A stretch of DNA of 64,000 nucleotides from Cloacibacterium caeni (lineage in GTDB: Bacteria; Bacteroidota; Bacteroidia; Flavobacteriales; Weeksellaceae): positions 2,309,001-2,373,000 of the forward strand of contig NZ_OU015321.1 of assembly GCF_907163105.1 (NCBI RefSeq). Reading direction: 5' to 3'. Numbering within the stretch: position 1 is the stretch's first letter; each line of letters begins with the position of its first letter. The position numbers and the translations under genes were made by a program. The notes under the pieces were generated by a model. It was not told the DNA's origin, made no database searches, and saw only the letters and a program-made list of their open reading frames with translations. Positions 1 to 64,000 of the stretch are shown here, one piece after another.

Positions 1-626
1 CAGTAACTGCTATTTTGGGTGGTTCTAAAGTTTCTACTAAAATTACCATTATCGAAAATATTTTACCAGCAGTTGATAATTTAATTATCGGAGGTGGAAT
101 GTCTTTTACTTTTATTAAAGCTTTAGGCGGAAATATCGGAACTTCTTTATTAGAAGCTGATAAAATGGATTTGGCTTTAGAAATTTTAGAAAAAGCTAAA
201 TTAAATAATGTAAAAGTTTTCTTACCTGTAGACGTAATTGCTGCAGATGAATTTAATAATGATGCACATAGAGAAGAGGTAGATATTTATCACATTCCAG
301 AAAATATGATGGGAATGGATGCAGGTTCTAAAACTAGAGAAATCTTCCATGATGTGATTATGAATTCTAGAACTATCCTTTGGAACGGACCGATTGGAGT
401 TTTTGAAATGGAGAATTTCTCAGCTGGAACTAAAGCTTTAGGAGACAGTATAGACGAAGCAACTCAATTAGGAGCTTTCTCTTTAGTTGGAGGAGGAGAT
501 TCTGTAGCGTTTGTAAAACAAAACGGATATGCTGATAAAGTTTCGTATGTTTCAACAGGAGGAGGTGCTATGTTAGAATCTTTAGAAGGTTTAGAACTTC
601 CAGGAGTTGCTGCGATTAATAATTAA
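1..626 (+). CDS. pgk: Phosphoglycerate kinase, C-terminal part (5' end outside window)
   Basis: Glycolytic enzyme that transfers the phosphate of 1,3-bisphosphoglycerate to ADP in the cytoplasm. The frame is open from the first base (first whole codon at 3), so the gene starts upstream; the TTG at 15 lies inside the protein. About 207 residues are visible, which is the nucleotide-binding half of a roughly 395-residue enzyme. The family signatures LGGSK, the NGPxGVFE segment, GGGDSVAF and the closing STGGGAMLE glycine-rich loop are all present, and the protein ends normally at GVAAINN. The next reading frame begins only 2 nt after the stop. Identification is secure; only the N-terminal substrate domain cannot be judged. 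Confidence 0.97.
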
Positions 627-628
627 TT

Positions 629-976
629 TTGTTTGAATTAGATACAAAATCTAGATTAATAATAATAGGAATGATTTTCGTTCCTATTATTTTAATTCTA
701 GTTATAAGTGAAATTACTGGTTTAACAGAAAGACAGTATAAAGAAGAAATTTTAAAAAATAATTATAAGGCAAAAATTGATTGTATTTTTATAGATAGAT
801 ATAATCACTCAGAACCAACTATTCTTCTAGATAACAAAAAAACTATTTCTAATTATTTTATTTTTAAAAAAAATAGGATTAGAATTGGAGATAGTTTAAT
901 TAAATCAAAAAATTCATTTTTTATTATCCATAAACGAAATGATTCAATTTTAAATAAAGTGAACATTTACAAATAA
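629..976 (+). CDS. Small membrane-anchored protein of unknown function
   Basis: I do not recognise a family. The frame opens with TTG at 629, 2 nt after pgk; an in-frame ATG at 671 would give 101 instead of 115 residues, and the choice is open. One strongly hydrophobic segment (about residues 10-30, rich in Ile, Val and Leu) is followed by a basic, Lys/Asn/Ile-rich soluble part of about 80 residues, which suggests a single-pass anchored protein. It is followed at once by a strong hairpin terminator, so it is probably co-transcribed with pgk. Base composition is more AT-rich than pgk, as is usual for fast-evolving small flavobacterial genes. Confidence 0.55.
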   Translation: MFELDTKSRLIIIGMIFVPIILILVISEITGLTERQYKEEILKNNYKAKIDCIFIDRYNHSEPTILLDNKKTISNYFIFKKNRIRIGDSLIKSKNSFFIIHKRNDSILNKVNIYK

Positions 977-1004
977 AAAATCTTCAGAAATTTTTCTGAA
1001 GATT
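977..1004 (+). terminator. Rho-independent terminator after pgk and the small membrane gene
   Basis: Perfect hairpin with arms AAAATCTTCAGAAA and TTTCTGAAGATTTT around a 2-nt loop, followed by a run of T. It begins directly at the stop codon of the upstream gene. Confidence 0.85.
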
Positions 1005-1116
1005 TTTTTGTTTTATAAAAGGGAAGATTTTTTAAAGTATAAAATTTCCAAAAACTTGAAATTTTAATCAAAATAGCTGAAAATTGACTTTCATAAATAG
1101 CTTAAAAATCGATTTT

Positions 1117-1935
1117 CTAGATTTTTTTGATAATATATACCAAACTTGAAAATTCGCCGTTTTTTAATGCTTTTATGTTAGAAATAGCTCCAAGAATTCC
1201 TCCAAAAATCCAAAAAAATGGTTTTTTCTTATATTTTTCACTCAAAATTGAAATATAATAAGAATCGAGTAGGAGAGGTTTTATTTTTTCTAATTTCCAA
1301 TTTTCGGTGTTGAAAAATTTTTCCATTCCTTTTTTTGAGAAATGAAAAATATGACGAGGTACATCATAAGCTGCCCAAAAATCTTTATAATATTTTGCAT
1401 CGAAAGAAGTACAGTTGGGAACCGCAATTATTAAATGACCGTTTGATTTTAATTTGTTATAAAATAATGAGAGTATCTCAGTCTGATTTTCGATATGTTC
1501 GAAAACATGCCAAAGTGTAATCACATCTAAACTACCGTTTTCAATTTCATTTAAGTTTTTTATAAACTTTGTTTTAGTAGTTTTTTGCTTGGCAAAATTT
1601 CTTGCAGCGTCACTCGGTTCATATCCGAAAGTTTGGACATCATTTTCTATATGTTTTAAAAATTCACCTGCACCGCAACCATAATCTAGAACTTTAGCAT
1701 TTTCGAAACTTACAGAAGAAAGAATATTTCTTTTATAATTTAAATTAAAAGATTGAGCAAATTTGTAAATTTTTTCTTTTAAAGAATTAGAATCTTGGTG
1801 ATGAGAAATGTAATCTTTACTCTCATAATACTTACCTAAATTTTCTGGAATAGGGTAAGTTTTAAAAATTCCTTCTATTTCGGTTTCTTTAATTTCGAAA
1901 ATTTCTTTGCTTAAAAAATGATCTTTTATTTTCAT
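1117..1935 (-). CDS. Class I SAM-dependent methyltransferase (Methyltransf_23 type)
   Basis: A 272-residue soluble enzyme with a Rossmann SAM-binding core. Motif I is DYGCGAGEF (about residue 85), followed by an acidic strand end (GYEPS), the motif around VITLWHVFEHI and the post-motif segment GHLIIAVPN. The N-terminal 70 residues look like the short zinc-less lead seen in sugar- or lipid-type C-methyltransferases, and the last 40 residues are hydrophobic/basic, hinting at a membrane-near substrate. Substrate is unknown. The gene stands alone downstream of mnmG; its start ATG lies about 70 nt from the mnmG stop, with a parS palindrome in between. Confidence 0.85.
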   Translation of the reverse strand: MKIKDHFLSKEIFEIKETEIEGIFKTYPIPENLGKYYESKDYISHHQDSNSLKEKIYKFAQSFNLNYKRNILSSVSFENAKVLDYGCGAGEFLKHIENDVQTFGYEPSDAARNFAKQKTTKTKFIKNLNEIENGSLDVITLWHVFEHIENQTEILSLFYNKLKSNGHLIIAVPNCTSFDAKYYKDFWAAYDVPRHIFHFSKKGMEKFFNTENWKLEKIKPLLLDSYYISILSEKYKKKPFFWIFGGILGAISNIKALKNGEFSSLVYIIKKI

Positions 1936-1980
1936 ATTTAATTTGCTAAGTCCAATCTAAATTTATTACAAATTTCAAAA

Positions 1981-1998
1981 ATGTTTCACGTGAAACAT
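1981..1998. other. parS-type ParB binding site (copy 1)
   Basis: The 18-bp perfect palindrome ATGTTTCACGTGAAACAT contains the 16-bp bacterial parS consensus TGTTTCACGTGAAACA without a mismatch. It lies 7 nt beyond the mnmG stop codon. An identical palindrome lies on the other side of mnmG. parS sites nucleate ParB spreading for chromosome segregation and are found mostly close to the replication origin. Confidence 0.85.
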
Positions 1999-2005
1999 TT
2001 TACTT

Positions 2006-3871
2006 TTATCTTCCTAAATAAATAAGCAATACATTAATATCTGCTGGAGAAACTCCAGAAATCCTTCCAGCTTGTGCTATGGTTTTAGGTTGAATTTTAT
2101 TGAGCTTTTGTTTTGCTTCAGCGGAAAGAGATGAAATTTTAGAATAATCAAAATCTTCTGGAATTCTAATGGTTTCTAATCTTTGTAATTTGGCTACATT
2201 ATCTCTTTCTTTTTCTATATATCCTTTGTATTTAATATTGATTTCTGCCTGTTCTTTTTGCTCTTCATTATACTGTTCTACTTTTTCTTTGATGAAATCA
2301 ATAGCAGTTAATTTTTCTAAGGAAAGATTAGGTCTGGCAAGAATTTGTGCAGCTCTGTAAGCTTGGTCTACCGGTGAACTTTCATTAGCTTCTAGAATAG
2401 GATTGATAATACCAGGTTTTAAAGAAGTTTCTCTCAGAAATTCTTCTAATTCCGAAGATTTAGCCACTTTTTCTTCCATATTTTTGAGTCTTTCTTCTTT
2501 AGCTAGACCAAGATTGAAAGCTTTTTCTGTAAGTCTAATATCAGCATTATCTTGTCTTAAAAGCAGTCTGTATTCTGCTCTAGAAGTAAACATTCTGTAT
2601 GGTTCTTCGGTTCCTTTGGTAATTAAATCATCTATTAAAACTCCTATATATGCTTCATCTCTGCTAAGTATGAATTCATCTTTTTCGTGAACTTTATTAT
2701 GAGCATTAATTCCTGCCATCAAACCTTGTCCAGCTGCTTCTTCGTAACCAGTAGTTCCATTTATTTGACCAGCAAAATAAAGGTTTTCTATCAGTTTAGT
2801 TTCCAAAGTATGTTTTAATTGAGTAGGAGGGAAGTAATCATATTCTATAGCGTAACCAGGTCTGAAAATTTTAGCTTTTTCAAAGCCAGGAACATGGTGT
2901 AATGCTTTCAATTGAACATCTTCTGGTAATGAAGAACTAAAGCCATTTACATAAACTTCTACGGTATTCCAACCTTCAGGTTCAGCAAATAATTGATGAC
3001 GGTTTCTTTCCGCAAAACGGTTGATTTTATCTTCAATACTTGGACAATATCTTGGTCCAATACTTTGGATAGTACCATTAAACATTGGAGATTTATCAAA
3101 TCCAGTTCTTAGAATTTCGTGTACAGTATCATTGGTATAAGTAATGAAACAACTGCGCTGTTTCGTTAATTTAGGAGTATCTAAATAACTGAATTTTTGC
3201 GGATTTTTGTCTCCAGCTTGTTCTTCCATTTTAGAATAATCAAGGCTTCTTCCGTCTACACGAACTGGTGTTCCTGTTTTCATTCTACCAGCTTCAAAGC
3301 CTAAATCTACCAATTGTTCGGTAATTCCATAAGCTTTTGGTTCTCCCATTCTTCCTCCTCCTAACTGTTTATCACCAACGTGAATCAGGCCATTTAGGAA
3401 AGTTCCATTGGTTAAAACCACAGATTTTCCTTTTATTTCTATACCTAAAGAAGTAATTACGCCTTCTACTTTGCCATTATTGATGATTAAAGATTTCACC
3501 ATATCCTGAAAAAAATCAAGATTTGGCGTGTTTTCTAGAACATATCGCCATTCTTCTGCGAATTTCATTCTATCATTTTGTGTTCTAGGAGACCACATTG
3601 CAGGTCCTTTTGAAAGGTTAAGCATCTTGAATTGAATAGCAGATTTATCAGCTACAATTCCGCTAAAACCACCCATTGCATCTATTTCTCTTACAATTTG
3701 ACCTTTTGCAATACCACCCATTGCTGGATTGCAAGACATCTGTCCGATGGTTTGCATATTCATTGTAATAAGCACGGTTTTAGAACCTAGATTAGCAGCA
3801 GCAGCAGCAGCTTCGCAACCAGCGTGACCAGCTCCTACTACGATTACATCATATGTTTCGTTAAATAACAT
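2006..3871 (-). CDS. mnmG: tRNA uridine-5-carboxymethylaminomethyl modification enzyme MnmG
   Basis: With MnmE, this FAD- and NADH-dependent enzyme makes the cmnm5 group on the wobble uridine of several tRNAs. The 621-residue length is the family norm. The FAD dinucleotide fold VVGAGHAGCEAA is at residues 11-22, followed by the MSCNPAMGGIAKG signature, then GPRYCPSIEDK, which holds a conserved Cys, and the C-terminal helical MnmE-binding domain ending in GRISGVSPADI. Older name gidA. The gene is transcribed alone and is flanked on both sides by parS palindromes, which fits the frequent origin-proximal position of this gene in bacteria. No parAB genes are next to it here. Confidence 0.97.
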   Translation of the reverse strand: MLFNETYDVIVVGAGHAGCEAAAAAANLGSKTVLITMNMQTIGQMSCNPAMGGIAKGQIVREIDAMGGFSGIVADKSAIQFKMLNLSKGPAMWSPRTQNDRMKFAEEWRYVLENTPNLDFFQDMVKSLIINNGKVEGVITSLGIEIKGKSVVLTNGTFLNGLIHVGDKQLGGGRMGEPKAYGITEQLVDLGFEAGRMKTGTPVRVDGRSLDYSKMEEQAGDKNPQKFSYLDTPKLTKQRSCFITYTNDTVHEILRTGFDKSPMFNGTIQSIGPRYCPSIEDKINRFAERNRHQLFAEPEGWNTVEVYVNGFSSSLPEDVQLKALHHVPGFEKAKIFRPGYAIEYDYFPPTQLKHTLETKLIENLYFAGQINGTTGYEEAAGQGLMAGINAHNKVHEKDEFILSRDEAYIGVLIDDLITKGTEEPYRMFTSRAEYRLLLRQDNADIRLTEKAFNLGLAKEERLKNMEEKVAKSSELEEFLRETSLKPGIINPILEANESSPVDQAYRAAQILARPNLSLEKLTAIDFIKEKVEQYNEEQKEQAEINIKYKGYIEKERDNVAKLQRLETIRIPEDFDYSKISSLSAEAKQKLNKIQPKTIAQAGRISGVSPADINVLLIYLGR

Positions 3872-3906
3872 TTATATCTATTTATAAATTTTCTATTTTT
3901 TTTCAA

Positions 3907-3924
3907 ATGTTTCACGTGAAACAT
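3907..3924. other. parS-type ParB binding site (copy 2)
   Basis: Second copy of the 18-bp palindrome ATGTTTCACGTGAAACAT, identical to the one at 1981-1998 and 1926 bp away from it. It sits about 35 nt upstream of the mnmG start codon, so ParB binding there could also influence mnmG transcription (inference). Confidence 0.85.
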
Positions 3925-3957
3925 TGTATAAATTTTATTACCAATTACGGAATGTAA

Positions 3958-4119
3958 CTAGCCCCGATTGACTCCAAATTAATTTATTTTTCAATTTGAG
4001 TCGTCTAAACTCGTTCCTCGCTTTGAAGCATTTGTTTGAGCTCTTTTTATATTTTTGTATGGGGCAAAAAGCGTCTGGAAAATATAAAAAAGCGAGTGCG
4101 GAAAGCGGGAATAGCTTCT
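3958..4119 (-). repeat. Intergenic 3'-end repeat element, copy A
   Basis: On the minus strand it starts about 10 nt after the ybeY stop with AGCTATTCCCGCTTTCCGC and ends with CAATCGGGGCTAG. Inside are complementary arms (TTTTTTATATTTT and AAAATATAAAAAGAG) and a second inverted repeat (GACTC-AAATT type). The layout of GGGC/CCCG ends, a TTCCGC block and a variable central stem matches the elements at 20803-20880, 58791-58883 and 62325-62403. Confidence 0.6.
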
Positions 4120-4127
4120 GAAAAATT

Positions 4128-4538
4128 TTATTCTGTTTTTAATGACAAATAAAAATCTTCTTTTGCACGCATTGTTTTTTGTTCTTCTTCGGTTTTATCT
4201 TTATAACCACAAAGGTGAAGAATGCCATGTGCAATTACTCTTTTCTTTTCTTCTTCGTAATTTTTTGAAATAAGACTAGCATTGTCCTTAATTCGCTGCA
4301 AAGATACAAAAATCTCTCCTGAAATGGTTTTTCCACGAACTTGGTCGAAAGTAATGATATCTGTATAATAATCATGAGCTAGAAAATCTTGATTGATTTT
4401 GAGCAAATATTCATCATCACAGAAAATATAATTGATTTCTCCGAGTTTTTTTCCTTCGGAAATAATGATATTTTCAATCCAATTTTTAAGATTTTCGTCT
4501 ATATTTTCGTCTATATTTTCGTAAAAAAAATGTATCAT
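4128..4538 (-). CDS. ybeY: Endoribonuclease YbeY
   Basis: Zinc-dependent RNase involved in 16S rRNA 3'-end maturation and ribosome quality control. At 136 residues it has the normal length. The metal motif reads HGILHLCGYKDK: the first two histidines of HGxLHLxGYDH are kept, while the third position is not His, a form I know from other Bacteroidota. Near the N-terminus the residues ENID are duplicated (ENIDENIDE), produced by a 12-bp tandem repeat. The stop is 12 nt upstream of the neighbouring patatin gene's... start side in the same direction, so the two genes may be co-transcribed, patatin being downstream of no shared terminator. Confidence 0.93.
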   Translation of the reverse strand: MIHFFYENIDENIDENLKNWIENIIISEGKKLGEINYIFCDDEYLLKINQDFLAHDYYTDIITFDQVRGKTISGEIFVSLQRIKDNASLISKNYEEEKKRVIAHGILHLCGYKDKTEEEQKTMRAKEDFYLSLKTE

Positions 4539-4550
4539 TAATTTATATTT

Positions 4551-6707
4551 TTAGAACCAGTGACCAAGAACAACAGTGAAAATTCCAGGTTTAGATTTAA
4601 ATGCGTGACTGTAATTAAGTTTTACTTGTCCAAATGGTGAATCGTATCCTAGTGTAATTGCGGCTGAATTATATTTCAAATCAAGGAATTTAGAATCATC
4701 AAAATTTTCAAAAATATTGGCTGAATTAATTCCTGCAATCACATAAAAATTTCTGTAAAAATTAAACTGAAAGTTATTAGAAACCGTAAAAATATTATTT
4801 CCTTTTTCTTCACCAAGATTATACCCGTTAAATCTTACAAAATTAACGATTCTTTGTTCAAAAACTCCTCCTAAATGATATTGGTAAAAATCATTAACAG
4901 GATTAATAGAAATTCCATAAAAAGTAGACAAACGATAAGTTAGCCACTTGGTGATAGGAAAATTTCCTCTTAAATCTGCTTTTATTTGGAAGGCTCTTTT
5001 ATTCTGTTCGTCATCAAATATGTTATAAATTTTTGCTTCTATATTGGTATAAAACCCTCTTTTTGGGAAAGATTTACTGTCTTGATTATCTGCTCTCATA
5101 AACATGAAAGGGTTGAAATAATTACCGAATTTTTCATTATTGGTGATAATTTCTTTAGTAGAAAAATTATCATGACTTAAACCTAGACCAAAAGCAAATT
5201 TATCTTTCCAAATGGATTGAATAAACGCTTCATTTCTGTACCAATTCCATTTATTCACTGCATTTCCGTCTGCATTTTCTGTATCAAAGCTCATTCCAGA
5301 AGCATAGAAGCCAAATCCTGGAATATAACCGTTATCAATGAAATAATTGATGTAATATCTAGGTTTATCCCCAAAAACACCATCTATAGAGATGTTAGAG
5401 TTTTTAAAAACGAGTCTTTTAATGGTAATATTAGCCAATAATCCAGATTTGAAAATCTCATCATAATGCAAACCGAATTTTAAGAAAAATCTTGTGTCGT
5501 CTTCACTTACATTCAGTTTTAGAATATTTCTGTTATCGCGTTGAATAATATCGTAATTGATAATTTTATAGTTATTGGTAGCGTAGAGTTTATCTACCAT
5601 TTTATTAATCTTTCCATAGGTTTGTACCGATGGAATCAGGAGATTCATCTTTCCTTGAACGTAATATTTGCTGTAAATTTTATTATTTTCTAATTCTAAT
5701 GCATCAATTTTATAGATATTAGAATAAATAGGATTGATAGGAATTCTAAGATATTCGTAGCCTTTTTTAGGAAGTTTATCAAATACTTCTACATATTTCA
5801 TCGCTTCTGTGTAGCCAGATTTTAGAATTTTGGCTTTATCATCAAAACTGGTTACTCCTAAACCTTCAAGATTAGGCTTGATATTTACATCTGTAAATTT
5901 TAATTGATTCTTAGTCTCTTCTACAATCCCAAAATCAATGATTTGATTCAAAATATCTACAATACTGTTAATTTTATCTCTTTTATTAAGTCCTTGATTT
6001 AAATCTACACCGATTACAATGTCTATTCCCTTCTTCTTTAGAAATTCTGATGGATAATTCACAGTCATTGCTCCATCCACATAGATACTATCTCCTATTT
6101 TTACAGGATCCATCAATGAGGGAAACGCAGAACTTGCCAATATAGATTCTGAGAGGTCTCCGTTTTCAAAAATTTTGATTTTTCCAGATTCTAAATTCGT
6201 GGCTACACACATGAATGGAATCGGTAACTTGCTGAAATCGTTTATGTTAGATACATTTTTGAATAATTCTTTGAGCAAGTATAGATTTTTTTGACCAGAA
6301 GAAATAGAAGTGGGAAGTGTAGCTTTTCCATTTTTTATAGGAACTTTTAGCAGATATTTATCTACCGATTTATTGAAAAAAGAACTTTCGGCGCGGTTAT
6401 TTTGATTAGAAATCAAATTATAAAAATCGGTGTCTAAAATAATTTTTTCAATATCTTTTCCGGTGTAACCAGAAGCGTATAAACCGCCTACAATCGCTCC
6501 CATACTAGTTCCAGAGATGTAATCAACTTTTACACCTAGAGAATCCAGCACTTTTAGAACGCCTACATGCGCAAATCCTTTAGCTCCGCCTCCAGAAAGT
6601 GACAATCCAATTTTAGGATTTTTGGGAATTTTTAGATCTTCTTTCACTTGAGCATTTACATGTAAAGTGAAGAATATCAATAATATATAAAATATTAATT
6701 TTTTCAT
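4551..6707 (-). CDS. Patatin-like phospholipase with C-terminal outer-membrane barrel
   Basis: A 718-residue two-part protein. After a signal peptide (residues 1-20) comes a patatin domain with the oxyanion loop GGGAKG (39-44), the nucleophile elbow GTSMG (66-70) and the catalytic-dyad DGAM motif near residue 210. A POTRA-like linker and a C-terminal Omp85/BamA-type beta barrel follow, ending with the typical aromatic terminus HWF. This architecture resembles Pseudomonas PlpD (type Vd secretion) and is common in Bacteroidota, where it is expected to place a lipid acyl hydrolase at the cell surface or periplasm. The gene lies upstream of ybeY on the same strand with 12 nt between them, so the pair is probably one transcript. 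Confidence 0.92.
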   Translation of the reverse strand: MKKLIFYILLIFFTLHVNAQVKEDLKIPKNPKIGLSLSGGGAKGFAHVGVLKVLDSLGVKVDYISGTSMGAIVGGLYASGYTGKDIEKIILDTDFYNLISNQNNRAESSFFNKSVDKYLLKVPIKNGKATLPTSISSGQKNLYLLKELFKNVSNINDFSKLPIPFMCVATNLESGKIKIFENGDLSESILASSAFPSLMDPVKIGDSIYVDGAMTVNYPSEFLKKKGIDIVIGVDLNQGLNKRDKINSIVDILNQIIDFGIVEETKNQLKFTDVNIKPNLEGLGVTSFDDKAKILKSGYTEAMKYVEVFDKLPKKGYEYLRIPINPIYSNIYKIDALELENNKIYSKYYVQGKMNLLIPSVQTYGKINKMVDKLYATNNYKIINYDIIQRDNRNILKLNVSEDDTRFFLKFGLHYDEIFKSGLLANITIKRLVFKNSNISIDGVFGDKPRYYINYFIDNGYIPGFGFYASGMSFDTENADGNAVNKWNWYRNEAFIQSIWKDKFAFGLGLSHDNFSTKEIITNNEKFGNYFNPFMFMRADNQDSKSFPKRGFYTNIEAKIYNIFDDEQNKRAFQIKADLRGNFPITKWLTYRLSTFYGISINPVNDFYQYHLGGVFEQRIVNFVRFNGYNLGEEKGNNIFTVSNNFQFNFYRNFYVIAGINSANIFENFDDSKFLDLKYNSAAITLGYDSPFGQVKLNYSHAFKSKPGIFTVVLGHWF

Positions 6708-6742
6708 TTGTGAGTAATATTTGGGTGTTTTGGTGTGATGTT

Positions 6743-9190
6743 TTAATCTTTTATGTAGATTCTTTTTACTCTTCTAGAAATAGAAGTAAGCACTTCATAA
6801 GGAATGGTTTGGCAATATCCAGAAAATTCTTCCAAAGTTGGATTACCGTTAAAAATAATCACTTCATCTCCTTCTTTGGCTTCAATATTCTGTAAATCAA
6901 CCATTAACATATCCATGCAAATATTTCCTACGATGGAAACTTTTTGGTTATGAATGCCTACAAATCCTTTTTTATTGCCAATTAATCTAGGAATTCCGTC
7001 TGCATAACCTACAGGAATCGTAGCAATTCTGGTGTCTTTTTCTGCTTTGTATTTTCTATTGTAACCTATTGATTCTCCTTGTTTTACTTCAGAAATTTGT
7101 GAAATTACGGTTTTAAAAGTTACAGCACTTTGTAATTGTTTTTTCACTTTTGGATTGGCCGAAATTCCTACCATTCCTATTCCAATTCTTACCATTTCAA
7201 ACTGATAATCAGAATAATAGGTAATTCCAGCAGTGTTTAAAATATGTCTGATGGGTTGATAACCCAAAACTTCAGAAATTTTAGAAGAAACTCTTTGGAA
7301 TGTACGAATTTGCTCCATCGTGTAATCATCTTCTTCAGGAACGTCTGCAGAAGAAAGATGGCTAAAAATACTGGCAACTTTTACATTGTATTTTTTAAGA
7401 TTTTCTACCAATTCATCTATTTCATGTTCCTTAAAACCAAGACGATGCATCCCAGTTTCTACCTTGATATGAATAGGATATTTCTGCTGAATTCCCTTTA
7501 ATTGCAATTGGTTAGCAAAAAGTTCTAATACTCTCAAACTGTAAATTTCTGGCTCGAGATTATAATCTATAATCACATCATAACTGCCTTGTTCAGGATT
7601 CATGACCAAAATGGGTGTGGTGATTCCATTTTTTCTAAGGTCTACTCCTTCATCTGCGTATGCAACACCCAGATAATCAATGTGATGATGTTGCAAAAAT
7701 TCTGCAATTTCATAACCGCCAAGTCCATAAGAATAGGCTTTTACCATCGCACACATTTTGGTTTCTGGTTTTAGCAAAGACTTATGAACATTAATATTAT
7801 GCAGAATAGCGTTGAGATTTATTTCTAAAACAGTATCGTGTTTTTGAAGTTCTAAATGTGATTTTATTTTCTCAAATTCAAAAATTCTTGCTCCTTTCAG
7901 CAGAATTAATTGATTTTCAATGGAATTGAGTTGTTGGCTCTCTAATAATTCTTTTGTGGTAGAAAAAGTATATGTTTTAGCATTAAATTTTTCTTGAAAT
8001 CTAGAAATTTGATTGCCAACTAAAAATATCTGTTTGAAATTTTGCTGATTGGTAATTTCTGCCACTTTATGATACAGCGAAACATCATCATTTTTTACAT
8101 CAAAAATATCCGAAAGAACTAAGGTTTTTTCGTCTCTATTATACTGATTAATAAACTGATATGCAATAATGAGCGAGTCTAAATCTAAGTTAAAAGAGTC
8201 ATTGATAATCAAATTATTACGAACTCCATTTACACTTTCTAATCGCATTTCTACCGCTTTCAGATTGTTGATTTTTTCAACTATTTTTTCGTTGGTAAAA
8301 CCAAATTCTTTTAAAATACAGATTAACGCCAAAGCATTGGTAAGCGTAGCTTCGTCTCTTTGGTTCGCAGGAAAACTCAATTTTTCTGAGAAATATTGAA
8401 CTAAAATTTCTTGATTTCTATCTTTATAATCACAGATAATTTTTACATCATTATGAGCTTTTAGACCAAAGCTAATCAGTTTTTTGTAAGAATATTGCGT
8501 TTTTATTTCTTTACAAACTTGCTCATTATCACCATTATAGATAATAATTTCTGAATTTTTGAAAAGAATCAGTTTTTCTTTAATCAGCTGAAGTTCATTT
8601 TCGAAATTAGAAGAGTGCGCCGTTCCAATGTGAGTTAAAATTCCAATTTTAGGAGAAAAAATTTCTTCTAAAGTATTCATTTCTTGTGGTTTAGAAATTC
8701 CCACTTCGAAAATTCCTACTTGATGTTTCTCTGAAGTTTGTAACAGAGAAATCGGTAAACCAATCTGTGAGTTGAAACTTTTTGGGGATTTCACCGTTGG
8801 AAATTCATTCCATAAACATTGGTATAACCATTCTTTCACGATGGTTTTTCCGTTACTTCCCGTAATTCCTATGGTTTTAATAGGTTGATTTTCAATATGA
8901 TAATGTGCTAAATCTTGTAGAAATTTTACAGAATTTTCTACAATAATCCATGTAATTCCTTCGTATTCTGAATAAAAATTTTCAGAAATAATGATTTTAA
9001 TTCCTTTTTCTATCGCTTGTGCGATGTATTTCTCACCAGAATTTTTGGGAGTATTGATGGCGATAAAAGCAGTTTTGAGGGTAGAATAAATATTTCTGCT
9101 GTCAAAAGCAATATGATGAATTTGCAGATTTTTATTCCCAATGATTTGAGATTGAGTAATTTCTGCTATTTCTTTTGTGGTGTAATTCAT
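6743..9190 (-). CDS. Bifunctional MurF / alanine racemase fusion
   Basis: An 815-residue fusion that supplies and uses D-alanine for peptidoglycan. Residues 1 to about 440 are a MurF-type ligase adding D-Ala-D-Ala to UDP-MurNAc-tripeptide, with the ATP loop GITGSNGKT near 107. Residues from about 455 are alanine racemase: the PLP lysine lies in AMVKAYSYGLG, the second catalytic Tyr region is GESIGYNRKYKA, and the barrel ends with GNICMDMLMVDL. MurF-Alr fusions are a known Bacteroidota trait. The Walker-type loop reads GKTI where GKTT is usual. The start ATG overlaps the tdk stop as TAATG, which implies translational coupling. Confidence 0.95.
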   Translation of the reverse strand: MNYTTKEIAEITQSQIIGNKNLQIHHIAFDSRNIYSTLKTAFIAINTPKNSGEKYIAQAIEKGIKIIISENFYSEYEGITWIIVENSVKFLQDLAHYHIENQPIKTIGITGSNGKTIVKEWLYQCLWNEFPTVKSPKSFNSQIGLPISLLQTSEKHQVGIFEVGISKPQEMNTLEEIFSPKIGILTHIGTAHSSNFENELQLIKEKLILFKNSEIIIYNGDNEQVCKEIKTQYSYKKLISFGLKAHNDVKIICDYKDRNQEILVQYFSEKLSFPANQRDEATLTNALALICILKEFGFTNEKIVEKINNLKAVEMRLESVNGVRNNLIINDSFNLDLDSLIIAYQFINQYNRDEKTLVLSDIFDVKNDDVSLYHKVAEITNQQNFKQIFLVGNQISRFQEKFNAKTYTFSTTKELLESQQLNSIENQLILLKGARIFEFEKIKSHLELQKHDTVLEINLNAILHNINVHKSLLKPETKMCAMVKAYSYGLGGYEIAEFLQHHHIDYLGVAYADEGVDLRKNGITTPILVMNPEQGSYDVIIDYNLEPEIYSLRVLELFANQLQLKGIQQKYPIHIKVETGMHRLGFKEHEIDELVENLKKYNVKVASIFSHLSSADVPEEDDYTMEQIRTFQRVSSKISEVLGYQPIRHILNTAGITYYSDYQFEMVRIGIGMVGISANPKVKKQLQSAVTFKTVISQISEVKQGESIGYNRKYKAEKDTRIATIPVGYADGIPRLIGNKKGFVGIHNQKVSIVGNICMDMLMVDLQNIEAKEGDEVIIFNGNPTLEEFSGYCQTIPYEVLTSISRRVKRIYIKD

Positions 9191-9774
9191 TATTTTTTAT
9201 TCAAAACTTCGTCTATGAAAATTCTTCTACTTACGGCTTCGTAACTATCGGTTTCCCCAAGTTGTACCAAGTCTTTGCTGCTAGAAGTTCTCATAGAATA
9301 GTTGGCCAAGTTTCCTGTGGTTTTACAAATCGCGTGTACTTTTGTCACGTATTCTGCGGTTGCCATTAAAAAAGGCATTGGTCCGAAAGGTCTTCCTAAG
9401 AAATCCATATCTAGACCAGCAATTACTACTCGTATTCCGTTATTAGCCAATTGATTAGCTACTTCTACAATTCCATCATCGAAAAACTGTGCTTCATCTA
9501 TTCCTACCACATCACAAGTAGAACCCAGTAGTAAAATTTCGTTTGAACTTTCTACAGGAGTACTTCTAATTTTGTTGTGATTATGTGAAACAACTTCTTC
9601 CTCATCATAGCGAGTATCTATTTTCGGTTTGAAAATTTCTACTTTTTGTCCAGCCATTTCAGCTCTGCGCAATCTGCGAATCAGTTCTTCGGTTTTCCCC
9701 GAAAACATTGAGCCACAAATTACTTCCATCCATCCACTTTGTTTTGCGTGGTTTATTGTATTTTCTAAAAACAT
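9190..9774 (-). CDS. tdk: Thymidine kinase (type II)
   Basis: Salvage enzyme that phosphorylates thymidine with ATP. The 194 residues show the P-loop [11 protein letters not shown] (21-31), the DEAQFF Walker B segment and the lasso region ending in [15 protein letters not shown]. The four cysteines that bind structural zinc in many bacterial and human TK1-type enzymes are mostly missing (only the CKTTG cysteine remains), a pattern that I believe is normal in this clade. First gene of a tdk, murF-alr pair with overlapping stop and start. Confidence 0.95.
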
Positions 9775-9833
9775 TGTCTAAATTAGCAGATATAAATAAG
9801 TTTCAAATTTACGCAAAAATTAAAAGATTTGCC

Positions 9834-10841
9834 ATGCAAAAATTACAAGAAACACAAGAAAGATTATTCGCTGAAATTAAAGAATTGATTTCAAAGATTT
9901 CATCTTTTTCAAATGAAGAAGATTTTATAGCAGAAGTAGGAGTTTTCACAGAACTTCAGGAAAAAGTTATTTCCTTTAAAAATTATTCAGAGATGCTTTC
10001 TGTTATTCGTGCCGAAGAAAATGTAGAACAAGATATTGAAAGACAGGTGATAAACTTTGAAATTGATACTAAAAAATTAGATGATTTCAGTCAACCAGTT
10101 GTAGATATTGAAGAAGAATTAGAAGAGGAACCTTTAGTTGGAGAAAATGCAGTGGCAGAAAAACTTGACGAAGAATATTTCATTGAAAAAGAACAGAATA
10201 TCAATGAATTAGCTGAAAATATAGAAAAAGAAAAAGAGCAAGAAATTTCTGAAATTACTTTGGCTAAAGAAGAAATGGAGAAAAAAGATGAAGAAGAAAG
10301 GCTTCATGAAGAAAGAAGAAAAATTATAGATATTCCTGCTCCTGTTCATCATCACGAAGAAAAACTTGAGCCAACTTCAGAAGAAAAACCTGGGAGCCAA
10401 GAAGAATCTCATCACGGAACCAAGGAACATCATGAGAAAAAATTCAAATTGGCGCACATTAAAGGACTGAAAGCAACTGTTCAAAGCCTTTTTGATGATG
10501 ATCCTTTAGAACATATTCAAGAAAAAATAGACGTTACTCACCTTCCAGAAGAGAAAAAAGCACCAAGTTTACTAAAATCTAATCTTCCTACAGATTCTAT
10601 GGAAGCAGAAAAAACACTTCCAGATTTTAAATTAGATATTAATGACAGAATTGCTTTTACAAAGGTTCTTTTTAACGGAAGTCAGGTAGAACTGAATCAA
10701 GTGGTGAATCGTCTGAATTCTTATACTACTCTAGAACAAGCAAAAGAATATCTCAGCGAAGTTTATTATGAAAAAGGCTGGGAAAAAGTAGATGAATACG
10801 CACAGAGATTGTGGAGCTTAGTAGAAAATAAATTTATGTAA
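9834..10841 (+). CDS. Glu-rich coiled-coil protein, conserved type in Flavobacteriia
   Basis: The frame is open from 9708, but that part overlaps tdk; the ATG at 9834 (MQKLQETQERLF) gives 335 residues and leaves a short divergent promoter region. Residues about 1-50 are helical, 90-200 are a very acidic stretch rich in Glu and Lys with coiled-coil character, and there is a His-rich patch (HHHEE, SHHGTKEHH). The last 75 residues form a compact conserved-looking domain (DINDRIAFTKVLFNGS ... YTTLEQAKEYL ... YEKGWEK). No signal peptide or membrane segment, so cytoplasmic. I know this C-terminal pattern only from uncharacterised Bacteroidota proteins. Confidence 0.8.
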   Translation: MQKLQETQERLFAEIKELISKISSFSNEEDFIAEVGVFTELQEKVISFKNYSEMLSVIRAEENVEQDIERQVINFEIDTKKLDDFSQPVVDIEEELEEEPLVGENAVAEKLDEEYFIEKEQNINELAENIEKEKEQEISEITLAKEEMEKKDEEERLHEERRKIIDIPAPVHHHEEKLEPTSEEKPGSQEESHHGTKEHHEKKFKLAHIKGLKATVQSLFDDDPLEHIQEKIDVTHLPEEKKAPSLLKSNLPTDSMEAEKTLPDFKLDINDRIAFTKVLFNGSQVELNQVVNRLNSYTTLEQAKEYLSEVYYEKGWEKVDEYAQRLWSLVENKFM

Positions 10842-10845
10842 AATT

Positions 10846-10912
10846 GGTTGTCTGTTGAAGGTTGTTAGTTGATAGAAGAATTCCAACAACCATCAACCAT
10901 TAACCATCAACT
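10846..10912. repeat. Imperfect intergenic inverted repeat built on GGTTG/CAACC words
   Basis: The left arm is a chain of GTTG words about 7 nt apart (GGTTGT, GTTGAAGG, TTGTTAG, TTGATAG) and the right arm carries the complementary CAACC, ATCAACC and ATTAACC words. It fills nearly the whole gap between two codirectional genes and can fold into one long imperfect hairpin. Confidence 0.6.
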
Positions 10913-10920
10913 AAAAAATA

Positions 10921-12288
10921 ATGAATATTTCAGATTTTAAAAATCCTTTTTTCATAGGAGTTGCAGGAGTTGGGATGAGTGCAATTGCTCAATACTTGCA
11001 GGGAATTGGCAAAAATGTATCGGGAAGCGACCGATATTTTCATCCTGATGAATACAATAAAACCAAGGAACAACTTGAAAATGAAGGCATAAAGTGTTTT
11101 CTACAAGACGGAAGTGGAATTACCGCAGAAACAGATTTAGTAGTAGTTTCCACCGCAATTGAAGACACCGTTTACGAAGTAAAAAAAGCCAAAGAACTCG
11201 GAATTCCGATTATTAAAAGAAGCCAACTTCTCGCGATGATTGCGAAAAGTAAAAAAACGGTTGCAGTTGCGGGAACTTCTGGAAAATCAACTACTTCGGC
11301 AATGCTTTTTCAAATTTTGTTAGATGCAGGTTTGGAACCGTCTATTATTTCTGGAGCGGGTTTAACAAGTATTATCAAACAAGGAAAAATTGGTAATGCT
11401 TACGTTGGGAAAGGAGATTGGCTCATTATAGAAGCGGATGAAAGCGATGGTTCGGTTGTTCAATATGAACCAGAAATCGGACTTTTACTTAATGTAGATA
11501 AAGACCATCAAGAAATAGAAGAGTTAATGGATTTATTTACAACTTTTAAAAAGAACAGTCAAAGACTGTTTGTTGTAAATCAATCGAATGCATTGGCCAA
11601 AACATTGTCGGCGAATATAAAAAATGATTTCGGTTTTGAAACTGAAGCTGGTTTTGCTGCTAAAAACTTCAAACAAGAAGGGTTTAAATTAAGTTTTGAA
11701 ATTGACAATCAAGAATTTACAATGAACGCAATAGGACAGCACACCGTAGAAAATGCTACGGCTGCAGTTGCGGTGGCCAATCAAATTGATGTAGATTTAA
11801 AAACTTGCGCCGAAAGTTTATCAAAATACGAAGGAATTTACAGGCGTCATCAAATTCTCGGACAAAAAAATGGAGTTTGGGTAATAGATGATTACGCGCA
11901 CAATCCTGCGAAATGTGCCGCTTCAATTAAAGCTTGCCAACCTTTGGCTGAAAAAGTAGTGGCTTGGTTTCAACCTCATGGTTATGGGCCAACAAGATTT
12001 TTGAGAAATGATTTTGTGGAAGAAATTTCGGCTTCACTTCGTGAAAATGATGAAATTTGGATGAGCGAAATTTTCTATGCTGGCGGAACTGCTGTGAAAG
12101 ATATTTCTGCGAATGATTTAATTGAAGACATAAAAGCGAAAGGCAAAAAGGCGTATTTCGTGGAAGATAGAAACCAGTTTTTAGAAATGGTAAGACCTTC
12201 ATTATCAGAAAATTCGGTTTTACTATTGATGGGAGCGAGAGATCCTAGCTTGGAGGAGTTTTGTAAAGATTTGTATGAGAAATTGTAA
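10921..12288 (+). CDS. Mur ligase family protein (MurC/Mpl-like)
   Basis: A 455-residue ATP-dependent amide ligase of the Mur family. The N-terminal Rossmann domain has GVAGVGMSAIAQYL (12-25) and GSDRYF, as in MurC; the ATP loop is AVAGTSGKSTT (114-124), with ADESDGS and HNPAK in the central and C-terminal domains. Length fits MurC (UDP-MurNAc-L-alanine ligase) and Mpl (recycling ligase). Canonical murC normally sits in the dcw cluster, which is absent here, and the GVAGVG glycine loop and DDYAHNPAK differ from both textbook signatures, so I leave the substrate open. Downstream lies the transposase cassette, so no operon partner is visible. Confidence 0.85.
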   Translation: MNISDFKNPFFIGVAGVGMSAIAQYLQGIGKNVSGSDRYFHPDEYNKTKEQLENEGIKCFLQDGSGITAETDLVVVSTAIEDTVYEVKKAKELGIPIIKRSQLLAMIAKSKKTVAVAGTSGKSTTSAMLFQILLDAGLEPSIISGAGLTSIIKQGKIGNAYVGKGDWLIIEADESDGSVVQYEPEIGLLLNVDKDHQEIEELMDLFTTFKKNSQRLFVVNQSNALAKTLSANIKNDFGFETEAGFAAKNFKQEGFKLSFEIDNQEFTMNAIGQHTVENATAAVAVANQIDVDLKTCAESLSKYEGIYRRHQILGQKNGVWVIDDYAHNPAKCAASIKACQPLAEKVVAWFQPHGYGPTRFLRNDFVEEISASLRENDEIWMSEIFYAGGTAVKDISANDLIEDIKAKGKKAYFVEDRNQFLEMVRPSLSENSVLLLMGARDPSLEEFCKDLYEKL

Positions 12289-12291
12289 TTG

Positions 12292-12402
12292 GTCTAAGAT
12301 TAAAATCTCAGACTAATATTTCGTTCGTCGCTCTGCGACTTTGTAAATTTAAGAGAGTTTCAGAGGAACGAACGATTTGACAATCTATGAATTCATTCAT
12401 AG
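12292..12402. repeat. REP-like palindromic unit, left copy
   Basis: Starts with the imperfect palindrome GTCTAAGATT-AA-AATCTCAGAC (12292-12313), continues with TCGTTCGT, the perfect hairpin GTCGC-TCT-GCGAC (12327-12339), and a closing ACGAACGA (12368-12375) that pairs with TCGTTCGT. It ends with the hairpin CTATGAA-TTCA-TTCATAG (12385-12402), 21 nt before the transposase ATG. Confidence 0.75.
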
Positions 12403-12423
12403 AGGATAATAAAACTAATAACG

Positions 12424-12885
12424 ATGCCAAATACCTACGTAAAACTATACGTGCAAACTGTTTTTGCAGTAAAATATAGAAATGCTCTCATTAAGGAATG
12501 TTTCAGAAAAGAATTATTTGCAGTTATTGGAAATTTGATAAATGAAACAGGTTGTCAAACAATTATTGCAAATGGAGTTGAAGACCATGTTCATTGTTTC
12601 TTTACGTTGAAAACTACACTTTCACTTTCAGAAGTGATGAAAAGTGTGAAAGCAAAATCATCAAAATGGGTTAATGAAAATCAATTTTTAGAGGAAAGAT
12701 TTGAATGGCAAAGAGGTTTTGGAGGTTTTAGTTATAATCAAAGTTCTATACCTAATGTATATAAATATATAGAAAATCAAGAAATTCATCATAATCAAGA
12801 GGATTTTAAAAATGAATATTTAAAACTTTTACAGAAATTTGAGGTGGAGTATGATGAAAATTATTGGTTTGAAGATTTAATTTAA
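12424..12885 (+). CDS. IS200/IS605-type Y1 transposase (RAYT-like)
   Basis: A 153-residue HUH endonuclease. The metal-binding HUH motif is HVH at 55-57 (GVEDHVHCFF), and the helix carrying the nucleophile is VYKYIENQEIHH, with Tyr113 and Tyr115 as candidates for the catalytic Tyr. FEWQRGFGGFSYNQS is the typical preceding strand. No TnpB accessory gene is present. The gene is intact, starts with ATG at 12424 and is bounded on both sides by the same palindromic unit, which is the arrangement expected for a domesticated REP-associated transposase that acts on its own repeats. Whether it is mobile or resident cannot be told from one genome. Confidence 0.88.
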   Translation: MPNTYVKLYVQTVFAVKYRNALIKECFRKELFAVIGNLINETGCQTIIANGVEDHVHCFFTLKTTLSLSEVMKSVKAKSSKWVNENQFLEERFEWQRGFGGFSYNQSSIPNVYKYIENQEIHHNQEDFKNEYLKLLQKFEVEYDENYWFEDLI

Positions 12886-12889
12886 ATTT

Positions 12890-12996
12890 GTCTAAGATTA
12901 AAATCTCAGACTTTAATTTCGTTCGTCGCTCTGCGACTTTGTAGATTTAAGAGAGTTCCGGAGGAACGAACGATTTTAGAACCTATGAATTCATAG
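12890..12996. repeat. REP-like palindromic unit, right copy
   Basis: Direct repeat of the left unit with only a few changes: GTCTAAGATT/AATCTCAGAC, GTCGC-TCT-GCGAC, GAGTTCCGGAGGAACGAACG (with the palindrome GTTCC-GGA-GGAAC) and a shortened terminal hairpin CTATGAATTCATAG (12983-12996). It starts 5 nt after the transposase stop. Confidence 0.75.
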
Positions 12997-13022
12997 AAAA
13001 AAACAAACATAGCTTTTATAGT

Positions 13023-13070
13023 GAGTTCCGTAGGAACGACCGATATTAAAAGTTATGAATTTATTCATAA
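13023..13070. repeat. REP-like partial unit abutting rsmI
   Basis: Third, 5'-shortened copy: GAGTTCC-GTA-GGAACGACCG (13023 onward) and the hairpin TTATGAA-TTTA-TTCATAA (13053-13070). The last A of this hairpin is the first base of the rsmI start codon. Confidence 0.65.
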
Positions 13071-13744
13071 TGAGCGGAATCCTATATTTTGTTCCAACAC
13101 CGATTGGAAACCTAGAAGATATGACTTTCAGAGCGATAAAAGTGCTGAAAGAAGTAGATTATATCCTTTGTGAAGACACCAGAACTTCGGGAATTTTGTT
13201 AAAGCACTACGAAATTTCTAAACCTCTAAAATCGTATCATCTTCATAATGAACATACAGCAACTGAAAAAGTAATTGCAGATTTAAAATCTGGACAAAAC
13301 ATTGCCATTATTACCGATGCAGGAACTCCTGGAATTTCAGATCCTGGATATTTGCTCGGAAAAGCTTGTGCAGATGAAGATTTGGAGATGATTTGTTTGC
13401 CGGGAGCAACTGCTTTTGTTCCAGCTTTGGTGGTTTCGGGTTTACCGAATCACGATTTTTATTTCGCAGGGTTTTTACCTCAAAAAAAAGGCAGACAAAC
13501 CAAACTGAAACAACTCGCGGAAGAGAAAAAAACCATCGTTTTATACGAAAGTCCGCATAAAATTAATACTACTTTAGAACAGATTAAAGAATTTTTCGGA
13601 GAAAATACCAAAGTAAGTTTAAGCCGAGAAATCTCTAAAAAATTCGAGGAAACCAAGCGCGGAACCATTGACGAACTCATTGCTTTTTCTAAAAGTAAAA
13701 CACTGAAAGGCGAAATAGTTTTGATTGTGAATAATGCATTTTAA
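13070..13744 (+). CDS. rsmI: 16S rRNA (cytidine1402-2'-O)-methyltransferase RsmI
   Basis: SAM-dependent ribose methyltransferase acting on 16S rRNA near the P site. It belongs to the tetrapyrrole-methylase fold: LYFVPTPIGNLEDMTFRA at the N-terminus, CEDTRTSGILL, and the loop TDAGTPGISDPGYLL. I chose ATG 13070 (MSGILYF), giving 224 residues; a further ATG at 13055 lies inside the REP-like hairpin and would add only MNLFI. The repeat therefore forms the whole 5' leader of this gene, which may have changed its promoter or RNA leader structure. Confidence 0.95.
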   Translation: MSGILYFVPTPIGNLEDMTFRAIKVLKEVDYILCEDTRTSGILLKHYEISKPLKSYHLHNEHTATEKVIADLKSGQNIAIITDAGTPGISDPGYLLGKACADEDLEMICLPGATAFVPALVVSGLPNHDFYFAGFLPQKKGRQTKLKQLAEEKKTIVLYESPHKINTTLEQIKEFFGENTKVSLSREISKKFEETKRGTIDELIAFSKSKTLKGEIVLIVNNAF

Positions 13745-13808
13745 AAATATTGCTTTAACAACAGTAATTTTCTGTGCATTTCTGTGTAATCTGTGAGAAA
13801 AATAAAGA

Positions 13809-14386
13809 ATGAAACCCACCGTAGAAGAACTTATTGCCAAAAATAAAAATTGGAAAGAAGAACTCACAAAACTTCGTTCCATTGTTTTGGATTGTGGTTT
13901 AACGGAGGAGGTAAAATGGTATCAACCGTGTTATTCTTTTAATGGAAGCAATCTCATTATTTTGGGGAGTTTCAAAGACTTTTGTACATTGAGTTTTTTC
14001 AAAGGAGTTTTGCTGAAAGACGAACATAAAATCTTAGAATTTGCAGGTCAAAACACACAATCAGCAAAAATCGTAAAGTTTACTAATCTACATCAAATCA
14101 ATGAATTAGAATCTATTTTGAAAGACTACATCAAAGAAATGATTGCCCTCGAAAAATCTGGCGCAAAAGTTACTTTCAAAACAATATAGAACAAAAATTA
14201 CCCGAAGAATTAGAAGAAATTTTTAGCCAAGATAAACATTTTGAAAAGGCGTTTAAATCTTTAACTCCTGGTAGACAACGCGCATATTTACTGCATTTTT
14301 CTTCAGCAAAACAATCGGCGACTAGAATTTCAAGAATAGAAAAACTAAAACCAAAAATATTTGAGGGAAAAGGGTTAAACGATTAG
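13809..14386 (+). pseudogene. YdeI-family (DUF1801 plus OmpD-associated-type C-domain) gene, split by a frameshift
   Basis: The first reading frame (13809-14189) codes for 126 residues of a DUF1801/YdhG-type domain (EEVKWYQPCYSF ... TLSFFKGVLL). It stops at TAG 14187, but a second frame continues from about 14186 with PEELEEIF, a FKSLTPGRQRAYLLHFS segment, then QSATRISRIEKL and EGKGLND up to the TAG at 14384-14386. Together these are the complete two-domain family layout. The break is at ACAATATAGAA: removing one TA dinucleotide restores a single frame of about 191 residues. Function of the family is not well known. Either a genuine pseudogene or a sequencing error; the first part alone might still be made. 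Confidence 0.8.
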
Positions 14387-14544
14387 TCAATAACGCAATT
14401 TAAAGTCTTATCATTATGCAGTAATACAGAATGAATAAATTCTCTTACATTTGCAGAAATTCATATTGAAATATTAAACTTGATATAAAATGAATTGAGC
14501 GAAAGCGAAATCCATAGCACAAATTAAAAAAATAAACAATTGTT

Positions 14545-15288
14545 ATGAAACTACTTGAAGGAAAGGTGGCTCTTATTACAGGGGGAACTCGCGGAATCGG
14601 AAAAGGAATTGTAGAAGTTTTTGCAGCACAAGGTGCGAAAGTGGCTTTTACATATGCTGGTTCTGTAGAAAAAGCACAAGAATTAGAAAAATCATTAAGT
14701 TCTGTTACCCAAATCAAAGGTTATCAATCAGATGCTTCAGACCACGAAGCAGCTCAAAAATTGGTAGATGATGTAATGGCAGAATTTGGGAAAATCGATA
14801 TTTTAATCAATAACGCTGGAATTACCAGAGATAATTTGATGCTGAGAATGTCAAAAGAAGATTGGGATACGATTATCAAAGTAAATCTAGATTCTGTTTT
14901 CAACTTGACAAAAGCGGTAATTAAACCTATGATGAAAGCAAGAAGCGGTTCTATTATTAACATGACTTCTGTAGTTGGGGTAAAAGGAAACGCAGGACAA
15001 GCGAATTATGCAGCTTCTAAAGCTGGTGTAATTGGTTTTACTAAATCTGTAGCTTTGGAATTGGGTTCTAGAAATATCAGATGTAATGCGATTGCGCCAG
15101 GATTTATAGAAACTGAAATGACTGCCGTTCTAGACGAGAAAACCGTACAAGGATGGAGAGATGCCATTCCATTGAAACGCGGTGGAACTCCAGAAGATGT
15201 AGCAAACGCTTGTGTATTCTTCGGAAGCGAAATGTCTGCCTATGTTACAGGTCAAGTCATGAATGTAGACGGCGGAATGCTTACTTAA
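14545..15288 (+). CDS. fabG: 3-oxoacyl-ACP reductase
   Basis: NADPH-dependent short-chain dehydrogenase that reduces 3-oxoacyl-ACP in each cycle of type II fatty acid synthesis. The 247 residues include the cofactor loop GGTRGIGKGI, NNAG (about 89-92), the catalytic Ser in INMTSVVG, YAASK with the Tyr and Lys, and the IRCNAIAPGFIETEM stretch that is typical of true FabG. It starts with ATG at 14545 and is followed by a hairpin terminator, so it is a single-gene unit. Assignment to FabG rather than another SDR rests on these signatures and length. Confidence 0.93.
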   Translation: MKLLEGKVALITGGTRGIGKGIVEVFAAQGAKVAFTYAGSVEKAQELEKSLSSVTQIKGYQSDASDHEAAQKLVDDVMAEFGKIDILINNAGITRDNLMLRMSKEDWDTIIKVNLDSVFNLTKAVIKPMMKARSGSIINMTSVVGVKGNAGQANYAASKAGVIGFTKSVALELGSRNIRCNAIAPGFIETEMTAVLDEKTVQGWRDAIPLKRGGTPEDVANACVFFGSEMSAYVTGQVMNVDGGMLT

Positions 15289-15316
15289 AATATTGATAAT
15301 CAATAAATAAACATAA

Positions 15317-15338
15317 AAAGGCTTCTTCGGAAGTCTTT
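15317..15338 (+). terminator. Terminator after fabG
   Basis: Hairpin AAAGGCTTC-TTCG-GAAGTCTTT with a stable TTCG tetraloop and one G-T pair, followed by T residues. Confidence 0.75.
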
Positions 15339-15352
15339 TCATTTTTAAAGCC

Positions 15353-15500
15353 TTAAAACGCAAAGCAAATTAGATTAAAACGATAAAAAGGAAGCAAAGA
15401 TTGAATCAACAAGTTGATTTCCATAAGCTTTTACCATTCGCTAGCGAATGAACTTTGCTTTCTTAGAAACGTTAGGATAGATGATATTCTTTGCGTTAAA
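15353..15500. repeat. Long imperfect inverted repeat with CAAAG/CTTTG words
   Basis: Outer arms AACGCAAAG (15357-15365) and CTTTGCGTT (15489-15497) pair perfectly. Inner arms around 15388-15399 and 15453-15464 (GGAAGCAAAG and CTTTGCTTTCTT) pair with one mismatch. The loop carries ATCAAC-AA-GTTGAT and the perfect 16-bp palindrome CATTCGCTAGCGAATG (15435-15450). The element lies immediately upstream of the nucleosidase start. Confidence 0.65.
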
Positions 15501-15512
15501 AAAATAAATAAA

Positions 15513-16091
15513 ATGAAAGAAATAAATATCAACGGAACCATTTACCAAAATCCGCTTTTAGTTTTTGCTTTAGAAGTAGAAGCGCAAGAAGAGTTTAATG
15601 ATTTTCAGAAAATTTTTACTGGAGTAGGGAAGATTAATGCAGCATATCATCTTTTTAAAGGTATAGAAAAGTATAATCCCGATATTATCATTAATCTGGG
15701 AACCGCAGGAAGCACGGCTTTTAACAAGGGAAATGTGGTGTGTTGTACCCAGTTTATCCAAAGAGATATGGATGTGATGGCACTCGGTTTTCAAAAATTT
15801 GAAACGCCATTTGCAAATGGTGAGATTATTCTAGAACACGGCATCGCTTTACAAGATGTTCCGAATGGAATTTGCGGAAGCGGAGACCAATTCGAAATGG
15901 AACACAATAATACAGAATACAACGTGATAGAAATGGAAGCTTTTGCTTTGGCTAAAGTGTGCAAAGAAGAAAAATTACCATTTTTGTGTCTTAAATATAT
16001 TTCTGATGGAGCAGATGGAAACGCAGTAGACGATTGGAGTACTGAAGTAAAAAAAGCAGCGCAAAAACTGAGAGAAACCCTTCTAAAATAG
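15513..16091 (+). CDS. MTA/SAH nucleosidase-like phosphorylase-superfamily protein
   Basis: A 192-residue member of the PNP/UDP superfamily, nearest to 5'-methylthioadenosine/S-adenosylhomocysteine nucleosidases that clear by-products of SAM chemistry. Visible are FTGVGKINAA, NLGTAGS and the conserved acidic-Met segment YNVIEMEAFALAKV that contacts ribose, followed by LKYISDGAD. It is shorter than the roughly 230 residues of E. coli MtnN. The frame opens at 15414, but that part is the inverted repeat upstream; ATG 15513 (MKEININGTIY) fits the domain start better. Confidence 0.8.
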   Translation: MKEININGTIYQNPLLVFALEVEAQEEFNDFQKIFTGVGKINAAYHLFKGIEKYNPDIIINLGTAGSTAFNKGNVVCCTQFIQRDMDVMALGFQKFETPFANGEIILEHGIALQDVPNGICGSGDQFEMEHNNTEYNVIEMEAFALAKVCKEEKLPFLCLKYISDGADGNAVDDWSTEVKKAAQKLRETLLK

Positions 16092-16093
16092 AA

Positions 16094-16116
16094 AATCCTC
16101 GAGTAATTCGAGGATT
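16094..16116 (+). terminator. Possible terminator after the nucleosidase gene
   Basis: Hairpin AATCCTCGA-gtaat-TCGAGGATT starting 3 nt after the stop codon. No T run follows, so it may only stabilise the 3' end. Confidence 0.45.
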
Positions 16117-16319
16117 AAGCCATTATAATTCAAAGAATTATATTTTATTGGAGCACTTGTGTTTTCGGGTGCAAATATAAAAATAATATTTTATATCTCC
16201 AAAAAAAATTGATTAGAAATCCTTTGATTTACAGTAGTTTAGATAATAATTACCATTTCAATTAGCTATTGCAAATAAAATAATTGCATTAGCGTAAATA
16301 AAAAGTTTTTTTATCTAAG

Positions 16320-17363
16320 CTATTCGTTTCCAAATACTTCATTATGCTGTTCTTGCACTCTGATAAAGGTTGTTCTTTTTGATAATTCTTTCAGTTGAGA
16401 AGCGCCAACATACGTACAAGTAGAGCGTACTCCGCCTAAAATATCTTTCACCGTTTCGGCAACTGGTCCTTTGTATTTTACCTTTACAGTTTTCCCTTCA
16501 GAAGCGCGATATTCTGCAACGCCACCACTGTGTTTTTCCATGGCTGTTTTAGAACTCATTCCGTAAAATAATCTGAATTTTTTACCGTTTTCTTCTACCA
16601 TTTCACCGCCACTTTCGTCGTGACCAGCAAACATTCCGCCCAGCATTACAAAATCTGCGCCGCCACCAAAAGCTTTGGCTACATCTCCCGGAACTTTGCA
16701 ACCACCATCACCGATGATATGTCCACCTAAACCATGCGCTGCATCTGCACATTCTATAATCGCCGAAAGCTGAGGATAACCCACTCCAGTTTTCACTCTA
16801 GTTGTACACACAGAACCAGGGCCAATTCCTACTTTTATAATATCTGCACCAGCTAAAATGAGTTCTTCTACCATTTCGCCAGTCACCACATTTCCTGCGA
16901 TGATGGTTTTATCTGGAAAATCTGCGCGAACTTTTTTCACAAAATTTACAAAATGTTCAGAATAACCATTGGCTACATCGATGCAGATGAAATTTATCTT
17001 TGGGAATTTACTGATGATTTCTTTAATTTTTTCTTCGTCACTGCTTCCTGTTCCAGAACTGATGGCGATGTATTGGTAAATGCTTTCTGGAGAATTTTCT
17101 AGAAAAGCCGACCATTCTTCTAACGTGTAATGCTTATGAATGGCGGTAATGATTTTTTCTTCTGCAAGAGCCGTTGCCATTTCAAAAGTTCCTACCGTAT
17201 CCATATTGGCAGCGATAATGGGAACACCACGCCAAGTTTTTTTAGAATTTCTAAAGATAAATTCTCTCTCCAGACTTACTTGTGAACGAGATTTAAGAGT
17301 AGAACGTTTTGGGCGAAACATCACGTCTTTGAAGCCCAATTTTATATCATATTCTATGCGCAT
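16320..17363 (-). CDS. guaC: GMP reductase
   Basis: NADPH-dependent deamination of GMP to IMP in purine recycling. The 347 residues form a TIM barrel of the IMPDH/GMPR family without CBS domains. The catalytic Cys lies in [12 protein letters not shown], the flap region in [15 protein letters not shown], and the opening segment [15 protein letters not shown] is typical of GuaC. The [13 protein letters not shown]-like segment ([17 protein letters not shown]) also fits GMPR. It stands alone; downstream is 230 nt of AT-rich DNA with no recognised element. Confidence 0.93.
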
Positions 17364-17485
17364 TTGGTAAAATTATTTTGTTAAAAATAAGAAATTTTTG
17401 GATTTCTTCAGCAGAAAAATTCGACAAATGTATAATTCAAAATGATTTAGAAAGCAGAGCAATTCTCTGGAGTTTCATACGGGTC

Positions 17486-17612
17486 AAAGTTGACTCAAGT
17501 TTTACGTTTGTTCGTGGTTTGTTCGTAATTTAGGGTACTTTTCCGAGGCTGATTCGAAGGAAACACGAACAAACCACGAGCAAACCCCAAGCAAAACTCC
17601 TATTTGACTGCT
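17486..17612. repeat. Intergenic inverted repeat with 21-bp arms
   Basis: Arms at 17506-17526 and 17565-17585 (GTTTGTTCGTGG... against the complement) pair at 20 of 21 positions; outer words AGTTGACTCAAGTTTT and AAAACTCCTATTTGACT extend the stem. Inside each arm the unit GTTTGTTCGTG is itself repeated. The loop holds TACTTTTCCGAGGCTGATTC. It lies between guaC and the restriction island. Confidence 0.7.
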
Positions 17613-17640
17613 AGAAAACTCAAAGGATTATCCATAAAAA

Positions 17641-17663
17641 AAAATCCGCTTTTTGCGGATTTT
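17641..17663 (-). terminator. Terminator of the restriction island operon
   Basis: Stem AAATCCGC/GCGGATTT with a T5 loop; on the minus strand it is followed by a run of T, which fits transcripts coming from the methylase gene that ends at 17797. Confidence 0.75.
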
Positions 17664-17796
17664 AGGGTTTATTTTTTTATTGTAGTCACGGATTAGAAAT
17701 CCGAGAGATCGGGTTGTGCAAAAGTTACCTTTTATCAATAGTGGCTGCTTAGTGTTTTTTGACTTTGTGCGCTTGGAAAAATACAAATGTGTAGGA

Positions 17797-19506
17797 TTAG
17801 TCTTTCACAGCAAAACGTATTTTGTAAAGATGTAATAATGATGCTTTAATTGCGTCATAATGTTCGGCTATCCCAAAAATTTCCAAAAGTACTTTTTCAA
17901 AATTTATTCTGTCTGCTTGTTCAATTTCTTGTTCTAATGGCAATCTGTTTCTTTGAGAAATTGGCTGAAAAGCGTCTGTAATTGCTTGTTTTTGTCCGTC
18001 AGATAAGGACTGAAAATCTAAAATTTTAAAATCCCGTTCAAATTTTGTTGCTCTTAAATCAAGTGCACCTAATCCTCTTCCAAAGCCAAAACTTTCTATA
18101 AAGAACATACTCAAAATACTATTCAACAAAGCAAGTAATAATACTCTATCTTCGGTTTGAAATTCAGCTTTTAAAGAAAGTCCAATCATTCTTTGGTCTA
18201 TGAATGAACGGTTGTTGAAAGTTGCTATAAACAGACTTTTGTCATAATTCACGTTTGCAACAAAATCCGCCATATTATCGGTTTTCATTTCATACCAAAA
18301 CATATTTGCTTTGTGTAATGATTGAGTAAGAGGAACGCCCGTTTCGTTGTTTTGATTTTCAAAACTTCTTATCCATTCCAACGCTCCTGTATGGTTGAGT
18401 TGTACTAATTCGTCTATACTTTTAGAACAGCAAAACGCTTCTGCATCGGCAGTACAATAAAGACCTGCTGTTCCTCTTAAATTTTTCAAAATAGGTTTGA
18501 TATATTCGGCTTCAATATTGTGTCCCAAAGCAGGATAAAATAAAGCGTTCCAACCTCGTCTTTCTCCACGAGTAAAATTAAACACCTGATTGCAGTCAAT
18601 TAGTTTTTCCGAAATATCTGAAAGCCAATTTAGGTTTGCAAAGTATCCACACCAAGGAATACCAATGGTTTCTAAATTGGTTATCTCGTTAGTTGAATAA
18701 TTTTGAATAGAAACAATATCATTTGTAGTTCCCAACAAGATATTTTCACTTAGTTGTTTGATGTCGGGAATTACATCAATACTTTCTTTTAAAGTACAAA
18801 ATGAAATTATTCTGTTTACATCAGATTCAGTGTTTGGATTTCGTTTTTTTGCTATCAAAAATGTAGTTACTACATCTGCATTATCAAACCATTTTCCTTT
18901 TCCTGAAATAACGACAGTTTCAATGTCATAGAATTTTTGAATTAACGCTAAAAAAATCTCCCCGTAATCAGTTCCCAACCAAGCGTTAGAAAGAATTAGC
19001 CCAATTTTTCCATTTTCTGAAAGCAGTTTATGCAAGTAAAACGGAATATAAGCGAAAATATCACTTTTACCACTTAATGTAATTGTAGTGTCTGCTTCTT
19101 TGTGAATGAAATTGTTTATTTCCGTGATATTTGGATTTAACACTTCAATTTCTTTACTCTTTATGAACGGCAAATTTGAAACAACATAATTCACAGTTGG
19201 AAACTGTTTAATAACATCATTGCCATTGTTTGGGTCTTTAAATGTAATGTCTTTGCCTATCTCTATATCAATTACATCTTCTCTGAAAATGTTTAATACT
19301 TTCCCAATATTGTTGGGCTTAGCCAAAGTCATTGTAGATAATTGAATAGGAAATGAATGTTTATCCGATGCCCAAATGCTGTTTATTGTAGCATCTTGAT
19401 TTATGTCATATTCTTCTTTGAGTGCGTATGCTTGGTTAATTATTGTTCCTGTACCACAACAAGGGTCAATTACAATTCCTACTTTGTCTTCTATTTGTAA
19501 TACCAT
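17797..19506 (-). CDS. Gamma-class N6-adenine DNA methyltransferase, N-terminally short
   Basis: SAM-binding motif I is DPCCGTGT (14-21) and the catalytic motif IV is SNLPF (110-114), an accepted variant of NPPF/Y, so this is an N6-adenine methylase with motif order I to IV. The C-terminal 300 residues look like a target-recognition region; FGRGLGALDLRATKFERD resembles the specificity part of Eco57I/TaqI-type proteins. At 569 residues it begins only 13 residues before motif I, whereas relatives carry a long N-terminal domain there, so a truncated or split gene is possible. Its ATG overlaps the end of the 100-residue frame by 16 nt. Last gene of the island. Confidence 0.85.
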   Translation of the reverse strand: MVLQIEDKVGIVIDPCCGTGTIINQAYALKEEYDINQDATINSIWASDKHSFPIQLSTMTLAKPNNIGKVLNIFREDVIDIEIGKDITFKDPNNGNDVIKQFPTVNYVVSNLPFIKSKEIEVLNPNITEINNFIHKEADTTITLSGKSDIFAYIPFYLHKLLSENGKIGLILSNAWLGTDYGEIFLALIQKFYDIETVVISGKGKWFDNADVVTTFLIAKKRNPNTESDVNRIISFCTLKESIDVIPDIKQLSENILLGTTNDIVSIQNYSTNEITNLETIGIPWCGYFANLNWLSDISEKLIDCNQVFNFTRGERRGWNALFYPALGHNIEAEYIKPILKNLRGTAGLYCTADAEAFCCSKSIDELVQLNHTGALEWIRSFENQNNETGVPLTQSLHKANMFWYEMKTDNMADFVANVNYDKSLFIATFNNRSFIDQRMIGLSLKAEFQTEDRVLLLALLNSILSMFFIESFGFGRGLGALDLRATKFERDFKILDFQSLSDGQKQAITDAFQPISQRNRLPLEQEIEQADRINFEKVLLEIFGIAEHYDAIKASLLHLYKIRFAVKD

Positions 19507-19793
19507 TCTAAAAAATCTTGATGAGCAGGATTTTCAGCATCTACGAATTCTTTCAAGGTTGATATAGCTTCAAGGTCAATGCAAGATTCTCGTTTCAAAC
19601 GTCCTTCATCAAAATTTGAAAACATAAAAACTATCTCACTCATTACAATCACATCTTGCCCAAGCTCATTTGCGGTAATAATGTCATAATTGCCCAAAAA
19701 GTCAAACAATTCACAATAGTTTCGACCATCCTGTCCATATTTGGCAAATTGAATACTTAAAGTTCCATCTTTATAACTAACTAAGTCTTTCAT
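19491..19793 (-). CDS. Unrecognised 100-residue protein of the restriction island
   Basis: I do not recognise a family. The protein is acidic, has no signal or membrane segment, and its middle (VIVMSEIVFMFSNFDEG) looks like a buried strand-helix unit. It starts 1 nt after the Mrr-like gene and overlaps the following methylase by 16 nt, so it is translated as part of the island. The overlap contains a run of six T; a one-base slip there would join it to the methylase into one protein of about 660 residues, so it may be the detached N-terminus of that enzyme or a separate small subunit. Confidence 0.6.
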   Translation of the reverse strand: MKDLVSYKDGTLSIQFAKYGQDGRNYCELFDFLGNYDIITANELGQDVIVMSEIVFMFSNFDEGRLKRESCIDLEAISTLKEFVDAENPAHQDFLEWYYK

Positions 19794-19794
19794 T

Positions 19795-20784
19795 TTATTT
19801 TTCTCTTAATCTATCTATTGGATAAGTTTTACCATCTTTTTCATCAATGAATTTCCAAAATTTCCAACCATTCACAGGCAATCCATTTTGAACCTTTGTT
19901 CCTGCTGCTGAAGGAGATTTAAAAACTTCATTATTGTATATCACTTTTGAAGGGGAAAAATAAATTGCATAATGTTCTTGTCCTTTGTATTTAGTGAAGA
20001 TTTCAATTCCTTCTTCATCAACTTCTACTTGTCCAGGAATATCTATAAGTCCATTTTCATCATCTATGTCATAGATAATGACTTCTTCGGCTGTAACGCC
20101 AATTCCATAATCACAAAGTATATCAACAAATTCTTTTCCGTTAATTAGCGAAATAGGTGCTTTATATGGGTCGTTTGCTTCTTCTATTGATGGTTTTGAA
20201 AAATCAGATGTTGTTATAAATAAACCTGTTTGGTGTGGCCTTAAACTACCTCTAAGTTCAGAAATACTAGCTCTTTGCACATTATTTCTCCATCTTTTTA
20301 CTTGAACACATACACTGTTTTTAATAGCTCCTGCAACAACAAGTTCGCCAGTTACATCTATTCCTCCATCTCCTGACTTGCTTGTAACTGTAATGTTTTC
20401 AAAGCCAAGATTCCTCAAAACTTCACCAACTAATTCTTCGAAACTAAATGGTGGCATTGCTAATAATGCTTCGAGTAATTGTCGTTTTACTTGATTATTC
20501 TTGTCTCGTATTTCAGCAAATATTCCTTTGGGTTCATTTTCCGATAATCCATATTGTCCTTTTCCGTATGTTATGAATTTTGATTCTTCTCCTTCTATTT
20601 TGCTTTTTCTTATATCCGCATTAATTGCAGATGAAATATTGCCAGAGATAATTAAATCATCACTTTCAATTAAACCAAGTTTAAAAGCCCTTTTTGCGAT
20701 AACCTTGTAATGAAGTGAACGAGCTTTATTTTCTTCTTTAAGAATTTTATAAGCAATATCTAAATATGTCAATGTATCTGCCAT
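19795..20784 (-). CDS. Mrr-like restriction endonuclease with HARE-HTH and RAMA domains
   Basis: A 329-residue modular nuclease. Residues 1-80 form a HARE-HTH (winged helix, YLDIAYKILKEE ... GKGQYGL). Residues about 112-200 are an Mrr_cat PD-(D/E)xK nuclease: FSFEELVGEVL, the metal Asp in SGDGGIDV (138-144) and QVKRW (161-165), with QxK in place of ExK as in other Mrr relatives. The C-terminal 75 residues, with YFSPSKVIYNNEVFKSPSAA and WKFWKF, are a RAMA domain, a module tied to modified-DNA recognition. The start ATG overlaps the methylase stop as TAATG. Likely the restriction part of a modification system or a modification-dependent enzyme. Confidence 0.88.
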   Translation of the reverse strand: MADTLTYLDIAYKILKEENKARSLHYKVIAKRAFKLGLIESDDLIISGNISSAINADIRKSKIEGEESKFITYGKGQYGLSENEPKGIFAEIRDKNNQVKRQLLEALLAMPPFSFEELVGEVLRNLGFENITVTSKSGDGGIDVTGELVVAGAIKNSVCVQVKRWRNNVQRASISELRGSLRPHQTGLFITTSDFSKPSIEEANDPYKAPISLINGKEFVDILCDYGIGVTAEEVIIYDIDDENGLIDIPGQVEVDEEGIEIFTKYKGQEHYAIYFSPSKVIYNNEVFKSPSAAGTKVQNGLPVNGWKFWKFIDEKDGKTYPIDRLREK

Positions 20785-21878
20785 TATGCTGCGGATTTAA
20801 TTGCGTTAGGGATAGAAGTGGAAAGCCCGCAGCGTAGCGAGGACTTGGAACGAATAACCCGACCCGATAGGGGAACGCCCAAATAAAAAAAATTGTCAAG
20901 AATTACATCACCAGGTTTGGTGTAAGTTTTTATTAAATATCTACCCAGTTCAATTGGCTTTTGTGTTGAGTGCAAAACAGGACCTTCAGATTCAGCTGTT
21001 TTTACATATACAAAATCGTCAACGGGTTGTTCTTCGTAACAAACAACATCATTCGGGTATCTCTCACCATTACTTTTAACGTGTCTCGGTTTGAAATCTC
21101 CATAACTACCTGTGTATTGGTCTTTTCTAATGCCTTTATCGTATGGTTCGCCTACTGTCATTTGAGGATTGTATGTTGGTTGTTTCTTGTAAAAAATACA
21201 GATGTCCTCATGTTTGCGTAGCGGTTGTTTTTTAGCATTTAAAAAGTTGGTTGATTTTGATTTTATCCAAGTAATTTTATACTTAAATAATTTCTCGTTG
21301 CTTAAAATCAATTTTGCAGTAAAAATTCCTTGGGAAGTCAAAACTATTGCACCATTATCTTTGATTATTCTCTCATATTCAGCCCAAAGTTTCTGTAAAT
21401 CAATTACAGAGTCCCATTTGTTTTGCGTTGTACCATAAGGTAAATCACAAAGTATCATATCTATGGATTTATTAGGAATTGATTGCATTACTTCCAAACA
21501 ATCACCTTGAACTACTTTGTTTACAAAGTCGTTAATTTTTCTTTTTTGTTTGTGTTCATTAAGGGATAATACAAAATCATTTGTTTGTCCGTTTGAACTT
21601 GTTCCGTATTTTATTTTATCTTCTGCTATCTGCATTGCTTGCAATGCAAAATCTTCGTCTTTTACTTCATAAAGAAGTTTGTCGCTAAGCCACTGAACGA
21701 TAATCTCATTTTTTTCAGTTTTATAATATTTGCAAAGTTGGTTTACTTGCTCTCTTGTAGGCAAGCGTTTACCATTTTCTATTCGACTAAGAACAGCTTT
21801 ACTTATCCCTGTCCTTTTGGTTATGTCTTCCAAAAGTAAGTTGCTTTCTTCTCTTATTTTTTTTAAAAGTAGTTCCAA
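20784..21878 (-). CDS. Xre-HTH / beta-class DNA methyltransferase with disrupted C-terminus
   Basis: Residues 5-60 are an Xre-type HTH (ISKAVLSRIENGKRLPTREQ), probably autoregulatory. From about 120 follows a beta-class methylase: QGDCLEVMQ, catalytic motif IV DLPYGTTQNKWD (145-156), then the target-recognition region and HSTQKPIELGRYLI. The SAM motif I (FxGxG), which should come next after PGDVILDN (to residue 329), is missing: the last 35 residues are translated from an intergenic repeat (20803-20880). The frame still ends in a TAATG overlap with the Mrr-like gene. Start is TTG 21878; no in-frame ATG fits. Probably inactive as a methylase but possibly still a DNA-binding repressor. Confidence 0.85.
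   Translation of the reverse strand: MELLLKKIREESNLLLEDITKRTGISKAVLSRIENGKRLPTREQVNQLCKYYKTEKNEIIVQWLSDKLLYEVKDEDFALQAMQIAEDKIKYGTSSNGQTNDFVLSLNEHKQKRKINDFVNKVVQGDCLEVMQSIPNKSIDMILCDLPYGTTQNKWDSVIDLQKLWAEYERIIKDNGAIVLTSQGIFTAKLILSNEKLFKYKITWIKSKSTNFLNAKKQPLRKHEDICIFYKKQPTYNPQMTVGEPYDKGIRKDQYTGSYGDFKPRHVKSNGERYPNDVVCYEEQPVDDFVYVKTAESEGPVLHSTQKPIELGRYLIKTYTKPGDVILDNFFYLGVPLSGRVIRSKSSLRCGLSTSIPNAIKSAA
20803..20880 (-). repeat. Intergenic 3'-end repeat element, copy B, inside a methylase gene
   Basis: On the minus strand it runs from GGGCGTTCCCC to CTATCCCTAACGC, with AACGC/GCGTT as inverted ends and the internal blocks GGGTTATTCGTTCC and CCACTTCTATCC. Similar elements normally follow genes (copies A, C, D in this window); this one is read through in frame by the methylase. 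Confidence 0.7.
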
Positions 21879-21898
21879 TTGTCTGCATAATTAATTAA

Positions 21899-21917
21899 TT
21901 TGCCAAATTTTGGCAAA
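21899..21917. promoter_or_regulatory. Perfect palindromic operator candidate upstream of the HTH-methylase
   Basis: TTTGCCAAATTTTGGCAAA: two 9-bp arms around one central T, 21 nt upstream of the TTG start. The position and the Xre domain of the first gene suggest autoregulation like that of restriction-system controller proteins (inference). Confidence 0.65.
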
Positions 21918-21986
21918 TTTAATCAATGATTTTCGATAGCCAAAGTTTAAGTATAATTTCTTTCTATTTTTTCGACCGATGATATT

Positions 21987-22760
21987 TCATATAGGAGTAT
22001 TCAAAACCTCTCCCAACTCCTGCAAATATTCGTGGGCAGTTAAATCAAATTTCACGGGAACTACAGAGATGTAACCATCGGCAAGTGCGTTTTCATCGGC
22101 ATCTTTTCCTTCGTCTTGGTTGTTAAAATAACCAGTGAGCCAATAGTATTTTTTGCCGTGAGGATTTACACGTTCGTCAAAGCTTTCTTCCCATTTTGCT
22201 TGGGCTTGTCTGCAAACTTTGATGCCTTTTATTTCTTCTTTTTTCAGTTTCGGGATGTTCACATTCAGCACAATTCCTTTTGGTAAAGGATTTTCTAAAA
22301 CTTTTTTCACAATATTCTGGATATAGTCTTTGCATTGTGAGAAATCTGCATCCCACGCAAAATCCAGCAGAGAAAATCCTATAGACTGTAAACCTTCTAC
22401 ACCTGCTTCTACTGCGGCAGACATGGTACCAGAATAAATGACATTAATCGAAGAATTGGCACCGTGATTAATTCCCGAAACCACTAAATCTGGTTTTCTG
22501 GTCAAGACTTTATCTAAAGCAAATTTTACGCAATCTACAGGAGTTCCGCTCAGTGAATAATCACGCTGAGGTCCTTCTAAATTGATTTCTTCGAAAGTAA
22601 GGGTAGAATTGATGGTAATGGCATGTCCTTTTCCAGATTGTGGAGAATTGGGTGCTACAACCACAACTTCGCCTATTTCGTTCATAAAGTTTACCAGATT
22701 TCTAATTCCTGGTGCGGTAATTCCGTCATCATTGGTAACTAATATCAAAGGTTTTTTCAT
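21987..22760 (-). CDS. surE: 5'/3'-nucleotidase SurE
   Basis: Metal-dependent phosphatase that removes 5' or 3' phosphates from nucleotides and helps survival in stationary phase. The 257 residues contain the metal site LVTNDDGITAPGI (7-19), VVVAPNSPQSGKGHAI, SGTPVDCVKFAL and the VVSGINHGANSS loop. Length is typical. It is transcribed alone on the minus strand, next to the restriction island but codirectional with it and with an ordinary core-gene look. Confidence 0.96.
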   Translation of the reverse strand: MKKPLILVTNDDGITAPGIRNLVNFMNEIGEVVVVAPNSPQSGKGHAITINSTLTFEEINLEGPQRDYSLSGTPVDCVKFALDKVLTRKPDLVVSGINHGANSSINVIYSGTMSAAVEAGVEGLQSIGFSLLDFAWDADFSQCKDYIQNIVKKVLENPLPKGIVLNVNIPKLKKEEIKGIKVCRQAQAKWEESFDERVNPHGKKYYWLTGYFNNQDEGKDADENALADGYISVVPVKFDLTAHEYLQELGEVLNTPI

Positions 22761-23174
22761 TCTAAAAATTATTTTTATTGATTTTTGTAGTTTCGCAAAC
22801 TTTTTTGGGGATTGATTATCAATTTAATTAGTGCGATTTTCTTCTTAAAATTAGATTTCAGACAAAATTAATTTATTAAAAACAGATTTTTACTATAAAA
22901 TGGTAAGATTATTGCTTTTTTAATCCGATTAATTTTTTCGTAATTTTTGAAGAATATTTTGTTTGTCATACAAAACACAGGCCTAATTGTTTTCTGAAGT
23001 GCGAAAACACAGTTTTCAGAATAAAAACGAAAGTTTTTTCGTTTAATGATTGTATTTATAAATTTTAAATATAATGAATAATGAAATTTTGGTTACAAAA
23101 ATAAATCAAAATTAATATTAATTTGCGCCCTTGTTTATTAACAAAAATTGAAAGGATATTTAATACCGAAGAAT
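22761..23174. other. Divergent intergenic region between surE and the DUF5686 gene
   Basis: 414 nt, very AT-rich. It holds two hairpins close together near 22990-23046: TTCTGAA...TTCAGAA, and AAACGAAA...TTTCGTTT. They could belong to a leader or a small RNA, but there is no convincing promoter, T run or conserved core, so I call no RNA gene. Nothing else is recognised. Confidence 0.4.
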
Positions 23175-25454
23175 ATGAACTATTTTAAACTACTTTTAGT
23201 CTTTACTTTTCTTATACCAATTGTAGCTTTTTCTCAGATTAAAGAGAAAAATATTGATGCAGTAGTTATAAAATCTTCAAAAAAGAAATTGAAGAAAAAA
23301 GACAATCCTGCATACGAAATCTTGCAACAAGTGTGGAAACACAAGAAAAACAATGGTCTTTCTCAGTTTCAAGACTATCAGTATAATGAGTACGAAAAAA
23401 TACAGGTAGATGTTATTAATTTAGACAGTACTTTTACGCAAAAGAAAATTTTCAACAAAGTAGATTTTATTTTTAAATATGCGGATACTGTTGATAATAA
23501 ATTGTCTTTACCTATTTATTTTAATGAAACGGTCTATAAAAATTGGGGTAAAAAAGAACCTGTAAAAAAAGAGAAAAAAGAAGTTTTAGCCAATAAAGCT
23601 TCAGGATTTTCTAGTAACGAAGTAGTCGCCAATACTGCTAAAAACCTTTATAAAGACATTAATATTTATGATAATATTCTGAATTTCTTTAACATAGGCT
23701 TTACAAGTCCTGTTGCGAAGGATGGTTTTATGAGTTATGATTATGAACTTTTATCAGACCAAAATTACAATAGTGTAGATTGTTATAGAATAAAATATAC
23801 TCCAAAAAGAAAAGATGTTTTGTCTATTTATGGGATGTTGTATATTTCTAAAGAAAATTATGCGGTTGTAAGAGCTACTTTGAAATCTAGCAAAAACCTA
23901 AACGTAAATTTTGTGAACAATTTTTATAATGAGTTGGATTTTGATAACCCAAATGATAGTATTTTCTTGCCAAAGAAAAATTATCAGGAAATACAAATGT
24001 CTATCTTAAGTAAAAAAGACAAGTCTAAAAGCTTGGTAATCAAAAAGAATACTACTTTTTCTGATTATTTATTCAATCAAAATTTAAAAGATGAGGTATT
24101 TGAACAGAAAACGGAATTTCTAAGCGATGAACAGTTGCAAAAAGACGAAAATTTTTGGGAAGAAAACAGAAAAACACCACTTTCTGAATCAGAAAAGAAC
24201 ATTTATGTAATGATGGATGAGCTTAATAATGTTCCGAAATTTAAAAGAGCTGTAAAGCTTTATGAAACGCTTGCATCTGGCTATTACAACGTTGGGAACG
24301 CTATTGATATTGGCGATTTGTATTCTACCATTGGTTTTAATGATGTTGAAGGCTTTAGGGTGAGGGTTGGCGCAAGAACCTTTTTTTCGCCAAATGATAT
24401 GTGGAGGGCTGCATTTTATACCGCCTACGGATTTAAAGACGGGCAGATAAAATACGGTTTCGAGGCCAGAAAAATGTTCAACCGAGATAATAGATTTACC
24501 ATAGGAATTGGCACCAGAAGAGATGTAATGCAATTAGGCGCGCAACTTACTACAGATGAGGGAATTATGACGCGTTCTTTTGCCTCTTCAGGAGTTCTTA
24601 ATTCAGGGAATAATTTTAATTTAAGTTCTGTAAATCAGACCAGTGCATTTGCAGCTATAGACCCTTTTAAAAATTTTACGGTAAGATTAGACGCAACATA
24701 TCAAACCATAAAATCTGCCAATCCGACTAAATTTTCGCTGGATTTTTATCAAAATAACCAACTTTTTTCAGAACTTAAAGATAGTAAACTAGCACTGAGC
24801 ATTACCGCAAGACCTGGCGCAAAATTCTCACAATATGGTGTAGATCGTTACGAACATAGTACTTTGGCGCCAACATTTGTTTTGAAATATACCAGAGGTT
24901 TAGAAGGCGTTTTCAATGCAGATTTTAATTACAATAAATTGCAGTTTTACTATTATCAGCCATTTTTATTGAAGAGTTTCGGAAGATTAATTCTGAATGT
25001 AGAAGCGGGTAAAAACTTCAATACGGTTCCTTTGGCTTTGCAAAATGTAATCCCAGGCAATCAATCTTACGGGCTTACGCCCAACACGTTTTCATTACTC
25101 AATTATTATGAATTTGTTACGGATGAGTACCTTAGTTTTCAGGCCGAACATCATTTTAATGGAAAATTACTTTCTTATATTCCCTTAATTAAAAAACTGA
25201 AATTGAGAGAAGTAGCATTTTACAGAACCGCAATCGGTAGTTTAAGCGATGCGTCTAAAAATATTAATTCTACCAATATCTTGCTTTCTGCGCCACATCA
25301 AAAACCTTATTACGAGTATGGCTTTGGGATTGAAAATATTGGTTTCGGGAACATCAGAATGCTGAGAATAGATTTCAATTGGAGAGGCAATTATTTAGAA
25401 AATCCAGGTGCACAAAAATTTGGGATTAAATTCGGATTACAGTATAATTATTAA
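23175..25454 (+). CDS. DUF5686-family outer-membrane protein
   Basis: A 759-residue exported protein. The frame opens with TTG at 23148, but ATG 23175 starts a clean signal peptide (MNYFKLLLVF ... VAFSQ). A Lys-rich stretch follows, then a periplasmic part (ILQQVWKHKKNNG ... YNEYEK) typical of DUF5686 proteins, and from about residue 400 repeated amphipathic strands (e.g. FRVRVGARTFFSP, YGFEARKMF) ending in KFGLQYNY, as in an outer-membrane barrel. Many relatives have a CarboxypepD_reg-like domain first; it is missing here. Role unknown; next to a periplasmic protease gene in the same direction, 165 nt away. Confidence 0.82.
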   Translation: MNYFKLLLVFTFLIPIVAFSQIKEKNIDAVVIKSSKKKLKKKDNPAYEILQQVWKHKKNNGLSQFQDYQYNEYEKIQVDVINLDSTFTQKKIFNKVDFIFKYADTVDNKLSLPIYFNETVYKNWGKKEPVKKEKKEVLANKASGFSSNEVVANTAKNLYKDINIYDNILNFFNIGFTSPVAKDGFMSYDYELLSDQNYNSVDCYRIKYTPKRKDVLSIYGMLYISKENYAVVRATLKSSKNLNVNFVNNFYNELDFDNPNDSIFLPKKNYQEIQMSILSKKDKSKSLVIKKNTTFSDYLFNQNLKDEVFEQKTEFLSDEQLQKDENFWEENRKTPLSESEKNIYVMMDELNNVPKFKRAVKLYETLASGYYNVGNAIDIGDLYSTIGFNDVEGFRVRVGARTFFSPNDMWRAAFYTAYGFKDGQIKYGFEARKMFNRDNRFTIGIGTRRDVMQLGAQLTTDEGIMTRSFASSGVLNSGNNFNLSSVNQTSAFAAIDPFKNFTVRLDATYQTIKSANPTKFSLDFYQNNQLFSELKDSKLALSITARPGAKFSQYGVDRYEHSTLAPTFVLKYTRGLEGVFNADFNYNKLQFYYYQPFLLKSFGRLILNVEAGKNFNTVPLALQNVIPGNQSYGLTPNTFSLLNYYEFVTDEYLSFQAEHHFNGKLLSYIPLIKKLKLREVAFYRTAIGSLSDASKNINSTNILLSAPHQKPYYEYGFGIENIGFGNIRMLRIDFNWRGNYLENPGAQKFGIKFGLQYNY

Positions 25455-25619
25455 GAAAAATACATTCTTGTTTCTGTAAATTTTTAAAATCGAAGAAAAA
25501 AATCAAAAAAATATATCATATTTTTAAATAAGACATTAAATTTGAGCTTTATTTAAAAATGTATTCTGTAACAAAGCAATAGTTAACCCAACTTATTGTA
25601 AATAATTTTATTAAAAAAT

Positions 25620-27740
25620 ATGTTCAAAAAATTCAAACTCAATAGACTTTTATTTTTTGCGCCACTTGTAACGCTAATGTTCTGTTTCAATGCACCGCAG
25701 AATGATGACGAGAAGATGCAAACGATTATGATAAGTGTAAAAAATACGCTTTCTTATCTGCATTATTCACCTAAGCCGATTAATGATGCTTATTCTGCTG
25801 ATGTTTATGATAAATACATGGAAATGATAGACCCAGGAAAAAGATTTTTCCTGCAATCAGAAGTAGATGAATTCAGCAAACACAGAACCAAATTAGATGA
25901 TTATCTGAACAGAGGCGACCTAACTTTTTATAAGTTGACGGTTGATAAATTGTACGACAGAACCGCAGAAATCGAAAAATATTCTCAGGAAATCTTGAGC
26001 AAACCCATTAATTTTGAAGAAAATGATGAATTAATTCTGGAGCCAAAACTGAAAAAATATCCTCAGAATCAAGAAGAATTAAAAAACGAGTGGAAAAAAT
26101 TCATCAAGTACAATATTCTTCAAGAAATAGAAACGCTCAATGCGAAAGAAGAAACGCAACGTGAGAAGAAAGACAGTGTAAACCGTCTGAAACTGAAAGA
26201 TACCATCAAGTTAGAAATTCTTACACCTGCGCAGAAACAAGTAAAAGCGACGGAAGAAGTAAAAGATTTAATGACTTCTATGTTTAAGAGATTCCAAAAG
26301 CGTAAAAAAATGGATTGGTTCTCTGTTTACATGAACGCTTACACAGAAGTTTTTGATCCTCATACCAATTATTTTTCACCTCAAGACAAAGAAGATTTTG
26401 ATGTGAATTTCGTAGGAAAAGTAATTGGAATTGGGGCAACGATTCAAGAAAGCAAAGGAAAAATAAAAATCGGAACATTGGTAGTTGGAGCTCCAGCTTG
26501 GAAATCGAAACAGATTTCAGAAGGAGACGAAATTCTAAAAGTTCAGTCTAAAAAAGGAGAAGAACCAATTAATGTAACGGGAATGTTGGTAGATGAAGCG
26601 GTGCGTTTTATCCGTGGCGAAAAAGGAACAGAAGTAGTTCTTACGCTCAAGAAAAAAGACGGAACCATCAAAGAAGTGAAAATGATCCGTGAAGAAGTAG
26701 CGATAGAAGACACTTTTGCGAGAAGTATCATCATCAATGGAGCGAATGGAAAAAAATATGGATTCATCAATTTACCAAGTTTCAATGCAGATTTTGAAGA
26801 TGCTAAAGGAAGAAATGCTTCAGACGATATAAAAGCAGAACTCATTAAACTAAAAGCACAAAATGTAGAAGGAATTATTCTTGATTTAAGAAATAACGGA
26901 GGCGGTTCTCTTACCGAAGTGGTAGATATTATGGGACTTTTCATGAATAACGGACCTGTAGTTCAGGTAAAAGACGGAAATGGTAGAGTTCAGGTAATGA
27001 GAAACAAACAAAATGACCCAATTTGGACTGGGCCTTTGGTAATCATGCAAAACGAACTTTCGGCTTCGGCTTCTGAAATTTTAGCAGGTGCGATGAAAGA
27101 TTACGGAAGAGCAGTGATTGTTGGTTCTCCTAATTCTTTCGGGAAAGGAACAGTACAGACTTTCGTAGAACTGAATAGATTTTTAAACAGTACAGATGAT
27201 TTCGGTTCATTGAAATTAACCATTCAGAAATTCTATAGAATTAATGGAAAATCTACCCAGTTAAAAGGTGTAGAGTCTGATATCCCGATGAAAGATGTAT
27301 TCTCTTATGAAGAAATCGGCGAAAGATTTGATAATTATGCTTTACCTTGGGATCAAGTAAACTCTAGCAGTTTTACGGTGAGTAATCCAATAAATGTTGC
27401 AGATTTGGCTAAAAACAGTCAGTCAAGAATGGCTCAAAATAAATTTTATCAATTGTTGCTAGAATCTGCACAGTGGAGAGAAAAATTAGACAAAGAAGAA
27501 AAGATTTCTCTTAATCTAAAAGATTTTGAAGCAGTAATGAAAACCAGAAAAGCACAGATTGATAAATTCAAACCATTGATTAAATACAATAACGGATTGA
27601 ACTTCGCGCTTCACGCAGACGAAGTTACTAGAGGAAAAACTGATGAGGTTTTCGCTAAAAAATCTGAAAACTGGATGAAAAATCTGAAAAGAGATATTTA
27701 CCTACAAGAAACCGTAAATATTATCTCTGAACTGAAATAA
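25620..27740 (+). CDS. prc: Carboxy-terminal processing (tail-specific) protease, S41 family
   Basis: Periplasmic serine protease that trims or degrades envelope proteins from the C-terminus. The 706 residues comprise an N-terminal export signal, a helical TSP N-terminal domain, a PDZ domain (VIGIGATIQESKGKI ... GDEILKVQ), the S41 core with LDLRNNGGGSLTE, the catalytic Ser in ELSASASEILAG and Lys in SFGKGTVQ, and a C-terminal DUF3340-like part (QWREKLDKEEKISLN). This is the long Prc layout rather than the short CtpA form. A strong terminator follows. Confidence 0.94.
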   Translation: MFKKFKLNRLLFFAPLVTLMFCFNAPQNDDEKMQTIMISVKNTLSYLHYSPKPINDAYSADVYDKYMEMIDPGKRFFLQSEVDEFSKHRTKLDDYLNRGDLTFYKLTVDKLYDRTAEIEKYSQEILSKPINFEENDELILEPKLKKYPQNQEELKNEWKKFIKYNILQEIETLNAKEETQREKKDSVNRLKLKDTIKLEILTPAQKQVKATEEVKDLMTSMFKRFQKRKKMDWFSVYMNAYTEVFDPHTNYFSPQDKEDFDVNFVGKVIGIGATIQESKGKIKIGTLVVGAPAWKSKQISEGDEILKVQSKKGEEPINVTGMLVDEAVRFIRGEKGTEVVLTLKKKDGTIKEVKMIREEVAIEDTFARSIIINGANGKKYGFINLPSFNADFEDAKGRNASDDIKAELIKLKAQNVEGIILDLRNNGGGSLTEVVDIMGLFMNNGPVVQVKDGNGRVQVMRNKQNDPIWTGPLVIMQNELSASASEILAGAMKDYGRAVIVGSPNSFGKGTVQTFVELNRFLNSTDDFGSLKLTIQKFYRINGKSTQLKGVESDIPMKDVFSYEEIGERFDNYALPWDQVNSSSFTVSNPINVADLAKNSQSRMAQNKFYQLLLESAQWREKLDKEEKISLNLKDFEAVMKTRKAQIDKFKPLIKYNNGLNFALHADEVTRGKTDEVFAKKSENWMKNLKRDIYLQETVNIISELK

Positions 27741-27761
27741 ACATCTTTGATGTATTTATAA

Positions 27762-27783
27762 CTCCTCCAAATTTTTGGAGGAG
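27762..27783. terminator. Terminator between prc and ogt
   Basis: Hairpin CTCCTCCAAA-tt-TTTGGAGGAG followed by a T run on the plus strand. Located between two convergent genes, it mainly serves prc. Confidence 0.88.
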
Positions 27784-27791
27784 TTTTTTAT

Positions 27792-28304
27792 TTAGAACGT
27801 CAATTCTATTCCTTCAAGTTTTAAAAGTGCGGCTTTTCTATCTACACCACCAGCATAACCAGTAAGCGAAAGGTTTTTGCCAATTACTCGGTGACAAGGA
27901 ACCACCAAGCATAATTTATTTCTAGAATTGGCGTTGGCAACTGCTCTTACCGATTTTGGGCGATTCATGGCATCGGCTTGAGATTGATAACTTCTGTACT
28001 CTCCAAAACTGATGCTTTGCAACTCTTCCCAAACTTTTTTCTGAAAATCTGTACCGGTAAATTCTACTGGAACGGTAAATTTTGTCAATTTTCCTTTAAA
28101 ATATTGGCTCAATTCCTTTTCTAGAAGTTTTAAAACTCTGTTATTGGATGTTTTGATGACGCCATAACCTTGCGAAATTTCTTCCATGTGCTTTTCAAAA
28201 TATTTAGAATCTTCAAAATCGAGAAGAAGCAAGGCATTTTGATTGGCAAAAGCCACCATTTTACCTAGAGGAGTTTCGTATGATTTGGTGTACAGCATAT
28301 TCAT
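27792..28304 (-). CDS. ogt: Methylated-DNA--protein-cysteine methyltransferase
   Basis: Suicide repair protein that takes the methyl group from O6-methylguanine onto its own Cys. The 170 residues show the short N-terminal domain, the HTH recognition helix region FGEYRSYQSQADAMNRPKSV and the active site VVPCHRVIG with the acceptor Cys, then LTGYAGGVDRKAALLKLEG. Stand-alone gene without an Ada AraC domain. Confidence 0.96.
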   Translation of the reverse strand: MNMLYTKSYETPLGKMVAFANQNALLLLDFEDSKYFEKHMEEISQGYGVIKTSNNRVLKLLEKELSQYFKGKLTKFTVPVEFTGTDFQKKVWEELQSISFGEYRSYQSQADAMNRPKSVRAVANANSRNKLCLVVPCHRVIGKNLSLTGYAGGVDRKAALLKLEGIELTF

Positions 28305-28479
28305 AATGAATGAGTTTTCAACAAATTTAGGAAGAATTTTTGCGAAAAGAAGGTTTAATTTTTAAAATACTTTTTCATTTCATCAATTTGAGTATTGTTT
28401 TTCGTGAGAATATGTTTTTAATCAGCAATTCTTTTGAAAAAAATTATAGAAGTCTTATTTAGAATTAAAATAAATAAAG

Positions 28480-28487
28480 TATATTTG
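28480..28487 (+). promoter_or_regulatory. -7 box TATATTTG of the feo operon
   Basis: Matches the Bacteroidota -7 consensus TAnnTTTG exactly, 23 nt before the feoA start; the -33 position 19 nt upstream reads ATTT, a weak match to TTTG. Confidence 0.5.
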
Positions 28488-28510
28488 CTCCTCAATTAAT
28501 TATAGAAATC

Positions 28511-28765
28511 TTGCAAACAAATATTTCAAATAAATTGTGCTGTTTTCCTCGAAATAAAAAGGGGAAAATCAAAGGTTATGATAACGAAAACTTGCAGATG
28601 CCCAATAAGATTATCGAAATGGGATTATTGCCAGAAACATCATTCGTCATCTTACATCAAGCGCCTTTTAGCGGTCCTCTGTACATAGAATACGGAGAAG
28701 AAAAAACGAGAGTTGCCCTTCGTGAAGAAGAAGCGAGATTTATTTTCGTAGAACCAGAAAATTAA
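28511..28765 (+). CDS. feoA: Ferrous iron transport protein A
   Basis: Small SH3-like cytosolic partner of FeoB. The 84 residues have the FeoA pattern NKIIEMGLLPETSFVILHQAP and the closing strand ALREEEARFIFVE. The start is TTG at 28511; there is no nearby in-frame ATG before the domain except inside it. The gene precedes feoB by 32 nt and shares its promoter. An N-terminal CC pair (NKLCC) is unusual for FeoA but could be clade-specific. Confidence 0.88.
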   Translation: MQTNISNKLCCFPRNKKGKIKGYDNENLQMPNKIIEMGLLPETSFVILHQAPFSGPLYIEYGEEKTRVALREEEARFIFVEPEN

Positions 28766-28797
28766 ACCAAAATTTCTACTGAAATTTGGAAAACCAT

Positions 28798-30840
28798 ATG
28801 CCGAACTCAGCAAAAAAACAAAAACATATTCTTTTGGTAGGAAATCCTAATGTAGGAAAATCTACCATCTTCAATTTGCTTTGTAACAAAAACCAAAAAA
28901 CCGGCAATTACGCTGGCGTTACTGTTGCTTCACACGAAGGAACTTACCTATACAAAGACGAAGAAGTAGAAATTGTTGATTTGCCAGGTTCTTACAGCAT
29001 TTATCCCACTTCTGAAGACGAGGCTATTTTCACTAAATATTTGATTGAAGAACAAGAAAAATACAGCGGTGTAATTTACATTGCAGATGCGCTGAATCTC
29101 AAAAGAAGCTTACTGCTTTATCAGCAAATCAAAGATTTGGGAATTCCTGTTTTGATGGTGATTAACCAAGTCGATTTGGCGGAGAAAAGAGGTTTACACA
29201 TCGATTCTAAAAAACTGAGCGAACTTCTAGGTCAAAATATTCTAGAAACCAATGCCAAAAAAAATATTGGGATTGATGAAATAAGAGAATCTATTTTTAA
29301 AGATGAATTTTCGGTTTCGGATAAGCCTTATTTTGATATTCCTTCAGAAAATTTAGGATTGGTTTTCAAGATTTCAAGACAAATCGAAGAGAATAATTTC
29401 TATAAAGTTTGGACGCTTATTGCTGCAGATACTTATCTCGGCAAATTAGAAAGTGTAAAAACACAACTGAATCAAGAAGACAGAAAATGTATGGTTCCGA
29501 AGCGTTTACAAGTGCAGGAAACCATCAGAAGATACCAACAAATAGACGGAATTATTTCGCAAACGATTTCTAAAAAACCTCAGTTCAAGGAACTTCTCAC
29601 CGAAAAATTAGATAAAGTTTTAGTACATCCTGTTTTAGGATATTTGGTTTTTGGGATTATTTTACTCACCATTTTCCAAAGTGTTTTTTTCATCGCAGAA
29701 TATCCTATGAATTGGATTGATGCTGCTTTTGCATGGCTATCAGAAACTTCCAGAACTTGGCTTCCAGAAGGTCCATTGAATTCATTAATTTCTGACGGAA
29801 TTATTCCAGGAATAGGCGGAATAGTGATTTTTGCCCCACAAATTGGGATTCTTTTATATTTCTTGTATTTATTAGAAGATTCTGGTTACATGGCGAGAGT
29901 TATTTTCTTGATGGACAGATTCTTACGACCGTTTGGTTTAAACGGAAAAAGTATTGTTCCGCTCGTTTCGGGAACAGCTTGTGCGATTCCTGCAATTATG
30001 AGTACCAGAAACATCGAAAACGTAAAAGAGCGATTGATTACAATTTTGATTACACCTTTTATGACGTGTTCTGCAAGACTTCCGGTTTACAGCATCATTA
30101 TTTCGCTTATTTTTACCGATGGAACTTTCTTTGGCGTAAAATATAAAGCGATTGCACTTCTAGGAATGTATTTCTTAGGATTTGCGACTTCGCTTTTAGC
30201 CGCATTTATTTTAAAATATTTCATTAAAAATAAAGGAAAAACCTTCTTGGTAATGGATTTGCCAACTTATAAAATGCCACTTTGGAAATATGATTTCAAA
30301 TTGGTTTTAGGTAAAGTTTGGGAATTTATTACGGGAGCTGGAAAAATCATTTTGGCGGTAAGTGTAATTCTTTGGTTTTTAAGTTATTTCGGACCGAAGG
30401 ATGATTTCCATATTTTGGAACATCATTCAGATGTGAAATTAGAAAATTCTTATTTGGCTAAAATCGGCAAGCAAATGGAACCTGTGATTTCACCATTGGG
30501 TTACGATTGGAAAATGGGAGTAGGAATTCTTACCAGTTTTGCAGCGAGAGAAGTGTTTGTTGGCACAATGTCAACACTTTACAGTCTTGATGATGATGCA
30601 CCAGAAAAATCGGTCATCGAAAAAATGAGAAGTGATGTAAAACCGAATGGCGAGAAAGTATTCAGTTTTGCAACAGGACTTTCCATACTTATATTCTACG
30701 CTTTTGCGATGCAATGTATCTCTACGATTGCAGTAGTCTATAGAGAAACAAAATCTTGGAAATGGACGGCGATTCAGTTGGTTTTCATGTCTGGTTTAGC
30801 TTATCTAGCTTCCATGTTGGTTTACCAATTTTTCAAATAA
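28798..30840 (+). CDS. feoB: Ferrous iron transporter B
   Basis: GTPase-coupled inner-membrane Fe(II) transporter. From ATG 28798 the protein has 680 residues; TTG 28786 in frame would add four. The G domain has G1 GNPNVGKS, G3 DLPGSYS and G4 NQVD; the membrane part carries two gate repeats, seen as SGTACAIPAIMSTR and the segment SFAAREVFVGTMSTL. Operon with feoA. The small FeoB-associated protein found next to feoB in many genomes is here 800 nt away, beyond ferritin. Confidence 0.96.
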   Translation: MPNSAKKQKHILLVGNPNVGKSTIFNLLCNKNQKTGNYAGVTVASHEGTYLYKDEEVEIVDLPGSYSIYPTSEDEAIFTKYLIEEQEKYSGVIYIADALNLKRSLLLYQQIKDLGIPVLMVINQVDLAEKRGLHIDSKKLSELLGQNILETNAKKNIGIDEIRESIFKDEFSVSDKPYFDIPSENLGLVFKISRQIEENNFYKVWTLIAADTYLGKLESVKTQLNQEDRKCMVPKRLQVQETIRRYQQIDGIISQTISKKPQFKELLTEKLDKVLVHPVLGYLVFGIILLTIFQSVFFIAEYPMNWIDAAFAWLSETSRTWLPEGPLNSLISDGIIPGIGGIVIFAPQIGILLYFLYLLEDSGYMARVIFLMDRFLRPFGLNGKSIVPLVSGTACAIPAIMSTRNIENVKERLITILITPFMTCSARLPVYSIIISLIFTDGTFFGVKYKAIALLGMYFLGFATSLLAAFILKYFIKNKGKTFLVMDLPTYKMPLWKYDFKLVLGKVWEFITGAGKIILAVSVILWFLSYFGPKDDFHILEHHSDVKLENSYLAKIGKQMEPVISPLGYDWKMGVGILTSFAAREVFVGTMSTLYSLDDDAPEKSVIEKMRSDVKPNGEKVFSFATGLSILIFYAFAMQCISTIAVVYRETKSWKWTAIQLVFMSGLAYLASMLVYQFFK

Positions 30841-30841
30841 A

Positions 30842-30867
30842 AAAAACTGCTTTTAAAAGCAGTTTTT
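30842..30867. terminator. Bidirectional terminator between feoB and ferritin
   Basis: Perfect 26-bp palindrome made of AAAAACTGCTTTT and its complement, placed between two convergent stop codons with T runs on both sides. Confidence 0.9.
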
Positions 30868-30871
30868 CATT

Positions 30872-31372
30872 TTATTCAGCTACGAAAACGCGTTTCGCCA
30901 GTTCTTGATCAAAAAGATACAAAGCAGAAGGATTGTCTTTAACCATTTTAATTTTCGAAATCAATTGAGAAGCATTGGCTTCTTCTTCTACCTGTTCATT
31001 CACAAACCATTGTAAGAAAGCTGCAGTAGAGTAATCTCCTGCGTCATTAGCAGCTTTTACAATGTCAAAAATACTTTTGGTTACTAATTTTTCGTGCTCT
31101 AAAGCTTTTTCAAAAATTTCTAAAGCATCTTTGAAATCATGAGGAGGTTGTTTTACTTCTTGTAGTACAATTCTTCCACCGATATCGTTCAAATAATCAA
31201 AGAATTTTTCTGAATGCATCAGTTCTTCTTTAGATTGAACTCTGAAATAATTGGCAATTCCGTCTAAATCTTGTTCTAAGAACCAAGCGCTCATCGATAG
31301 ATACAATTGCGCCGCATATTGTTCTTTTGCAATTTGCTGATTCAGCAAATCAAATATATAATCTCTGTTCAT
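30872..31372 (-). CDS. ftnA: Non-haem ferritin
   Basis: Cytoplasmic iron storage protein that forms a 24-mer and oxidises Fe(II) at a di-iron site. The 166 residues are a four-helix ferritin-like domain with the ferroxidase ligands in KEQYAAQLYLSM, then SKEELMHSEKFF and the C-terminal half QWFVNEQVEEEANASQLI. No haem-binding Met as in bacterioferritin is evident. The gene is convergent with feoB, which puts iron uptake and iron storage side by side. Confidence 0.95.
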   Translation of the reverse strand: MNRDYIFDLLNQQIAKEQYAAQLYLSMSAWFLEQDLDGIANYFRVQSKEELMHSEKFFDYLNDIGGRIVLQEVKQPPHDFKDALEIFEKALEHEKLVTKSIFDIVKAANDAGDYSTAAFLQWFVNEQVEEEANASQLISKIKMVKDNPSALYLFDQELAKRVFVAE

Positions 31373-31417
31373 AATAAATGAATTTATTCAAAGATAAGAA
31401 AGAAATGTGATTTAGTT

Positions 31418-31570
31418 TTAAGAAATTTTATCTCTTCCTGGGCATTTTTTACATCTTTTCCCTTTCTTAAATTTCTTGCAACATTTCTTTTTACCACAAT
31501 ATTGTTCGTAGTTTTTGCTCTCAAAAGTTGGAACAACAAGATTGAAATAAGGGTTAGTTCTGAAATCCAT
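31418..31570 (-). CDS. Cys/Lys-rich 50-residue protein beside ferritin
   Basis: Read from the minus strand: MDFRTNPYFNLVVPTFESK, then NYEQYCGKKKCCKKFKKGKR and CKKCPGRDKIS. Five cysteines occur as C-x4-CC-x8-C-x2-C within a strongly basic half, which looks like a zinc or iron binding knuckle or nucleic-acid-binding tail. No signal peptide. It lies 45 nt upstream of ferritin in the same direction and has its own near-perfect promoter. Related short proteins exist, as far as I recall, in other Flavobacteriia, without a known function. Confidence 0.75.
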   Translation of the reverse strand: MDFRTNPYFNLVVPTFESKNYEQYCGKKKCCKKFKKGKRCKKCPGRDKIS

Positions 31571-31574
31571 GTTA

Positions 31575-31605
31575 CAAATTTAATCTTTATTTAGAATAAT
31601 TCAAA
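31575..31605 (-). promoter_or_regulatory. Promoter of the Cys-rich microprotein (and possibly ferritin)
   Basis: On the minus strand TTTG (31602-31605), 19 nt, TAAATTTG (31575-31582): exact fit to the Bacteroidota -33/-7 consensus and spacing. The -7 box ends only 4 nt before the ATG at 31570, so the transcript should start at or next to the start codon. Confidence 0.8.
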
Positions 31606-31614
31606 ATAATTATG

Positions 31615-31622
31615 TAATTTTG
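31615..31622 (+). promoter_or_regulatory. -7 box TAATTTTG of the FeoB-associated gene
   Basis: Exact TAnnTTTG match 16 nt before the ATG at 31639. The -33 site is weak (TAGA). It is arranged back-to-back with the minus-strand promoter. Confidence 0.5.
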
Positions 31623-31638
31623 TCATAAGATTTTTGTC

Positions 31639-31788
31639 ATGGAAAGTTTAGTCCTTCAATACGTTATCATTTTTGCGGCTTTATTAGCGGCAAGTTATTC
31701 TATTTATAAAATTATTAAAAAAACTTTTTCTCCAAAAAAATTTGATAGTAAAAGAACGCATTGCGACAAAGATTGTGGCTGTTCTTGA
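31639..31788 (+). CDS. FeoB-associated Cys-rich small membrane protein
   Basis: A 49-residue protein: MESLVLQYVIIFAALLAASY begins with a single transmembrane helix, followed by a basic linker (KIIKKTFSPKKFDSKR) and the Cys-rich end THCDKDCGCS. This matches the FeoB-associated Cys-rich membrane protein pattern (C-terminal CxxxCxC). It probably sits in the inner membrane near FeoB. It is divergent from the Cys-rich microprotein, with about 70 nt between them. Confidence 0.82.
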   Translation: MESLVLQYVIIFAALLAASYSIYKIIKKTFSPKKFDSKRTHCDKDCGCS

Positions 31789-31817
31789 TTTTTAAAACGT
31801 TGAAAACCTTTTTTTAA

Positions 31818-31910
31818 CATTAAGAGTTTATTAAGGAATTAAGAAAAATAAGTTTCCATTCTTCGAGATTTTTTCTTAATAAACTTAATCTCTTAATTCT
31901 TGCTTAATGG
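31818..31910. repeat. Intergenic inverted repeat built on TTAAG words
   Basis: Left arm 31818-31849 and right arm 31869-31910 carry CATTAAG, TTTATTAAG and AATTAAGA words and their complements; the two ends CATTAAG and CTTAATG pair. It lies between convergent genes and may serve as a terminator. Confidence 0.6.
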
Positions 31911-31930
31911 TTTAAAAATCTATTTTTAAA

Positions 31931-33628
31931 TTACCGAATTCTATAAATAGGATATTGATTTACAGTACCTTCGTAATATTCAGAATTTTTGTACACCCAA
32001 TCTAATTGCGCTGCTCCATCTTCTGCAAATTTAGCATCTGAAGCTTTTTTCAGTTCAAAAGCAGTTTTTAACGCTTTGTTGGTTTTTAATAATTCGGCAG
32101 CAGTATCTTCGAAAACGTAGTCAGAAAAATACTCTTTTTGTCCCAAAATTCCATCGAAATAGTTCCAATTGAAATAAGAGTCAACTGCTTCTGGTTCCAG
32201 AGTTTCTAAAAGGAATTTAACGCCTTCTTGTTTTGTAGAAACCAAATAATCTCCTTTTCTGAATTTTTTAGTCTTTAATTCTGATGAAACTTGAGTATCA
32301 AAATGTAAGTAATGACCTTCGTAAGGATTTTTTACGGTTTTAAAATCTACGATTTTATAAGACTCAACTGTTATCAAAGAATCTGATTGTAATTCTTTGA
32401 ATTTGATTTGATTGCGTTTTAAATTTTCTATGATTTTCCCTTCAGATTTTGGAATCACGTAATAAGTTGGGATTGTAATTTCTTTATCAGCTTTGTAAGT
32501 GTCAAAGAATTTTACTTTTCTGGTGAAAGGTTTATTTCTGTCGTAGAAAAGTCTTGGTTTTCCAGAAATTTCACTTGGTTTTTTTCCAGCTTCATAACCT
32601 TTGAAATCAATAAAACTGTATTTTGTACTGTCTAATTTCCAACGAATTGCGTATTTTTTATTTGGTAAATAATTGGTTAATTCTTCCATCATTTTTTTAG
32701 AAATATCTAAGTAATTTTCATCTACAAAATTGATGGAGTGTCTCATGTATTCATACGTTGCTTTTACGCGGTCTTGGTAAGGTTTTAGCATGTGCGTTTC
32801 TGCCACGGTTCCCGGAATATTGAAAAGGGTAGTGTAACCTGTTGCATAACGAGGAGAATCCATAAATGCTGGAAATCCTTCATCGGGAGAATCTCCGTGA
32901 ATATTGACGTAAGGAACGTTCAAAATTTTAGATTTCTCCATATTTTGAATCAGTTTCGGTTGCATTTCATTGTGAAAATACGTTCCGAGAGAATTGCCCA
33001 ATCTTTCTTTATTGGTAGAAATATACGTGAAAGTGTACTGATAATCTGCTCCATTACTTACGTGATTATCAATGAAATAAATCGGTTTTAGCCAATGAAA
33101 AATCTCTTGAAAAGCTTTGGCATTTTCTGTATCATTTTTGATGAAATCTCTGTTCAAATCAAAATTTCTGGCATTCCCACGAAAACCGTGTTCTTCTGGT
33201 CCGTTTTGATTAGCTCTTGAAAATTTCCCTCTTCTCAGCATTCCAGAAATATTATACGCTTCTATAGCTACAACTTTGGTGTTTTGTGGAACTTTTATTT
33301 TTCCTAAAGCCAAATCTCGCATCAGCATCATTGTAGCATCAATTCCGTCACTTTCACCAGGATGAATTCCATTATTGATGAAAATTACGTGAATATTTTG
33401 TTTTTTTGAGTTATCAAAAATTACGACTCTAATAGGTTCTCCGTTGTCATCTTTTCCTTTTTCTACTACAGAAATGCTTTCGAAGTTTTTGTCTAAATCG
33501 TCATAGAATTTCACCATTTCTTCGTAGGTGGTGGTTTGATTTCCGTTGCCTTTTTCGTAAGGTGTTTTGAAATCTTGAGCAAAAGAAAATACGGTTTGAA
33601 AGAGGAAAAGTAGCGTGATTTTTTTCAT
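31931..33628 (-). CDS. Secreted M14-family zinc carboxypeptidase-like protein
   Basis: A 565-residue exported protein with a signal peptide (MKKITLLFLFQTVFSFAQ). The zinc site HPGESDG (89-95) provides the His and Glu of HxxE, followed by LNRDF, the distal His region in FIDNHVSNG, and VAETHMLKPY. The C-terminal 250 residues have no recognised motif and may be a beta-rich accessory domain. Such proteins are predicted periplasmic or surface peptidases acting on peptides or peptidoglycan stems. The gene stands alone. Confidence 0.85.
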   Translation of the reverse strand: MKKITLLFLFQTVFSFAQDFKTPYEKGNGNQTTTYEEMVKFYDDLDKNFESISVVEKGKDDNGEPIRVVIFDNSKKQNIHVIFINNGIHPGESDGIDATMMLMRDLALGKIKVPQNTKVVAIEAYNISGMLRRGKFSRANQNGPEEHGFRGNARNFDLNRDFIKNDTENAKAFQEIFHWLKPIYFIDNHVSNGADYQYTFTYISTNKERLGNSLGTYFHNEMQPKLIQNMEKSKILNVPYVNIHGDSPDEGFPAFMDSPRYATGYTTLFNIPGTVAETHMLKPYQDRVKATYEYMRHSINFVDENYLDISKKMMEELTNYLPNKKYAIRWKLDSTKYSFIDFKGYEAGKKPSEISGKPRLFYDRNKPFTRKVKFFDTYKADKEITIPTYYVIPKSEGKIIENLKRNQIKFKELQSDSLITVESYKIVDFKTVKNPYEGHYLHFDTQVSSELKTKKFRKGDYLVSTKQEGVKFLLETLEPEAVDSYFNWNYFDGILGQKEYFSDYVFEDTAAELLKTNKALKTAFELKKASDAKFAEDGAAQLDWVYKNSEYYEGTVNQYPIYRIR

Positions 33629-33638
33629 TGAATAGAAA

Positions 33639-33669
33639 TTTAAGCGAAGGTATTAATTTTATATCTTTG
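33639..33669 (+). promoter_or_regulatory. Promoter of the lipoprotein gene at 33683
   Basis: TTTA (33639-33642), 19 nt, TATCTTTG (33662-33669): the -7 box is exact and the -33 box matches 3 of 4. Confidence 0.6.
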
Positions 33670-33682
33670 ATAAAACTAAAAA

Positions 33683-34483
33683 ATGAAAACATTCTATCTT
33701 CTATTTATTTCAATGTTAATCATTAGTTGTCAAGAGAAAACTTTTGCTGATGACATTACCCTGGTTTACCCGAAAAATACTCAAATGAAAATACAGGAGT
33801 TTAATGAAGATGGTAATTTAGGTGGTGATAATTTAATATATGTTGGAAAAATTATTCCAAAAATTGATGTAAAATATTATGAAAGTATTCTACCACCACC
33901 TCCTCCTCCGAGGAAATTCAATAAGATAGATAAATCTTTTAATGAGATAATAAAAAAAGAAATTGATTCTATTTATTTAAGTCAAAAACCATATTTTAAA
34001 CGAAATTTATTGAAAATTTCTTTGTCTAAAGAAAATGAGCCTTATGATTCTTTAACCAATAAAAATCTTGAAATCATTGTAAAACAAAAAGATACAATTC
34101 CTATTTATAAACAAGATTATATAAGCCATCAATTTAAAACGTTTAAAGCGTTTCCAGTTTTTATTAAAAATATTTCTAAAAAAACTTTAAAAATTCCAAC
34201 CGAAGCTACAGGCGTAGCTTTTTATACTTTTGATAATGAGAGAAAAAATTTCTATTATCTCAGAAACAGTAATTATATGATTTGCGGAATAGAAACTAAT
34301 TTCTATAGCTATTTTGAACTTAAACCCAACGAAATTTTAGTGTACGCTTACCCTTATTTCAAAAAAGGAAAAACGCATAAAGCTAAAGTGAAATTTTATG
34401 ATGCTTCTTCCAAAGAATTTGATATTTCTATTGATTATAAAATTATTGAAAATCAAAGGAATAGATATATTATGGATTATTAG
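33683..34483 (+). CDS. Lipoprotein of unknown function with a proline run
   Basis: A 266-residue protein with a lipobox signal (FISMLIISCQE, lipidation at Cys16). A run of six or more Pro (ILPPPPPPRKF) follows near residue 70, and the rest is Lys-rich with predicted beta strands in the last 120 residues. No family recognised. AT-rich composition and repeated short words suggest fast evolution. It converges on lepA across a shared terminator. Confidence 0.75.
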   Translation: MKTFYLLFISMLIISCQEKTFADDITLVYPKNTQMKIQEFNEDGNLGGDNLIYVGKIIPKIDVKYYESILPPPPPPRKFNKIDKSFNEIIKKEIDSIYLSQKPYFKRNLLKISLSKENEPYDSLTNKNLEIIVKQKDTIPIYKQDYISHQFKTFKAFPVFIKNISKKTLKIPTEATGVAFYTFDNERKNFYYLRNSNYMICGIETNFYSYFELKPNEILVYAYPYFKKGKTHKAKVKFYDASSKEFDISIDYKIIENQRNRYIMDY

Positions 34484-34492
34484 AAATAAAAA

Positions 34493-34516
34493 ATCCACAG
34501 AAATTTCTGTGGATTG
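34493..34516. terminator. Bidirectional terminator between the lipoprotein gene and lepA
   Basis: Perfect 24-bp palindrome from AATCCACAGAAA and its complement, between two convergent genes. Confidence 0.8.
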
Positions 34517-34555
34517 GTATTTAAAGTAAAGACAAGTCGCTACTTGTCCCTACGT

Positions 34556-36352
34556 TTAATCATTCAATTTCAAAACTGCCATAAATGCAGATTGTGGAAC
34601 TTCGACTCTACCAATTTGCTTCATCTTTTTCTTTCCTTCTTTCTGCTTTTCTAGGAGTTTACGCTTTCTGGAAATATCACCACCATAACATTTTGCGGTA
34701 ACGTCTTTTCTCAACGCTTTTACGTTTTCACGGGCGATAACTTTTGCACCAAGAGCAGCCTGAATTGCAATATCAAACTGTTGACGAGGAATCAATTCTC
34801 TTAGTTTTTCGCACATTTTTTTACCAATGTAATATGCGTTGCTGTCGTGAATTAACGAAGAAAGTGCATCTACCATATCTCCATTGATTAAAATGTCCAT
34901 TTTCACCAATTTAGAAGCTCTAAAACCAATTGGATGGTAATCAAATGAAGCATAACCTTTAGAAATTGATTTTAATCTGTCATAAAAATCAAAAACAACT
35001 TCTGATAAAGGCATGTTAAATACCAATTCTACACGGTCTGAAGTCAAATAAGATTGGTTTACAATTTCGCCACGTTTTTCGATACAAAGCGTCATCACAG
35101 CACCTACAAAATCAGATTTTGTAATAATGGTAGCTTTGATATAAGGTTCTTCTACACGATCAAGAGCAATAGGATCCATCATTTCTGACGGGTTATTAAT
35201 CAAAATCGGAACATTCGGTTCTTTTTTAGAATATCCGTAGTAAGAAACGTTAGGAACCGTAGTAATTACGTTCATGTTGAACTCTCTATCAAGACGTTCC
35301 TGTACAATTTCCATGTGAAGCATTCCTAAGAAACCACAACGGAAACCGAAACCAAGTGCTGCAGAACTTTCTGGCTCGAAAACCAAAGAAGCATCATTCA
35401 GTCTTAATTTTTCTAGAGAAAATCTTAATTCTTCAAAATCTTCAGATTCAATAGGATAAATTCCCGCGAAAACCATTGGTTTTACATCTTCGAAACCATC
35501 AATTGCTTCGGTTGCAGGATTTATCATAGAAGTAATGGTATCACCTACTTTTACTTCTCTAGCATCTTTAATCCCAGAAATAATATAGCCTACGTCTCCA
35601 CATTTAATTTCAGATTTTGGAGCTTGTTTTAGTTTCAGCGTTCCTACTTCATCTGCTTCATAGACTTTATCCGTCGCCATGAATTTTACTTTCTCACCTT
35701 TAGAAATTTTACCGTTTACTACTTTAAAGTAAGCTTCAATTCCACGGAAAGGATTGTAAACAGAGTCAAAAATTAATGCTTGAAGCGGCGCATTTTCGTC
35801 ACCTTTTGGCGCAGGAATTCTTTCTACAATTTGTTCAAGCAATTCATGAACACCAGCTCCTGTTTTCCCAGAAACACGCAAAACATCTTCTGGTTTACAA
35901 CCCAAAAGATTTACGATTTCATCGGTAACTTCTTCCGGATTAGCAGAAGGTAAGTCTATTTTATTCAAGATTGGAATAATTTCCAAATCGTTTTCTAGCG
36001 CTAAATACAAGTTGCTAATCGTTTGTGCCTGAATGCTTTGTGCAGCATCTACAATGAGTAGTGCTCCTTCACAAGCAGCGATAGAACGAGATACTTCGTA
36101 AGAAAAATCTACGTGTCCCGGTGTATCGATCAGGTTGAGAATATATTTTTCGCCTTTATATTCATAATCCATTTGAATGGCGTGAGATTTTATGGTAATT
36201 CCACGCTCTTTTTCCAAATCCATATCGTCAAGAGTTTGCGCTTGCAACTCTCTTTGAGAAACCGTATTGGTATATTCTAAAAGTCTGTCAGCAAGGGTAG
36301 ATTTCCCGTGGTCGATATGTGCGATTATGCAAAAATTTCTAATGTTCTTCAT
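34556..36352 (-). CDS. lepA: Elongation factor 4
   Basis: Ribosome-associated translational GTPase that back-translocates or remodels stalled ribosomes. The 598 residues show G1 [11 protein letters not shown]2/G3 EKERGITI and [16 protein letters not shown]4 NKIDLPSA, and the LepA-specific C-terminal domain ending with [17 protein letters not shown]. Length is exactly that of the family. It is a single gene, with a long leaderless-looking AT-rich upstream gap shared with the module at 36449-38046. Confidence 0.98.
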
Positions 36353-36412
36353 TCTTCTTTTTCAATGATTTGCAAAGATATTGATTTTAAGGTAAAATCC
36401 TAAAAATAAAAA

Positions 36413-36434
36413 ACTCCGAATTGATTTTCGGAGT
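36413..36434 (-). terminator. Terminator of the sigma/anti-sigma module
   Basis: Stem ACTCCGAA/TTCGGAGT with a 6-nt loop; on the minus strand it is followed by a T run, 15 nt after the stop of the last gene of the module. Confidence 0.85.
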
Positions 36435-36448
36435 ATATTTTAAAGATT

Positions 36449-36961
36449 TTAAGGATTTGGCATCGGTTCGCGACCTTTTGGTGGTCCCATTTTTTGTCTG
36501 CGTTCCATAAATTTTTCGCGCATTCTTCCTTCTTGATTAAAAAGTTTCAGCACTTGTTGAGGTGTTAAAATTTTGAGAAACTTATCAGCATAGACTTTTC
36601 GGTTGTTAAGCAGTTGTTGGCCTAAGTCAAAGCTTTGGTTCAGCATTTTCTTCGCTTCTGCATCAGAAAGGTTTTCTTGAGAGAAATCTGCTCTGAATTT
36701 ATTTTTGATGGTTTTTTGACTTTCTAGATATTCTTTTAGAAGGATTTTAAAAGCTTCTTGTTTTTCAGCAGGGACTTGTAAATTTTTGATGGCCATCATG
36801 GTAGCCGCATCCTCCATCAATTGCTTTCTTTGCTCAGGAGACATTTGTCTGATGTATTCTCTGCGCTGTTCTGGTGTCATTTCTCTAAAATTTGGTTTTT
36901 CTTGAGCTTTAAAACTCATAAAGGTTCCAAAAAATAGAAGGGTATAGATAAAATTTTTCAT
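36449..36961 (-). CDS. Spy/CpxP-like periplasmic protein of an ECF sigma module
   Basis: A 170-residue exported helical protein (signal peptide MKNFIYTLLFFGTFMSFKAQ). Two LTPQQ/SPEQR-like repeats (MTPEQRREYIRQMSPEQRKQ) and the later KILTPQQVLK give the Spy/CpxP look of small periplasmic sensors or chaperones; the tail is basic and Pro/Gly-rich. It follows the anti-sigma gene by 7 nt. In Flavobacteriia such genes are often labelled sensors of ECF sigma factors; a sensing role is inferred from position only. Confidence 0.75.
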   Translation of the reverse strand: MKNFIYTLLFFGTFMSFKAQEKPNFREMTPEQRREYIRQMSPEQRKQLMEDAATMMAIKNLQVPAEKQEAFKILLKEYLESQKTIKNKFRADFSQENLSDAEAKKMLNQSFDLGQQLLNNRKVYADKFLKILTPQQVLKLFNQEGRMREKFMERRQKMGPPKGREPMPNP

Positions 36962-36968
36962 AATAGAT

Positions 36969-37472
36969 TTAGTTATAAAGGTCTAAATAGATGTCGTGAC
37001 TGGTGTTTTTTGATAATTCTGCCAATTCTTCTTGAGTCAAAGAATTAAGAAGTTGCTCATAATTTTCATCAGTGTTTTTAGAATTCACAATTTGTTCTGT
37101 AATTTCTGGGTTTTGGGTATGAGCAACTTCACTATTGTTTTCTTTAACAATATTTTGTGATGAATTTTGGGTGTTATTTTGTTCTGGTTTTGGCTGTGTA
37201 GTTTCTACTTTGGTTATGGATTGCACTGAATCTTGACTTGGTTTAGAAAATTCTGTTTGGTTGGTTTTCCATAAGAAAGTAAAGCCAAAAATTAATGCTA
37301 AAGCGGCAGCAATAGAAGTTACCATAGAAAAATTGATTTTAAAAATCTTCGGGTGATGTTCTTTCTTTCTTACTGTTTTATTAAGCACGTTTTCCTGCAT
37401 TTCCTCGAAGGTGTTTTCGGGAATTTTGTAGGGTGTTTTTTTAGCTAATTGTTCTATATTAAAATCTTTCAT
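36969..37472 (-). CDS. Putative anti-sigma factor with one transmembrane helix
   Basis: A 167-residue protein with a cytoplasmic N-terminal part of about 45 residues (NIEQLAKKTPYKIPENTFEEM), one membrane helix (VTSIAAALALIFGFTFLW) and a periplasmic part rich in Gln, Asn, Ser and Thr. No zinc-binding HxxxCxxC motif is present. It lies between the ECF sigma gene and the Spy-like gene, with 22 nt to the former, which is the reason for the anti-sigma call. Confidence 0.72.
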   Translation of the reverse strand: MKDFNIEQLAKKTPYKIPENTFEEMQENVLNKTVRKKEHHPKIFKINFSMVTSIAAALALIFGFTFLWKTNQTEFSKPSQDSVQSITKVETTQPKPEQNNTQNSSQNIVKENNSEVAHTQNPEITEQIVNSKNTDENYEQLLNSLTQEELAELSKNTSHDIYLDLYN

Positions 37473-37494
37473 TTTCTAAAATTTTTAAATTTTC

Positions 37495-38046
37495 TTATGA
37501 TTCGTAGTTTTCTCTGATGTAGTTTTCTATTTTTTCTTTGGCGTAGTGGTAATTGGTTTTGCAAGTACTTACGCTCATTTCTAGAATATTACTTATTTCT
37601 TCGAAAGGCAATTCGTCATAATATCTAATATTGAAAACTAATTTTTGTTTCTCTGGCAATGTTTGAATGGCTTTCTGCAATAAAACTTGAATTTCTTCTG
37701 CATCATGTTCTGCATTTTGGGCGACTAAGTTTTGCATGTAATACTCTGCATCTTCGTCTGTTTTTTGCATTTTTTTTAATTTTGCCAACTGCTGAAGCGC
37801 TTCATTGGTAGCGATTCTGTAGAGCCAAGTGTACAATTTACTGTCTTGCTTGAATTGCCCAAAATTGTTATATGCCTTAATAAAAGTGTCTTGCAACACA
37901 TCTTGCGCAAGGTCATGTTGTACAATTAACCTTCTAATATGCCAATAAAGCCGACTTTGATAGGTATCCATCATCGCACGAAGTCCTTTTTCCGAAGAAT
38001 TGGGCTGCAACATCAAGCTGATGATTTCGTCGTCTTTACACTTCAT
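37495..38046 (-). CDS. ECF-type RNA polymerase sigma factor
   Basis: A 183-residue group 4 sigma factor with only regions 2 and 4. Region 2 includes HDLAQDVLQDTFIKAYNNF and the YTWLYRIATNEAL stretch; region 4 is LPEKQKLVFNIRYYDELPFEEIS followed by the HTH ILEMSVSTCKTNYHYAKEKI. It heads a three-gene unit with the anti-sigma and Spy-like genes, which points to a response to envelope stress, probably with autoregulation. Confidence 0.93.
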   Translation of the reverse strand: MKCKDDEIISLMLQPNSSEKGLRAMMDTYQSRLYWHIRRLIVQHDLAQDVLQDTFIKAYNNFGQFKQDSKLYTWLYRIATNEALQQLAKLKKMQKTDEDAEYYMQNLVAQNAEHDAEEIQVLLQKAIQTLPEKQKLVFNIRYYDELPFEEISNILEMSVSTCKTNYHYAKEKIENYIRENYES

Positions 38047-38130
38047 AATTTAGTTTTCAATGGTTTGATTGTTCTTTTTAAGGAAAGTTAAATTTAAAAA
38101 TAAAAAATTACAAAAGTTTATAAAATAAAA

Positions 38131-38157
38131 AAACCATCCCGATATTCGGAATGGTTT
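38131..38157 (-). terminator. Terminator of rplY
   Basis: Stem AAACCAT/ATGGTTT enclosing CCCGATATTCGGA, itself partly paired; located 26 nt beyond the rplY stop, with a T run on the minus strand. Confidence 0.75.
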
Positions 38158-38182
38158 TATATGTAGAAAAAAGATTCTCTAA

Positions 38183-38824
38183 TTATTCTGCTGCAGGAGC
38201 TTCTGCTTCTGGAGCTGCATCAGTTGCTACTTCTTCTTCATCTTCATCATCTTCTACCATTGCACCAGCATTTTTCATAGCATTTCTAGACATCTTCACA
38301 GCAGCTACTACTGCGTTATCTGGATGTAAGAAAGTGTATTGATCGTTTTTGATGTCTCCTACATATAATTTGTTACCAATTCTAAGTGGAGTAACATCTA
38401 CTACGATTTCGTCTGGTAAGTTAGCAGGAATAGCTTTCAATCTTAATTTTCTGAAAGATTGTCTTAAAACACCACCCGCTAAAACACCTTTTGCACGACC
38501 GGTAATTCTTACAGGAACTTCCATAACTACTGGTTTATCAGCGCTTAATTGATAGAAGTCTGCGTGAAGAATTTTGTCTGTAATTGGGTGAAATTGGATG
38601 TCTTGTAAAACAGCATCAATTTTTTGACCATCTAGCTCAATTACTACCGTGTGTGCATCTGGAGTGTAAACCAAGTCTTTGAAAGATTTCTCAGTAGAAG
38701 AGAAATTGATTGGTTGCTCACCTCCATAAACAACACAAGGAACTAATTCAGCATCACGTAGAGCTTTGGTAGACTTTTTGCCCACGCTTTCTCTTTTTGT
38801 ACCTTGAATTGTAATAGATTTCAT
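38183..38824 (-). CDS. rplY: 50S ribosomal protein L25 (CTC family)
   Basis: Binds 5S rRNA in the large subunit. The 213 residues form the long CTC-type: an N-terminal L25 beta barrel ([28 protein letters not shown]), the TL5-like C-terminal domain ([20 protein letters not shown]) and an acidic Glu/Asp/Ala tail ([17 protein letters not shown]). It is 55 nt downstream of prs in the same direction, a common pairing in bacteria. Confidence 0.96.
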
Positions 38825-38879
38825 TTAAAAAATATTTAAGTGTGTTAAATTTTTCAGGCTGCAAATATAGTGAAAAAAA

Positions 38880-39818
38880 TTATATAATAAATTTATCACT
38901 AATTGATTTGTGCTCGTGTACCATTTTCATTACGTCTGCAAAAAGTGCTGCACAAGATAAAACCTTGATTTTAGAAGAAAGCTCTGATTTCACTGGAATC
39001 GTATCAGTTACAATAACTTCGCTAATCTGAGAGTTTTCTATATTTTCATAAGCTTTGCCAGAAAGAACAGGGTGAGTTGCCATAGCTCTTACTGATTTTG
39101 CTCCGTTTTTCATTAGAATTTCTGCTGCTTTGCAAAGTGTTCCGGCTGTGTCTATCATATCATCAATGAGGATAACGTTTCTGTCTTTTACATCACCAAT
39201 CAAGAACATTTCTTCTACTACATTTGCTTTTTTTCTTTCTTTATAAGCAATTACTACTTCTGCACTTAGGTATCCTGCGTAATTTTTCGCTCTTTTTGCG
39301 CCACCCATGTCTGGTGAAGCAATCGTAAGATTGTCTAAGTTTAAAGACTTAATGTGGTCTACAAAGATGGTAGAAGCATAAAGATGGTCTACAGGAATTT
39401 CGAAGAAACCTTGAATTTGGTCTGCGTGTAAATCAATAGTCATGATTCTGGTTGCGCCGGCTGCAGTTAAAAGATTAGCAACTAATTTTGCTCCGATTGG
39501 CGCTCTAGGCTTATCTTTTCTGTCTTGTCTAGCCAATCCAAAATACGGAATCACTACGGTAATACTCTTTGCTGATGCTCTTTTTGCTGCATCAATCATT
39601 AAAAGAAGTTCTAGAAGATTGTCTGCTGGTGGAAAGGTAGAGCCTATAAGAAAAACTCTTCCTCCTCTAACAGATTGATCTAATACGGGTTCGAATTCCC
39701 CGTCACTAAACTGTTGGAAATTAATTTTCCCTAATTCTTGCCCATAGTGATTTGCAATTTTTTCTGCTAAATCTCGACTTGTTCTGGTGCAAAATAAATA
39801 GGTTGCTTGATCAGCCAT
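38880..39818 (-). CDS. prs: Ribose-phosphate pyrophosphokinase
   Basis: Makes PRPP from ribose 5-phosphate and ATP for nucleotide, His and Trp synthesis. The 312 residues include RQDRKDKPRAPIGAK, the flexible catalytic region TIDLHADQIQGFF and the PRPP-binding loop VILIDDMIDTAGTL. Class I enzyme by length and motifs. Upstream of rplY with a short gap and no terminator between, so the two are likely co-transcribed. Confidence 0.97.
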   Translation of the reverse strand: MADQATYLFCTRTSRDLAEKIANHYGQELGKINFQQFSDGEFEPVLDQSVRGGRVFLIGSTFPPADNLLELLLMIDAAKRASAKSITVVIPYFGLARQDRKDKPRAPIGAKLVANLLTAAGATRIMTIDLHADQIQGFFEIPVDHLYASTIFVDHIKSLNLDNLTIASPDMGGAKRAKNYAGYLSAEVVIAYKERKKANVVEEMFLIGDVKDRNVILIDDMIDTAGTLCKAAEILMKNGAKSVRAMATHPVLSGKAYENIENSQISEVIVTDTIPVKSELSSKIKVLSCAALFADVMKMVHEHKSISDKFII

Positions 39819-39854
39819 TTTTACTTTTTTTGGTTTGGCAAATTTAAAAAAAAT

Positions 39855-39884
39855 AAAACCACCTGAAAAATATCAGGTGGTTTT
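39855..39884 (-). terminator. Terminator of the SGNH lipoprotein gene
   Basis: Stem AAAACCACCTGA/TCAGGTGGTTTT with a 6-nt loop; T runs on both strands. It separates the lipoprotein gene from prs. Confidence 0.88.
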
Positions 39885-39904
39885 TATAAAATTATTTTTT
39901 ATTA

Positions 39905-41383
39905 TTATGGGAAAGTTACTCCAGAATAAGCATTAATGTCAACCCAAGGCAATGTAGAGCCATAAGTTTTATTTATTGCGTCAATAAAAGTGTTTGCAAT
40001 AAGTGCATATCCTCTACCGTTAGGATGAACTCCATCTAAAGAGAATGCACCACCTGTTACAAAAGATGCTGTGTATTTTACACCGTTGTATTGAATGCCA
40101 GAAGTACTTCCTAGTTCTTTCATTTTAGAATTTGCATCTACTAATGCTAGTCCGTATGCAGTAGCTAAACTTGAAATTGAAGCGTTGTAAGCGTCTGTTG
40201 CAGCGATTACTTTAGCCGCTTCTTTTTCAGTTAAGACATATTTATCAGCTAGTGGAGTTGCAGTTCCTCCTTTAATTGTAGTGTCTCTTAACAATGTTAA
40301 TGCTGGTAAAAGAATTATATCTTTAGCAGTAGTCTGTCTAAGAGAAGGCAGGTTATATGCAGATAAGTTTGTAAGGTCTTTATCTACGATAACAGCTCCA
40401 TTTACTCCATTTTCAGAAAACTTGATAAGTCTAGCATTGTATTCCGCAGTAGTTATCGCTCCAAGGTTCTTAAGCGTAAGTAAGCCTCCATTGTAAGTTG
40501 CATAAGCTGCATTTAATTGTGACACTTGTGTAGCAGTTAGTCCAGCAATAGGAGTTGCAGGGACAGTTGTGAAATAGGGTATTGAAGTAACATACGGAAT
40601 GTTTGCAATAGCACCTTTAGAATTAGCGTTTGCTGTTTTTAAGCTGGTAATTACTGTCTTAATAACATTTGCTACAACGTTAGGGTCAGAAATATCATTA
40701 GAGCCATAAGTTGATGGGTCTAAATTTCCTTTTTGATCTACTCCAGAACCTCCAGAAGTTGCATAAGAAAGAACGTCATTATTACCAATCCATAATGTAT
40801 AGAAACTTGGTTTTTGAGCAGCGGCATCAGCTAAAACTGTTGTAGTAGCCGATGTAGCGAATCTTACAAAGTAAGGATTAGCTTTTCCAGCAGCTAAATT
40901 AGCAGCGCTACCATAACCTGGAGTTACTAAATGAAAAGATTTAGCACCTGGAACGCCCATATTGTTAAAGTATTTCCCTGTACCACCAATAACGTCAAGG
41001 TTAGCACCTGGAGCTGAAGGAGTTGGTGAAAGAGTTTGGCTTAACGTAAGTTTTCCATAAAACTCTGTATTTCCTGAAGCAGCATATAAATTAGTGAATC
41101 CACCTACGTTATTTGGCATTAACGGTTGAGTGAAGGTTTGTGTACCTCCAGCTAGTCCCATTTGTTTTGCGATCATTGACGGAAATGATTCGTTTTGTCC
41201 GTCTAGATATAAGGCACCATCTCTGAAACCAGATGTTAATGAATTTCCTACAGATACAAATTTTGAGAAATCTGCTTTACCAGTAGAAACAGTCATGTTA
41301 TTTACGTCTCTTTCGAAATCTGTATTACAGCTTACTAATGATAAAGCTGAAATTGCGAAAGCTGATAATATTATTTTTTTCAT
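39905..41383 (-). CDS. SGNH/GDSL-type lipoprotein, paired with a FadL-like porin
   Basis: A 492-residue lipoprotein (lipobox ALSLVSCNT). SGNH blocks are seen as FVSVGNSLTSGF (block I with GNSL in place of GDSL), WIGNNDVL (block III) and DGVHPNGRGYALIAN (block V with catalytic Asp and His). A long Thr/Ala-rich insert lies in the middle. It probably hydrolyses acyl esters at the outer membrane. Only 10 nt separate it from the upstream FadL-type gene, so porin and esterase are made together: a plausible pair for taking up and cleaving lipid esters (inference). Confidence 0.85.
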   Translation of the reverse strand: MKKIILSAFAISALSLVSCNTDFERDVNNMTVSTGKADFSKFVSVGNSLTSGFRDGALYLDGQNESFPSMIAKQMGLAGGTQTFTQPLMPNNVGGFTNLYAASGNTEFYGKLTLSQTLSPTPSAPGANLDVIGGTGKYFNNMGVPGAKSFHLVTPGYGSAANLAAGKANPYFVRFATSATTTVLADAAAQKPSFYTLWIGNNDVLSYATSGGSGVDQKGNLDPSTYGSNDISDPNVVANVIKTVITSLKTANANSKGAIANIPYVTSIPYFTTVPATPIAGLTATQVSQLNAAYATYNGGLLTLKNLGAITTAEYNARLIKFSENGVNGAVIVDKDLTNLSAYNLPSLRQTTAKDIILLPALTLLRDTTIKGGTATPLADKYVLTEKEAAKVIAATDAYNASISSLATAYGLALVDANSKMKELGSTSGIQYNGVKYTASFVTGGAFSLDGVHPNGRGYALIANTFIDAINKTYGSTLPWVDINAYSGVTFP

Positions 41384-41393
41384 AATTTTTTAA

Positions 41394-42635
41394 TTAAAAT
41401 GCATTGTAAGTGAAACCTAAACCTAGATACATTGCTTTAGCTTTAGCCTGTCCTCTGAAGCTTAAGTAATCGTTGTTTACTTTTCTTGCTTCTGGGAATG
41501 ATAAAGCAGCTGCTAAATCTACTCCTAACTTTCCAAATTTATATCCAAGACCAGCTGTTACTACGCTAGCGTCAAAAGATGGAGTTTCTGGGATGAAATA
41601 TTTGTCTTCATATGGAGATTCATCAAAATAGTATCCTAATCTACCTGCTAATTTATCCGTTAGCATATATTGTGTACCAATTCTAAATGTTTTAGCATTT
41701 TTGAAGTTTTTAGGAGATACTAAAACCGTTTTATCTGCTTGGTTTCCAACTTGAGCATTTTCAAAGTCTAGCGTTAATTTGCTGTATCTTTCCCAACCAT
41801 GGTAATTGAAATCTGCAGATACTAACCATTTTGGTGTGATTTTATAAGTAAGACCAATTGTGTACTCATCTACAAGTGGTAATTCTGCTGTAAATGCATC
41901 TTGACCATCTGCTCCTACATTTAATTGAGGAGAGGTAAGCACAGCTGCAGGTACTCCAGTGAAAGTTGCTACTCCGTTATCAGCTTTCATAATAACTGGT
42001 GAACGATAAGCAATACTTAAATCTAAATTACTGCTTGGTTTAAGATAGAAACCTAATCCAAAACCAGAACCTGTTGCTTTTTCGTCATTTATATTAAATG
42101 TTCCTCCTAGGTTGGTAACTGCTTTGTCCCAATCTACCATACCTTTTGCATAGATGTAACTTACACCGATAGAAGCCCAATCATTAAATTTATAAGAAAC
42201 CATAGGTTGGAAATAGAAGCTTTTCAATTCCATTTTTTGAACAACTTCTCTACCGGTCCAATCATCTGCCCATTTTACTGTACTTCCGAATGGTGTAGTA
42301 ACACTTAAGCCTACAGAAACATTATTTGTAACTTTATATGCAATCGCTGCATAAAGAGGTGTTCCTACTGGGTTTTCTGTTTTGTAAGATTGTAAAGTTT
42401 CTAGACTTTGGTATTCTACTTCAGAAATTGCACCAAAACCACCCACTGCAACACTCAATTTGCTAGGAATAAAAGAGATACCTGCAGGGTTAAAAAAAGC
42501 TACACTCGCATCTTCTGTATGCGCGCTAGTGTGAGCCATTGCAAGCTGTTTTACACCTTGTAATGATACTCTAAAACCTCCTGCGTAAGAAAATACGCCA
42601 GCTAAAAGAGCTGTAGTTATTAAAATTCTTTTCAT
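41394..42635 (-). CDS. OmpP1/FadL-type outer-membrane transporter
   Basis: A 413-residue protein with a signal peptide (MKRILITTALLAGVFSYA) and the FadL/TodX hallmarks: N-terminal hatch segment with HTSAHTEDASVAFFNPAGI, VTTPFGSTVKW, and many alternating strands up to YLGLGFTYNAF. Members carry hydrophobic compounds such as long-chain fatty acids across the outer membrane. First gene of a two-gene unit with the SGNH lipoprotein. Confidence 0.9.
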   Translation of the reverse strand: MKRILITTALLAGVFSYAGGFRVSLQGVKQLAMAHTSAHTEDASVAFFNPAGISFIPSKLSVAVGGFGAISEVEYQSLETLQSYKTENPVGTPLYAAIAYKVTNNVSVGLSVTTPFGSTVKWADDWTGREVVQKMELKSFYFQPMVSYKFNDWASIGVSYIYAKGMVDWDKAVTNLGGTFNINDEKATGSGFGLGFYLKPSSNLDLSIAYRSPVIMKADNGVATFTGVPAAVLTSPQLNVGADGQDAFTAELPLVDEYTIGLTYKITPKWLVSADFNYHGWERYSKLTLDFENAQVGNQADKTVLVSPKNFKNAKTFRIGTQYMLTDKLAGRLGYYFDESPYEDKYFIPETPSFDASVVTAGLGYKFGKLGVDLAAALSFPEARKVNNDYLSFRGQAKAKAMYLGLGFTYNAF

Positions 42636-42810
42636 GTTAATTAATAATTATTGCGCCAAATATAGAATTTATTTATATATAAATGTTAAAATTATATTAA
42701 AAAAATTAAACAAAAATTAAATTTATTTTATTATTTATCATTTTTTTTTTGATTTAAAAAAAATAAACAATTGAATATCAAATACTTGTTAAGTCAATTA
42801 AAATAAATTA

Positions 42811-42826
42811 TTAAACAATTGTTTAA
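42811..42826. promoter_or_regulatory. Perfect palindrome, operator candidate
   Basis: TTAAACAATTGTTTAA. Related half sites occur nearby: AAACAATTG at 42765-42773, TTAAACAAT at 42838-42846 and ATTGTTTAA at about 42999-43007. Such clustering suggests a dimeric regulator, but AT-rich DNA makes chance palindromes likely. Confidence 0.4.
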
Positions 42827-43015
42827 TTAAAATAATATTAAACAATAATTATGTATTGCATGTAAAGCTCGAAATATAAATTATGAATAATTTAATAATA
42901 TTGCATAATATTCATTAATATTATATTAAAAAATGATTTTAATGTAAAAACATGATAATTTAGACTTCGTGATGATAGACTTATTGTTTTATGTCAAATT
43001 GTTTAAAAATTATAC

Positions 43016-43023
43016 TAAATTTG
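43016..43023 (+). promoter_or_regulatory. -7 box TAAATTTG of the ricT-gldH-PBP operon
   Basis: Exact TAnnTTTG match, 19 nt before the ricT ATG. The -33 region at the ideal spacing reads GTCA and is not convincing. Confidence 0.45.
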
Positions 43024-43042
43024 CAAGAATTAAAATATTATT

Positions 43043-44302
43043 ATGAGTTGTGGATGTAATTCATCCGGAGATTCTAAACATTCTTGTGCTACTAAAAGCG
43101 CTACAGGTTGCGAAAATGTCAATACCTGTGGGAATAGTTATAAATTAAGCGTCTTTGATTGGCTATCTACAATACAGGCACCTAAACAGAATAAGTGCAA
43201 TTTTGTAGAAGTGAGATTTAAGAATGATAGAAAATGCTATTTCAATAATGTAAACCAGTTGCCGCTTCATATTGGTAGCGTAGTTACAGTAGAATCTAAT
43301 CCGGGTCACGATATAGGTGTAGTAAGTTTAACAGGAGAACTTGTTAAAATTCAGATGAAAAAGAAACATTTTTCTGAAGATGCTGCCCTAAAAATTTATA
43401 GAGTCGCTACACAAAAAGATGTAGAGATTTGGCAAGATGCCAGAAAAAAAGAAGACCAAACAAAGATTCAGGCAAGAAAAATTGCTAAAAATCTAGGTTT
43501 AGAAATGAAAATCACCGATGTAGAATATCAAGGTGATGGTTCGAAAGCTACTTTTTATTATACCGCAGAAGGTAGAGTAGATTTCCGTCAACTGATTAAA
43601 GAATACGCTTCATCTTTCAAAACAAAGATCGATATGAAGCAAATAGGTTACAGACAAGAATCTGCCAAAGTAGGAGGAATAGGTTCTTGTGGTAGAGAAT
43701 TATGCTGTTCTACTTGGCTTACAGACTTCCGTTCAGTAAATACCAATGCGGCAAGATATCAGCAGTTAAGTATCAATCCGCTAAAATTAGCAGGACAATG
43801 TGGTAAATTAAAATGCTGTCTCAATTTTGAATTAGACAGTTATGTAGATGCATTATCAGATTTTCCTTCTTCTAATACTATTCTAGAAACCGAAAAAGGA
43901 AGAGCTTTTTGCATTAAAATAGACGTTTTCAAAAAGAAAATGTGGTTTGCCTATGTAGATAATTCTATGGCTTGGTATGATTTAGACGTTGCTGAGGTTA
44001 AAAAATTGATGAAAATCAATAGCAAAGGGCAAAAATCTATCCCATTAGAAGAATTGAAAACCTTCACAGGAGCAGATAAAGTAGAAACAGTAGATTTAAT
44101 TCAGGAGAATAATCTAGATAGGTTTGAGAAAAAGAAACCGAACAAGCATAGAAATAAAAATACAGGAAATAATAGAGCAGAGCAGGTAACCAAAGAGACA
44201 GAAGCTCAAAAGGATAATAATAAACCTGAAAAAACCAACGCTCCTAAAAAGTTTAATAAAAACAAAAAAAGATTTACTCCAAAAAGAAATAATAATGATT
44301 AA
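43043..44302 (+). CDS. ricT: PSP1/RicT-family protein
   Basis: A 419-residue protein with a PSP1 domain. Very Cys-rich N-terminus (SCGCNSSGDSKHSCATKS), then VRFKNDRKCYF, and the family's core GIGSCGRELCCSTWLTDF and LAGQCGKLKCCLNFELD, whose cysteines in RicT of Bacillus belong to iron-sulphur cluster binding in the RicAFT complex that affects RNA processing. The last 80 residues are Lys/Asn-rich and disordered. It overlaps the gldH start by 8 nt, so ricT, gldH and the PBP gene form an operon. Confidence 0.85.
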   Translation: MSCGCNSSGDSKHSCATKSATGCENVNTCGNSYKLSVFDWLSTIQAPKQNKCNFVEVRFKNDRKCYFNNVNQLPLHIGSVVTVESNPGHDIGVVSLTGELVKIQMKKKHFSEDAALKIYRVATQKDVEIWQDARKKEDQTKIQARKIAKNLGLEMKITDVEYQGDGSKATFYYTAEGRVDFRQLIKEYASSFKTKIDMKQIGYRQESAKVGGIGSCGRELCCSTWLTDFRSVNTNAARYQQLSINPLKLAGQCGKLKCCLNFELDSYVDALSDFPSSNTILETEKGRAFCIKIDVFKKKMWFAYVDNSMAWYDLDVAEVKKLMKINSKGQKSIPLEELKTFTGADKVETVDLIQENNLDRFEKKKPNKHRNKNTGNNRAEQVTKETEAQKDNNKPEKTNAPKKFNKNKKRFTPKRNNND

Positions 44303-44762
44303 ATATTTTCAGATATTTTTCGTTTCTATAATGCTTATTTCATGTTCCTATAATAATGAAGTGGTTTCTATGAATGAAGTAAACGGAACTTGGGATAAGA
44401 AAAAGGAACTGTTGTTCACTATGAATATAGAAGACACCAGCACTCCTAAAAACATTATATTTGTTGTAAGAAATAATAACGATTATCCTTATAGTAATCT
44501 GTTTTTAATTACTTACCTCAAAGCTGAAAATGAGAAAAATTTTAAAATAGATACGCTTAACTACATCATGGCAAAACCGAATGGAGAATGGTTAGGAAAA
44601 GGTTTTGGCGAGACTAAAGAAATATTATTTCAATATAAAAACCAATATAAATTCCCGAAAAAAGGAAAATACATTATTGGTGTAAAACAAGGAATGAGAA
44701 CCAATAGTCTAGTAGGAATTGAAGATTTGGGCGTAAAATTAGAAAATTCAACACAACCATAA
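44295..44762 (+). CDS. gldH: Gliding motility lipoprotein GldH
   Basis: A 155-residue lipoprotein (signal FVSIMLISCSY, lipidated Cys) that matches GldH: NEVNGTWDKKKELLFTMN near the N-terminus, VVRNNNDYPYSNLFLITY in the middle and KQGMRTNSLVGIEDLGVKLE at the end. GldH is needed for gliding in Flavobacterium johnsoniae but also occurs in non-gliding Flavobacteriia. It sits between ricT and the penicillin-binding protein gene (7-nt gap). Confidence 0.9.
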   Translation: MIKYFQIFFVSIMLISCSYNNEVVSMNEVNGTWDKKKELLFTMNIEDTSTPKNIIFVVRNNNDYPYSNLFLITYLKAENEKNFKIDTLNYIMAKPNGEWLGKGFGETKEILFQYKNQYKFPKKGKYIIGVKQGMRTNSLVGIEDLGVKLENSTQP

Positions 44763-44769
44763 TCATTAT

Positions 44770-47133
44770 ATGGAAAACACTGTAAAACAAGGCAGCACAC
44801 TTAATTTTCCGTTGCCACCCAAAAAGCAAAAAAACTTCGGTTATAAAAAATGGGTCAAATTCATTTGGCTTGGCTTAGGAGGAATAATTCTAGGAACAGC
44901 ATTTTTGTTTTTTGCTGTATCTCAAGGAATTGTGGGAGATATGCCAGATGTAAATGAACTAGAAAATCCAGATATTTACGTAGCTTCAGAAATCATTTCA
45001 TCTGATGGCGTTACCTTAGGAAAATTCGAGAAAGAAAAAACCATTCCGGTTACCTATAAAGATTTGCCGCCGCATTTAGTATATGCATTAATGGCAAAAG
45101 AAGATGAACGTTTCCGTGAGCACTCAGGAATTGATTTGCAAGCTTTTGCAAGAGCGGTAGCTTATGGTGGGAAAAGAGGTGGTGGTTCTACTATTTCTCA
45201 GCAGTTGGCAAAATTATTGTTTACTAAAGGTGCTTCTCAAAATAAATTTCAAAGAGCTTTCCAAAAATTGAAAGAATGGTCTGTTGCAGTAAGTTTGGAG
45301 AAAAGATATACCAAAGAAGAAATCATCACGCTCTATTTTAATAAGTTTGATTTCTTGCACAATGCAAACGGAATAGAACTCGCTTCTAGAATATATTTCA
45401 ATAAACCTACCAAAGAACTTACGCTTTCAGAAGCAGCCACTTTTGTAGCAATGCTCGAAAATCCAGTAAGAAATAACCCGATAAAATATCCTGAAAAGGC
45501 AAAAGCAAGAAGAAATGTGGTTCTAGAGCAAATGCTTAAAACCAACTATATAGACCAAGCTACTTATGACAAAGTAGTAGCGGAACCCATCGTAGTAGAT
45601 TTCCATCCTGTAGAATCTGTAGACGAAGGATATTCTGCTTATTACAAGCATTATTTGAGAAAAGAAATCAATAATTACCTAGAAGAATACGAAAAAGAAA
45701 CCGGTAAAGATGTAAATATTTACAGAGACGGTCTTAAAATCTTTGTAACCTTAGATTCTAAAATGCAGAAATATGCAGAAGAAGCCATTAAGGAACACAT
45801 GACCAGTCTTCAGAAAAGTTTTGATTCAGAACAACGCAGAAATCCTAATAGACCTTTCTATTTCTTGAAGAAAAAGCAAATAGATGATATTATGCTCGCT
45901 GCTATGAAAAGAACTGGCAGATATAAACAATTGGCTGCAGAAGGAGTTTCAGAAGATTCTATTTTGATGGATTTCAAAACACCTACCAAAACCACCATCT
46001 TTACTTGGGAAGGAGAAAAAGAAACCGAAATGTCTCCGTATGATTCTATCAGATACCACAAGCAAATTGCACAAGCTGGATTAATGTCTATGGAACCTGC
46101 AACTGGTGATATCAAAGCTTGGGTAGGAGGAATCGATTGGAAGCATTTTCAATATGACCACGTAAAACAAGGAAAAAGACAAGTAGGTTCTACATTTAAA
46201 CCTTTTGTTTATGCTACTGCGATTATGAATTTAGGAATGACTCCTTGTTCTACCGTTTCTAATGCTACTTATACTAAAGGAGATTGGGAAGTACAAGGTA
46301 ATGGTGGTAATCTTACTTTGAGAGACGCTTTAGCACATTCTAAAAACCCTGTTGCGGTAAGATTAATAGAATCTGTAAGTCCTAAAAAAGTAATCCAATT
46401 GGCTAGAGATTTAGGAGTAACAGAAGAAATGCCAAATGAATATGCAATCGCACTTGGTTCTACAGATATTACCATTTACGAAATGTTGGGAGCTTACAGT
46501 TCTTTTGCAAATTTTGGAAATTACATAAAACCAGAAATGGTTTGGCGTATAGAAGATGCTAATGGTAGAGTAATTAAAGAAGTGAAAAACGAAACCAAAG
46601 AAGTCATGAACGAAATGTACGCTTATACCATGATAGATTTAATGAAAGGCGTTACAAGATTCGGTACAGCTTCTGGTGAACTAAGAAGAATGGGAATCCT
46701 AGAAACTGTAGAAATTGCTGGTAAAACTGGTACTACTCAGAATAACTCAGATGGTTGGTTCATGGGAATTACACCTAATCTAGCAACTGGAGTTTGGGTA
46801 GGTTGGGAAGACAGAGCAACCCACTTCTTTAGTACAGGAGAAGGTCAAGGTGCAAAAATGGCATTGCCAATTTGGGGAATTTTCATGAAGAAAGTTTGGG
46901 CAGATAAAGAACTCGGAATTACACCAGATGATAAATTTGCTAAACCTTCTAATTGGACAGGAGATTGTGCAGATTTACAAGGACTTGGAGGTTATGGAGA
47001 CGATGGAGGATTACAAACCATAGACCAAATCAAAAATCCTAAACCAAAAGACAATCAGCCTAAAAACAACAAACCTAAAGAAGAAAATCTCAACGAAAAT
47101 CTGAACAAAGACGAAGTAGATTTCAATCAATAA
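44770..47133 (+). CDS. Bifunctional penicillin-binding protein 1A-type
   Basis: Class A PBP that polymerises and cross-links peptidoglycan. The 787 residues: one N-terminal membrane helix (WLGLGGIILGTAFLFFA), glycosyltransferase domain with EDERFREHSGIDLQAF and GGSTISQQLAK, then a transpeptidase domain with the active Ser in GSTFKPF, SKN-like AHSKNPVAV and KTGTT. The Lys/Asn-rich tail is disordered. Last gene of the ricT-gldH operon, closed by a terminator. Confidence 0.95.
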   Translation: MENTVKQGSTLNFPLPPKKQKNFGYKKWVKFIWLGLGGIILGTAFLFFAVSQGIVGDMPDVNELENPDIYVASEIISSDGVTLGKFEKEKTIPVTYKDLPPHLVYALMAKEDERFREHSGIDLQAFARAVAYGGKRGGGSTISQQLAKLLFTKGASQNKFQRAFQKLKEWSVAVSLEKRYTKEEIITLYFNKFDFLHNANGIELASRIYFNKPTKELTLSEAATFVAMLENPVRNNPIKYPEKAKARRNVVLEQMLKTNYIDQATYDKVVAEPIVVDFHPVESVDEGYSAYYKHYLRKEINNYLEEYEKETGKDVNIYRDGLKIFVTLDSKMQKYAEEAIKEHMTSLQKSFDSEQRRNPNRPFYFLKKKQIDDIMLAAMKRTGRYKQLAAEGVSEDSILMDFKTPTKTTIFTWEGEKETEMSPYDSIRYHKQIAQAGLMSMEPATGDIKAWVGGIDWKHFQYDHVKQGKRQVGSTFKPFVYATAIMNLGMTPCSTVSNATYTKGDWEVQGNGGNLTLRDALAHSKNPVAVRLIESVSPKKVIQLARDLGVTEEMPNEYAIALGSTDITIYEMLGAYSSFANFGNYIKPEMVWRIEDANGRVIKEVKNETKEVMNEMYAYTMIDLMKGVTRFGTASGELRRMGILETVEIAGKTGTTQNNSDGWFMGITPNLATGVWVGWEDRATHFFSTGEGQGAKMALPIWGIFMKKVWADKELGITPDDKFAKPSNWTGDCADLQGLGGYGDDGGLQTIDQIKNPKPKDNQPKNNKPKEENLNENLNKDEVDFNQ

Positions 47134-47140
47134 AAATGAT

Positions 47141-47170
47141 AAACCGTTTCAATCTTATTTGAAGCGGTTT
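47141..47170 (+). terminator. Terminator after the PBP gene
   Basis: Stem AAACCGtTTCAA/TTGAAGCGGTTT with a 6-nt loop followed by T residues. Confidence 0.85.
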
Positions 47171-47186
47171 TTTCTTGAAAATCATT

Positions 47187-47194
47187 TAGTTTTG
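47187..47194 (+). promoter_or_regulatory. -7 box TAGTTTTG of selO
   Basis: Exact TAnnTTTG match only 4 nt before the ATG at 47199, implying a leaderless or nearly leaderless message. No good -33 box. Confidence 0.4.
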
Positions 47195-47198
47195 CAAA

Positions 47199-48743
47199 AT
47201 GAATTTAGATAAAATTACACAGAGATATTTAGATCTTTTTCCAGGAGATTTTTCAGGAAATCCTATACAAAGACAAACGCCCAATTTCTTTTTTGCACTT
47301 ACCGACATTTATGGATTCAAAAAAGCACAGTTATTGCACTTTAACGAAAATTTATCCGAAGAAATTGGCTTGGGAAAAATTGAAAAACAAGAGGATACAG
47401 ATTTTTTAAACGCTACCAAACTTCCAGAAAATGTAAAAACATTTTCTACGGCTTATGCAGGTCATCAGTTCGGACAATGGGCGGGTCAATTAGGCGATGG
47501 AAGAGCCATTTATGCAGGAGAAATTCAAAATTCTGAAGAAAAATCAACAGAAATTCAGTGGAAAGGAGCTGGAGCGACTCCATACTCTCGTCATGCTGAT
47601 GGAAGAGCTGTTTTGCGTTCATCTATCAGAGAATATCTCATGAGTGAAGCCATGTTTCACTTGGGAATTCCTACTACAAGAGCGCTTTCTCTTTCGCTTT
47701 CTGGCGAAAAAGTGGCACGAGATATCATGTACAACGGAAATGTAGATTTTGAGCAAGGAGCGGTGATTATTAGAACTTCGGAAACGTTTCTTCGTTTTGG
47801 GCATTTTGAATTATTAGCTGCGAGAAATGAACTCGATACTTTACAAAAACTCGCAGATTTTACCATCGAAAATTACTTTACTGAAATTGATAAAAATTCT
47901 ACGGAGAAATATCTGGAATTTTTCAAAATAGTGGGCGAAAAAACCGCCGATATGATTGTAGAGTGGATTAGAGTAGGATTTACTCATGGCGTAATGAATA
48001 CCGATAACATGAGTATTATTGGAAATACGATAGATTACGGCCCATTCTCATTTTTAGATGAATATAATCTGAATTTCACTTCCAATACAACCGATTTACC
48101 TGGAAGAAGATACGCTTTTGGTAAACAAGCGCACATTGCTCATTGGAATTTAATTCAATTAGCGAACGCACTTTTCCCATTAATTAAAGATGAAGCTGCG
48201 CTAGAAAAAATCTTGATTGATTACAGTGAAATGTTTTGGAAAAAGCATGATGAAATGATGGCGAAGAAATTTGGGTTTGAAAAACTAGAAAGATATGACG
48301 CCGATTTTTTCACTTCTTGGCAAAAATTAATGGAAGAAATTTCTACAGATTACACTTTGTTTTTCAGTCAGTTAGAAAGCCTTGAAGAAGGTTCAGATAT
48401 CGTTGAGCATTTCAGAAATTCTTTTTATCAGAACTTGAATAAAGAGCAAGAAGCTTTGGTTATAGAATTTGTAGAAAATTACAGACAAAGACTTTCTTAC
48501 AATCAAATTTCCAAAGAAGAAAGCCGAAAAATCATGCAAAAAGCCAATCCGAAATTTGTCTTGAGAAACTATTTGCTGTACGATTGCATTGCCGAAATGG
48601 AAGAAGGCAAAACAGAACTTTTTGACAAACTTTGGAACGCTTTACAAAATCCTTACGAAGAAATCTATCCAGAATTTTCAGTAAAAAGACCAGAAAAATA
48701 TGAAGGAGTAGTAGGTTGCAGCTCACTTTCTTGTTCTTCATAA
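47199..48743 (+). CDS. selO: Protein adenylyltransferase SelO (YdiU family)
   Basis: Pseudokinase-fold enzyme that transfers AMP from ATP to Ser, Thr or Tyr of target proteins, linked to redox stress. The 514 residues show AYAGHQFGQWAGQLGDGRA, the ATP-site GRAVLRSSIREYLMSEAM and the metal-binding HGVMNTDNMSIIGNTIDYGPF region. The C-terminus GCSSLSCSS ends with the Cys that replaces the selenocysteine of vertebrate SelO. ATG at 47199. Confidence 0.95.
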   Translation: MNLDKITQRYLDLFPGDFSGNPIQRQTPNFFFALTDIYGFKKAQLLHFNENLSEEIGLGKIEKQEDTDFLNATKLPENVKTFSTAYAGHQFGQWAGQLGDGRAIYAGEIQNSEEKSTEIQWKGAGATPYSRHADGRAVLRSSIREYLMSEAMFHLGIPTTRALSLSLSGEKVARDIMYNGNVDFEQGAVIIRTSETFLRFGHFELLAARNELDTLQKLADFTIENYFTEIDKNSTEKYLEFFKIVGEKTADMIVEWIRVGFTHGVMNTDNMSIIGNTIDYGPFSFLDEYNLNFTSNTTDLPGRRYAFGKQAHIAHWNLIQLANALFPLIKDEAALEKILIDYSEMFWKKHDEMMAKKFGFEKLERYDADFFTSWQKLMEEISTDYTLFFSQLESLEEGSDIVEHFRNSFYQNLNKEQEALVIEFVENYRQRLSYNQISKEESRKIMQKANPKFVLRNYLLYDCIAEMEEGKTELFDKLWNALQNPYEEIYPEFSVKRPEKYEGVVGCSSLSCSS

Positions 48744-48748
48744 GAATC

Positions 48749-48878
48749 TAACCACAAAAGAGACAAAAGAATGGTTTGAAAACAAGAATTTCAAAAGTAA
48801 AAAAAAAAGAATTTTTTTACTTTTTTTACTATTGAATAACTTAAAAACGTCTTTTATCTTTTGTCTCTTTTGTGGTTA
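48749..48878. repeat. Intergenic inverted repeat with perfect 22-bp arms
   Basis: The arms 48749-48770 and 48857-48878 are exactly complementary; their core is ACCACAAAAGAGACAAAAG. Inside, homopolymer-rich words (AAGTAAAAAA, TTTTTTTACTT) also pair, so the whole region can fold into one long stem. It lies between selO and the membrane-protein gene. Confidence 0.8.
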
Positions 48879-48886
48879 AAATAAAT

Positions 48887-48894
48887 TATTTTTG
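48887..48894 (+). promoter_or_regulatory. -7 box TATTTTTG of the membrane-protein gene
   Basis: Exact TAnnTTTG match. Its last three bases are a TTG that could be read as a start codon at 48892, which argues that translation starts further on (TTG 48910). Confidence 0.4.
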
Positions 48895-48909
48895 CAAAAA
48901 ATTTTATCC

Positions 48910-50175
48910 TTGAAAAAATTCAAAGACACTTTAAAACTGATTTTCCCAAGCAATGGGATTGAATGGGTTTTGTTCATCATTTTTCTAACTTCTTACGGAA
49001 TTTTAGGAAGCTATATCGCCCTGAATTACAGAATCATATTTGATGATAGAATTCCTTGGGACGCTTATTTTAGTTTTGATAATCGCTCGATTGTAATGAC
49101 AGGTGGTGGTTTTGAGAGACATCCGCTTTCTAACTATTTCTTTGATTTTATCAGAGAATTTGCACTTTGGATTTCGGATGGTAAAAAGAACGAAATTTTC
49201 CGTTTGGTTTTGGCTTGGTGCAGTAATTTTGCAGTGAGTTTGGCTTTGGTGCAGCTGTTTAAATATTTAAGAAATATTGTAAGAATTCCATTGAAAATCA
49301 ATGTATTAATTACCTTTTTCTTTGCTTTTTTTACGACTCCAATTTTGCTTTCGTTCACGCCAGAAACTTATACTTATACTTTGCTGTTTTTGGTGGCTTT
49401 TAACTATTACGCAGCGGCAAAACTCAAAAAAGAGAAGAAAATTTCTCTATTTCCGCTCACTTTTGCTTCGGTTTTAGTAGGTGGTTTAACCATTACGAAT
49501 ATTGTAAAAGTCTACATTCCTATCCTTTTTGAGAAAGGTTTATTCAAGAATTTTAAAAACTTTTTCAATGCCACGATTAGAGTTCTGATTTCAGCAGCGG
49601 TTTTCGTGTTGTTATTTTTATACCGATTAGATTGGGATTACATGAGGATTTTCACTAAAACAGGTGAACAATACGAAAAATTCTCAAAACCGAAAGTTAC
49701 GCCACTTTGGGATATGATTTCGTCTTGGTTTTTCGGGGGAAATATGATTTTTTCTAATTTCGTGGTGAGAGATTATCACAATAAAAAAGGCTTCCATTAC
49801 AATGCCCTATTTATGGATGTTTTCACATCTGTAGCTCCGTATATTTTTGTTGGCGCAGTTTTGGTTCTTGTTTTTTGGAGTTATTTTAAGAATTTCAAAA
49901 ACAAATTCGTTCAGATTCTAATGCTTTCGTTTTTTGTGGATATTCTCATCCATTGTGTTTTGAAATTTGGTTTGCACACTTCTTACATTTACGGCGGACA
50001 TTTTATTTTTGTGGTTCCTATGATGCTCGGTTGGTTGTTTTTCGGGTATAAAAATTCTCCAAAAATGCTTTCTTTTCTGACGGTTATTGTAGGAATTTTA
50101 TTCGTTTTTTTAATTGCGAATAATGTGTATAGAATGGAAGAGTTCTTTTGGTTTTTAGAACAGAATTATAAATAA
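48910..50175 (+). CDS. Polytopic membrane protein (DUF6080/GT-C-like)
   Basis: About 421 residues with roughly ten hydrophobic helices. The first loop is DDRIPWDAYFSFDNRS with FERHPLSNYFF, an acidic extracytoplasmic loop as found in GT-C glycosyltransferases that use polyprenyl-linked sugars; the arrangement reminds me of DUF6080 proteins. Start is taken at TTG 48910 (MKKFKDTLKLIF) because an earlier in-frame TTG (48892) lies within the promoter box. Function unknown; probably in envelope glycan assembly. Confidence 0.72.
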   Translation: MKKFKDTLKLIFPSNGIEWVLFIIFLTSYGILGSYIALNYRIIFDDRIPWDAYFSFDNRSIVMTGGGFERHPLSNYFFDFIREFALWISDGKKNEIFRLVLAWCSNFAVSLALVQLFKYLRNIVRIPLKINVLITFFFAFFTTPILLSFTPETYTYTLLFLVAFNYYAAAKLKKEKKISLFPLTFASVLVGGLTITNIVKVYIPILFEKGLFKNFKNFFNATIRVLISAAVFVLLFLYRLDWDYMRIFTKTGEQYEKFSKPKVTPLWDMISSWFFGGNMIFSNFVVRDYHNKKGFHYNALFMDVFTSVAPYIFVGAVLVLVFWSYFKNFKNKFVQILMLSFFVDILIHCVLKFGLHTSYIYGGHFIFVVPMMLGWLFFGYKNSPKMLSFLTVIVGILFVFLIANNVYRMEEFFWFLEQNYK

Positions 50176-50177
50176 AA

Positions 50178-50202
50178 AAATCCCAAGAATTTCTCAGGAT
50201 TT
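50178..50202. terminator. Weak terminator between convergent genes
   Basis: AAATCC...GGATTT with inner AGAA/TTCT pairs and a mismatched CA step; flanked by A and T runs. Confidence 0.4.
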
Positions 50203-50203
50203 G

Positions 50204-51574
50204 CTATTTATTTTTACTCTTTTCTTTAGAAATCTGCTCCTTAATAAAAGGATATTTTTCTTGCATGTCGCTAGAAAGACTTTCATCTAATTCTAGGGCT
50301 TTTTGCAATGCTTTTTGGCCGTTTTCCTCATCATTTAAGTGAAGATAAGAATTGCTGAGCTGATAATACAATTCTGCTCTCTGGTGAATTTTGGTAGCTT
50401 GTTCTAAAACAGTAATTGCGTCTTCATATTCACCGATAAGCATGATTACTTCGCTGTATGCATACCAATTGTAAAATCTTTTTGGCTCTACATCTACTAA
50501 TTTTTTAAGACAAGAAAGTGACTCTTCGAATCTACCAGAATCTATGTAAAGAAAAGCCAATTTCTTCTGGAATTCTAAGTTGTTTTCATTCAGCGCAACT
50601 GCTTCTTTAGCAAAATGTAAGGCTTCTTTCATACTTCCCATTTCCAAATAAAGATCGCTCTGTTCCATCATCGAAAGATAAAACTGTGGGTCTTCTCTTA
50701 AAGATTTCTGAAAAGCACGAAGCGCTTCCATATTTTTTTTGGCTGCTTTGTAGCACAATCCAATTTTGTAAAAAGTAAAAGCTTTGGTGTATTCTAATTC
50801 CAGCTGTTCTTCGTAAACCTCAATCGCTTTTTCCCATTGTTCCATCGCTTCATAACACGCTGCTTTATTGGCATAAACTCCAGCTGCATCAGAATTAATC
50901 GCTAGTAAATAATCGAAAGACTGAATTGCTTTTTCGTAGTTTTTTCGGTTGAAATAGAATTGTCCCATTTCAAACCAAGCGGTTTCCGAAAAAGGAAACT
51001 GATTGATATAATTTTGCAAAAATTCTTCTGCTTCTGCATGACGAGTCATTTCGCCATAACACATCATCGCACTTTCTAGCGCATATTCATCTTGAGGATC
51101 GTGTTTTAATGCTAATTTGTAGTTTTTCAATGCATTAAAAGGGTCTTGGAGATTGTAATATTCATCTGCAATGAAATTATGCAAGAAGCTTTCTTCCTCT
51201 TCAAGTTCTAATGCTTTTTCGCAAAATTCTATTGATTTTCTGGGATTTCCGTTGTTAGAATAATATTTGGCACAACAAACCAAAAAGTCGGTGCTTTCTG
51301 AACATGAAGGTTTCAACTCTTCAATTAATTGACGAGCTTGAACGTATTTTTCGAGTTCTAAAAAGACCTCTAATTGCTTAACTTTTAGTTCGATAGAATT
51401 AGGGTGAAGGTTTAAACCATAATTCACAGCCATTTCTGCAAAATTAATGTCTCCCATTTCTAAATAAAAAATAACAATGTCTTCTACTTCTTCTGTGTCA
51501 AAGTAGAACTGTTCGTTATTTTCTATCATGTCTTCGAACTTTTTAGCAAGCTCATTTTCAAAAAATTCTTCCAA
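50204..51574 (-). CDS. Tetratricopeptide repeat protein
   Basis: A 456-residue cytoplasmic protein made almost entirely of TPR units (about ten), e.g. EYALESAMMCYGEM, ETAWFEMGQFYFNRKNYEKA, AGVYANKAACYEAMEQWEKA and ELYYQLSNSYLHLNDEENG. No signal peptide or catalytic domain. A scaffold role is likely but the partner is unknown. It lies downstream of glmM on the same strand with an inverted repeat between them. Confidence 0.9.
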   Translation of the reverse strand: MEEFFENELAKKFEDMIENNEQFYFDTEEVEDIVIFYLEMGDINFAEMAVNYGLNLHPNSIELKVKQLEVFLELEKYVQARQLIEELKPSCSESTDFLVCCAKYYSNNGNPRKSIEFCEKALELEEEESFLHNFIADEYYNLQDPFNALKNYKLALKHDPQDEYALESAMMCYGEMTRHAEAEEFLQNYINQFPFSETAWFEMGQFYFNRKNYEKAIQSFDYLLAINSDAAGVYANKAACYEAMEQWEKAIEVYEEQLELEYTKAFTFYKIGLCYKAAKKNMEALRAFQKSLREDPQFYLSMMEQSDLYLEMGSMKEALHFAKEAVALNENNLEFQKKLAFLYIDSGRFEESLSCLKKLVDVEPKRFYNWYAYSEVIMLIGEYEDAITVLEQATKIHQRAELYYQLSNSYLHLNDEENGQKALQKALELDESLSSDMQEKYPFIKEQISKEKSKNK

Positions 51575-51581
51575 ATTATTT

Positions 51582-51664
51582 TATAGATATTAGATTTTAG
51601 ATATTAAAGGTTAGATTTTAAAATACATTTTCTAGATTCTAACCTCTGATTTCTAATCTCTATA
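51582..51664. repeat. Intergenic inverted repeat built on TTAGA words
   Basis: Left arm (51582-51623) reads ATAGATATTAGATTTTAG and continues with GGTTAGATTTT; the right arm (51629-51664) carries the complements AGATTCTAACC and TTTCTAATCTC. It overlaps the last bases of glmM. Confidence 0.6.
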
Positions 51665-53060
51665 TTAAACTTTTAATTTTTGCTATCATTTTGTCTGCCA
51701 GTTCATCTGCTTCTTGCTGAGAAAAGGCTTCTGTATAAATTCTAATAATAGGTTCTGTGTTTGATTTTCTGAGGTGAACCCAATTTTCTGGAAAATCAAT
51801 TTTCACACCGTCAATCGTAGAAATTTCTTCCACATTGAGCGAAGTCGAAATGTTATATTCTTCCTGCATTTTTACCAATAATGCATCTACATCTATTTCT
51901 GGAGTAAGCTCTATCTTCTTTTTACCCATGTAATAAGCTGGATATGTAGCTCTTAACTCAGAAACAGTTTTGTTTTCTTTTGCCAAATGCGTCAAAAATA
52001 ATGCTACACCAACCAAAGAATCTCTTCCATAATGCAAATCTGGATAAATAATTCCGCCATTTCCTTCTCCACCAATAACTGCGTTTTTCTCCTTCATTAA
52101 AGTCACCACATTTACTTCTCCTACAGCACTTGCAAAATATTCTGAATCTAGATTTCTAGCAACATCTCTCAAAGCTCGGCTTGAAGAAAGGTTAGAAATC
52201 GCAACTCCTTTCTTATGTCTCAGCAAATAGTCTGCCACAGCTACCAAAGTGTATTCTTCGCCGAACATTTCGCCATTTTCGTCAATAAGTGCCAATCTGT
52301 CTACATCTGGATCCACTACAATTCCTACATCTGCACCTTCTTTTTTAATTAAATCGCAAATGTCTGTTAAATGCTCTTTCAAAGGTTCTGGGTTGTGCGG
52401 AAATTGTCCGTTTGGTTCGCAATACAATTTCACTACTTCGCAACCTAATTTTTCTAAAAGTGGCGGAAGCGAAATTCCACCGGTAGAATTTACCGCATCA
52501 AGAACCACTTTGAATTTTTTAGCTTTTACGGCTTCTACATCTACCATTGGTAAATCTAGAATTTTCTGAATATGAATGTCAAAAGCGTCTGTTCTAGTTT
52601 CGTATTTTCCTAAATCGTCAACTTCGGCAAAGTTGAAATCTTCTTTTTCGGCGATTTCTAGCATTTCTGCACCATCTTTTCCACTGATAAATTCTCCTTT
52701 TTCGTTGAGCAATTTCAATGCGTTCCATTGTTTCGGATTGTGAGAAGCGGTTAAGATAATTCCGCCATCAGCTTTTAACTCTGGAACCATCACTTCCACA
52801 GTTGGGGTGGTAGAAAGTCCTAAATCTACTACATGAATTCCTAAACCTTGTAAAGTAGCGGTAACCAATGAATTAACCATTGCGCCAGAAATTCTGGCAT
52901 CACGACCAATCACTAAGTTTAAATCTTTTTTATTTTTATTTTTTTGAAGCCAAGTTCCGAAAGCTGCAGTAAATTTTACTACATCTACAGGTGTAAGATT
53001 ATCATCTACTTTACCACCGATGGTTCCACGGATTCCTGAGATACTTTTGATTAAAGACAT
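51660..53060 (-). CDS. glmM: Phosphoglucosamine mutase
   Basis: Converts glucosamine 6-phosphate to glucosamine 1-phosphate for UDP-GlcNAc. The 466 residues have the phosphohexomutase marks: the phosphoserine loop TASHNPKQWNALK, the metal loop DPDVDRLAL, GGEGNGG and the phosphate-binding C-terminal RKSNTEPIIRIY. The phosphoserine is in ASHNP. Some Bacteroidota enzymes of this group act as combined phosphogluco/mannomutases, so the sugar specificity is inferred. Confidence 0.9.
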   Translation of the reverse strand: MSLIKSISGIRGTIGGKVDDNLTPVDVVKFTAAFGTWLQKNKNKKDLNLVIGRDARISGAMVNSLVTATLQGLGIHVVDLGLSTTPTVEVMVPELKADGGIILTASHNPKQWNALKLLNEKGEFISGKDGAEMLEIAEKEDFNFAEVDDLGKYETRTDAFDIHIQKILDLPMVDVEAVKAKKFKVVLDAVNSTGGISLPPLLEKLGCEVVKLYCEPNGQFPHNPEPLKEHLTDICDLIKKEGADVGIVVDPDVDRLALIDENGEMFGEEYTLVAVADYLLRHKKGVAISNLSSSRALRDVARNLDSEYFASAVGEVNVVTLMKEKNAVIGGEGNGGIIYPDLHYGRDSLVGVALFLTHLAKENKTVSELRATYPAYYMGKKKIELTPEIDVDALLVKMQEEYNISTSLNVEEISTIDGVKIDFPENWVHLRKSNTEPIIRIYTEAFSQQEADELADKMIAKIKSLI

Positions 53061-53276
53061 ATGATGTTGAGATAAATTTTTATTTTAAAATTAAATTTCT
53101 GCAAAATTACTGAATTTAGCAACAGGAATACGTTTCTTGTGGAAAAATAAACCATTTTCGATATACTTAAATATCAACAAGTGTTGATTTTAACCTTTTT
53201 AGTAAATGATTATCTAAAAATTTTGTAACACAATATCCTTTTCTTTTACTAATACTTTAGTGATAAACTTTTAAAC

Positions 53277-55970
53277 ATGAAAAAAATACTTTCATTTACC
53301 TTTATTTTATTATTTTCAATTGTAATTTTTGCTCAGAAAACCATTTCTGGAACTGTAAAAAATGATGATGGAAAACCGCTTGCAAGCGCAAGTGTAACCA
53401 TAGAAGAAATAGGCAAAAATGCCATTTTAGAATATGCAATTACCGATGCCAAAGGAAATTATAAAGTGACTTTTACCAGTAATGACGAAAAAATTCTTGT
53501 AAAAGTAAAAGCTTTTAACCACCAAACCATTACTGAAAATTATAATAACGCAACTCAGACTTTGAATTTTGTGCTTCAAGAAAAAGCCACAGAAATTAAA
53601 GAAGTAAAACTGAAAACTAAACTCATTACCAAACGTGGTGACACCATTTCTTATGATTTAAAATCTTTCGAAAGTAAGGCAGATAGAAGTTTAGCAGATG
53701 TTTTGAAAAAAATTCCTGGGATTGAAGTAAATAAAGATGGTTCTATTCTCTATCAAGGTGAACCGATTAACAAATTCTACGTAAACGGAAAAGATTTAAT
53801 GGAAGGAAGTTACGGCTTAATCAATAATTCTCTCCCAAAAGATGCTGTGCAAAAAGTAGAAGTGCTTGAAAATCACCAACCTGTAAAAATTCTTCAAGAT
53901 AAACTTTCTTCGGAGAATGCGGCGATTAATGTGCAGCTCAAAAAATCTATTACCATGACAGGAAGAGGAGAAACTTCTCTTGGTGTGGCGCCATCTCTTT
54001 GGAATGTAAAACTTTCTCCGATGCTTTTTACTCAAAAATACCAATGGGTTTTGAATTACAAAACCAATAATATGGGAGAAGAAGTAGAAAAAGAGAATAA
54101 TATTCTGGCTTTTGGGAATAGATTTGAAGGAATGAGAAGAAATTTTTCGGAAAATTCTTGGCTTTCTGTAGAAAACGCGGCTACTCCTCAAAACGTTCCT
54201 GTAAAAAGATATTTATTGAACAATGTACATTATTTATCTGCCAATGTTTTGACCAATCTCTCGAAGCAATGGGAATTTAAAGCTAACGCCAGTTATAGCA
54301 ATAACGCCATAGAAAGAGAAAGCATGGTAAAAACCTTCAATGCGAATAATGATTTGACAAATACTTCATTAGTGTCTAATAATTTCTATACCAACCAAGC
54401 AAAAGGTGAAATTATTTTCTCTAAAAACGCCAATAAAAGTTTCTTTAAAAATACCACTACGTATAACGGACTTTGGAATGGAGATTTGGCGAATACCAGA
54501 AACAATAATATTGCTTCTAACCAAAGAACAAAAACGCCATCTAATAGTTTCCAAAACTCATTAAGTGCTATTATTCCTTGGAAAGAAAGATTAGTAAATG
54601 CCATGTCATTCATCAGTTATAGAGATGACAAGCAAGATTTATTCATCAATCCAGCAAATTATGTGGTGAATTTACAAAATGTAGATGGTGGAAATAATAG
54701 CGAATTGGTACATCAATTCCTTAATCTGAAAACTTTCGAAGCGGTACATTCTGCATCTATTGGTTTGTCTAAAAAGAATTGGACTTTTACGCCAGAAGTT
54801 GGTCTTAATTATACCAATAACAAACTACTTACAGATGTAAATGGCGTTACAGGAAACTCTATTCAGGATTATCAATTTAGTGGAACTGCATTAGAAAATG
54901 ACATTAACTTTAAAAATCTAAAACCTTATGCACAAATGATGGTGAATTACAAGAGAGAAGGTTTAGATGTGAATTTAAGTTTCCCTGTTAATTTTAATAA
55001 TATTTCTGCAACTGGAACCAATAATTTAGACAAAACTCTAAATAAAGTGACTTATGAACCAAGATTGTTCATGAGATATGATTTAACTTCATTCTGGAAA
55101 ATTTCAACTTTCGCGGGAATTACCAATTCTTTTGGAAGCATCAATGATGTTTATAATGGTTTTATTCTTTTGTCTGCTAAAAATTTATCTTCTAGAAATA
55201 CTGATATTCAGCAAACAAGGTCTAATTTCGTTGGGTCAAGATTAGAATACAGAAATCCATTGAATAACATTTTCTTTAATGTAAGTTATAATTTTAATGA
55301 TAGAACCAATAACGTAACTTTCCTTAATGAATTAGATGAAGCAAGTCAGCAGTTTATCATCAAAGGATATAATTTAGAGAACAACAGCAAAACCAATTCT
55401 GCTAGAACAGAGCTCGGAAAATATTTCCCTAAATTTAAAACCAACGCTTCTGTAGGATATAATTACTCATTAAGTAATTATCAGCAATTACCGGCCAACT
55501 CTACACCTACAGAATCTAGTTTTATAGATGTAGAAGGCGTAAATCAAGGAGTAAGTGTTAAATTTAATAACAATTATTTCTCTTGGTTAAGTGTAGATTA
55601 TAATGCTAATTGGAATTTTAACAACACAAAATCTCCAGACGATGCAAGGTTTAATAACAAAACCAATTTATTTAATCACGCACTTTCTGCTTATGTATAT
55701 CCTATCAAAAATCACACATTAGGATTCACTTGGGATGAATTGCATTCTAGCAACAGAGAAAGAACGGCTAAAAATGCTTTCTTTGACCTTTCTTACCAAT
55801 ATTCTATGTCCGAAGAAAAAATAGATTTAGAACTGAAAGTGCTGAATATTACCAATAATAATGTATTCGAAAATGTAAATTTTAACTCTACTTTTAATCA
55901 GACTTCTTACACCACGGTAAACATTAGACCGAGACAAGTGGTACTCACGCTGAAGTTTAACTTCAAATAA
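53277..55970 (+). CDS. TonB-receptor-like outer-membrane beta-barrel protein
   Basis: An 897-residue outer-membrane protein: signal peptide (MKKILSFTFILLFSIVIFAQ), a CarboxypepD_reg-like domain (ISGTVKNDDGKPLASASV), a plug-like domain (LADVLKKIPGIEVNKDGS ... YVNGKDLMEG) and a large barrel (OMP_b-brl_3 type) ending in VVLTLKFNFK. No clear TonB box was seen, and the plug lacks some TonB receptor signatures, as usual for this subgroup. Substrate unknown. The exbB-exbD-tonB genes lie 1 kb downstream but past a terminator. Confidence 0.88.
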   Translation: MKKILSFTFILLFSIVIFAQKTISGTVKNDDGKPLASASVTIEEIGKNAILEYAITDAKGNYKVTFTSNDEKILVKVKAFNHQTITENYNNATQTLNFVLQEKATEIKEVKLKTKLITKRGDTISYDLKSFESKADRSLADVLKKIPGIEVNKDGSILYQGEPINKFYVNGKDLMEGSYGLINNSLPKDAVQKVEVLENHQPVKILQDKLSSENAAINVQLKKSITMTGRGETSLGVAPSLWNVKLSPMLFTQKYQWVLNYKTNNMGEEVEKENNILAFGNRFEGMRRNFSENSWLSVENAATPQNVPVKRYLLNNVHYLSANVLTNLSKQWEFKANASYSNNAIERESMVKTFNANNDLTNTSLVSNNFYTNQAKGEIIFSKNANKSFFKNTTTYNGLWNGDLANTRNNNIASNQRTKTPSNSFQNSLSAIIPWKERLVNAMSFISYRDDKQDLFINPANYVVNLQNVDGGNNSELVHQFLNLKTFEAVHSASIGLSKKNWTFTPEVGLNYTNNKLLTDVNGVTGNSIQDYQFSGTALENDINFKNLKPYAQMMVNYKREGLDVNLSFPVNFNNISATGTNNLDKTLNKVTYEPRLFMRYDLTSFWKISTFAGITNSFGSINDVYNGFILLSAKNLSSRNTDIQQTRSNFVGSRLEYRNPLNNIFFNVSYNFNDRTNNVTFLNELDEASQQFIIKGYNLENNSKTNSARTELGKYFPKFKTNASVGYNYSLSNYQQLPANSTPTESSFIDVEGVNQGVSVKFNNNYFSWLSVDYNANWNFNNTKSPDDARFNNKTNLFNHALSAYVYPIKNHTLGFTWDELHSSNRERTAKNAFFDLSYQYSMSEEKIDLELKVLNITNNNVFENVNFNSTFNQTSYTTVNIRPRQVVLTLKFNFK

Positions 55971-55986
55971 ATTTTTCAAAATAACG

Positions 55987-56012
55987 AACGCAGTAAATTT
56001 TTTTACTGCGTT
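55987..56012 (+). terminator. Terminator after the barrel protein gene
   Basis: Stem AACGCAGTAAA/TTTACTGCGTT with a T4 loop and a T run. Confidence 0.88.
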
Positions 56013-56058
56013 TTTTATGATTTTTAGCGAAAAACCTTCTATGGTTTTATAAATTTTT

Positions 56059-56066
56059 TATCTTTG
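56059..56066 (+). promoter_or_regulatory. -7 box TATCTTTG of the gene at 56122
   Basis: Exact TAnnTTTG match. The 55-nt leader that follows contains a direct repeat, ACAATCATT-T-rich-AAC twice. Confidence 0.45.
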
Positions 56067-56121
56067 TTAAAGACAATCATTTTTTTAACTTAAAAACAAT
56101 CATTCTTTTTAACACACCATC

Positions 56122-56580
56122 ATGAAAGGGATTTTAAAAATCTATCACCCAGAAGAAACCCTTAAATACCATATCTCTAGCACATATTGCAAGGCGGTTT
56201 ATCTCAATTCAAAAAATTTTCTGGAAGTAGAAATCATTACAGATGATTCTTTAGACCATGTAGAAGACGATTCTCTACAATATAATTTTCCTCAGCTATC
56301 CTTAGACGTATTTGAATTTCCTATTGATTCTAATGAATTAGAAGGAAAAACTTTCCGTATAGAAGATACAGAGGAAGAAACCTATACAGAAGTAGACCTT
56401 TATGACGACGAAGAAGCCTATCTCTACGAGAATGAACTTAGTTTTTCTAAAGACGAGGAAGATGTGCTACAATTATTCTGGCAAGGGAAAATAGATGATT
56501 TCTATACCGGTTCTGATGAACCCATTCTTTTTAAACTGAAATGTCATTTCAAAGCAGATGATATCGAAATAGAAGAGTAA
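56122..56580 (+). CDS. Acidic protein of unknown function
   Basis: A 152-residue cytoplasmic protein with a strongly acidic composition (many Glu and Asp, e.g. DTEEETYTEVDLYDDEEA). No family recognised, no signal peptide. The beginning LKIYHPEETLKYHISS and the acidic middle look like a small alpha/beta fold. It has its own promoter and stands 160 nt before exbB. Confidence 0.65.
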   Translation: MKGILKIYHPEETLKYHISSTYCKAVYLNSKNFLEVEIITDDSLDHVEDDSLQYNFPQLSLDVFEFPIDSNELEGKTFRIEDTEEETYTEVDLYDDEEAYLYENELSFSKDEEDVLQLFWQGKIDDFYTGSDEPILFKLKCHFKADDIEIEE

Positions 56581-56740
56581 CTTTCTGCTGTTTTCTTTCC
56601 CGTTTAAAACCATCAGAATCTTATTTTATTTTTAAAGTTTTTTTGAAAAGTATTTTTCAAAAAACATACATTGCTACGAGAAATTCTACAATTTTTCACT
56701 AAATTTATCGTTTAGAAATTCGAACTTAACATTTTTCATT

Positions 56741-57424
56741 ATGTTTTTACAAGCCACGACTACTATCATTAACAATAAAGTGACAGAGAAACAAGTATTT
56801 TCACTTTGGGATGTACTTTTCAGCGGAGGAATTATAGGAAATACAATTATGATTGCCATTTTCCTTTTGGGAATTTTAGCATTATATGTTTTTTTCGAAA
56901 GATATTTTTTCATCAAAAGAGCTTCTAAAGAAACGCCTAATTTTTTAGAAAATATTAAAGACTGCATTCATGACGGAAGAATACAATCTGCTATAGATTT
57001 ATGCAGAAGAACAGATTCACCAGAAGCCAGAATGATAGAAAAAGGCTTAACCAGAATAGGAAGACCCATTTCTGATATTTCAAATGCAATGCAAAACCAA
57101 GGACAGTTAGAAGTTTCTAAATTAGAAAAAAACCTGAATATTCTCGCTTCAGCTTCTGGAGCAGCTCCAATGTTAGGCTTCTTAGGAACGGTAGTCGGAA
57201 TGATTATGGCGTTTTTCGAGATTTCTAATGTTACGGGAGCAGTTTCTCCTAAACTATTAGCATCGGGAATTTATACTGCGATGGCTACTACTGCAGTAGG
57301 TTTATTCGTGGGAATTCCTGCCTATTTTTTCTATAATATTTTGGTGACCAATGTAGATAGATTGGTGCTAAAAATTCAAACTCACGTGAATGAGTTTTTA
57401 GATACACTAAACAAACCACTTTAA
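56741..57424 (+). CDS. exbB: MotA/TolQ/ExbB proton channel family protein
   Basis: Inner-membrane stator subunit that lets protons energise TonB. The 227 residues have one N-terminal helix (IMIAIFLLGILALYVFF), a cytoplasmic loop with EARMIEKGLTRIG, and the ExbB core ASASGAAPMLGFLGTVVGMI and ATTAVGLFVGIPAYFFYN. The first gene of exbB, exbD, tonB, with 32 and 62 nt between neighbours. Confidence 0.93.
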   Translation: MFLQATTTIINNKVTEKQVFSLWDVLFSGGIIGNTIMIAIFLLGILALYVFFERYFFIKRASKETPNFLENIKDCIHDGRIQSAIDLCRRTDSPEARMIEKGLTRIGRPISDISNAMQNQGQLEVSKLEKNLNILASASGAAPMLGFLGTVVGMIMAFFEISNVTGAVSPKLLASGIYTAMATTAVGLFVGIPAYFFYNILVTNVDRLVLKIQTHVNEFLDTLNKPL

Positions 57425-57456
57425 TTCTTCTAAAACCTAACCTCAAACTCTTAAGA

Positions 57457-57852
57457 ATGGAATTGAAAAGAAGAAATAGAGTAAGTGCCGAGTTCAGTAT
57501 GGCTTCGATGACAGATATTATCTTTCTGTTATTGATATTCTTTATGATTACCAGTTCAGCCATCAGCCAAAGCGCAATAGATGTGAATTTGCCAAAAGCT
57601 GCAGCTCAAGATCCTAGCGTTACAGACCCTACAACTGTTACAATAAATGCAGATGGCAAGTATTTTGTAAATGATTTAGAAACGCCAAAAGAACAATTAG
57701 AACAAGATATTGTAAAATTGGTAGAAGGTTCACCTAATCCTACTTTTACGATTAGAGCAGACGAAAATTGCAAGCATAAAGATGTAGTTTATGCCATGGA
57801 AATCGCCGAAAAAAACAAATATGGCTTAGCGATTGCTACGGTTCAAGAATAA
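57457..57852 (+). CDS. exbD: Biopolymer transport protein ExbD
   Basis: Partner of ExbB, single-pass membrane protein. The 131 residues show the conserved Asp in the membrane helix SMASMTDIIFLLLIFFMITS (the proton-handling residue) and a periplasmic domain with VTINADGKYFVND and FTIRADENCKHKDVV. Start ATG 57457. Confidence 0.93.
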   Translation: MELKRRNRVSAEFSMASMTDIIFLLLIFFMITSSAISQSAIDVNLPKAAAQDPSVTDPTTVTINADGKYFVNDLETPKEQLEQDIVKLVEGSPNPTFTIRADENCKHKDVVYAMEIAEKNKYGLAIATVQE

Positions 57853-57914
57853 TCAATTGGAATGGACTTTAGTCCATTTATAGAAATTAAAATCAAATTT
57901 AGCCAAAACTCATA

Positions 57915-58784
57915 TTGGAAACGATAACTCAACATAAACGAGACGAAAGAATAGACAAGCTAAAAAGTGCAACACTTACTGCGCTGATTTCGGCATTGTT
58001 GTTTTTGTTGATTTTTTATTACCAATTCGTGAGAGAAATCCCAAAAGAAGAGAAAGTAACCACTATGCTCATAAATTTTGGAGATAATAGAAACGGAAAC
58101 GGAGCAGAAGAACCTGCTAATCAAGAAGGAAGTTTAGCTTCAGCAGATATTTATATCCCTGAAGAGTTAAAAACTCCTGAACCACAACCTCAAGAAATTG
58201 TAGAAACTCCAAAAGCAGTAGAAAAACCTGCAGAAAAAATCATCACAGGAAAATCTGAAAAAACTACTGCAGTAAAAACGGAGAAAACAGAAAAAAAATC
58301 TACGAAATCTTCGGAAACTACAGTATCTAAAACCACTAATTCTAAAACATCATCTACCAGCAATACCACTACCAAAAATGCTCAAGGTGACGGACAAGGA
58401 ACCGCCGCAATTGGCAATCTTATCAAAGGAAGAGGGACTAAGACTGGAACGCAAGGAACTGATGGAACCGTTGGGAATTCTGGCGATCCTCTTGGTGGAA
58501 AAGGAGATGGTGATAGCAAAATTGGCGTAGACAGAAAACTTATTTCTTATATTCCCGGAACCATGGGAAAAGGTGGAGAACAGCCCTCTCATAACTGTAC
58601 AGCAAACGGAACCATTACCATTTCTTATACGGTAGACAAAGCTGGAAACGTGATTTCAGCACGCAGAAGCAGCGGGATTTCTGATCCATGTGTCGTTACT
58701 GCTGCGGTAATTTGGGTGAAAAAATATGTAAAAGCCGAAAAAGCCTCCACCAATTCTACTGGAACATATAAAATTACTTTTTAG
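57915..58784 (+). CDS. tonB: TonB-like energy transducer
   Basis: A 289-residue protein with an N-terminal membrane helix (LISALLFLLIFYYQF), a Pro/Lys/Glu/Thr-rich spacer crossing the periplasm (PEPQPQEIVETPKAVEKP, then many Thr-Ser-Lys units and a Gly-rich part) and a C-terminal TonB-C-like domain (GTITISYTVDKAGNVISARR). It starts with TTG at 57915; no ATG upstream fits. Together with ExbB/ExbD it should power outer-membrane receptors. Copy C of the 3'-end repeat follows it. Confidence 0.88.
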   Translation: METITQHKRDERIDKLKSATLTALISALLFLLIFYYQFVREIPKEEKVTTMLINFGDNRNGNGAEEPANQEGSLASADIYIPEELKTPEPQPQEIVETPKAVEKPAEKIITGKSEKTTAVKTEKTEKKSTKSSETTVSKTTNSKTSSTSNTTTKNAQGDGQGTAAIGNLIKGRGTKTGTQGTDGTVGNSGDPLGGKGDGDSKIGVDRKLISYIPGTMGKGGEQPSHNCTANGTITISYTVDKAGNVISARRSSGISDPCVVTAAVIWVKKYVKAEKASTNSTGTYKITF

Positions 58785-58790
58785 AATTTT

Positions 58791-58883
58791 TTGGGCGCCA
58801 AATTCCTCGTTCCGCTCCCAATCTTTTATGCGCGGCAGCGAAGCTGCCGCGCATAAAAGGATTTCCGCTCAACTCGGGGCGCA
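58791..58883 (+). repeat. Intergenic 3'-end repeat element, copy C
   Basis: Runs from TTGGGCGCC to CAACTCGGGGCGC. Its centre is a perfect stem of 17 bp, CTTTTATGCGCGGCAGC and its complement (58823-58839 and 58843-58859) with a GAA loop. It lies 7 nt after the tonB stop and probably also terminates transcription. Confidence 0.75.
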
Positions 58884-58921
58884 ATTCAGCAACGGAAACA
58901 CGGGTTTTGCTTAAATCAAAT

Positions 58922-58952
58922 TTTTAAAATTCTAGATTTCCTTTTATCTTTG
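58922..58952 (+). promoter_or_regulatory. Promoter of folC
   Basis: TTTT (58922-58925), 19 nt, TATCTTTG (58945-58952); 13 nt later the GTG start of folC. Confidence 0.6.
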
Positions 58953-58965
58953 AAAAAATTTTTTT

Positions 58966-60222
58966 GTGTCAAAAAATAATCCAATTTCTTTTACTCCAGA
59001 AGCTTATCAAGAAGCACTAGATTGGCTTTTTGTACAAATGCCAAATTACCAAATTGAAGGTCAAAAAGCTTATAAACCAGGCTTAGAAAATATTACAAAG
59101 CTTTGTGATTTTTTCGGAAATCCTCAGGAAAAACTGAAGATGATTCATATTGGCGGAACTAATGGAAAAGGCTCTACCAGCAATATGTTGGCTTCGGTTT
59201 TACAAGAACAAGGATACATCGTTGGTTTGTATAATTCTCCTCATTTAATTGATTTTACGGAGAGAATTAAAATTAATGGAGTCTATTGTGAGAAAGAATT
59301 TGTCTTTGATTTTATTCAAAAATTGAGAAATATTCCAGAAGAAATTCTTCCTTCTTTTTTTGAATTTACCACGATTATGGCATTTGAATATTTCTATCAA
59401 AAAAAGGTTGATTTTGCCATTATTGAAGTGGGTTTGGGAGGTAGATTAGATTCTACCAATATAATAAAACCTATAGTTTCTGCTATTACCAATGTAGATT
59501 TAGATCACCAGAATATTTTAGGAGAAACTCTGGAGGAAATTGCCACAGAAAAAGCAGGGATTGTAAAGCATAATATTCCCATTATTTCTGGCGACGAAAG
59601 AGATTTGGTGAAAAATATTATTCAACAAAAAGCCATCGAAAATCATTCTGAATTTATAGATGCAACCGAAATTTCTACTGATTTAGAAACAGATTTGAAG
59701 GGAAATTATCAAAAGAAAAATATTAGAGTAGTTATCGCTTTAGTTGAAGAATTAAGAAAACAAAAAATAAAAATTTCTGAAAGTTCTGTTGAAAATGGTT
59801 TGATGAAAGTTCACCAAAACACCAAATTCATCGGAAGATGGTTTCAATTTTCAGAAAATCCATTGATTATTTGTGATACCGCTCATAATCAGGCTGGTTT
59901 AGAAATGGTTTTTGCCCAATTGAATGCCATTGAAAAGTATAAACACATTGTCCTTGGTTTTGTGAATGATAAAAAAATAGATGATGTATTGAAAATTTTA
60001 CCTAAAAATGCTCAATATTACTTTGTAAAGCCCTCTATTAGCAGAGGAAGAAGTCCAAAAGAGTATGAAAATTTACTAATTTCTGCAAAAATAGATTTTC
60101 AAATTTTTGAAACAGTAGATGCTGGTTTTCAGGCAGCTAAAAAAAAATGTAAGTCAGCAGAAATGATTTTTGTGGGTGGAAGTAATTTTGTAGTGGGAGA
60201 ATTTTTAGAAAAAAATTTGTAG
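58966..60222 (+). CDS. folC: Folylpolyglutamate synthase / dihydrofolate synthase
   Basis: Adds glutamate to dihydropteroate and to folates. The 418 residues have the ATP loop HIGGTNGKGSTSNML, then the FTSPHL-like segment YNSPHLIDFTERIKING, the metal Glu/Asp segment IIEVGLGGRLDSTN and NVDLDHQNILG, plus the C-terminal KFIGRWFQF. Starts with GTG at 58966. The last codons overlap the -33 box of the tRNA promoter. Confidence 0.94.
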   Translation: MSKNNPISFTPEAYQEALDWLFVQMPNYQIEGQKAYKPGLENITKLCDFFGNPQEKLKMIHIGGTNGKGSTSNMLASVLQEQGYIVGLYNSPHLIDFTERIKINGVYCEKEFVFDFIQKLRNIPEEILPSFFEFTTIMAFEYFYQKKVDFAIIEVGLGGRLDSTNIIKPIVSAITNVDLDHQNILGETLEEIATEKAGIVKHNIPIISGDERDLVKNIIQQKAIENHSEFIDATEISTDLETDLKGNYQKKNIRVVIALVEELRKQKIKISESSVENGLMKVHQNTKFIGRWFQFSENPLIICDTAHNQAGLEMVFAQLNAIEKYKHIVLGFVNDKKIDDVLKILPKNAQYYFVKPSISRGRSPKEYENLLISAKIDFQIFETVDAGFQAAKKKCKSAEMIFVGGSNFVVGEFLEKNL

Positions 60223-60246
60223 AAATCGCAATAAGTTGTATATTTG
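60216..60246 (+). promoter_or_regulatory. Promoter of the tRNA-Val array
   Basis: TTTG (60216-60219), exactly 19 nt, TATATTTG (60239-60246): perfect fit to the Bacteroidota consensus, overlapping the folC stop. Start of transcription is expected about 20 nt before the first tRNA copy. Confidence 0.85.
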
Positions 60247-60275
60247 CACCACTCAAAACGAGAAATCGTGAAAGA

Positions 60276-60345
60276 GGGTTCTTAGCTCAGTTGGTTCAGA
60301 GCATCCCGATTTATCATCGGGAGAGTCGAGGGTAACTAATCCCTC
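60276..60345 (+). pseudogene. Truncated/chimeric tRNA copy (5' half identical to tRNA-Val)
   Basis: The first 30 nt (acceptor 5' strand, D arm and start of the anticodon arm) equal the two intact tRNA-Val genes. After GCATC the sequence diverges: stem TCCCGA-TTTATCA-TCGGGA, then GAGGG-TAACTAA-TCCCTC with a T-loop that lacks TTCGAAT, and no 3' acceptor strand complementary to GGGTTCT. It therefore cannot form a normal tRNA. It is the first unit behind a perfect promoter. Confidence 0.75.
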
Positions 60346-60355
60346 AAAAAAATTA

Positions 60356-60430
60356 GGGTTCTTAGCTCAGTTGGTTCAGAGCATCTGGTTTACACCCAGA
60401 GGGTCGGGGGTTCGAATCCCTCAGGACCCA
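60356..60430 (+). tRNA. tRNA-Val (anticodon UAC), copy 1
   Basis: 75 nt. Acceptor GGGTTCT/AGGACCC, D arm AGCTCAGTTGGTTCAGAGC, anticodon stem TCTGG/CCAGA with loop TTTACAC (anticodon TAC) and T loop TTCGAAT. The discriminator base is A; CCA is not encoded. Confidence 0.96.
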
Positions 60431-60462
60431 CAAAAAAGGAACGAAACCTTTTAAAAAAATTC

Positions 60463-60537
60463 GGGTTCTTAGCTCAGTTGGTTCAGAGCATCTGGTTTAC
60501 ACCCAGAGGGTCGGGGGTTCGAATCCCTCAGGACCCA
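60463..60537 (+). tRNA. tRNA-Val (anticodon UAC), copy 2
   Basis: 75 nt, identical to the copy at 60356-60430. The 32-nt spacer carries a small AAAGG/CCTTT stem. A terminator follows 9 nt later. Confidence 0.96.
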
Positions 60538-60546
60538 CAGAAATAG

Positions 60547-60575
60547 AAATCTCACAGAAATGTGAGATTTTTTTG
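60547..60575 (+). terminator. Terminator of the tRNA array
   Basis: Stem AAATCTCAC/GTGAGATTT with a 6-nt loop and a T7 run. Confidence 0.9.
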
Positions 60576-60612
60576 TTTAAAACCATTCTCAAAAGTTAAA
60601 AATCCATAAAAA

Positions 60613-60643
60613 TTTCGTATTTGTTATTTATTTGTTATTTTTG
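60613..60643 (+). promoter_or_regulatory. Promoter of the gene at 60660
   Basis: TTTC (60613-60616), 19 nt, TATTTTTG (60636-60643), 16 nt before the ATG. Confidence 0.55.
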
Positions 60644-60659
60644 TAATAACAAAACACAA

Positions 60660-61280
60660 ATGAAAACTATTCTTTTAACAGCATTCCTCTTAGCAGGAAG
60701 TATGCTCTTTGGCCAACAGAACGAAGAGTTTAGACTTATCAAGCAACATTTTGATCGTCAAGAAAATCTATTGAAAATTGAGTTTGTCAAGAAGTATAAT
60801 AATGCTTTTACGGCTCAAGAAAAAGAAACCGTCAAAAAAGATTTTACAGAATTTATGCTCAAATTAGACAGTATAAGAAATACTGCGTATCTTGGTGCAT
60901 TAATAAGAGTGAAGAATATAGAAGAACTTGAATATTTAAAAAGTCAATCTTCTTCTAATGCTAAAGCTTGTCATACAGAAATAGACGAAGCGCCAGAATT
61001 CCCCAATGGAATAGATGCTTTGAGAGAAAAGGTAGCTTCTTTATTTTATTCAAAAGGAATTGAATATTGTAAAAATGAACTCAATACTACCGTGAGTTTT
61101 GTGGTAGATGAAAACGGTTCAATTACAGATATCAAAGCAGAAGGCGAAAACATAAGTTTTAATAAACAAGCAGAAATTGCCATGTATCTTATTTCAGAAA
61201 AATTTACTAAGCCTGCTCTTCAAAAAGGAAATGCTGTAAAATATGCTTTCAGAATGCCTTTGAGTATTAAATTCGAATAA
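60660..61280 (+). CDS. Exported protein with TonB-C-like domain (paralog 1)
   Basis: The frame is open from 60621, but ATG 60660 starts a signal peptide (MKTILLTAFLLAGSMLFGQQ), giving 206 residues. A helical middle (residues 25-85) is followed by a TonB-C-like fold: FPNGIDALREKVASLF, then VSFVVDENGSITDIKAEGEN and FTKPALQKGNAVKYAFRMPL. There is no membrane anchor or Pro-rich spacer, so it is not a full TonB. Two similar genes in tandem, this one being the first; role unknown. Confidence 0.75.
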   Translation: MKTILLTAFLLAGSMLFGQQNEEFRLIKQHFDRQENLLKIEFVKKYNNAFTAQEKETVKKDFTEFMLKLDSIRNTAYLGALIRVKNIEELEYLKSQSSSNAKACHTEIDEAPEFPNGIDALREKVASLFYSKGIEYCKNELNTTVSFVVDENGSITDIKAEGENISFNKQAEIAMYLISEKFTKPALQKGNAVKYAFRMPLSIKFE

Positions 61281-61285
61281 TTTTT

Positions 61286-61888
61286 ATGCTAAAAATATTT
61301 TTCTTTCTTCTTTTTTCTTGTGGGATAAATGCTCAACAATTAGAATCTTTAAAAATTCTAAAAATAAAGCATGACAGCATAGAAACTCAGCTGAAACTAA
61401 AGCACCAGGAAGAAATTAAAGGAAAATCTGAGTCTGAAATCAGTGAAATTTATTACCAAAATCTACTTAGCAGAAGCAAAAATAACAGAGAACGTTTAGA
61501 CCATTATTTTTCTGCCGTTCAAACGTATTTAGAAACTCAAAAATTGATTGGCCCAAGTCAAGAAGCAGCCCAACAAGAAATTCCAGATAAAACAGCGAAT
61601 TATTCTCAAGGTTTTCCCGCTCTATATAAAGAAGTGCATGATTTTATCAAAAATAGATATCAAGATAGATTAGATGATTATTTTTCCAAATCTGCTAAAA
61701 TCCATTTTATTGTTCAAAATGACCATTCACTTTACATAGAAAAAGTTGAAGGTACGGAGAAAGAATTTAACGATTTAGCTTTGCTGGCATTTTTAATGAC
61801 CACTGGAAAATGGGAAAGTGCTTTTCAAAGCGGTTCCAATGTAAAATCTAAATTTGTTTTGCCTGTAAAATTTGTAGTAGAAGAGTAA
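61286..61888 (+). CDS. Exported protein with TonB-C-like domain (paralog 2)
   Basis: A 200-residue protein with a signal peptide (MLKIFFFLLFSCGINAQQ), a helical part and a diverged TonB-C-like end (GFPALYKEVHDFIKNRY ... KIHFIVQNDHSLYIEKVEG ... FQSGSNVKSKFVLPVKFV). Same layout as the preceding gene, 5 nt apart, so the pair likely came from a duplication. Its stop overlaps the tadA start as TAATG, making a three-gene unit. Confidence 0.75.
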   Translation: MLKIFFFLLFSCGINAQQLESLKILKIKHDSIETQLKLKHQEEIKGKSESEISEIYYQNLLSRSKNNRERLDHYFSAVQTYLETQKLIGPSQEAAQQEIPDKTANYSQGFPALYKEVHDFIKNRYQDRLDDYFSKSAKIHFIVQNDHSLYIEKVEGTEKEFNDLALLAFLMTTGKWESAFQSGSNVKSKFVLPVKFVVEE

Positions 61889-62319
61889 TGTTTACACCAG
61901 AATATTTCATGAAACAGGCTTTGCAAGAAGCCGAAATTGCCAGAGAAAAAGACGAAGTTCCTATTGGTTGCGTGATTGTTTTCAAAGATAGAATTATCGC
62001 GAGAGGTCATAATCTTACAGAACAATTAAATGACGTGACTGCGCATGCAGAAATGCAGGCAATTACTTCTGCGGCTAATTTTTTGGGCGGAAAATATTTA
62101 AAAGATTGTACCATGTATGTTACGCTAGAACCTTGTGTAATGTGTGCGGGAGCTCTAACTTGGTCACAGATTTCAAAAGTTGTCATTGGTGCGAGAGATG
62201 AAAAGCGAGGTTTCATCAATCAAAACGTGAAACTTCATCCTAAAACAGAAATTGTTTCGGGAATTTTAGAAAATGAATGCTCAGAAATCGTGAAAAGTTT
62301 CTTTAAAAATAAAAGATAA
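61888..62319 (+). CDS. tadA: tRNA-adenosine(34) deaminase
   Basis: Deaminates A34 to inosine in tRNA-Arg(ACG). The 143 residues have the zinc site HAEMQAI with the catalytic Glu and PCVMCAGAL with two Cys, plus VPIGCVIVFKDRI at the N-terminus. The start overlaps the previous stop (TAATG). Copy D of the 3'-end repeat begins 5 nt after the stop. Confidence 0.95.
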   Translation: MFTPEYFMKQALQEAEIAREKDEVPIGCVIVFKDRIIARGHNLTEQLNDVTAHAEMQAITSAANFLGGKYLKDCTMYVTLEPCVMCAGALTWSQISKVVIGARDEKRGFINQNVKLHPKTEIVSGILENECSEIVKSFFKNKR

Positions 62320-62324
62320 TTTTT

Positions 62325-62403
62325 GGGCAGCTTTTCCGCCTTCCGTTCCCGCTTTTTTACTTCACTACGTTTCGTAAAAAGAGCTTCACTCAAGTCGGGC
62401 TGC
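62325..62403 (+). repeat. Intergenic 3'-end repeat element, copy D
   Basis: From GGGCAGC to CGGGCTGC (the ends are complementary), with TTCCGTTCCCGC on the left, an inner stem TTTTTAC/GTAAAAA and GAGCTTCACTCAAGTC on the right. Same orientation relative to the preceding gene as copies A to C. Confidence 0.7.
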
Positions 62404-62461
62404 GAGATTTCGTCTAAAAAATACAGTTTTCCACAAAAGAAAATTCTACAATTTTTTGAAA

Positions 62462-63220
62462 TTATTTGTCTTTCCCTAGGAAATAAAGACCTTTTAAAGT
62501 GTGTAATTTATCCGCGATGTCTATTTTATTGGTCAAAGGTTGATAAACATGAGAAACGCCACCTGTTGCAATAACGAAACATTCATCGTTTACTTCTTCG
62601 TTTATACGGTCGATAAAACCTTCTACCATTCCTAAAAAGCCATAAACCATCCCCGAAGTCATACAAGAAACCGTATCATGTCCTAAAACAGATTTTGGTT
62701 TAGTGAGCTCTATTTCAGGCAGTTGTGCGGTTTGTTTCACCAAAGAATTAAGAGAAGTGATAATTCCTGGAGCGATGATTACGCCCAAAACTTCTCCATC
62801 TTCGGCTACACAACTTGCAGTAAGTGCAGTTCCGAAATCTAGAATAATTTTCTTTTTGTTGGGATAGAGAAAATGAGCTGCCACTAAATTGGCAAAAATA
62901 TCAGTTCCCATTTGATTAGACTTATGATGAATAGGAGAGTGCGTTTTTCTATCTACCACTATGGCTTCTATTCCGTGAATTTTATACAAAGCACTGCTGA
63001 TAATGTGTGTAAGCTGAGGTACCACAGAACCAATAATGATTTTATCTACCTTTTCTATATCTACATTGTACGTTTGATACAGCATAGAAAATTGGGCGAA
63101 AAGTTCGTCTCTAGTTCCGTAAGGTTTGGTGTTAATAATCCAAGAAACATCACATTTACCATCAATAAAATGGCCAAATCTAATATTGGTGTTGCCAATG
63201 TTTATTACAATGCTCGTCAT
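62462..63220 (-). CDS. coaX: Type III pantothenate kinase
   Basis: First step of coenzyme A synthesis. The 252 residues have the ASKHA phosphate loop INIGNTNIRFG (6-16), the catalytic-Asp region KIILDFGTALTASCV and GVIIAPGI, with a C-terminal GGVSHVYQPL. Type III form, which depends on a monovalent cation and is not feedback inhibited by CoA. Confidence 0.95.
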   Translation of the reverse strand: MTSIVINIGNTNIRFGHFIDGKCDVSWIINTKPYGTRDELFAQFSMLYQTYNVDIEKVDKIIIGSVVPQLTHIISSALYKIHGIEAIVVDRKTHSPIHHKSNQMGTDIFANLVAAHFLYPNKKKIILDFGTALTASCVAEDGEVLGVIIAPGIITSLNSLVKQTAQLPEIELTKPKSVLGHDTVSCMTSGMVYGFLGMVEGFIDRINEEVNDECFVIATGGVSHVYQPLTNKIDIADKLHTLKGLYFLGKDK

Positions 63221-63270
63221 TGATTTTAAAAGAAAAATTAGAACCGAAAGTTAAGCATTTTCTGCATAAA

Positions 63271-63296
63271 AAAAGTTGAGAAATTTCTCAACTTTT
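63271..63296 (-). terminator. Terminator after the M1 peptidase gene
   Basis: Perfect stem AAAAGTTGAG/CTCAACTTTT with a 6-nt loop AAATTT, T runs on both sides. It overlaps the stop codon region of the peptidase gene. Confidence 0.85.
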
Positions 63297-64000
63297 ATTT
63301 TACTTCTAAAAAATTATTTTCAGGGTTTACATCTGCTAATCTTTGAGAGAAGTCTATTCCTAAAATTTGTAAATCAGATTTTTTGTAAGGAATGGTCAAA
63401 GTGTATTCTTTGGTAGTCCAGTTCCAATAATTTAAGGTTTGGAAGTCTCCAAAATAATCTTTGGTTTTAGGAGCTCTCATCATATTTAGCGGAATGTGAT
63501 AGTTCACCGTTTTTTTGTCTTTTGTAAAAATGCTAAAATCAATTGGCATAGGAACTTCACCGTTATTTACGAGCGTAATCGTAGTAGAATCATCATTGTA
63601 TTTTACATCTTTTATCGCGTAATCTATGGTTTTGGTCGTGTTAATCCAATAATGATGGAACCATTTCAAATCCATACCAGAAATTTGCTGTGCAATATGG
63701 ATAAAATCTCTATCTGTAGGATGTTTAAGGTTCCAGTCTTGGTAATATTTTTTCAAAATTTTAGATAAATTTTCTTCACCCACAATGTAGCCTAGTTCTA
63801 CTAAGAATAATTCGCCTTTAGTGTAAGAAGCTACGGTATAAGCCGTTCCGTTATCGTGATGGTCTGCTAACCAAACTGCTGGTTCTTCTTTGCCAGATTT
63901 TACAAATCTTACATAGGACTGAATTGCATTGTAAAAAGGATTTGGCATATCATCTTTAGGGAAAAGTGCATTCATCACGAAATCTTCTGCATAACTGGTA
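63295..64000 (-). CDS. M1-family metallopeptidase, C-terminal part (5' end outside window)
   Basis: The frame stays open to the window end, so the visible 235 residues are a C-terminal piece. They fit the end of an M1 (gluzincin) aminopeptidase: TKGELFLVELGYIVGEENL, then KILKKYYQDWNLKHPTDRDF and GMDLKWFHHYWINTTKTIDYAI, where the HEXXH zinc site would lie outside the window. A beta-rich tail follows. Such proteins are secreted or periplasmic in Flavobacteriia. Confidence 0.85.
   Translation of the reverse strand, partial: TSYAEDFVMNALFPKDDMPNPFYNAIQSYVRFVKSGKEEPAVWLADHHDNGTAYTVASYTKGELFLVELGYIVGEENLSKILKKYYQDWNLKHPTDRDFIHIAQQISGMDLKWFHHYWINTTKTIDYAIKDVKYNDDSTTITLVNNGEVPMPIDFSIFTKDKKTVNYHIPLNMMRAPKTKDYFGDFQTLNYWNWTTKEYTLTIPYKKSDLQILGIDFSQRLADVNPENNFLEVK

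Follow-up and report, generated by a model that had tools for sequence, protein, structure and literature searches.

Here we report that two perfect copies of an 18-bp palindrome flanking mnmG in Cloacibacterium caeni very probably form the chromosome's parS centromere, served by a parAB operon 0.83 Mb away and lying near a probable replication origin in the gap between rpiB and pgk. The genome is a single contig of 2,718,917 bp (2.72 Mb), and the window, the whole stretch of 64,000 nucleotides that was analysed, covers genome positions 2309001-2373000. The gene between the two sites, mnmG (gidA; window 2006-3871, minus strand), encodes a tRNA modification enzyme of 621 amino acids with a GIDA domain (E 2e-165).

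Site 1 (1981-1998) ends 7 bp beyond the mnmG stop codon and site 2 (3907-3924) starts 35 bp ahead of its ATG, giving a start-to-start spacing of 1926 bp. Each is the perfect palindrome ATGTTTCACGTGAAACAT, and the 16-bp parS consensus TGTTTCACGTGAAACA is matched with no mismatch at 1982-1997 and 3908-3923; 23 of 24 bases (96%) are common to 1979-2002 and 3905-3928. The initial annotation of this DNA, made from the letters alone, had claimed perfect parS palindromes on either side of mnmG and judged chance a very unlikely source. The coordinates and the consensus match proved exact, and the consensus occurs at these two places only in the genome, with about 0.001 exact copies expected per genome from base-composition arithmetic and none found for a reversed control pattern; the palindrome is thus confined to the flanks of mnmG and not scattered evenly along the chromosome.

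Within the window, no further 16-mer match was found at up to two mismatches, a tolerance at which 0.05 would be expected. Genome-wide, up to three mismatches gave 14 parS-like sites and 22 for the reversed control, which places weaker sites at or below background with perhaps one exception. This is a site with two mismatches inside a DUF2520 gene (L033:13854-13869, genome 2293854), 17 kb from the nearer parS; it has one mismatch in two congeners (G048 and G033). At 15-19 kb from the mnmG start, it is kept in all four genomes of the genus examined and missing at the same codons in all six genomes of other genera compared, and because of this absence it stays a lead: on sequence grounds, perhaps a weak third parS site.

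Several features of the surrounding DNA may be recorded in their own right. The 3' part of pgk occupies window 1-626 on the plus strand (PGK domain; the gene begins to the left, outside the window, at genome 2308436). The non-coding stretch at 3925-4127, from parS site 2 to ybeY, contains GAAAGCGGGAATAGCT, which recurs in the same gap of three genomes of the genus (G061, G048 and G033) and nowhere else among 274 loci. At 6743-9190 a single protein is encoded in which an alanine racemase is joined to a Mur ligase middle domain, and an Rfam scan of the window returned two tRNAs and nothing else, these being tandem tRNA-Val (tac) genes at 60356-60431 and 60463-60538. Gene order closer to parS is mostly kept across the genomes compared, with only five genes in common with G062. 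In G022 and G099 (L259 and L261) the genes at about 16-18 kb on the upstream side of the mnmG start are those found 28-31 kb downstream in C. caeni; their position on the opposite side indicates that rearrangements crossed the origin block.

The association of parS with mnmG is widely conserved. Of 100 genomes of the same family, 61 carry the exact palindrome (two copies in 45, one in 16, never more) and none carries the control pattern; the other 39 are without an exact copy in a search for exact matches only. In all 31 of the 45 two-copy genomes for which places were printed, the copies are 1891-1939 bp apart. At the level of individual loci we took 80 named mnmG loci, the best 80 of at least 587 confirmed relatives, and counted as a site any occurrence of TGTTYCACGTGRAACA with at most one further change and an intact CACGTG, looking up to 300 bp to either side of the gene. 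The closest named loci among the matches listed, a listing that leaves out records very near the source genome, belong to an unclassified Flavobacteriales assembly (94% identity) and to Chryseobacterium species (about 87%). Among these best 80, an upstream site is present in 79 and fits TGTTYCACGTGRAACA without mismatch in 77; a downstream site is present in 66, all 66 being flanked on both sides, and 52 carry exact copies on both sides. Only two sites lie elsewhere within those loci.

The 14 loci not flanked on both sides are of several kinds. One stops at a contig edge (L130), three have a single site (L132, L142 and L147), and nine carry sites, two or three each, on the upstream side only; these nine we take to be unclassified Flavobacteriales, Crocinitomicaceae and Cytophagia. 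The last, from a Bergeyella zoohelcum assembly (L126), failed the test for the CACGTG core. Its sites, 20 bp upstream and 10 bp downstream of mnmG, are one-mismatch versions, TTTCCCGTGAAA and TTTCACGGGAAA, with mirror-image changes in one half, so that each is half like parS and half like a Noc site; judging from these letters, the preference of ParB in this organism may have shifted.

A draw across the phylum comprised 31 genomes and returned 30 loci, including C. caeni and one family member, two of them with a shortened flank. A perfect TGTTYCACGTGRAACA lies within 1.5 kb of mnmG in 22 of the 30, and in 26 when one more change is allowed; ten have sites on both sides of the gene and four have none, including G101, where dnaA is near mnmG. 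From this distribution across the sampled sequences, the layout is old in Bacteroidota.

Could the palindromes instead be dedicated operators or attenuators of mnmG, through which ParB or another regulator, bound ahead of the start and beyond the stop, controls transcription, any centromere role being incidental or absent? Site 2 is near enough to the ATG to overlap a promoter, the upstream distance is near constant, at 42-49 bp, in most Chryseobacterium loci, and spreading of a plasmid ParB silences adjacent genes according to the accessible text of PMC7333895. Against this, the distance of the nearest upstream site from the mnmG start ranges between 6 and 63 bp across the best 80 of at least 587 loci, the nine loci just described have upstream sites only, and in G102 and G107 all sites, three in each, are downstream of the gene. 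At the sites themselves there is no promoter-like or terminator-like match, by a sigma-70 consensus that may not suit the phylum. The ParB consensus and a position close to mnmG stay constant and the register does not, as sites may be upstream, downstream or both; this is expected of a centromere held at the origin and argues against a dedicated operator, which we therefore consider improbable. The initial annotation had also suggested that site 2 may couple ParB spreading with mnmG expression; such coupling is hypothetical here, and the variation in site position speaks against an operator of that kind. That the palindromes arose by chance, or are decayed and functionless at present, is practically untenable, as nothing was found in its favour (mismatched versions elsewhere are at background level) and it would have to accommodate two exact copies where about 0.001 were expected and none was seen for the control, the exact palindrome in 61 of the 100 genomes of the family against 0 of 100 for the control, and 77 perfect upstream sites among the best 80 of at least 587 loci.

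The centromere reading places the sites close to the replication origin, and the initial annotation had likewise proposed that the window is origin-proximal. In 12-kb samples, gene orientation dominated the raw GC skew and made it noisy; a correction in which third codon positions are averaged over both gene orientations resolved the signal. The prevailing sign of the corrected skew flips at about 2.28-2.31 Mb and back at about 0.92-0.94 Mb, with several sampled stretches of opposite sign on both arms (e.g., at 0.28, 1.26, 2.22 and 2.49 Mb). A two-breakpoint model fitted to 563 genes put the origin at 2.28-2.30 Mb and the terminus at 0.92-1.02 Mb; a finer scan of 538 genes, from which reading frames cut by stretch ends were dropped, fitted best with the origin at 2.284 Mb, and positions from 2.282-2.308 Mb lay within 4 deviance units. 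The best fit is 28 kb to the left of parS (sites at 2.311 and 2.313 Mb). Forcing the origin to the rpiB-pgk gap costs 3.97 deviance units and forcing it to parS 7.74, while dnaA costs 36.9 and takes the wrong sign. From best fit, interval and costs together, the skew puts the origin no further than about 30 kb from parS, with no finer resolution, which, with a gap rich in DnaA boxes next door in relatives, bears out the proposed proximity. In two other genomes, each sampled 20 times (G053 and G062), placing the origin at parS brings no loss of fit relative to the best position, and an origin at dnaA never fits with the right sign; in G053 dnaA is located at the terminus. G037 agrees, but its skew is weak (origin interval 2.29-2.78 Mb), and dnaA is there only 7.6 units worse.

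The divergent gap between rpiB and pgk, identified by the LacAB_rpiB and PGK domains of the flanking products, is our candidate for oriC (genome 2307778-2308435, L034 from 11778 on; 658 bp). It is 79% AT and sits on the edge of the skew interval; it falls 0.6 kb short of the window, 2.5 kb from the nearer parS and 4.5 kb from the other. All 11 genomes compared have an AT-rich gap, about 0.5-0.6 kb long, at a distance of 4.0-5.9 kb from the mnmG start, and clusters of at least three DnaA-like boxes per 400 bp occur, in the regions scanned, only at this gap, in 5 of the 11. A shorter gap 2.7-3 kb from the mnmG start recurs in several genomes without a box cluster. Counted over 11 genomes, 24 boxes fall in ten gaps totalling 6.3 kb, compared with 17 in 42.5 kb of other non-coding stretches of at least 100 bp. 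When 91 loci were searched, pgk was found in 71 and the whole divergent gap in 58; these 58 gaps, which are not independent tests because the loci are related, contain 164 DnaA-like boxes, counted with up to one mismatch to TTATCCACA, where shuffles lead one to expect 13.75, and 24 exact boxes where 0.4 would be expected.

The candidate emerged only from this comparison with relatives. In the gap of C. caeni itself the only DnaA boxes are two that each carry one mismatch; no DnaA-box cluster was found near the parS sites in the organism's own sampled sequence, and a genome-wide search for paired strict boxes returned two pairs, neither near parS. On the comparative evidence, the rpiB-pgk gap is probably the oriC of C. 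caeni and of its family. For Elizabethkingia meningoseptica G4076, Ori-Finder predicted an oriC of 649 bp containing three DnaA boxes, with dnaA located elsewhere, in the accessible part of the account (PMC8994065), which names neither flanking genes nor parS. In E. miricola (L125) the rpiB-pgk gap measures 650 bp and likewise contains three DnaA boxes; the match in length and box number indicates that the predicted E. meningoseptica oriC is probably this same gap.

The gene for the initiator is far from this region. In C. caeni dnaA is at 1.152 Mb, and in the 12 single-contig family genomes that could be measured exactly, out of 14, dnaA lies 24-49% and parB 26-50% of the chromosome away from parS. 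Rounded sizes for the other two give about 27% for dnaA and 49% for parB in G079, and about 21% and 29% in G095. Distances outside the family vary: dnaA and mnmG are separated by about 25 kb in G127, by 14 kb in G101 and probably by less than 0.1 Mb in G102 (measured across the record ends with a rounded size), but by about 0.4-1.0 Mb in G106, G126 and G104. The separation is therefore a property of lineages and not of the whole phylum. In 12 species including two Bacteroidetes, the origin was not systematically coincident with dnaA, according to the accessible text of PMC10197239.

A partner for the sites is encoded in the same genome, where the initial annotation had advised looking for parAB. 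The ParB model has one match genome-wide, above its cut-off, in a single operon in which ParA (257 amino acids) precedes ParB (307 amino acids or somewhat less). This ParB has ParB_N, HTH_ParB and a C-terminal dimerisation domain, ParB_C, and its best matches among solved structures are Thermus Spo0J and other ParBs. The gene is at 1.478 Mb, 833 kb (31% of the chromosome) from parS. At the contact positions given in the accessible part of PMC7383237, which also sets the parS consensus against the Noc site TATTTCCCGGGAAATA, a hand count by ungapped spacing to Q162, G170, K171, N178 and R204 reads Q162, G170, K171, E172, R173, N178, S179, R184, G201 and R204. E172 differs from the published S172, and the GKERS stretch is also found in the solved ParB 7bnk.

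These residues bear on whether the sites bind a Noc-like nucleoid-occlusion protein in place of a partitioning ParB. The protein scores 248 bits against the NCBIfam Noc model and 171 against the general ParB model, but 248 is below the Noc cut-off of 315; the specificity residues R173 and G201 are of the parS type, as opposed to the Q173 and R201 that the same source gives for Noc, and the sites are parS, not TATTTCCCGGGAAATA. ParA adjoins this ParB, which is the only one in the genome, and we give a Noc-like identity hardly any credence.

Returning to the centromere reading, we propose that ParB produced from the distant operon would nucleate on the two parS sites, load there and spread over mnmG and its neighbours, and that ParA would then separate the replicated origin copies. 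ParB binding, CTP-dependent spreading, segregation and actual initiation of replication are here predicted by analogy with the family to which these proteins belong.

A condensin partner was sought with the SMC, SMC_N and ScpA models. No SMC match above cut-off was found in the C. caeni genome, where six weak partial matches appeared; SMC_N gave 18 matches, of which the two above cut-off are RecF and a RecN-like protein (the fragment scanned reached 371, the RecN cut-off being 408) and 16 are weaker. ScpA was not found in the genome by a search that detects it in 9 of 14 control genomes, Bacteroides and E. coli not being among the nine. The genome may encode a diverged condensin. No known condensin was reported for two Bacteroidetes in the accessible text of PMC10197239.

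Based on these observations, we suggest that parS beside mnmG can serve as an origin landmark for Weeksellaceae, and probably for much of Bacteroidota, where dnaA is distant, and we caution against taking dnaA as a marker of the origin in the family of C. caeni. The novelty is modest, this being a known kind of ParABS in a clean, conserved layout. Among the titles listed by a literature search none was on parS beside mnmG, and the link may be printed in Livny et al. 2007. With two sites and no SMC or ScpA detected, the role of ParB without condensin becomes directly testable. As a speculation about which we are ourselves doubtful, the region could be a very old origin module in which selection keeps parS, mnmG and oriC together and lets dnaA and parAB move freely. 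The centromere, reduced to a minimum of two sites, would be served in trans and would lack a recognisable SMC-ScpAB; origin segregation and arm organisation would then fall to ParA and ParB alone, or to an unrecognised condensin loaded at the sites.

A parAB operon near parS and the origin is usual, and SMC-ScpAB is a common loading partner, although neither is obligatory. The C. caeni system resembles the ParABS of Bacillus subtilis and Caulobacter, as far as the accessible descriptions go, in its exact TGTTTCACGTGAAACA, a parAB operon with canonical domains and sites near the skew origin; it differs in the distance of parB from parS, in having two strong sites only, which flank mnmG, and in giving no SMC or ScpA match above cut-off. 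Bacteroides caecimuris and Muribaculum intestinale, which presumably belong to a different class from C. caeni, provide a second comparison. Hi-C data from these species, in the accessible text of PMC10197239, indicate that parS clusters mark the origin and that dnaA need not; C. caeni is alike in having parS on the origin side, dnaA elsewhere and no SMC or ScpA match above cut-off, as no known condensin was found in the two Bacteroidetes. The ancestral origin gene cluster, as given in the accessible part of PMC2099444, comprised gidA, gidB, parA, parB, dnaA, dnaN, rpmH and others. In C. caeni mnmG (gidA) is still beside the origin as in that cluster, whereas dnaA and parAB are far away, and mnmG, parS and the rpiB-pgk gap are found together.
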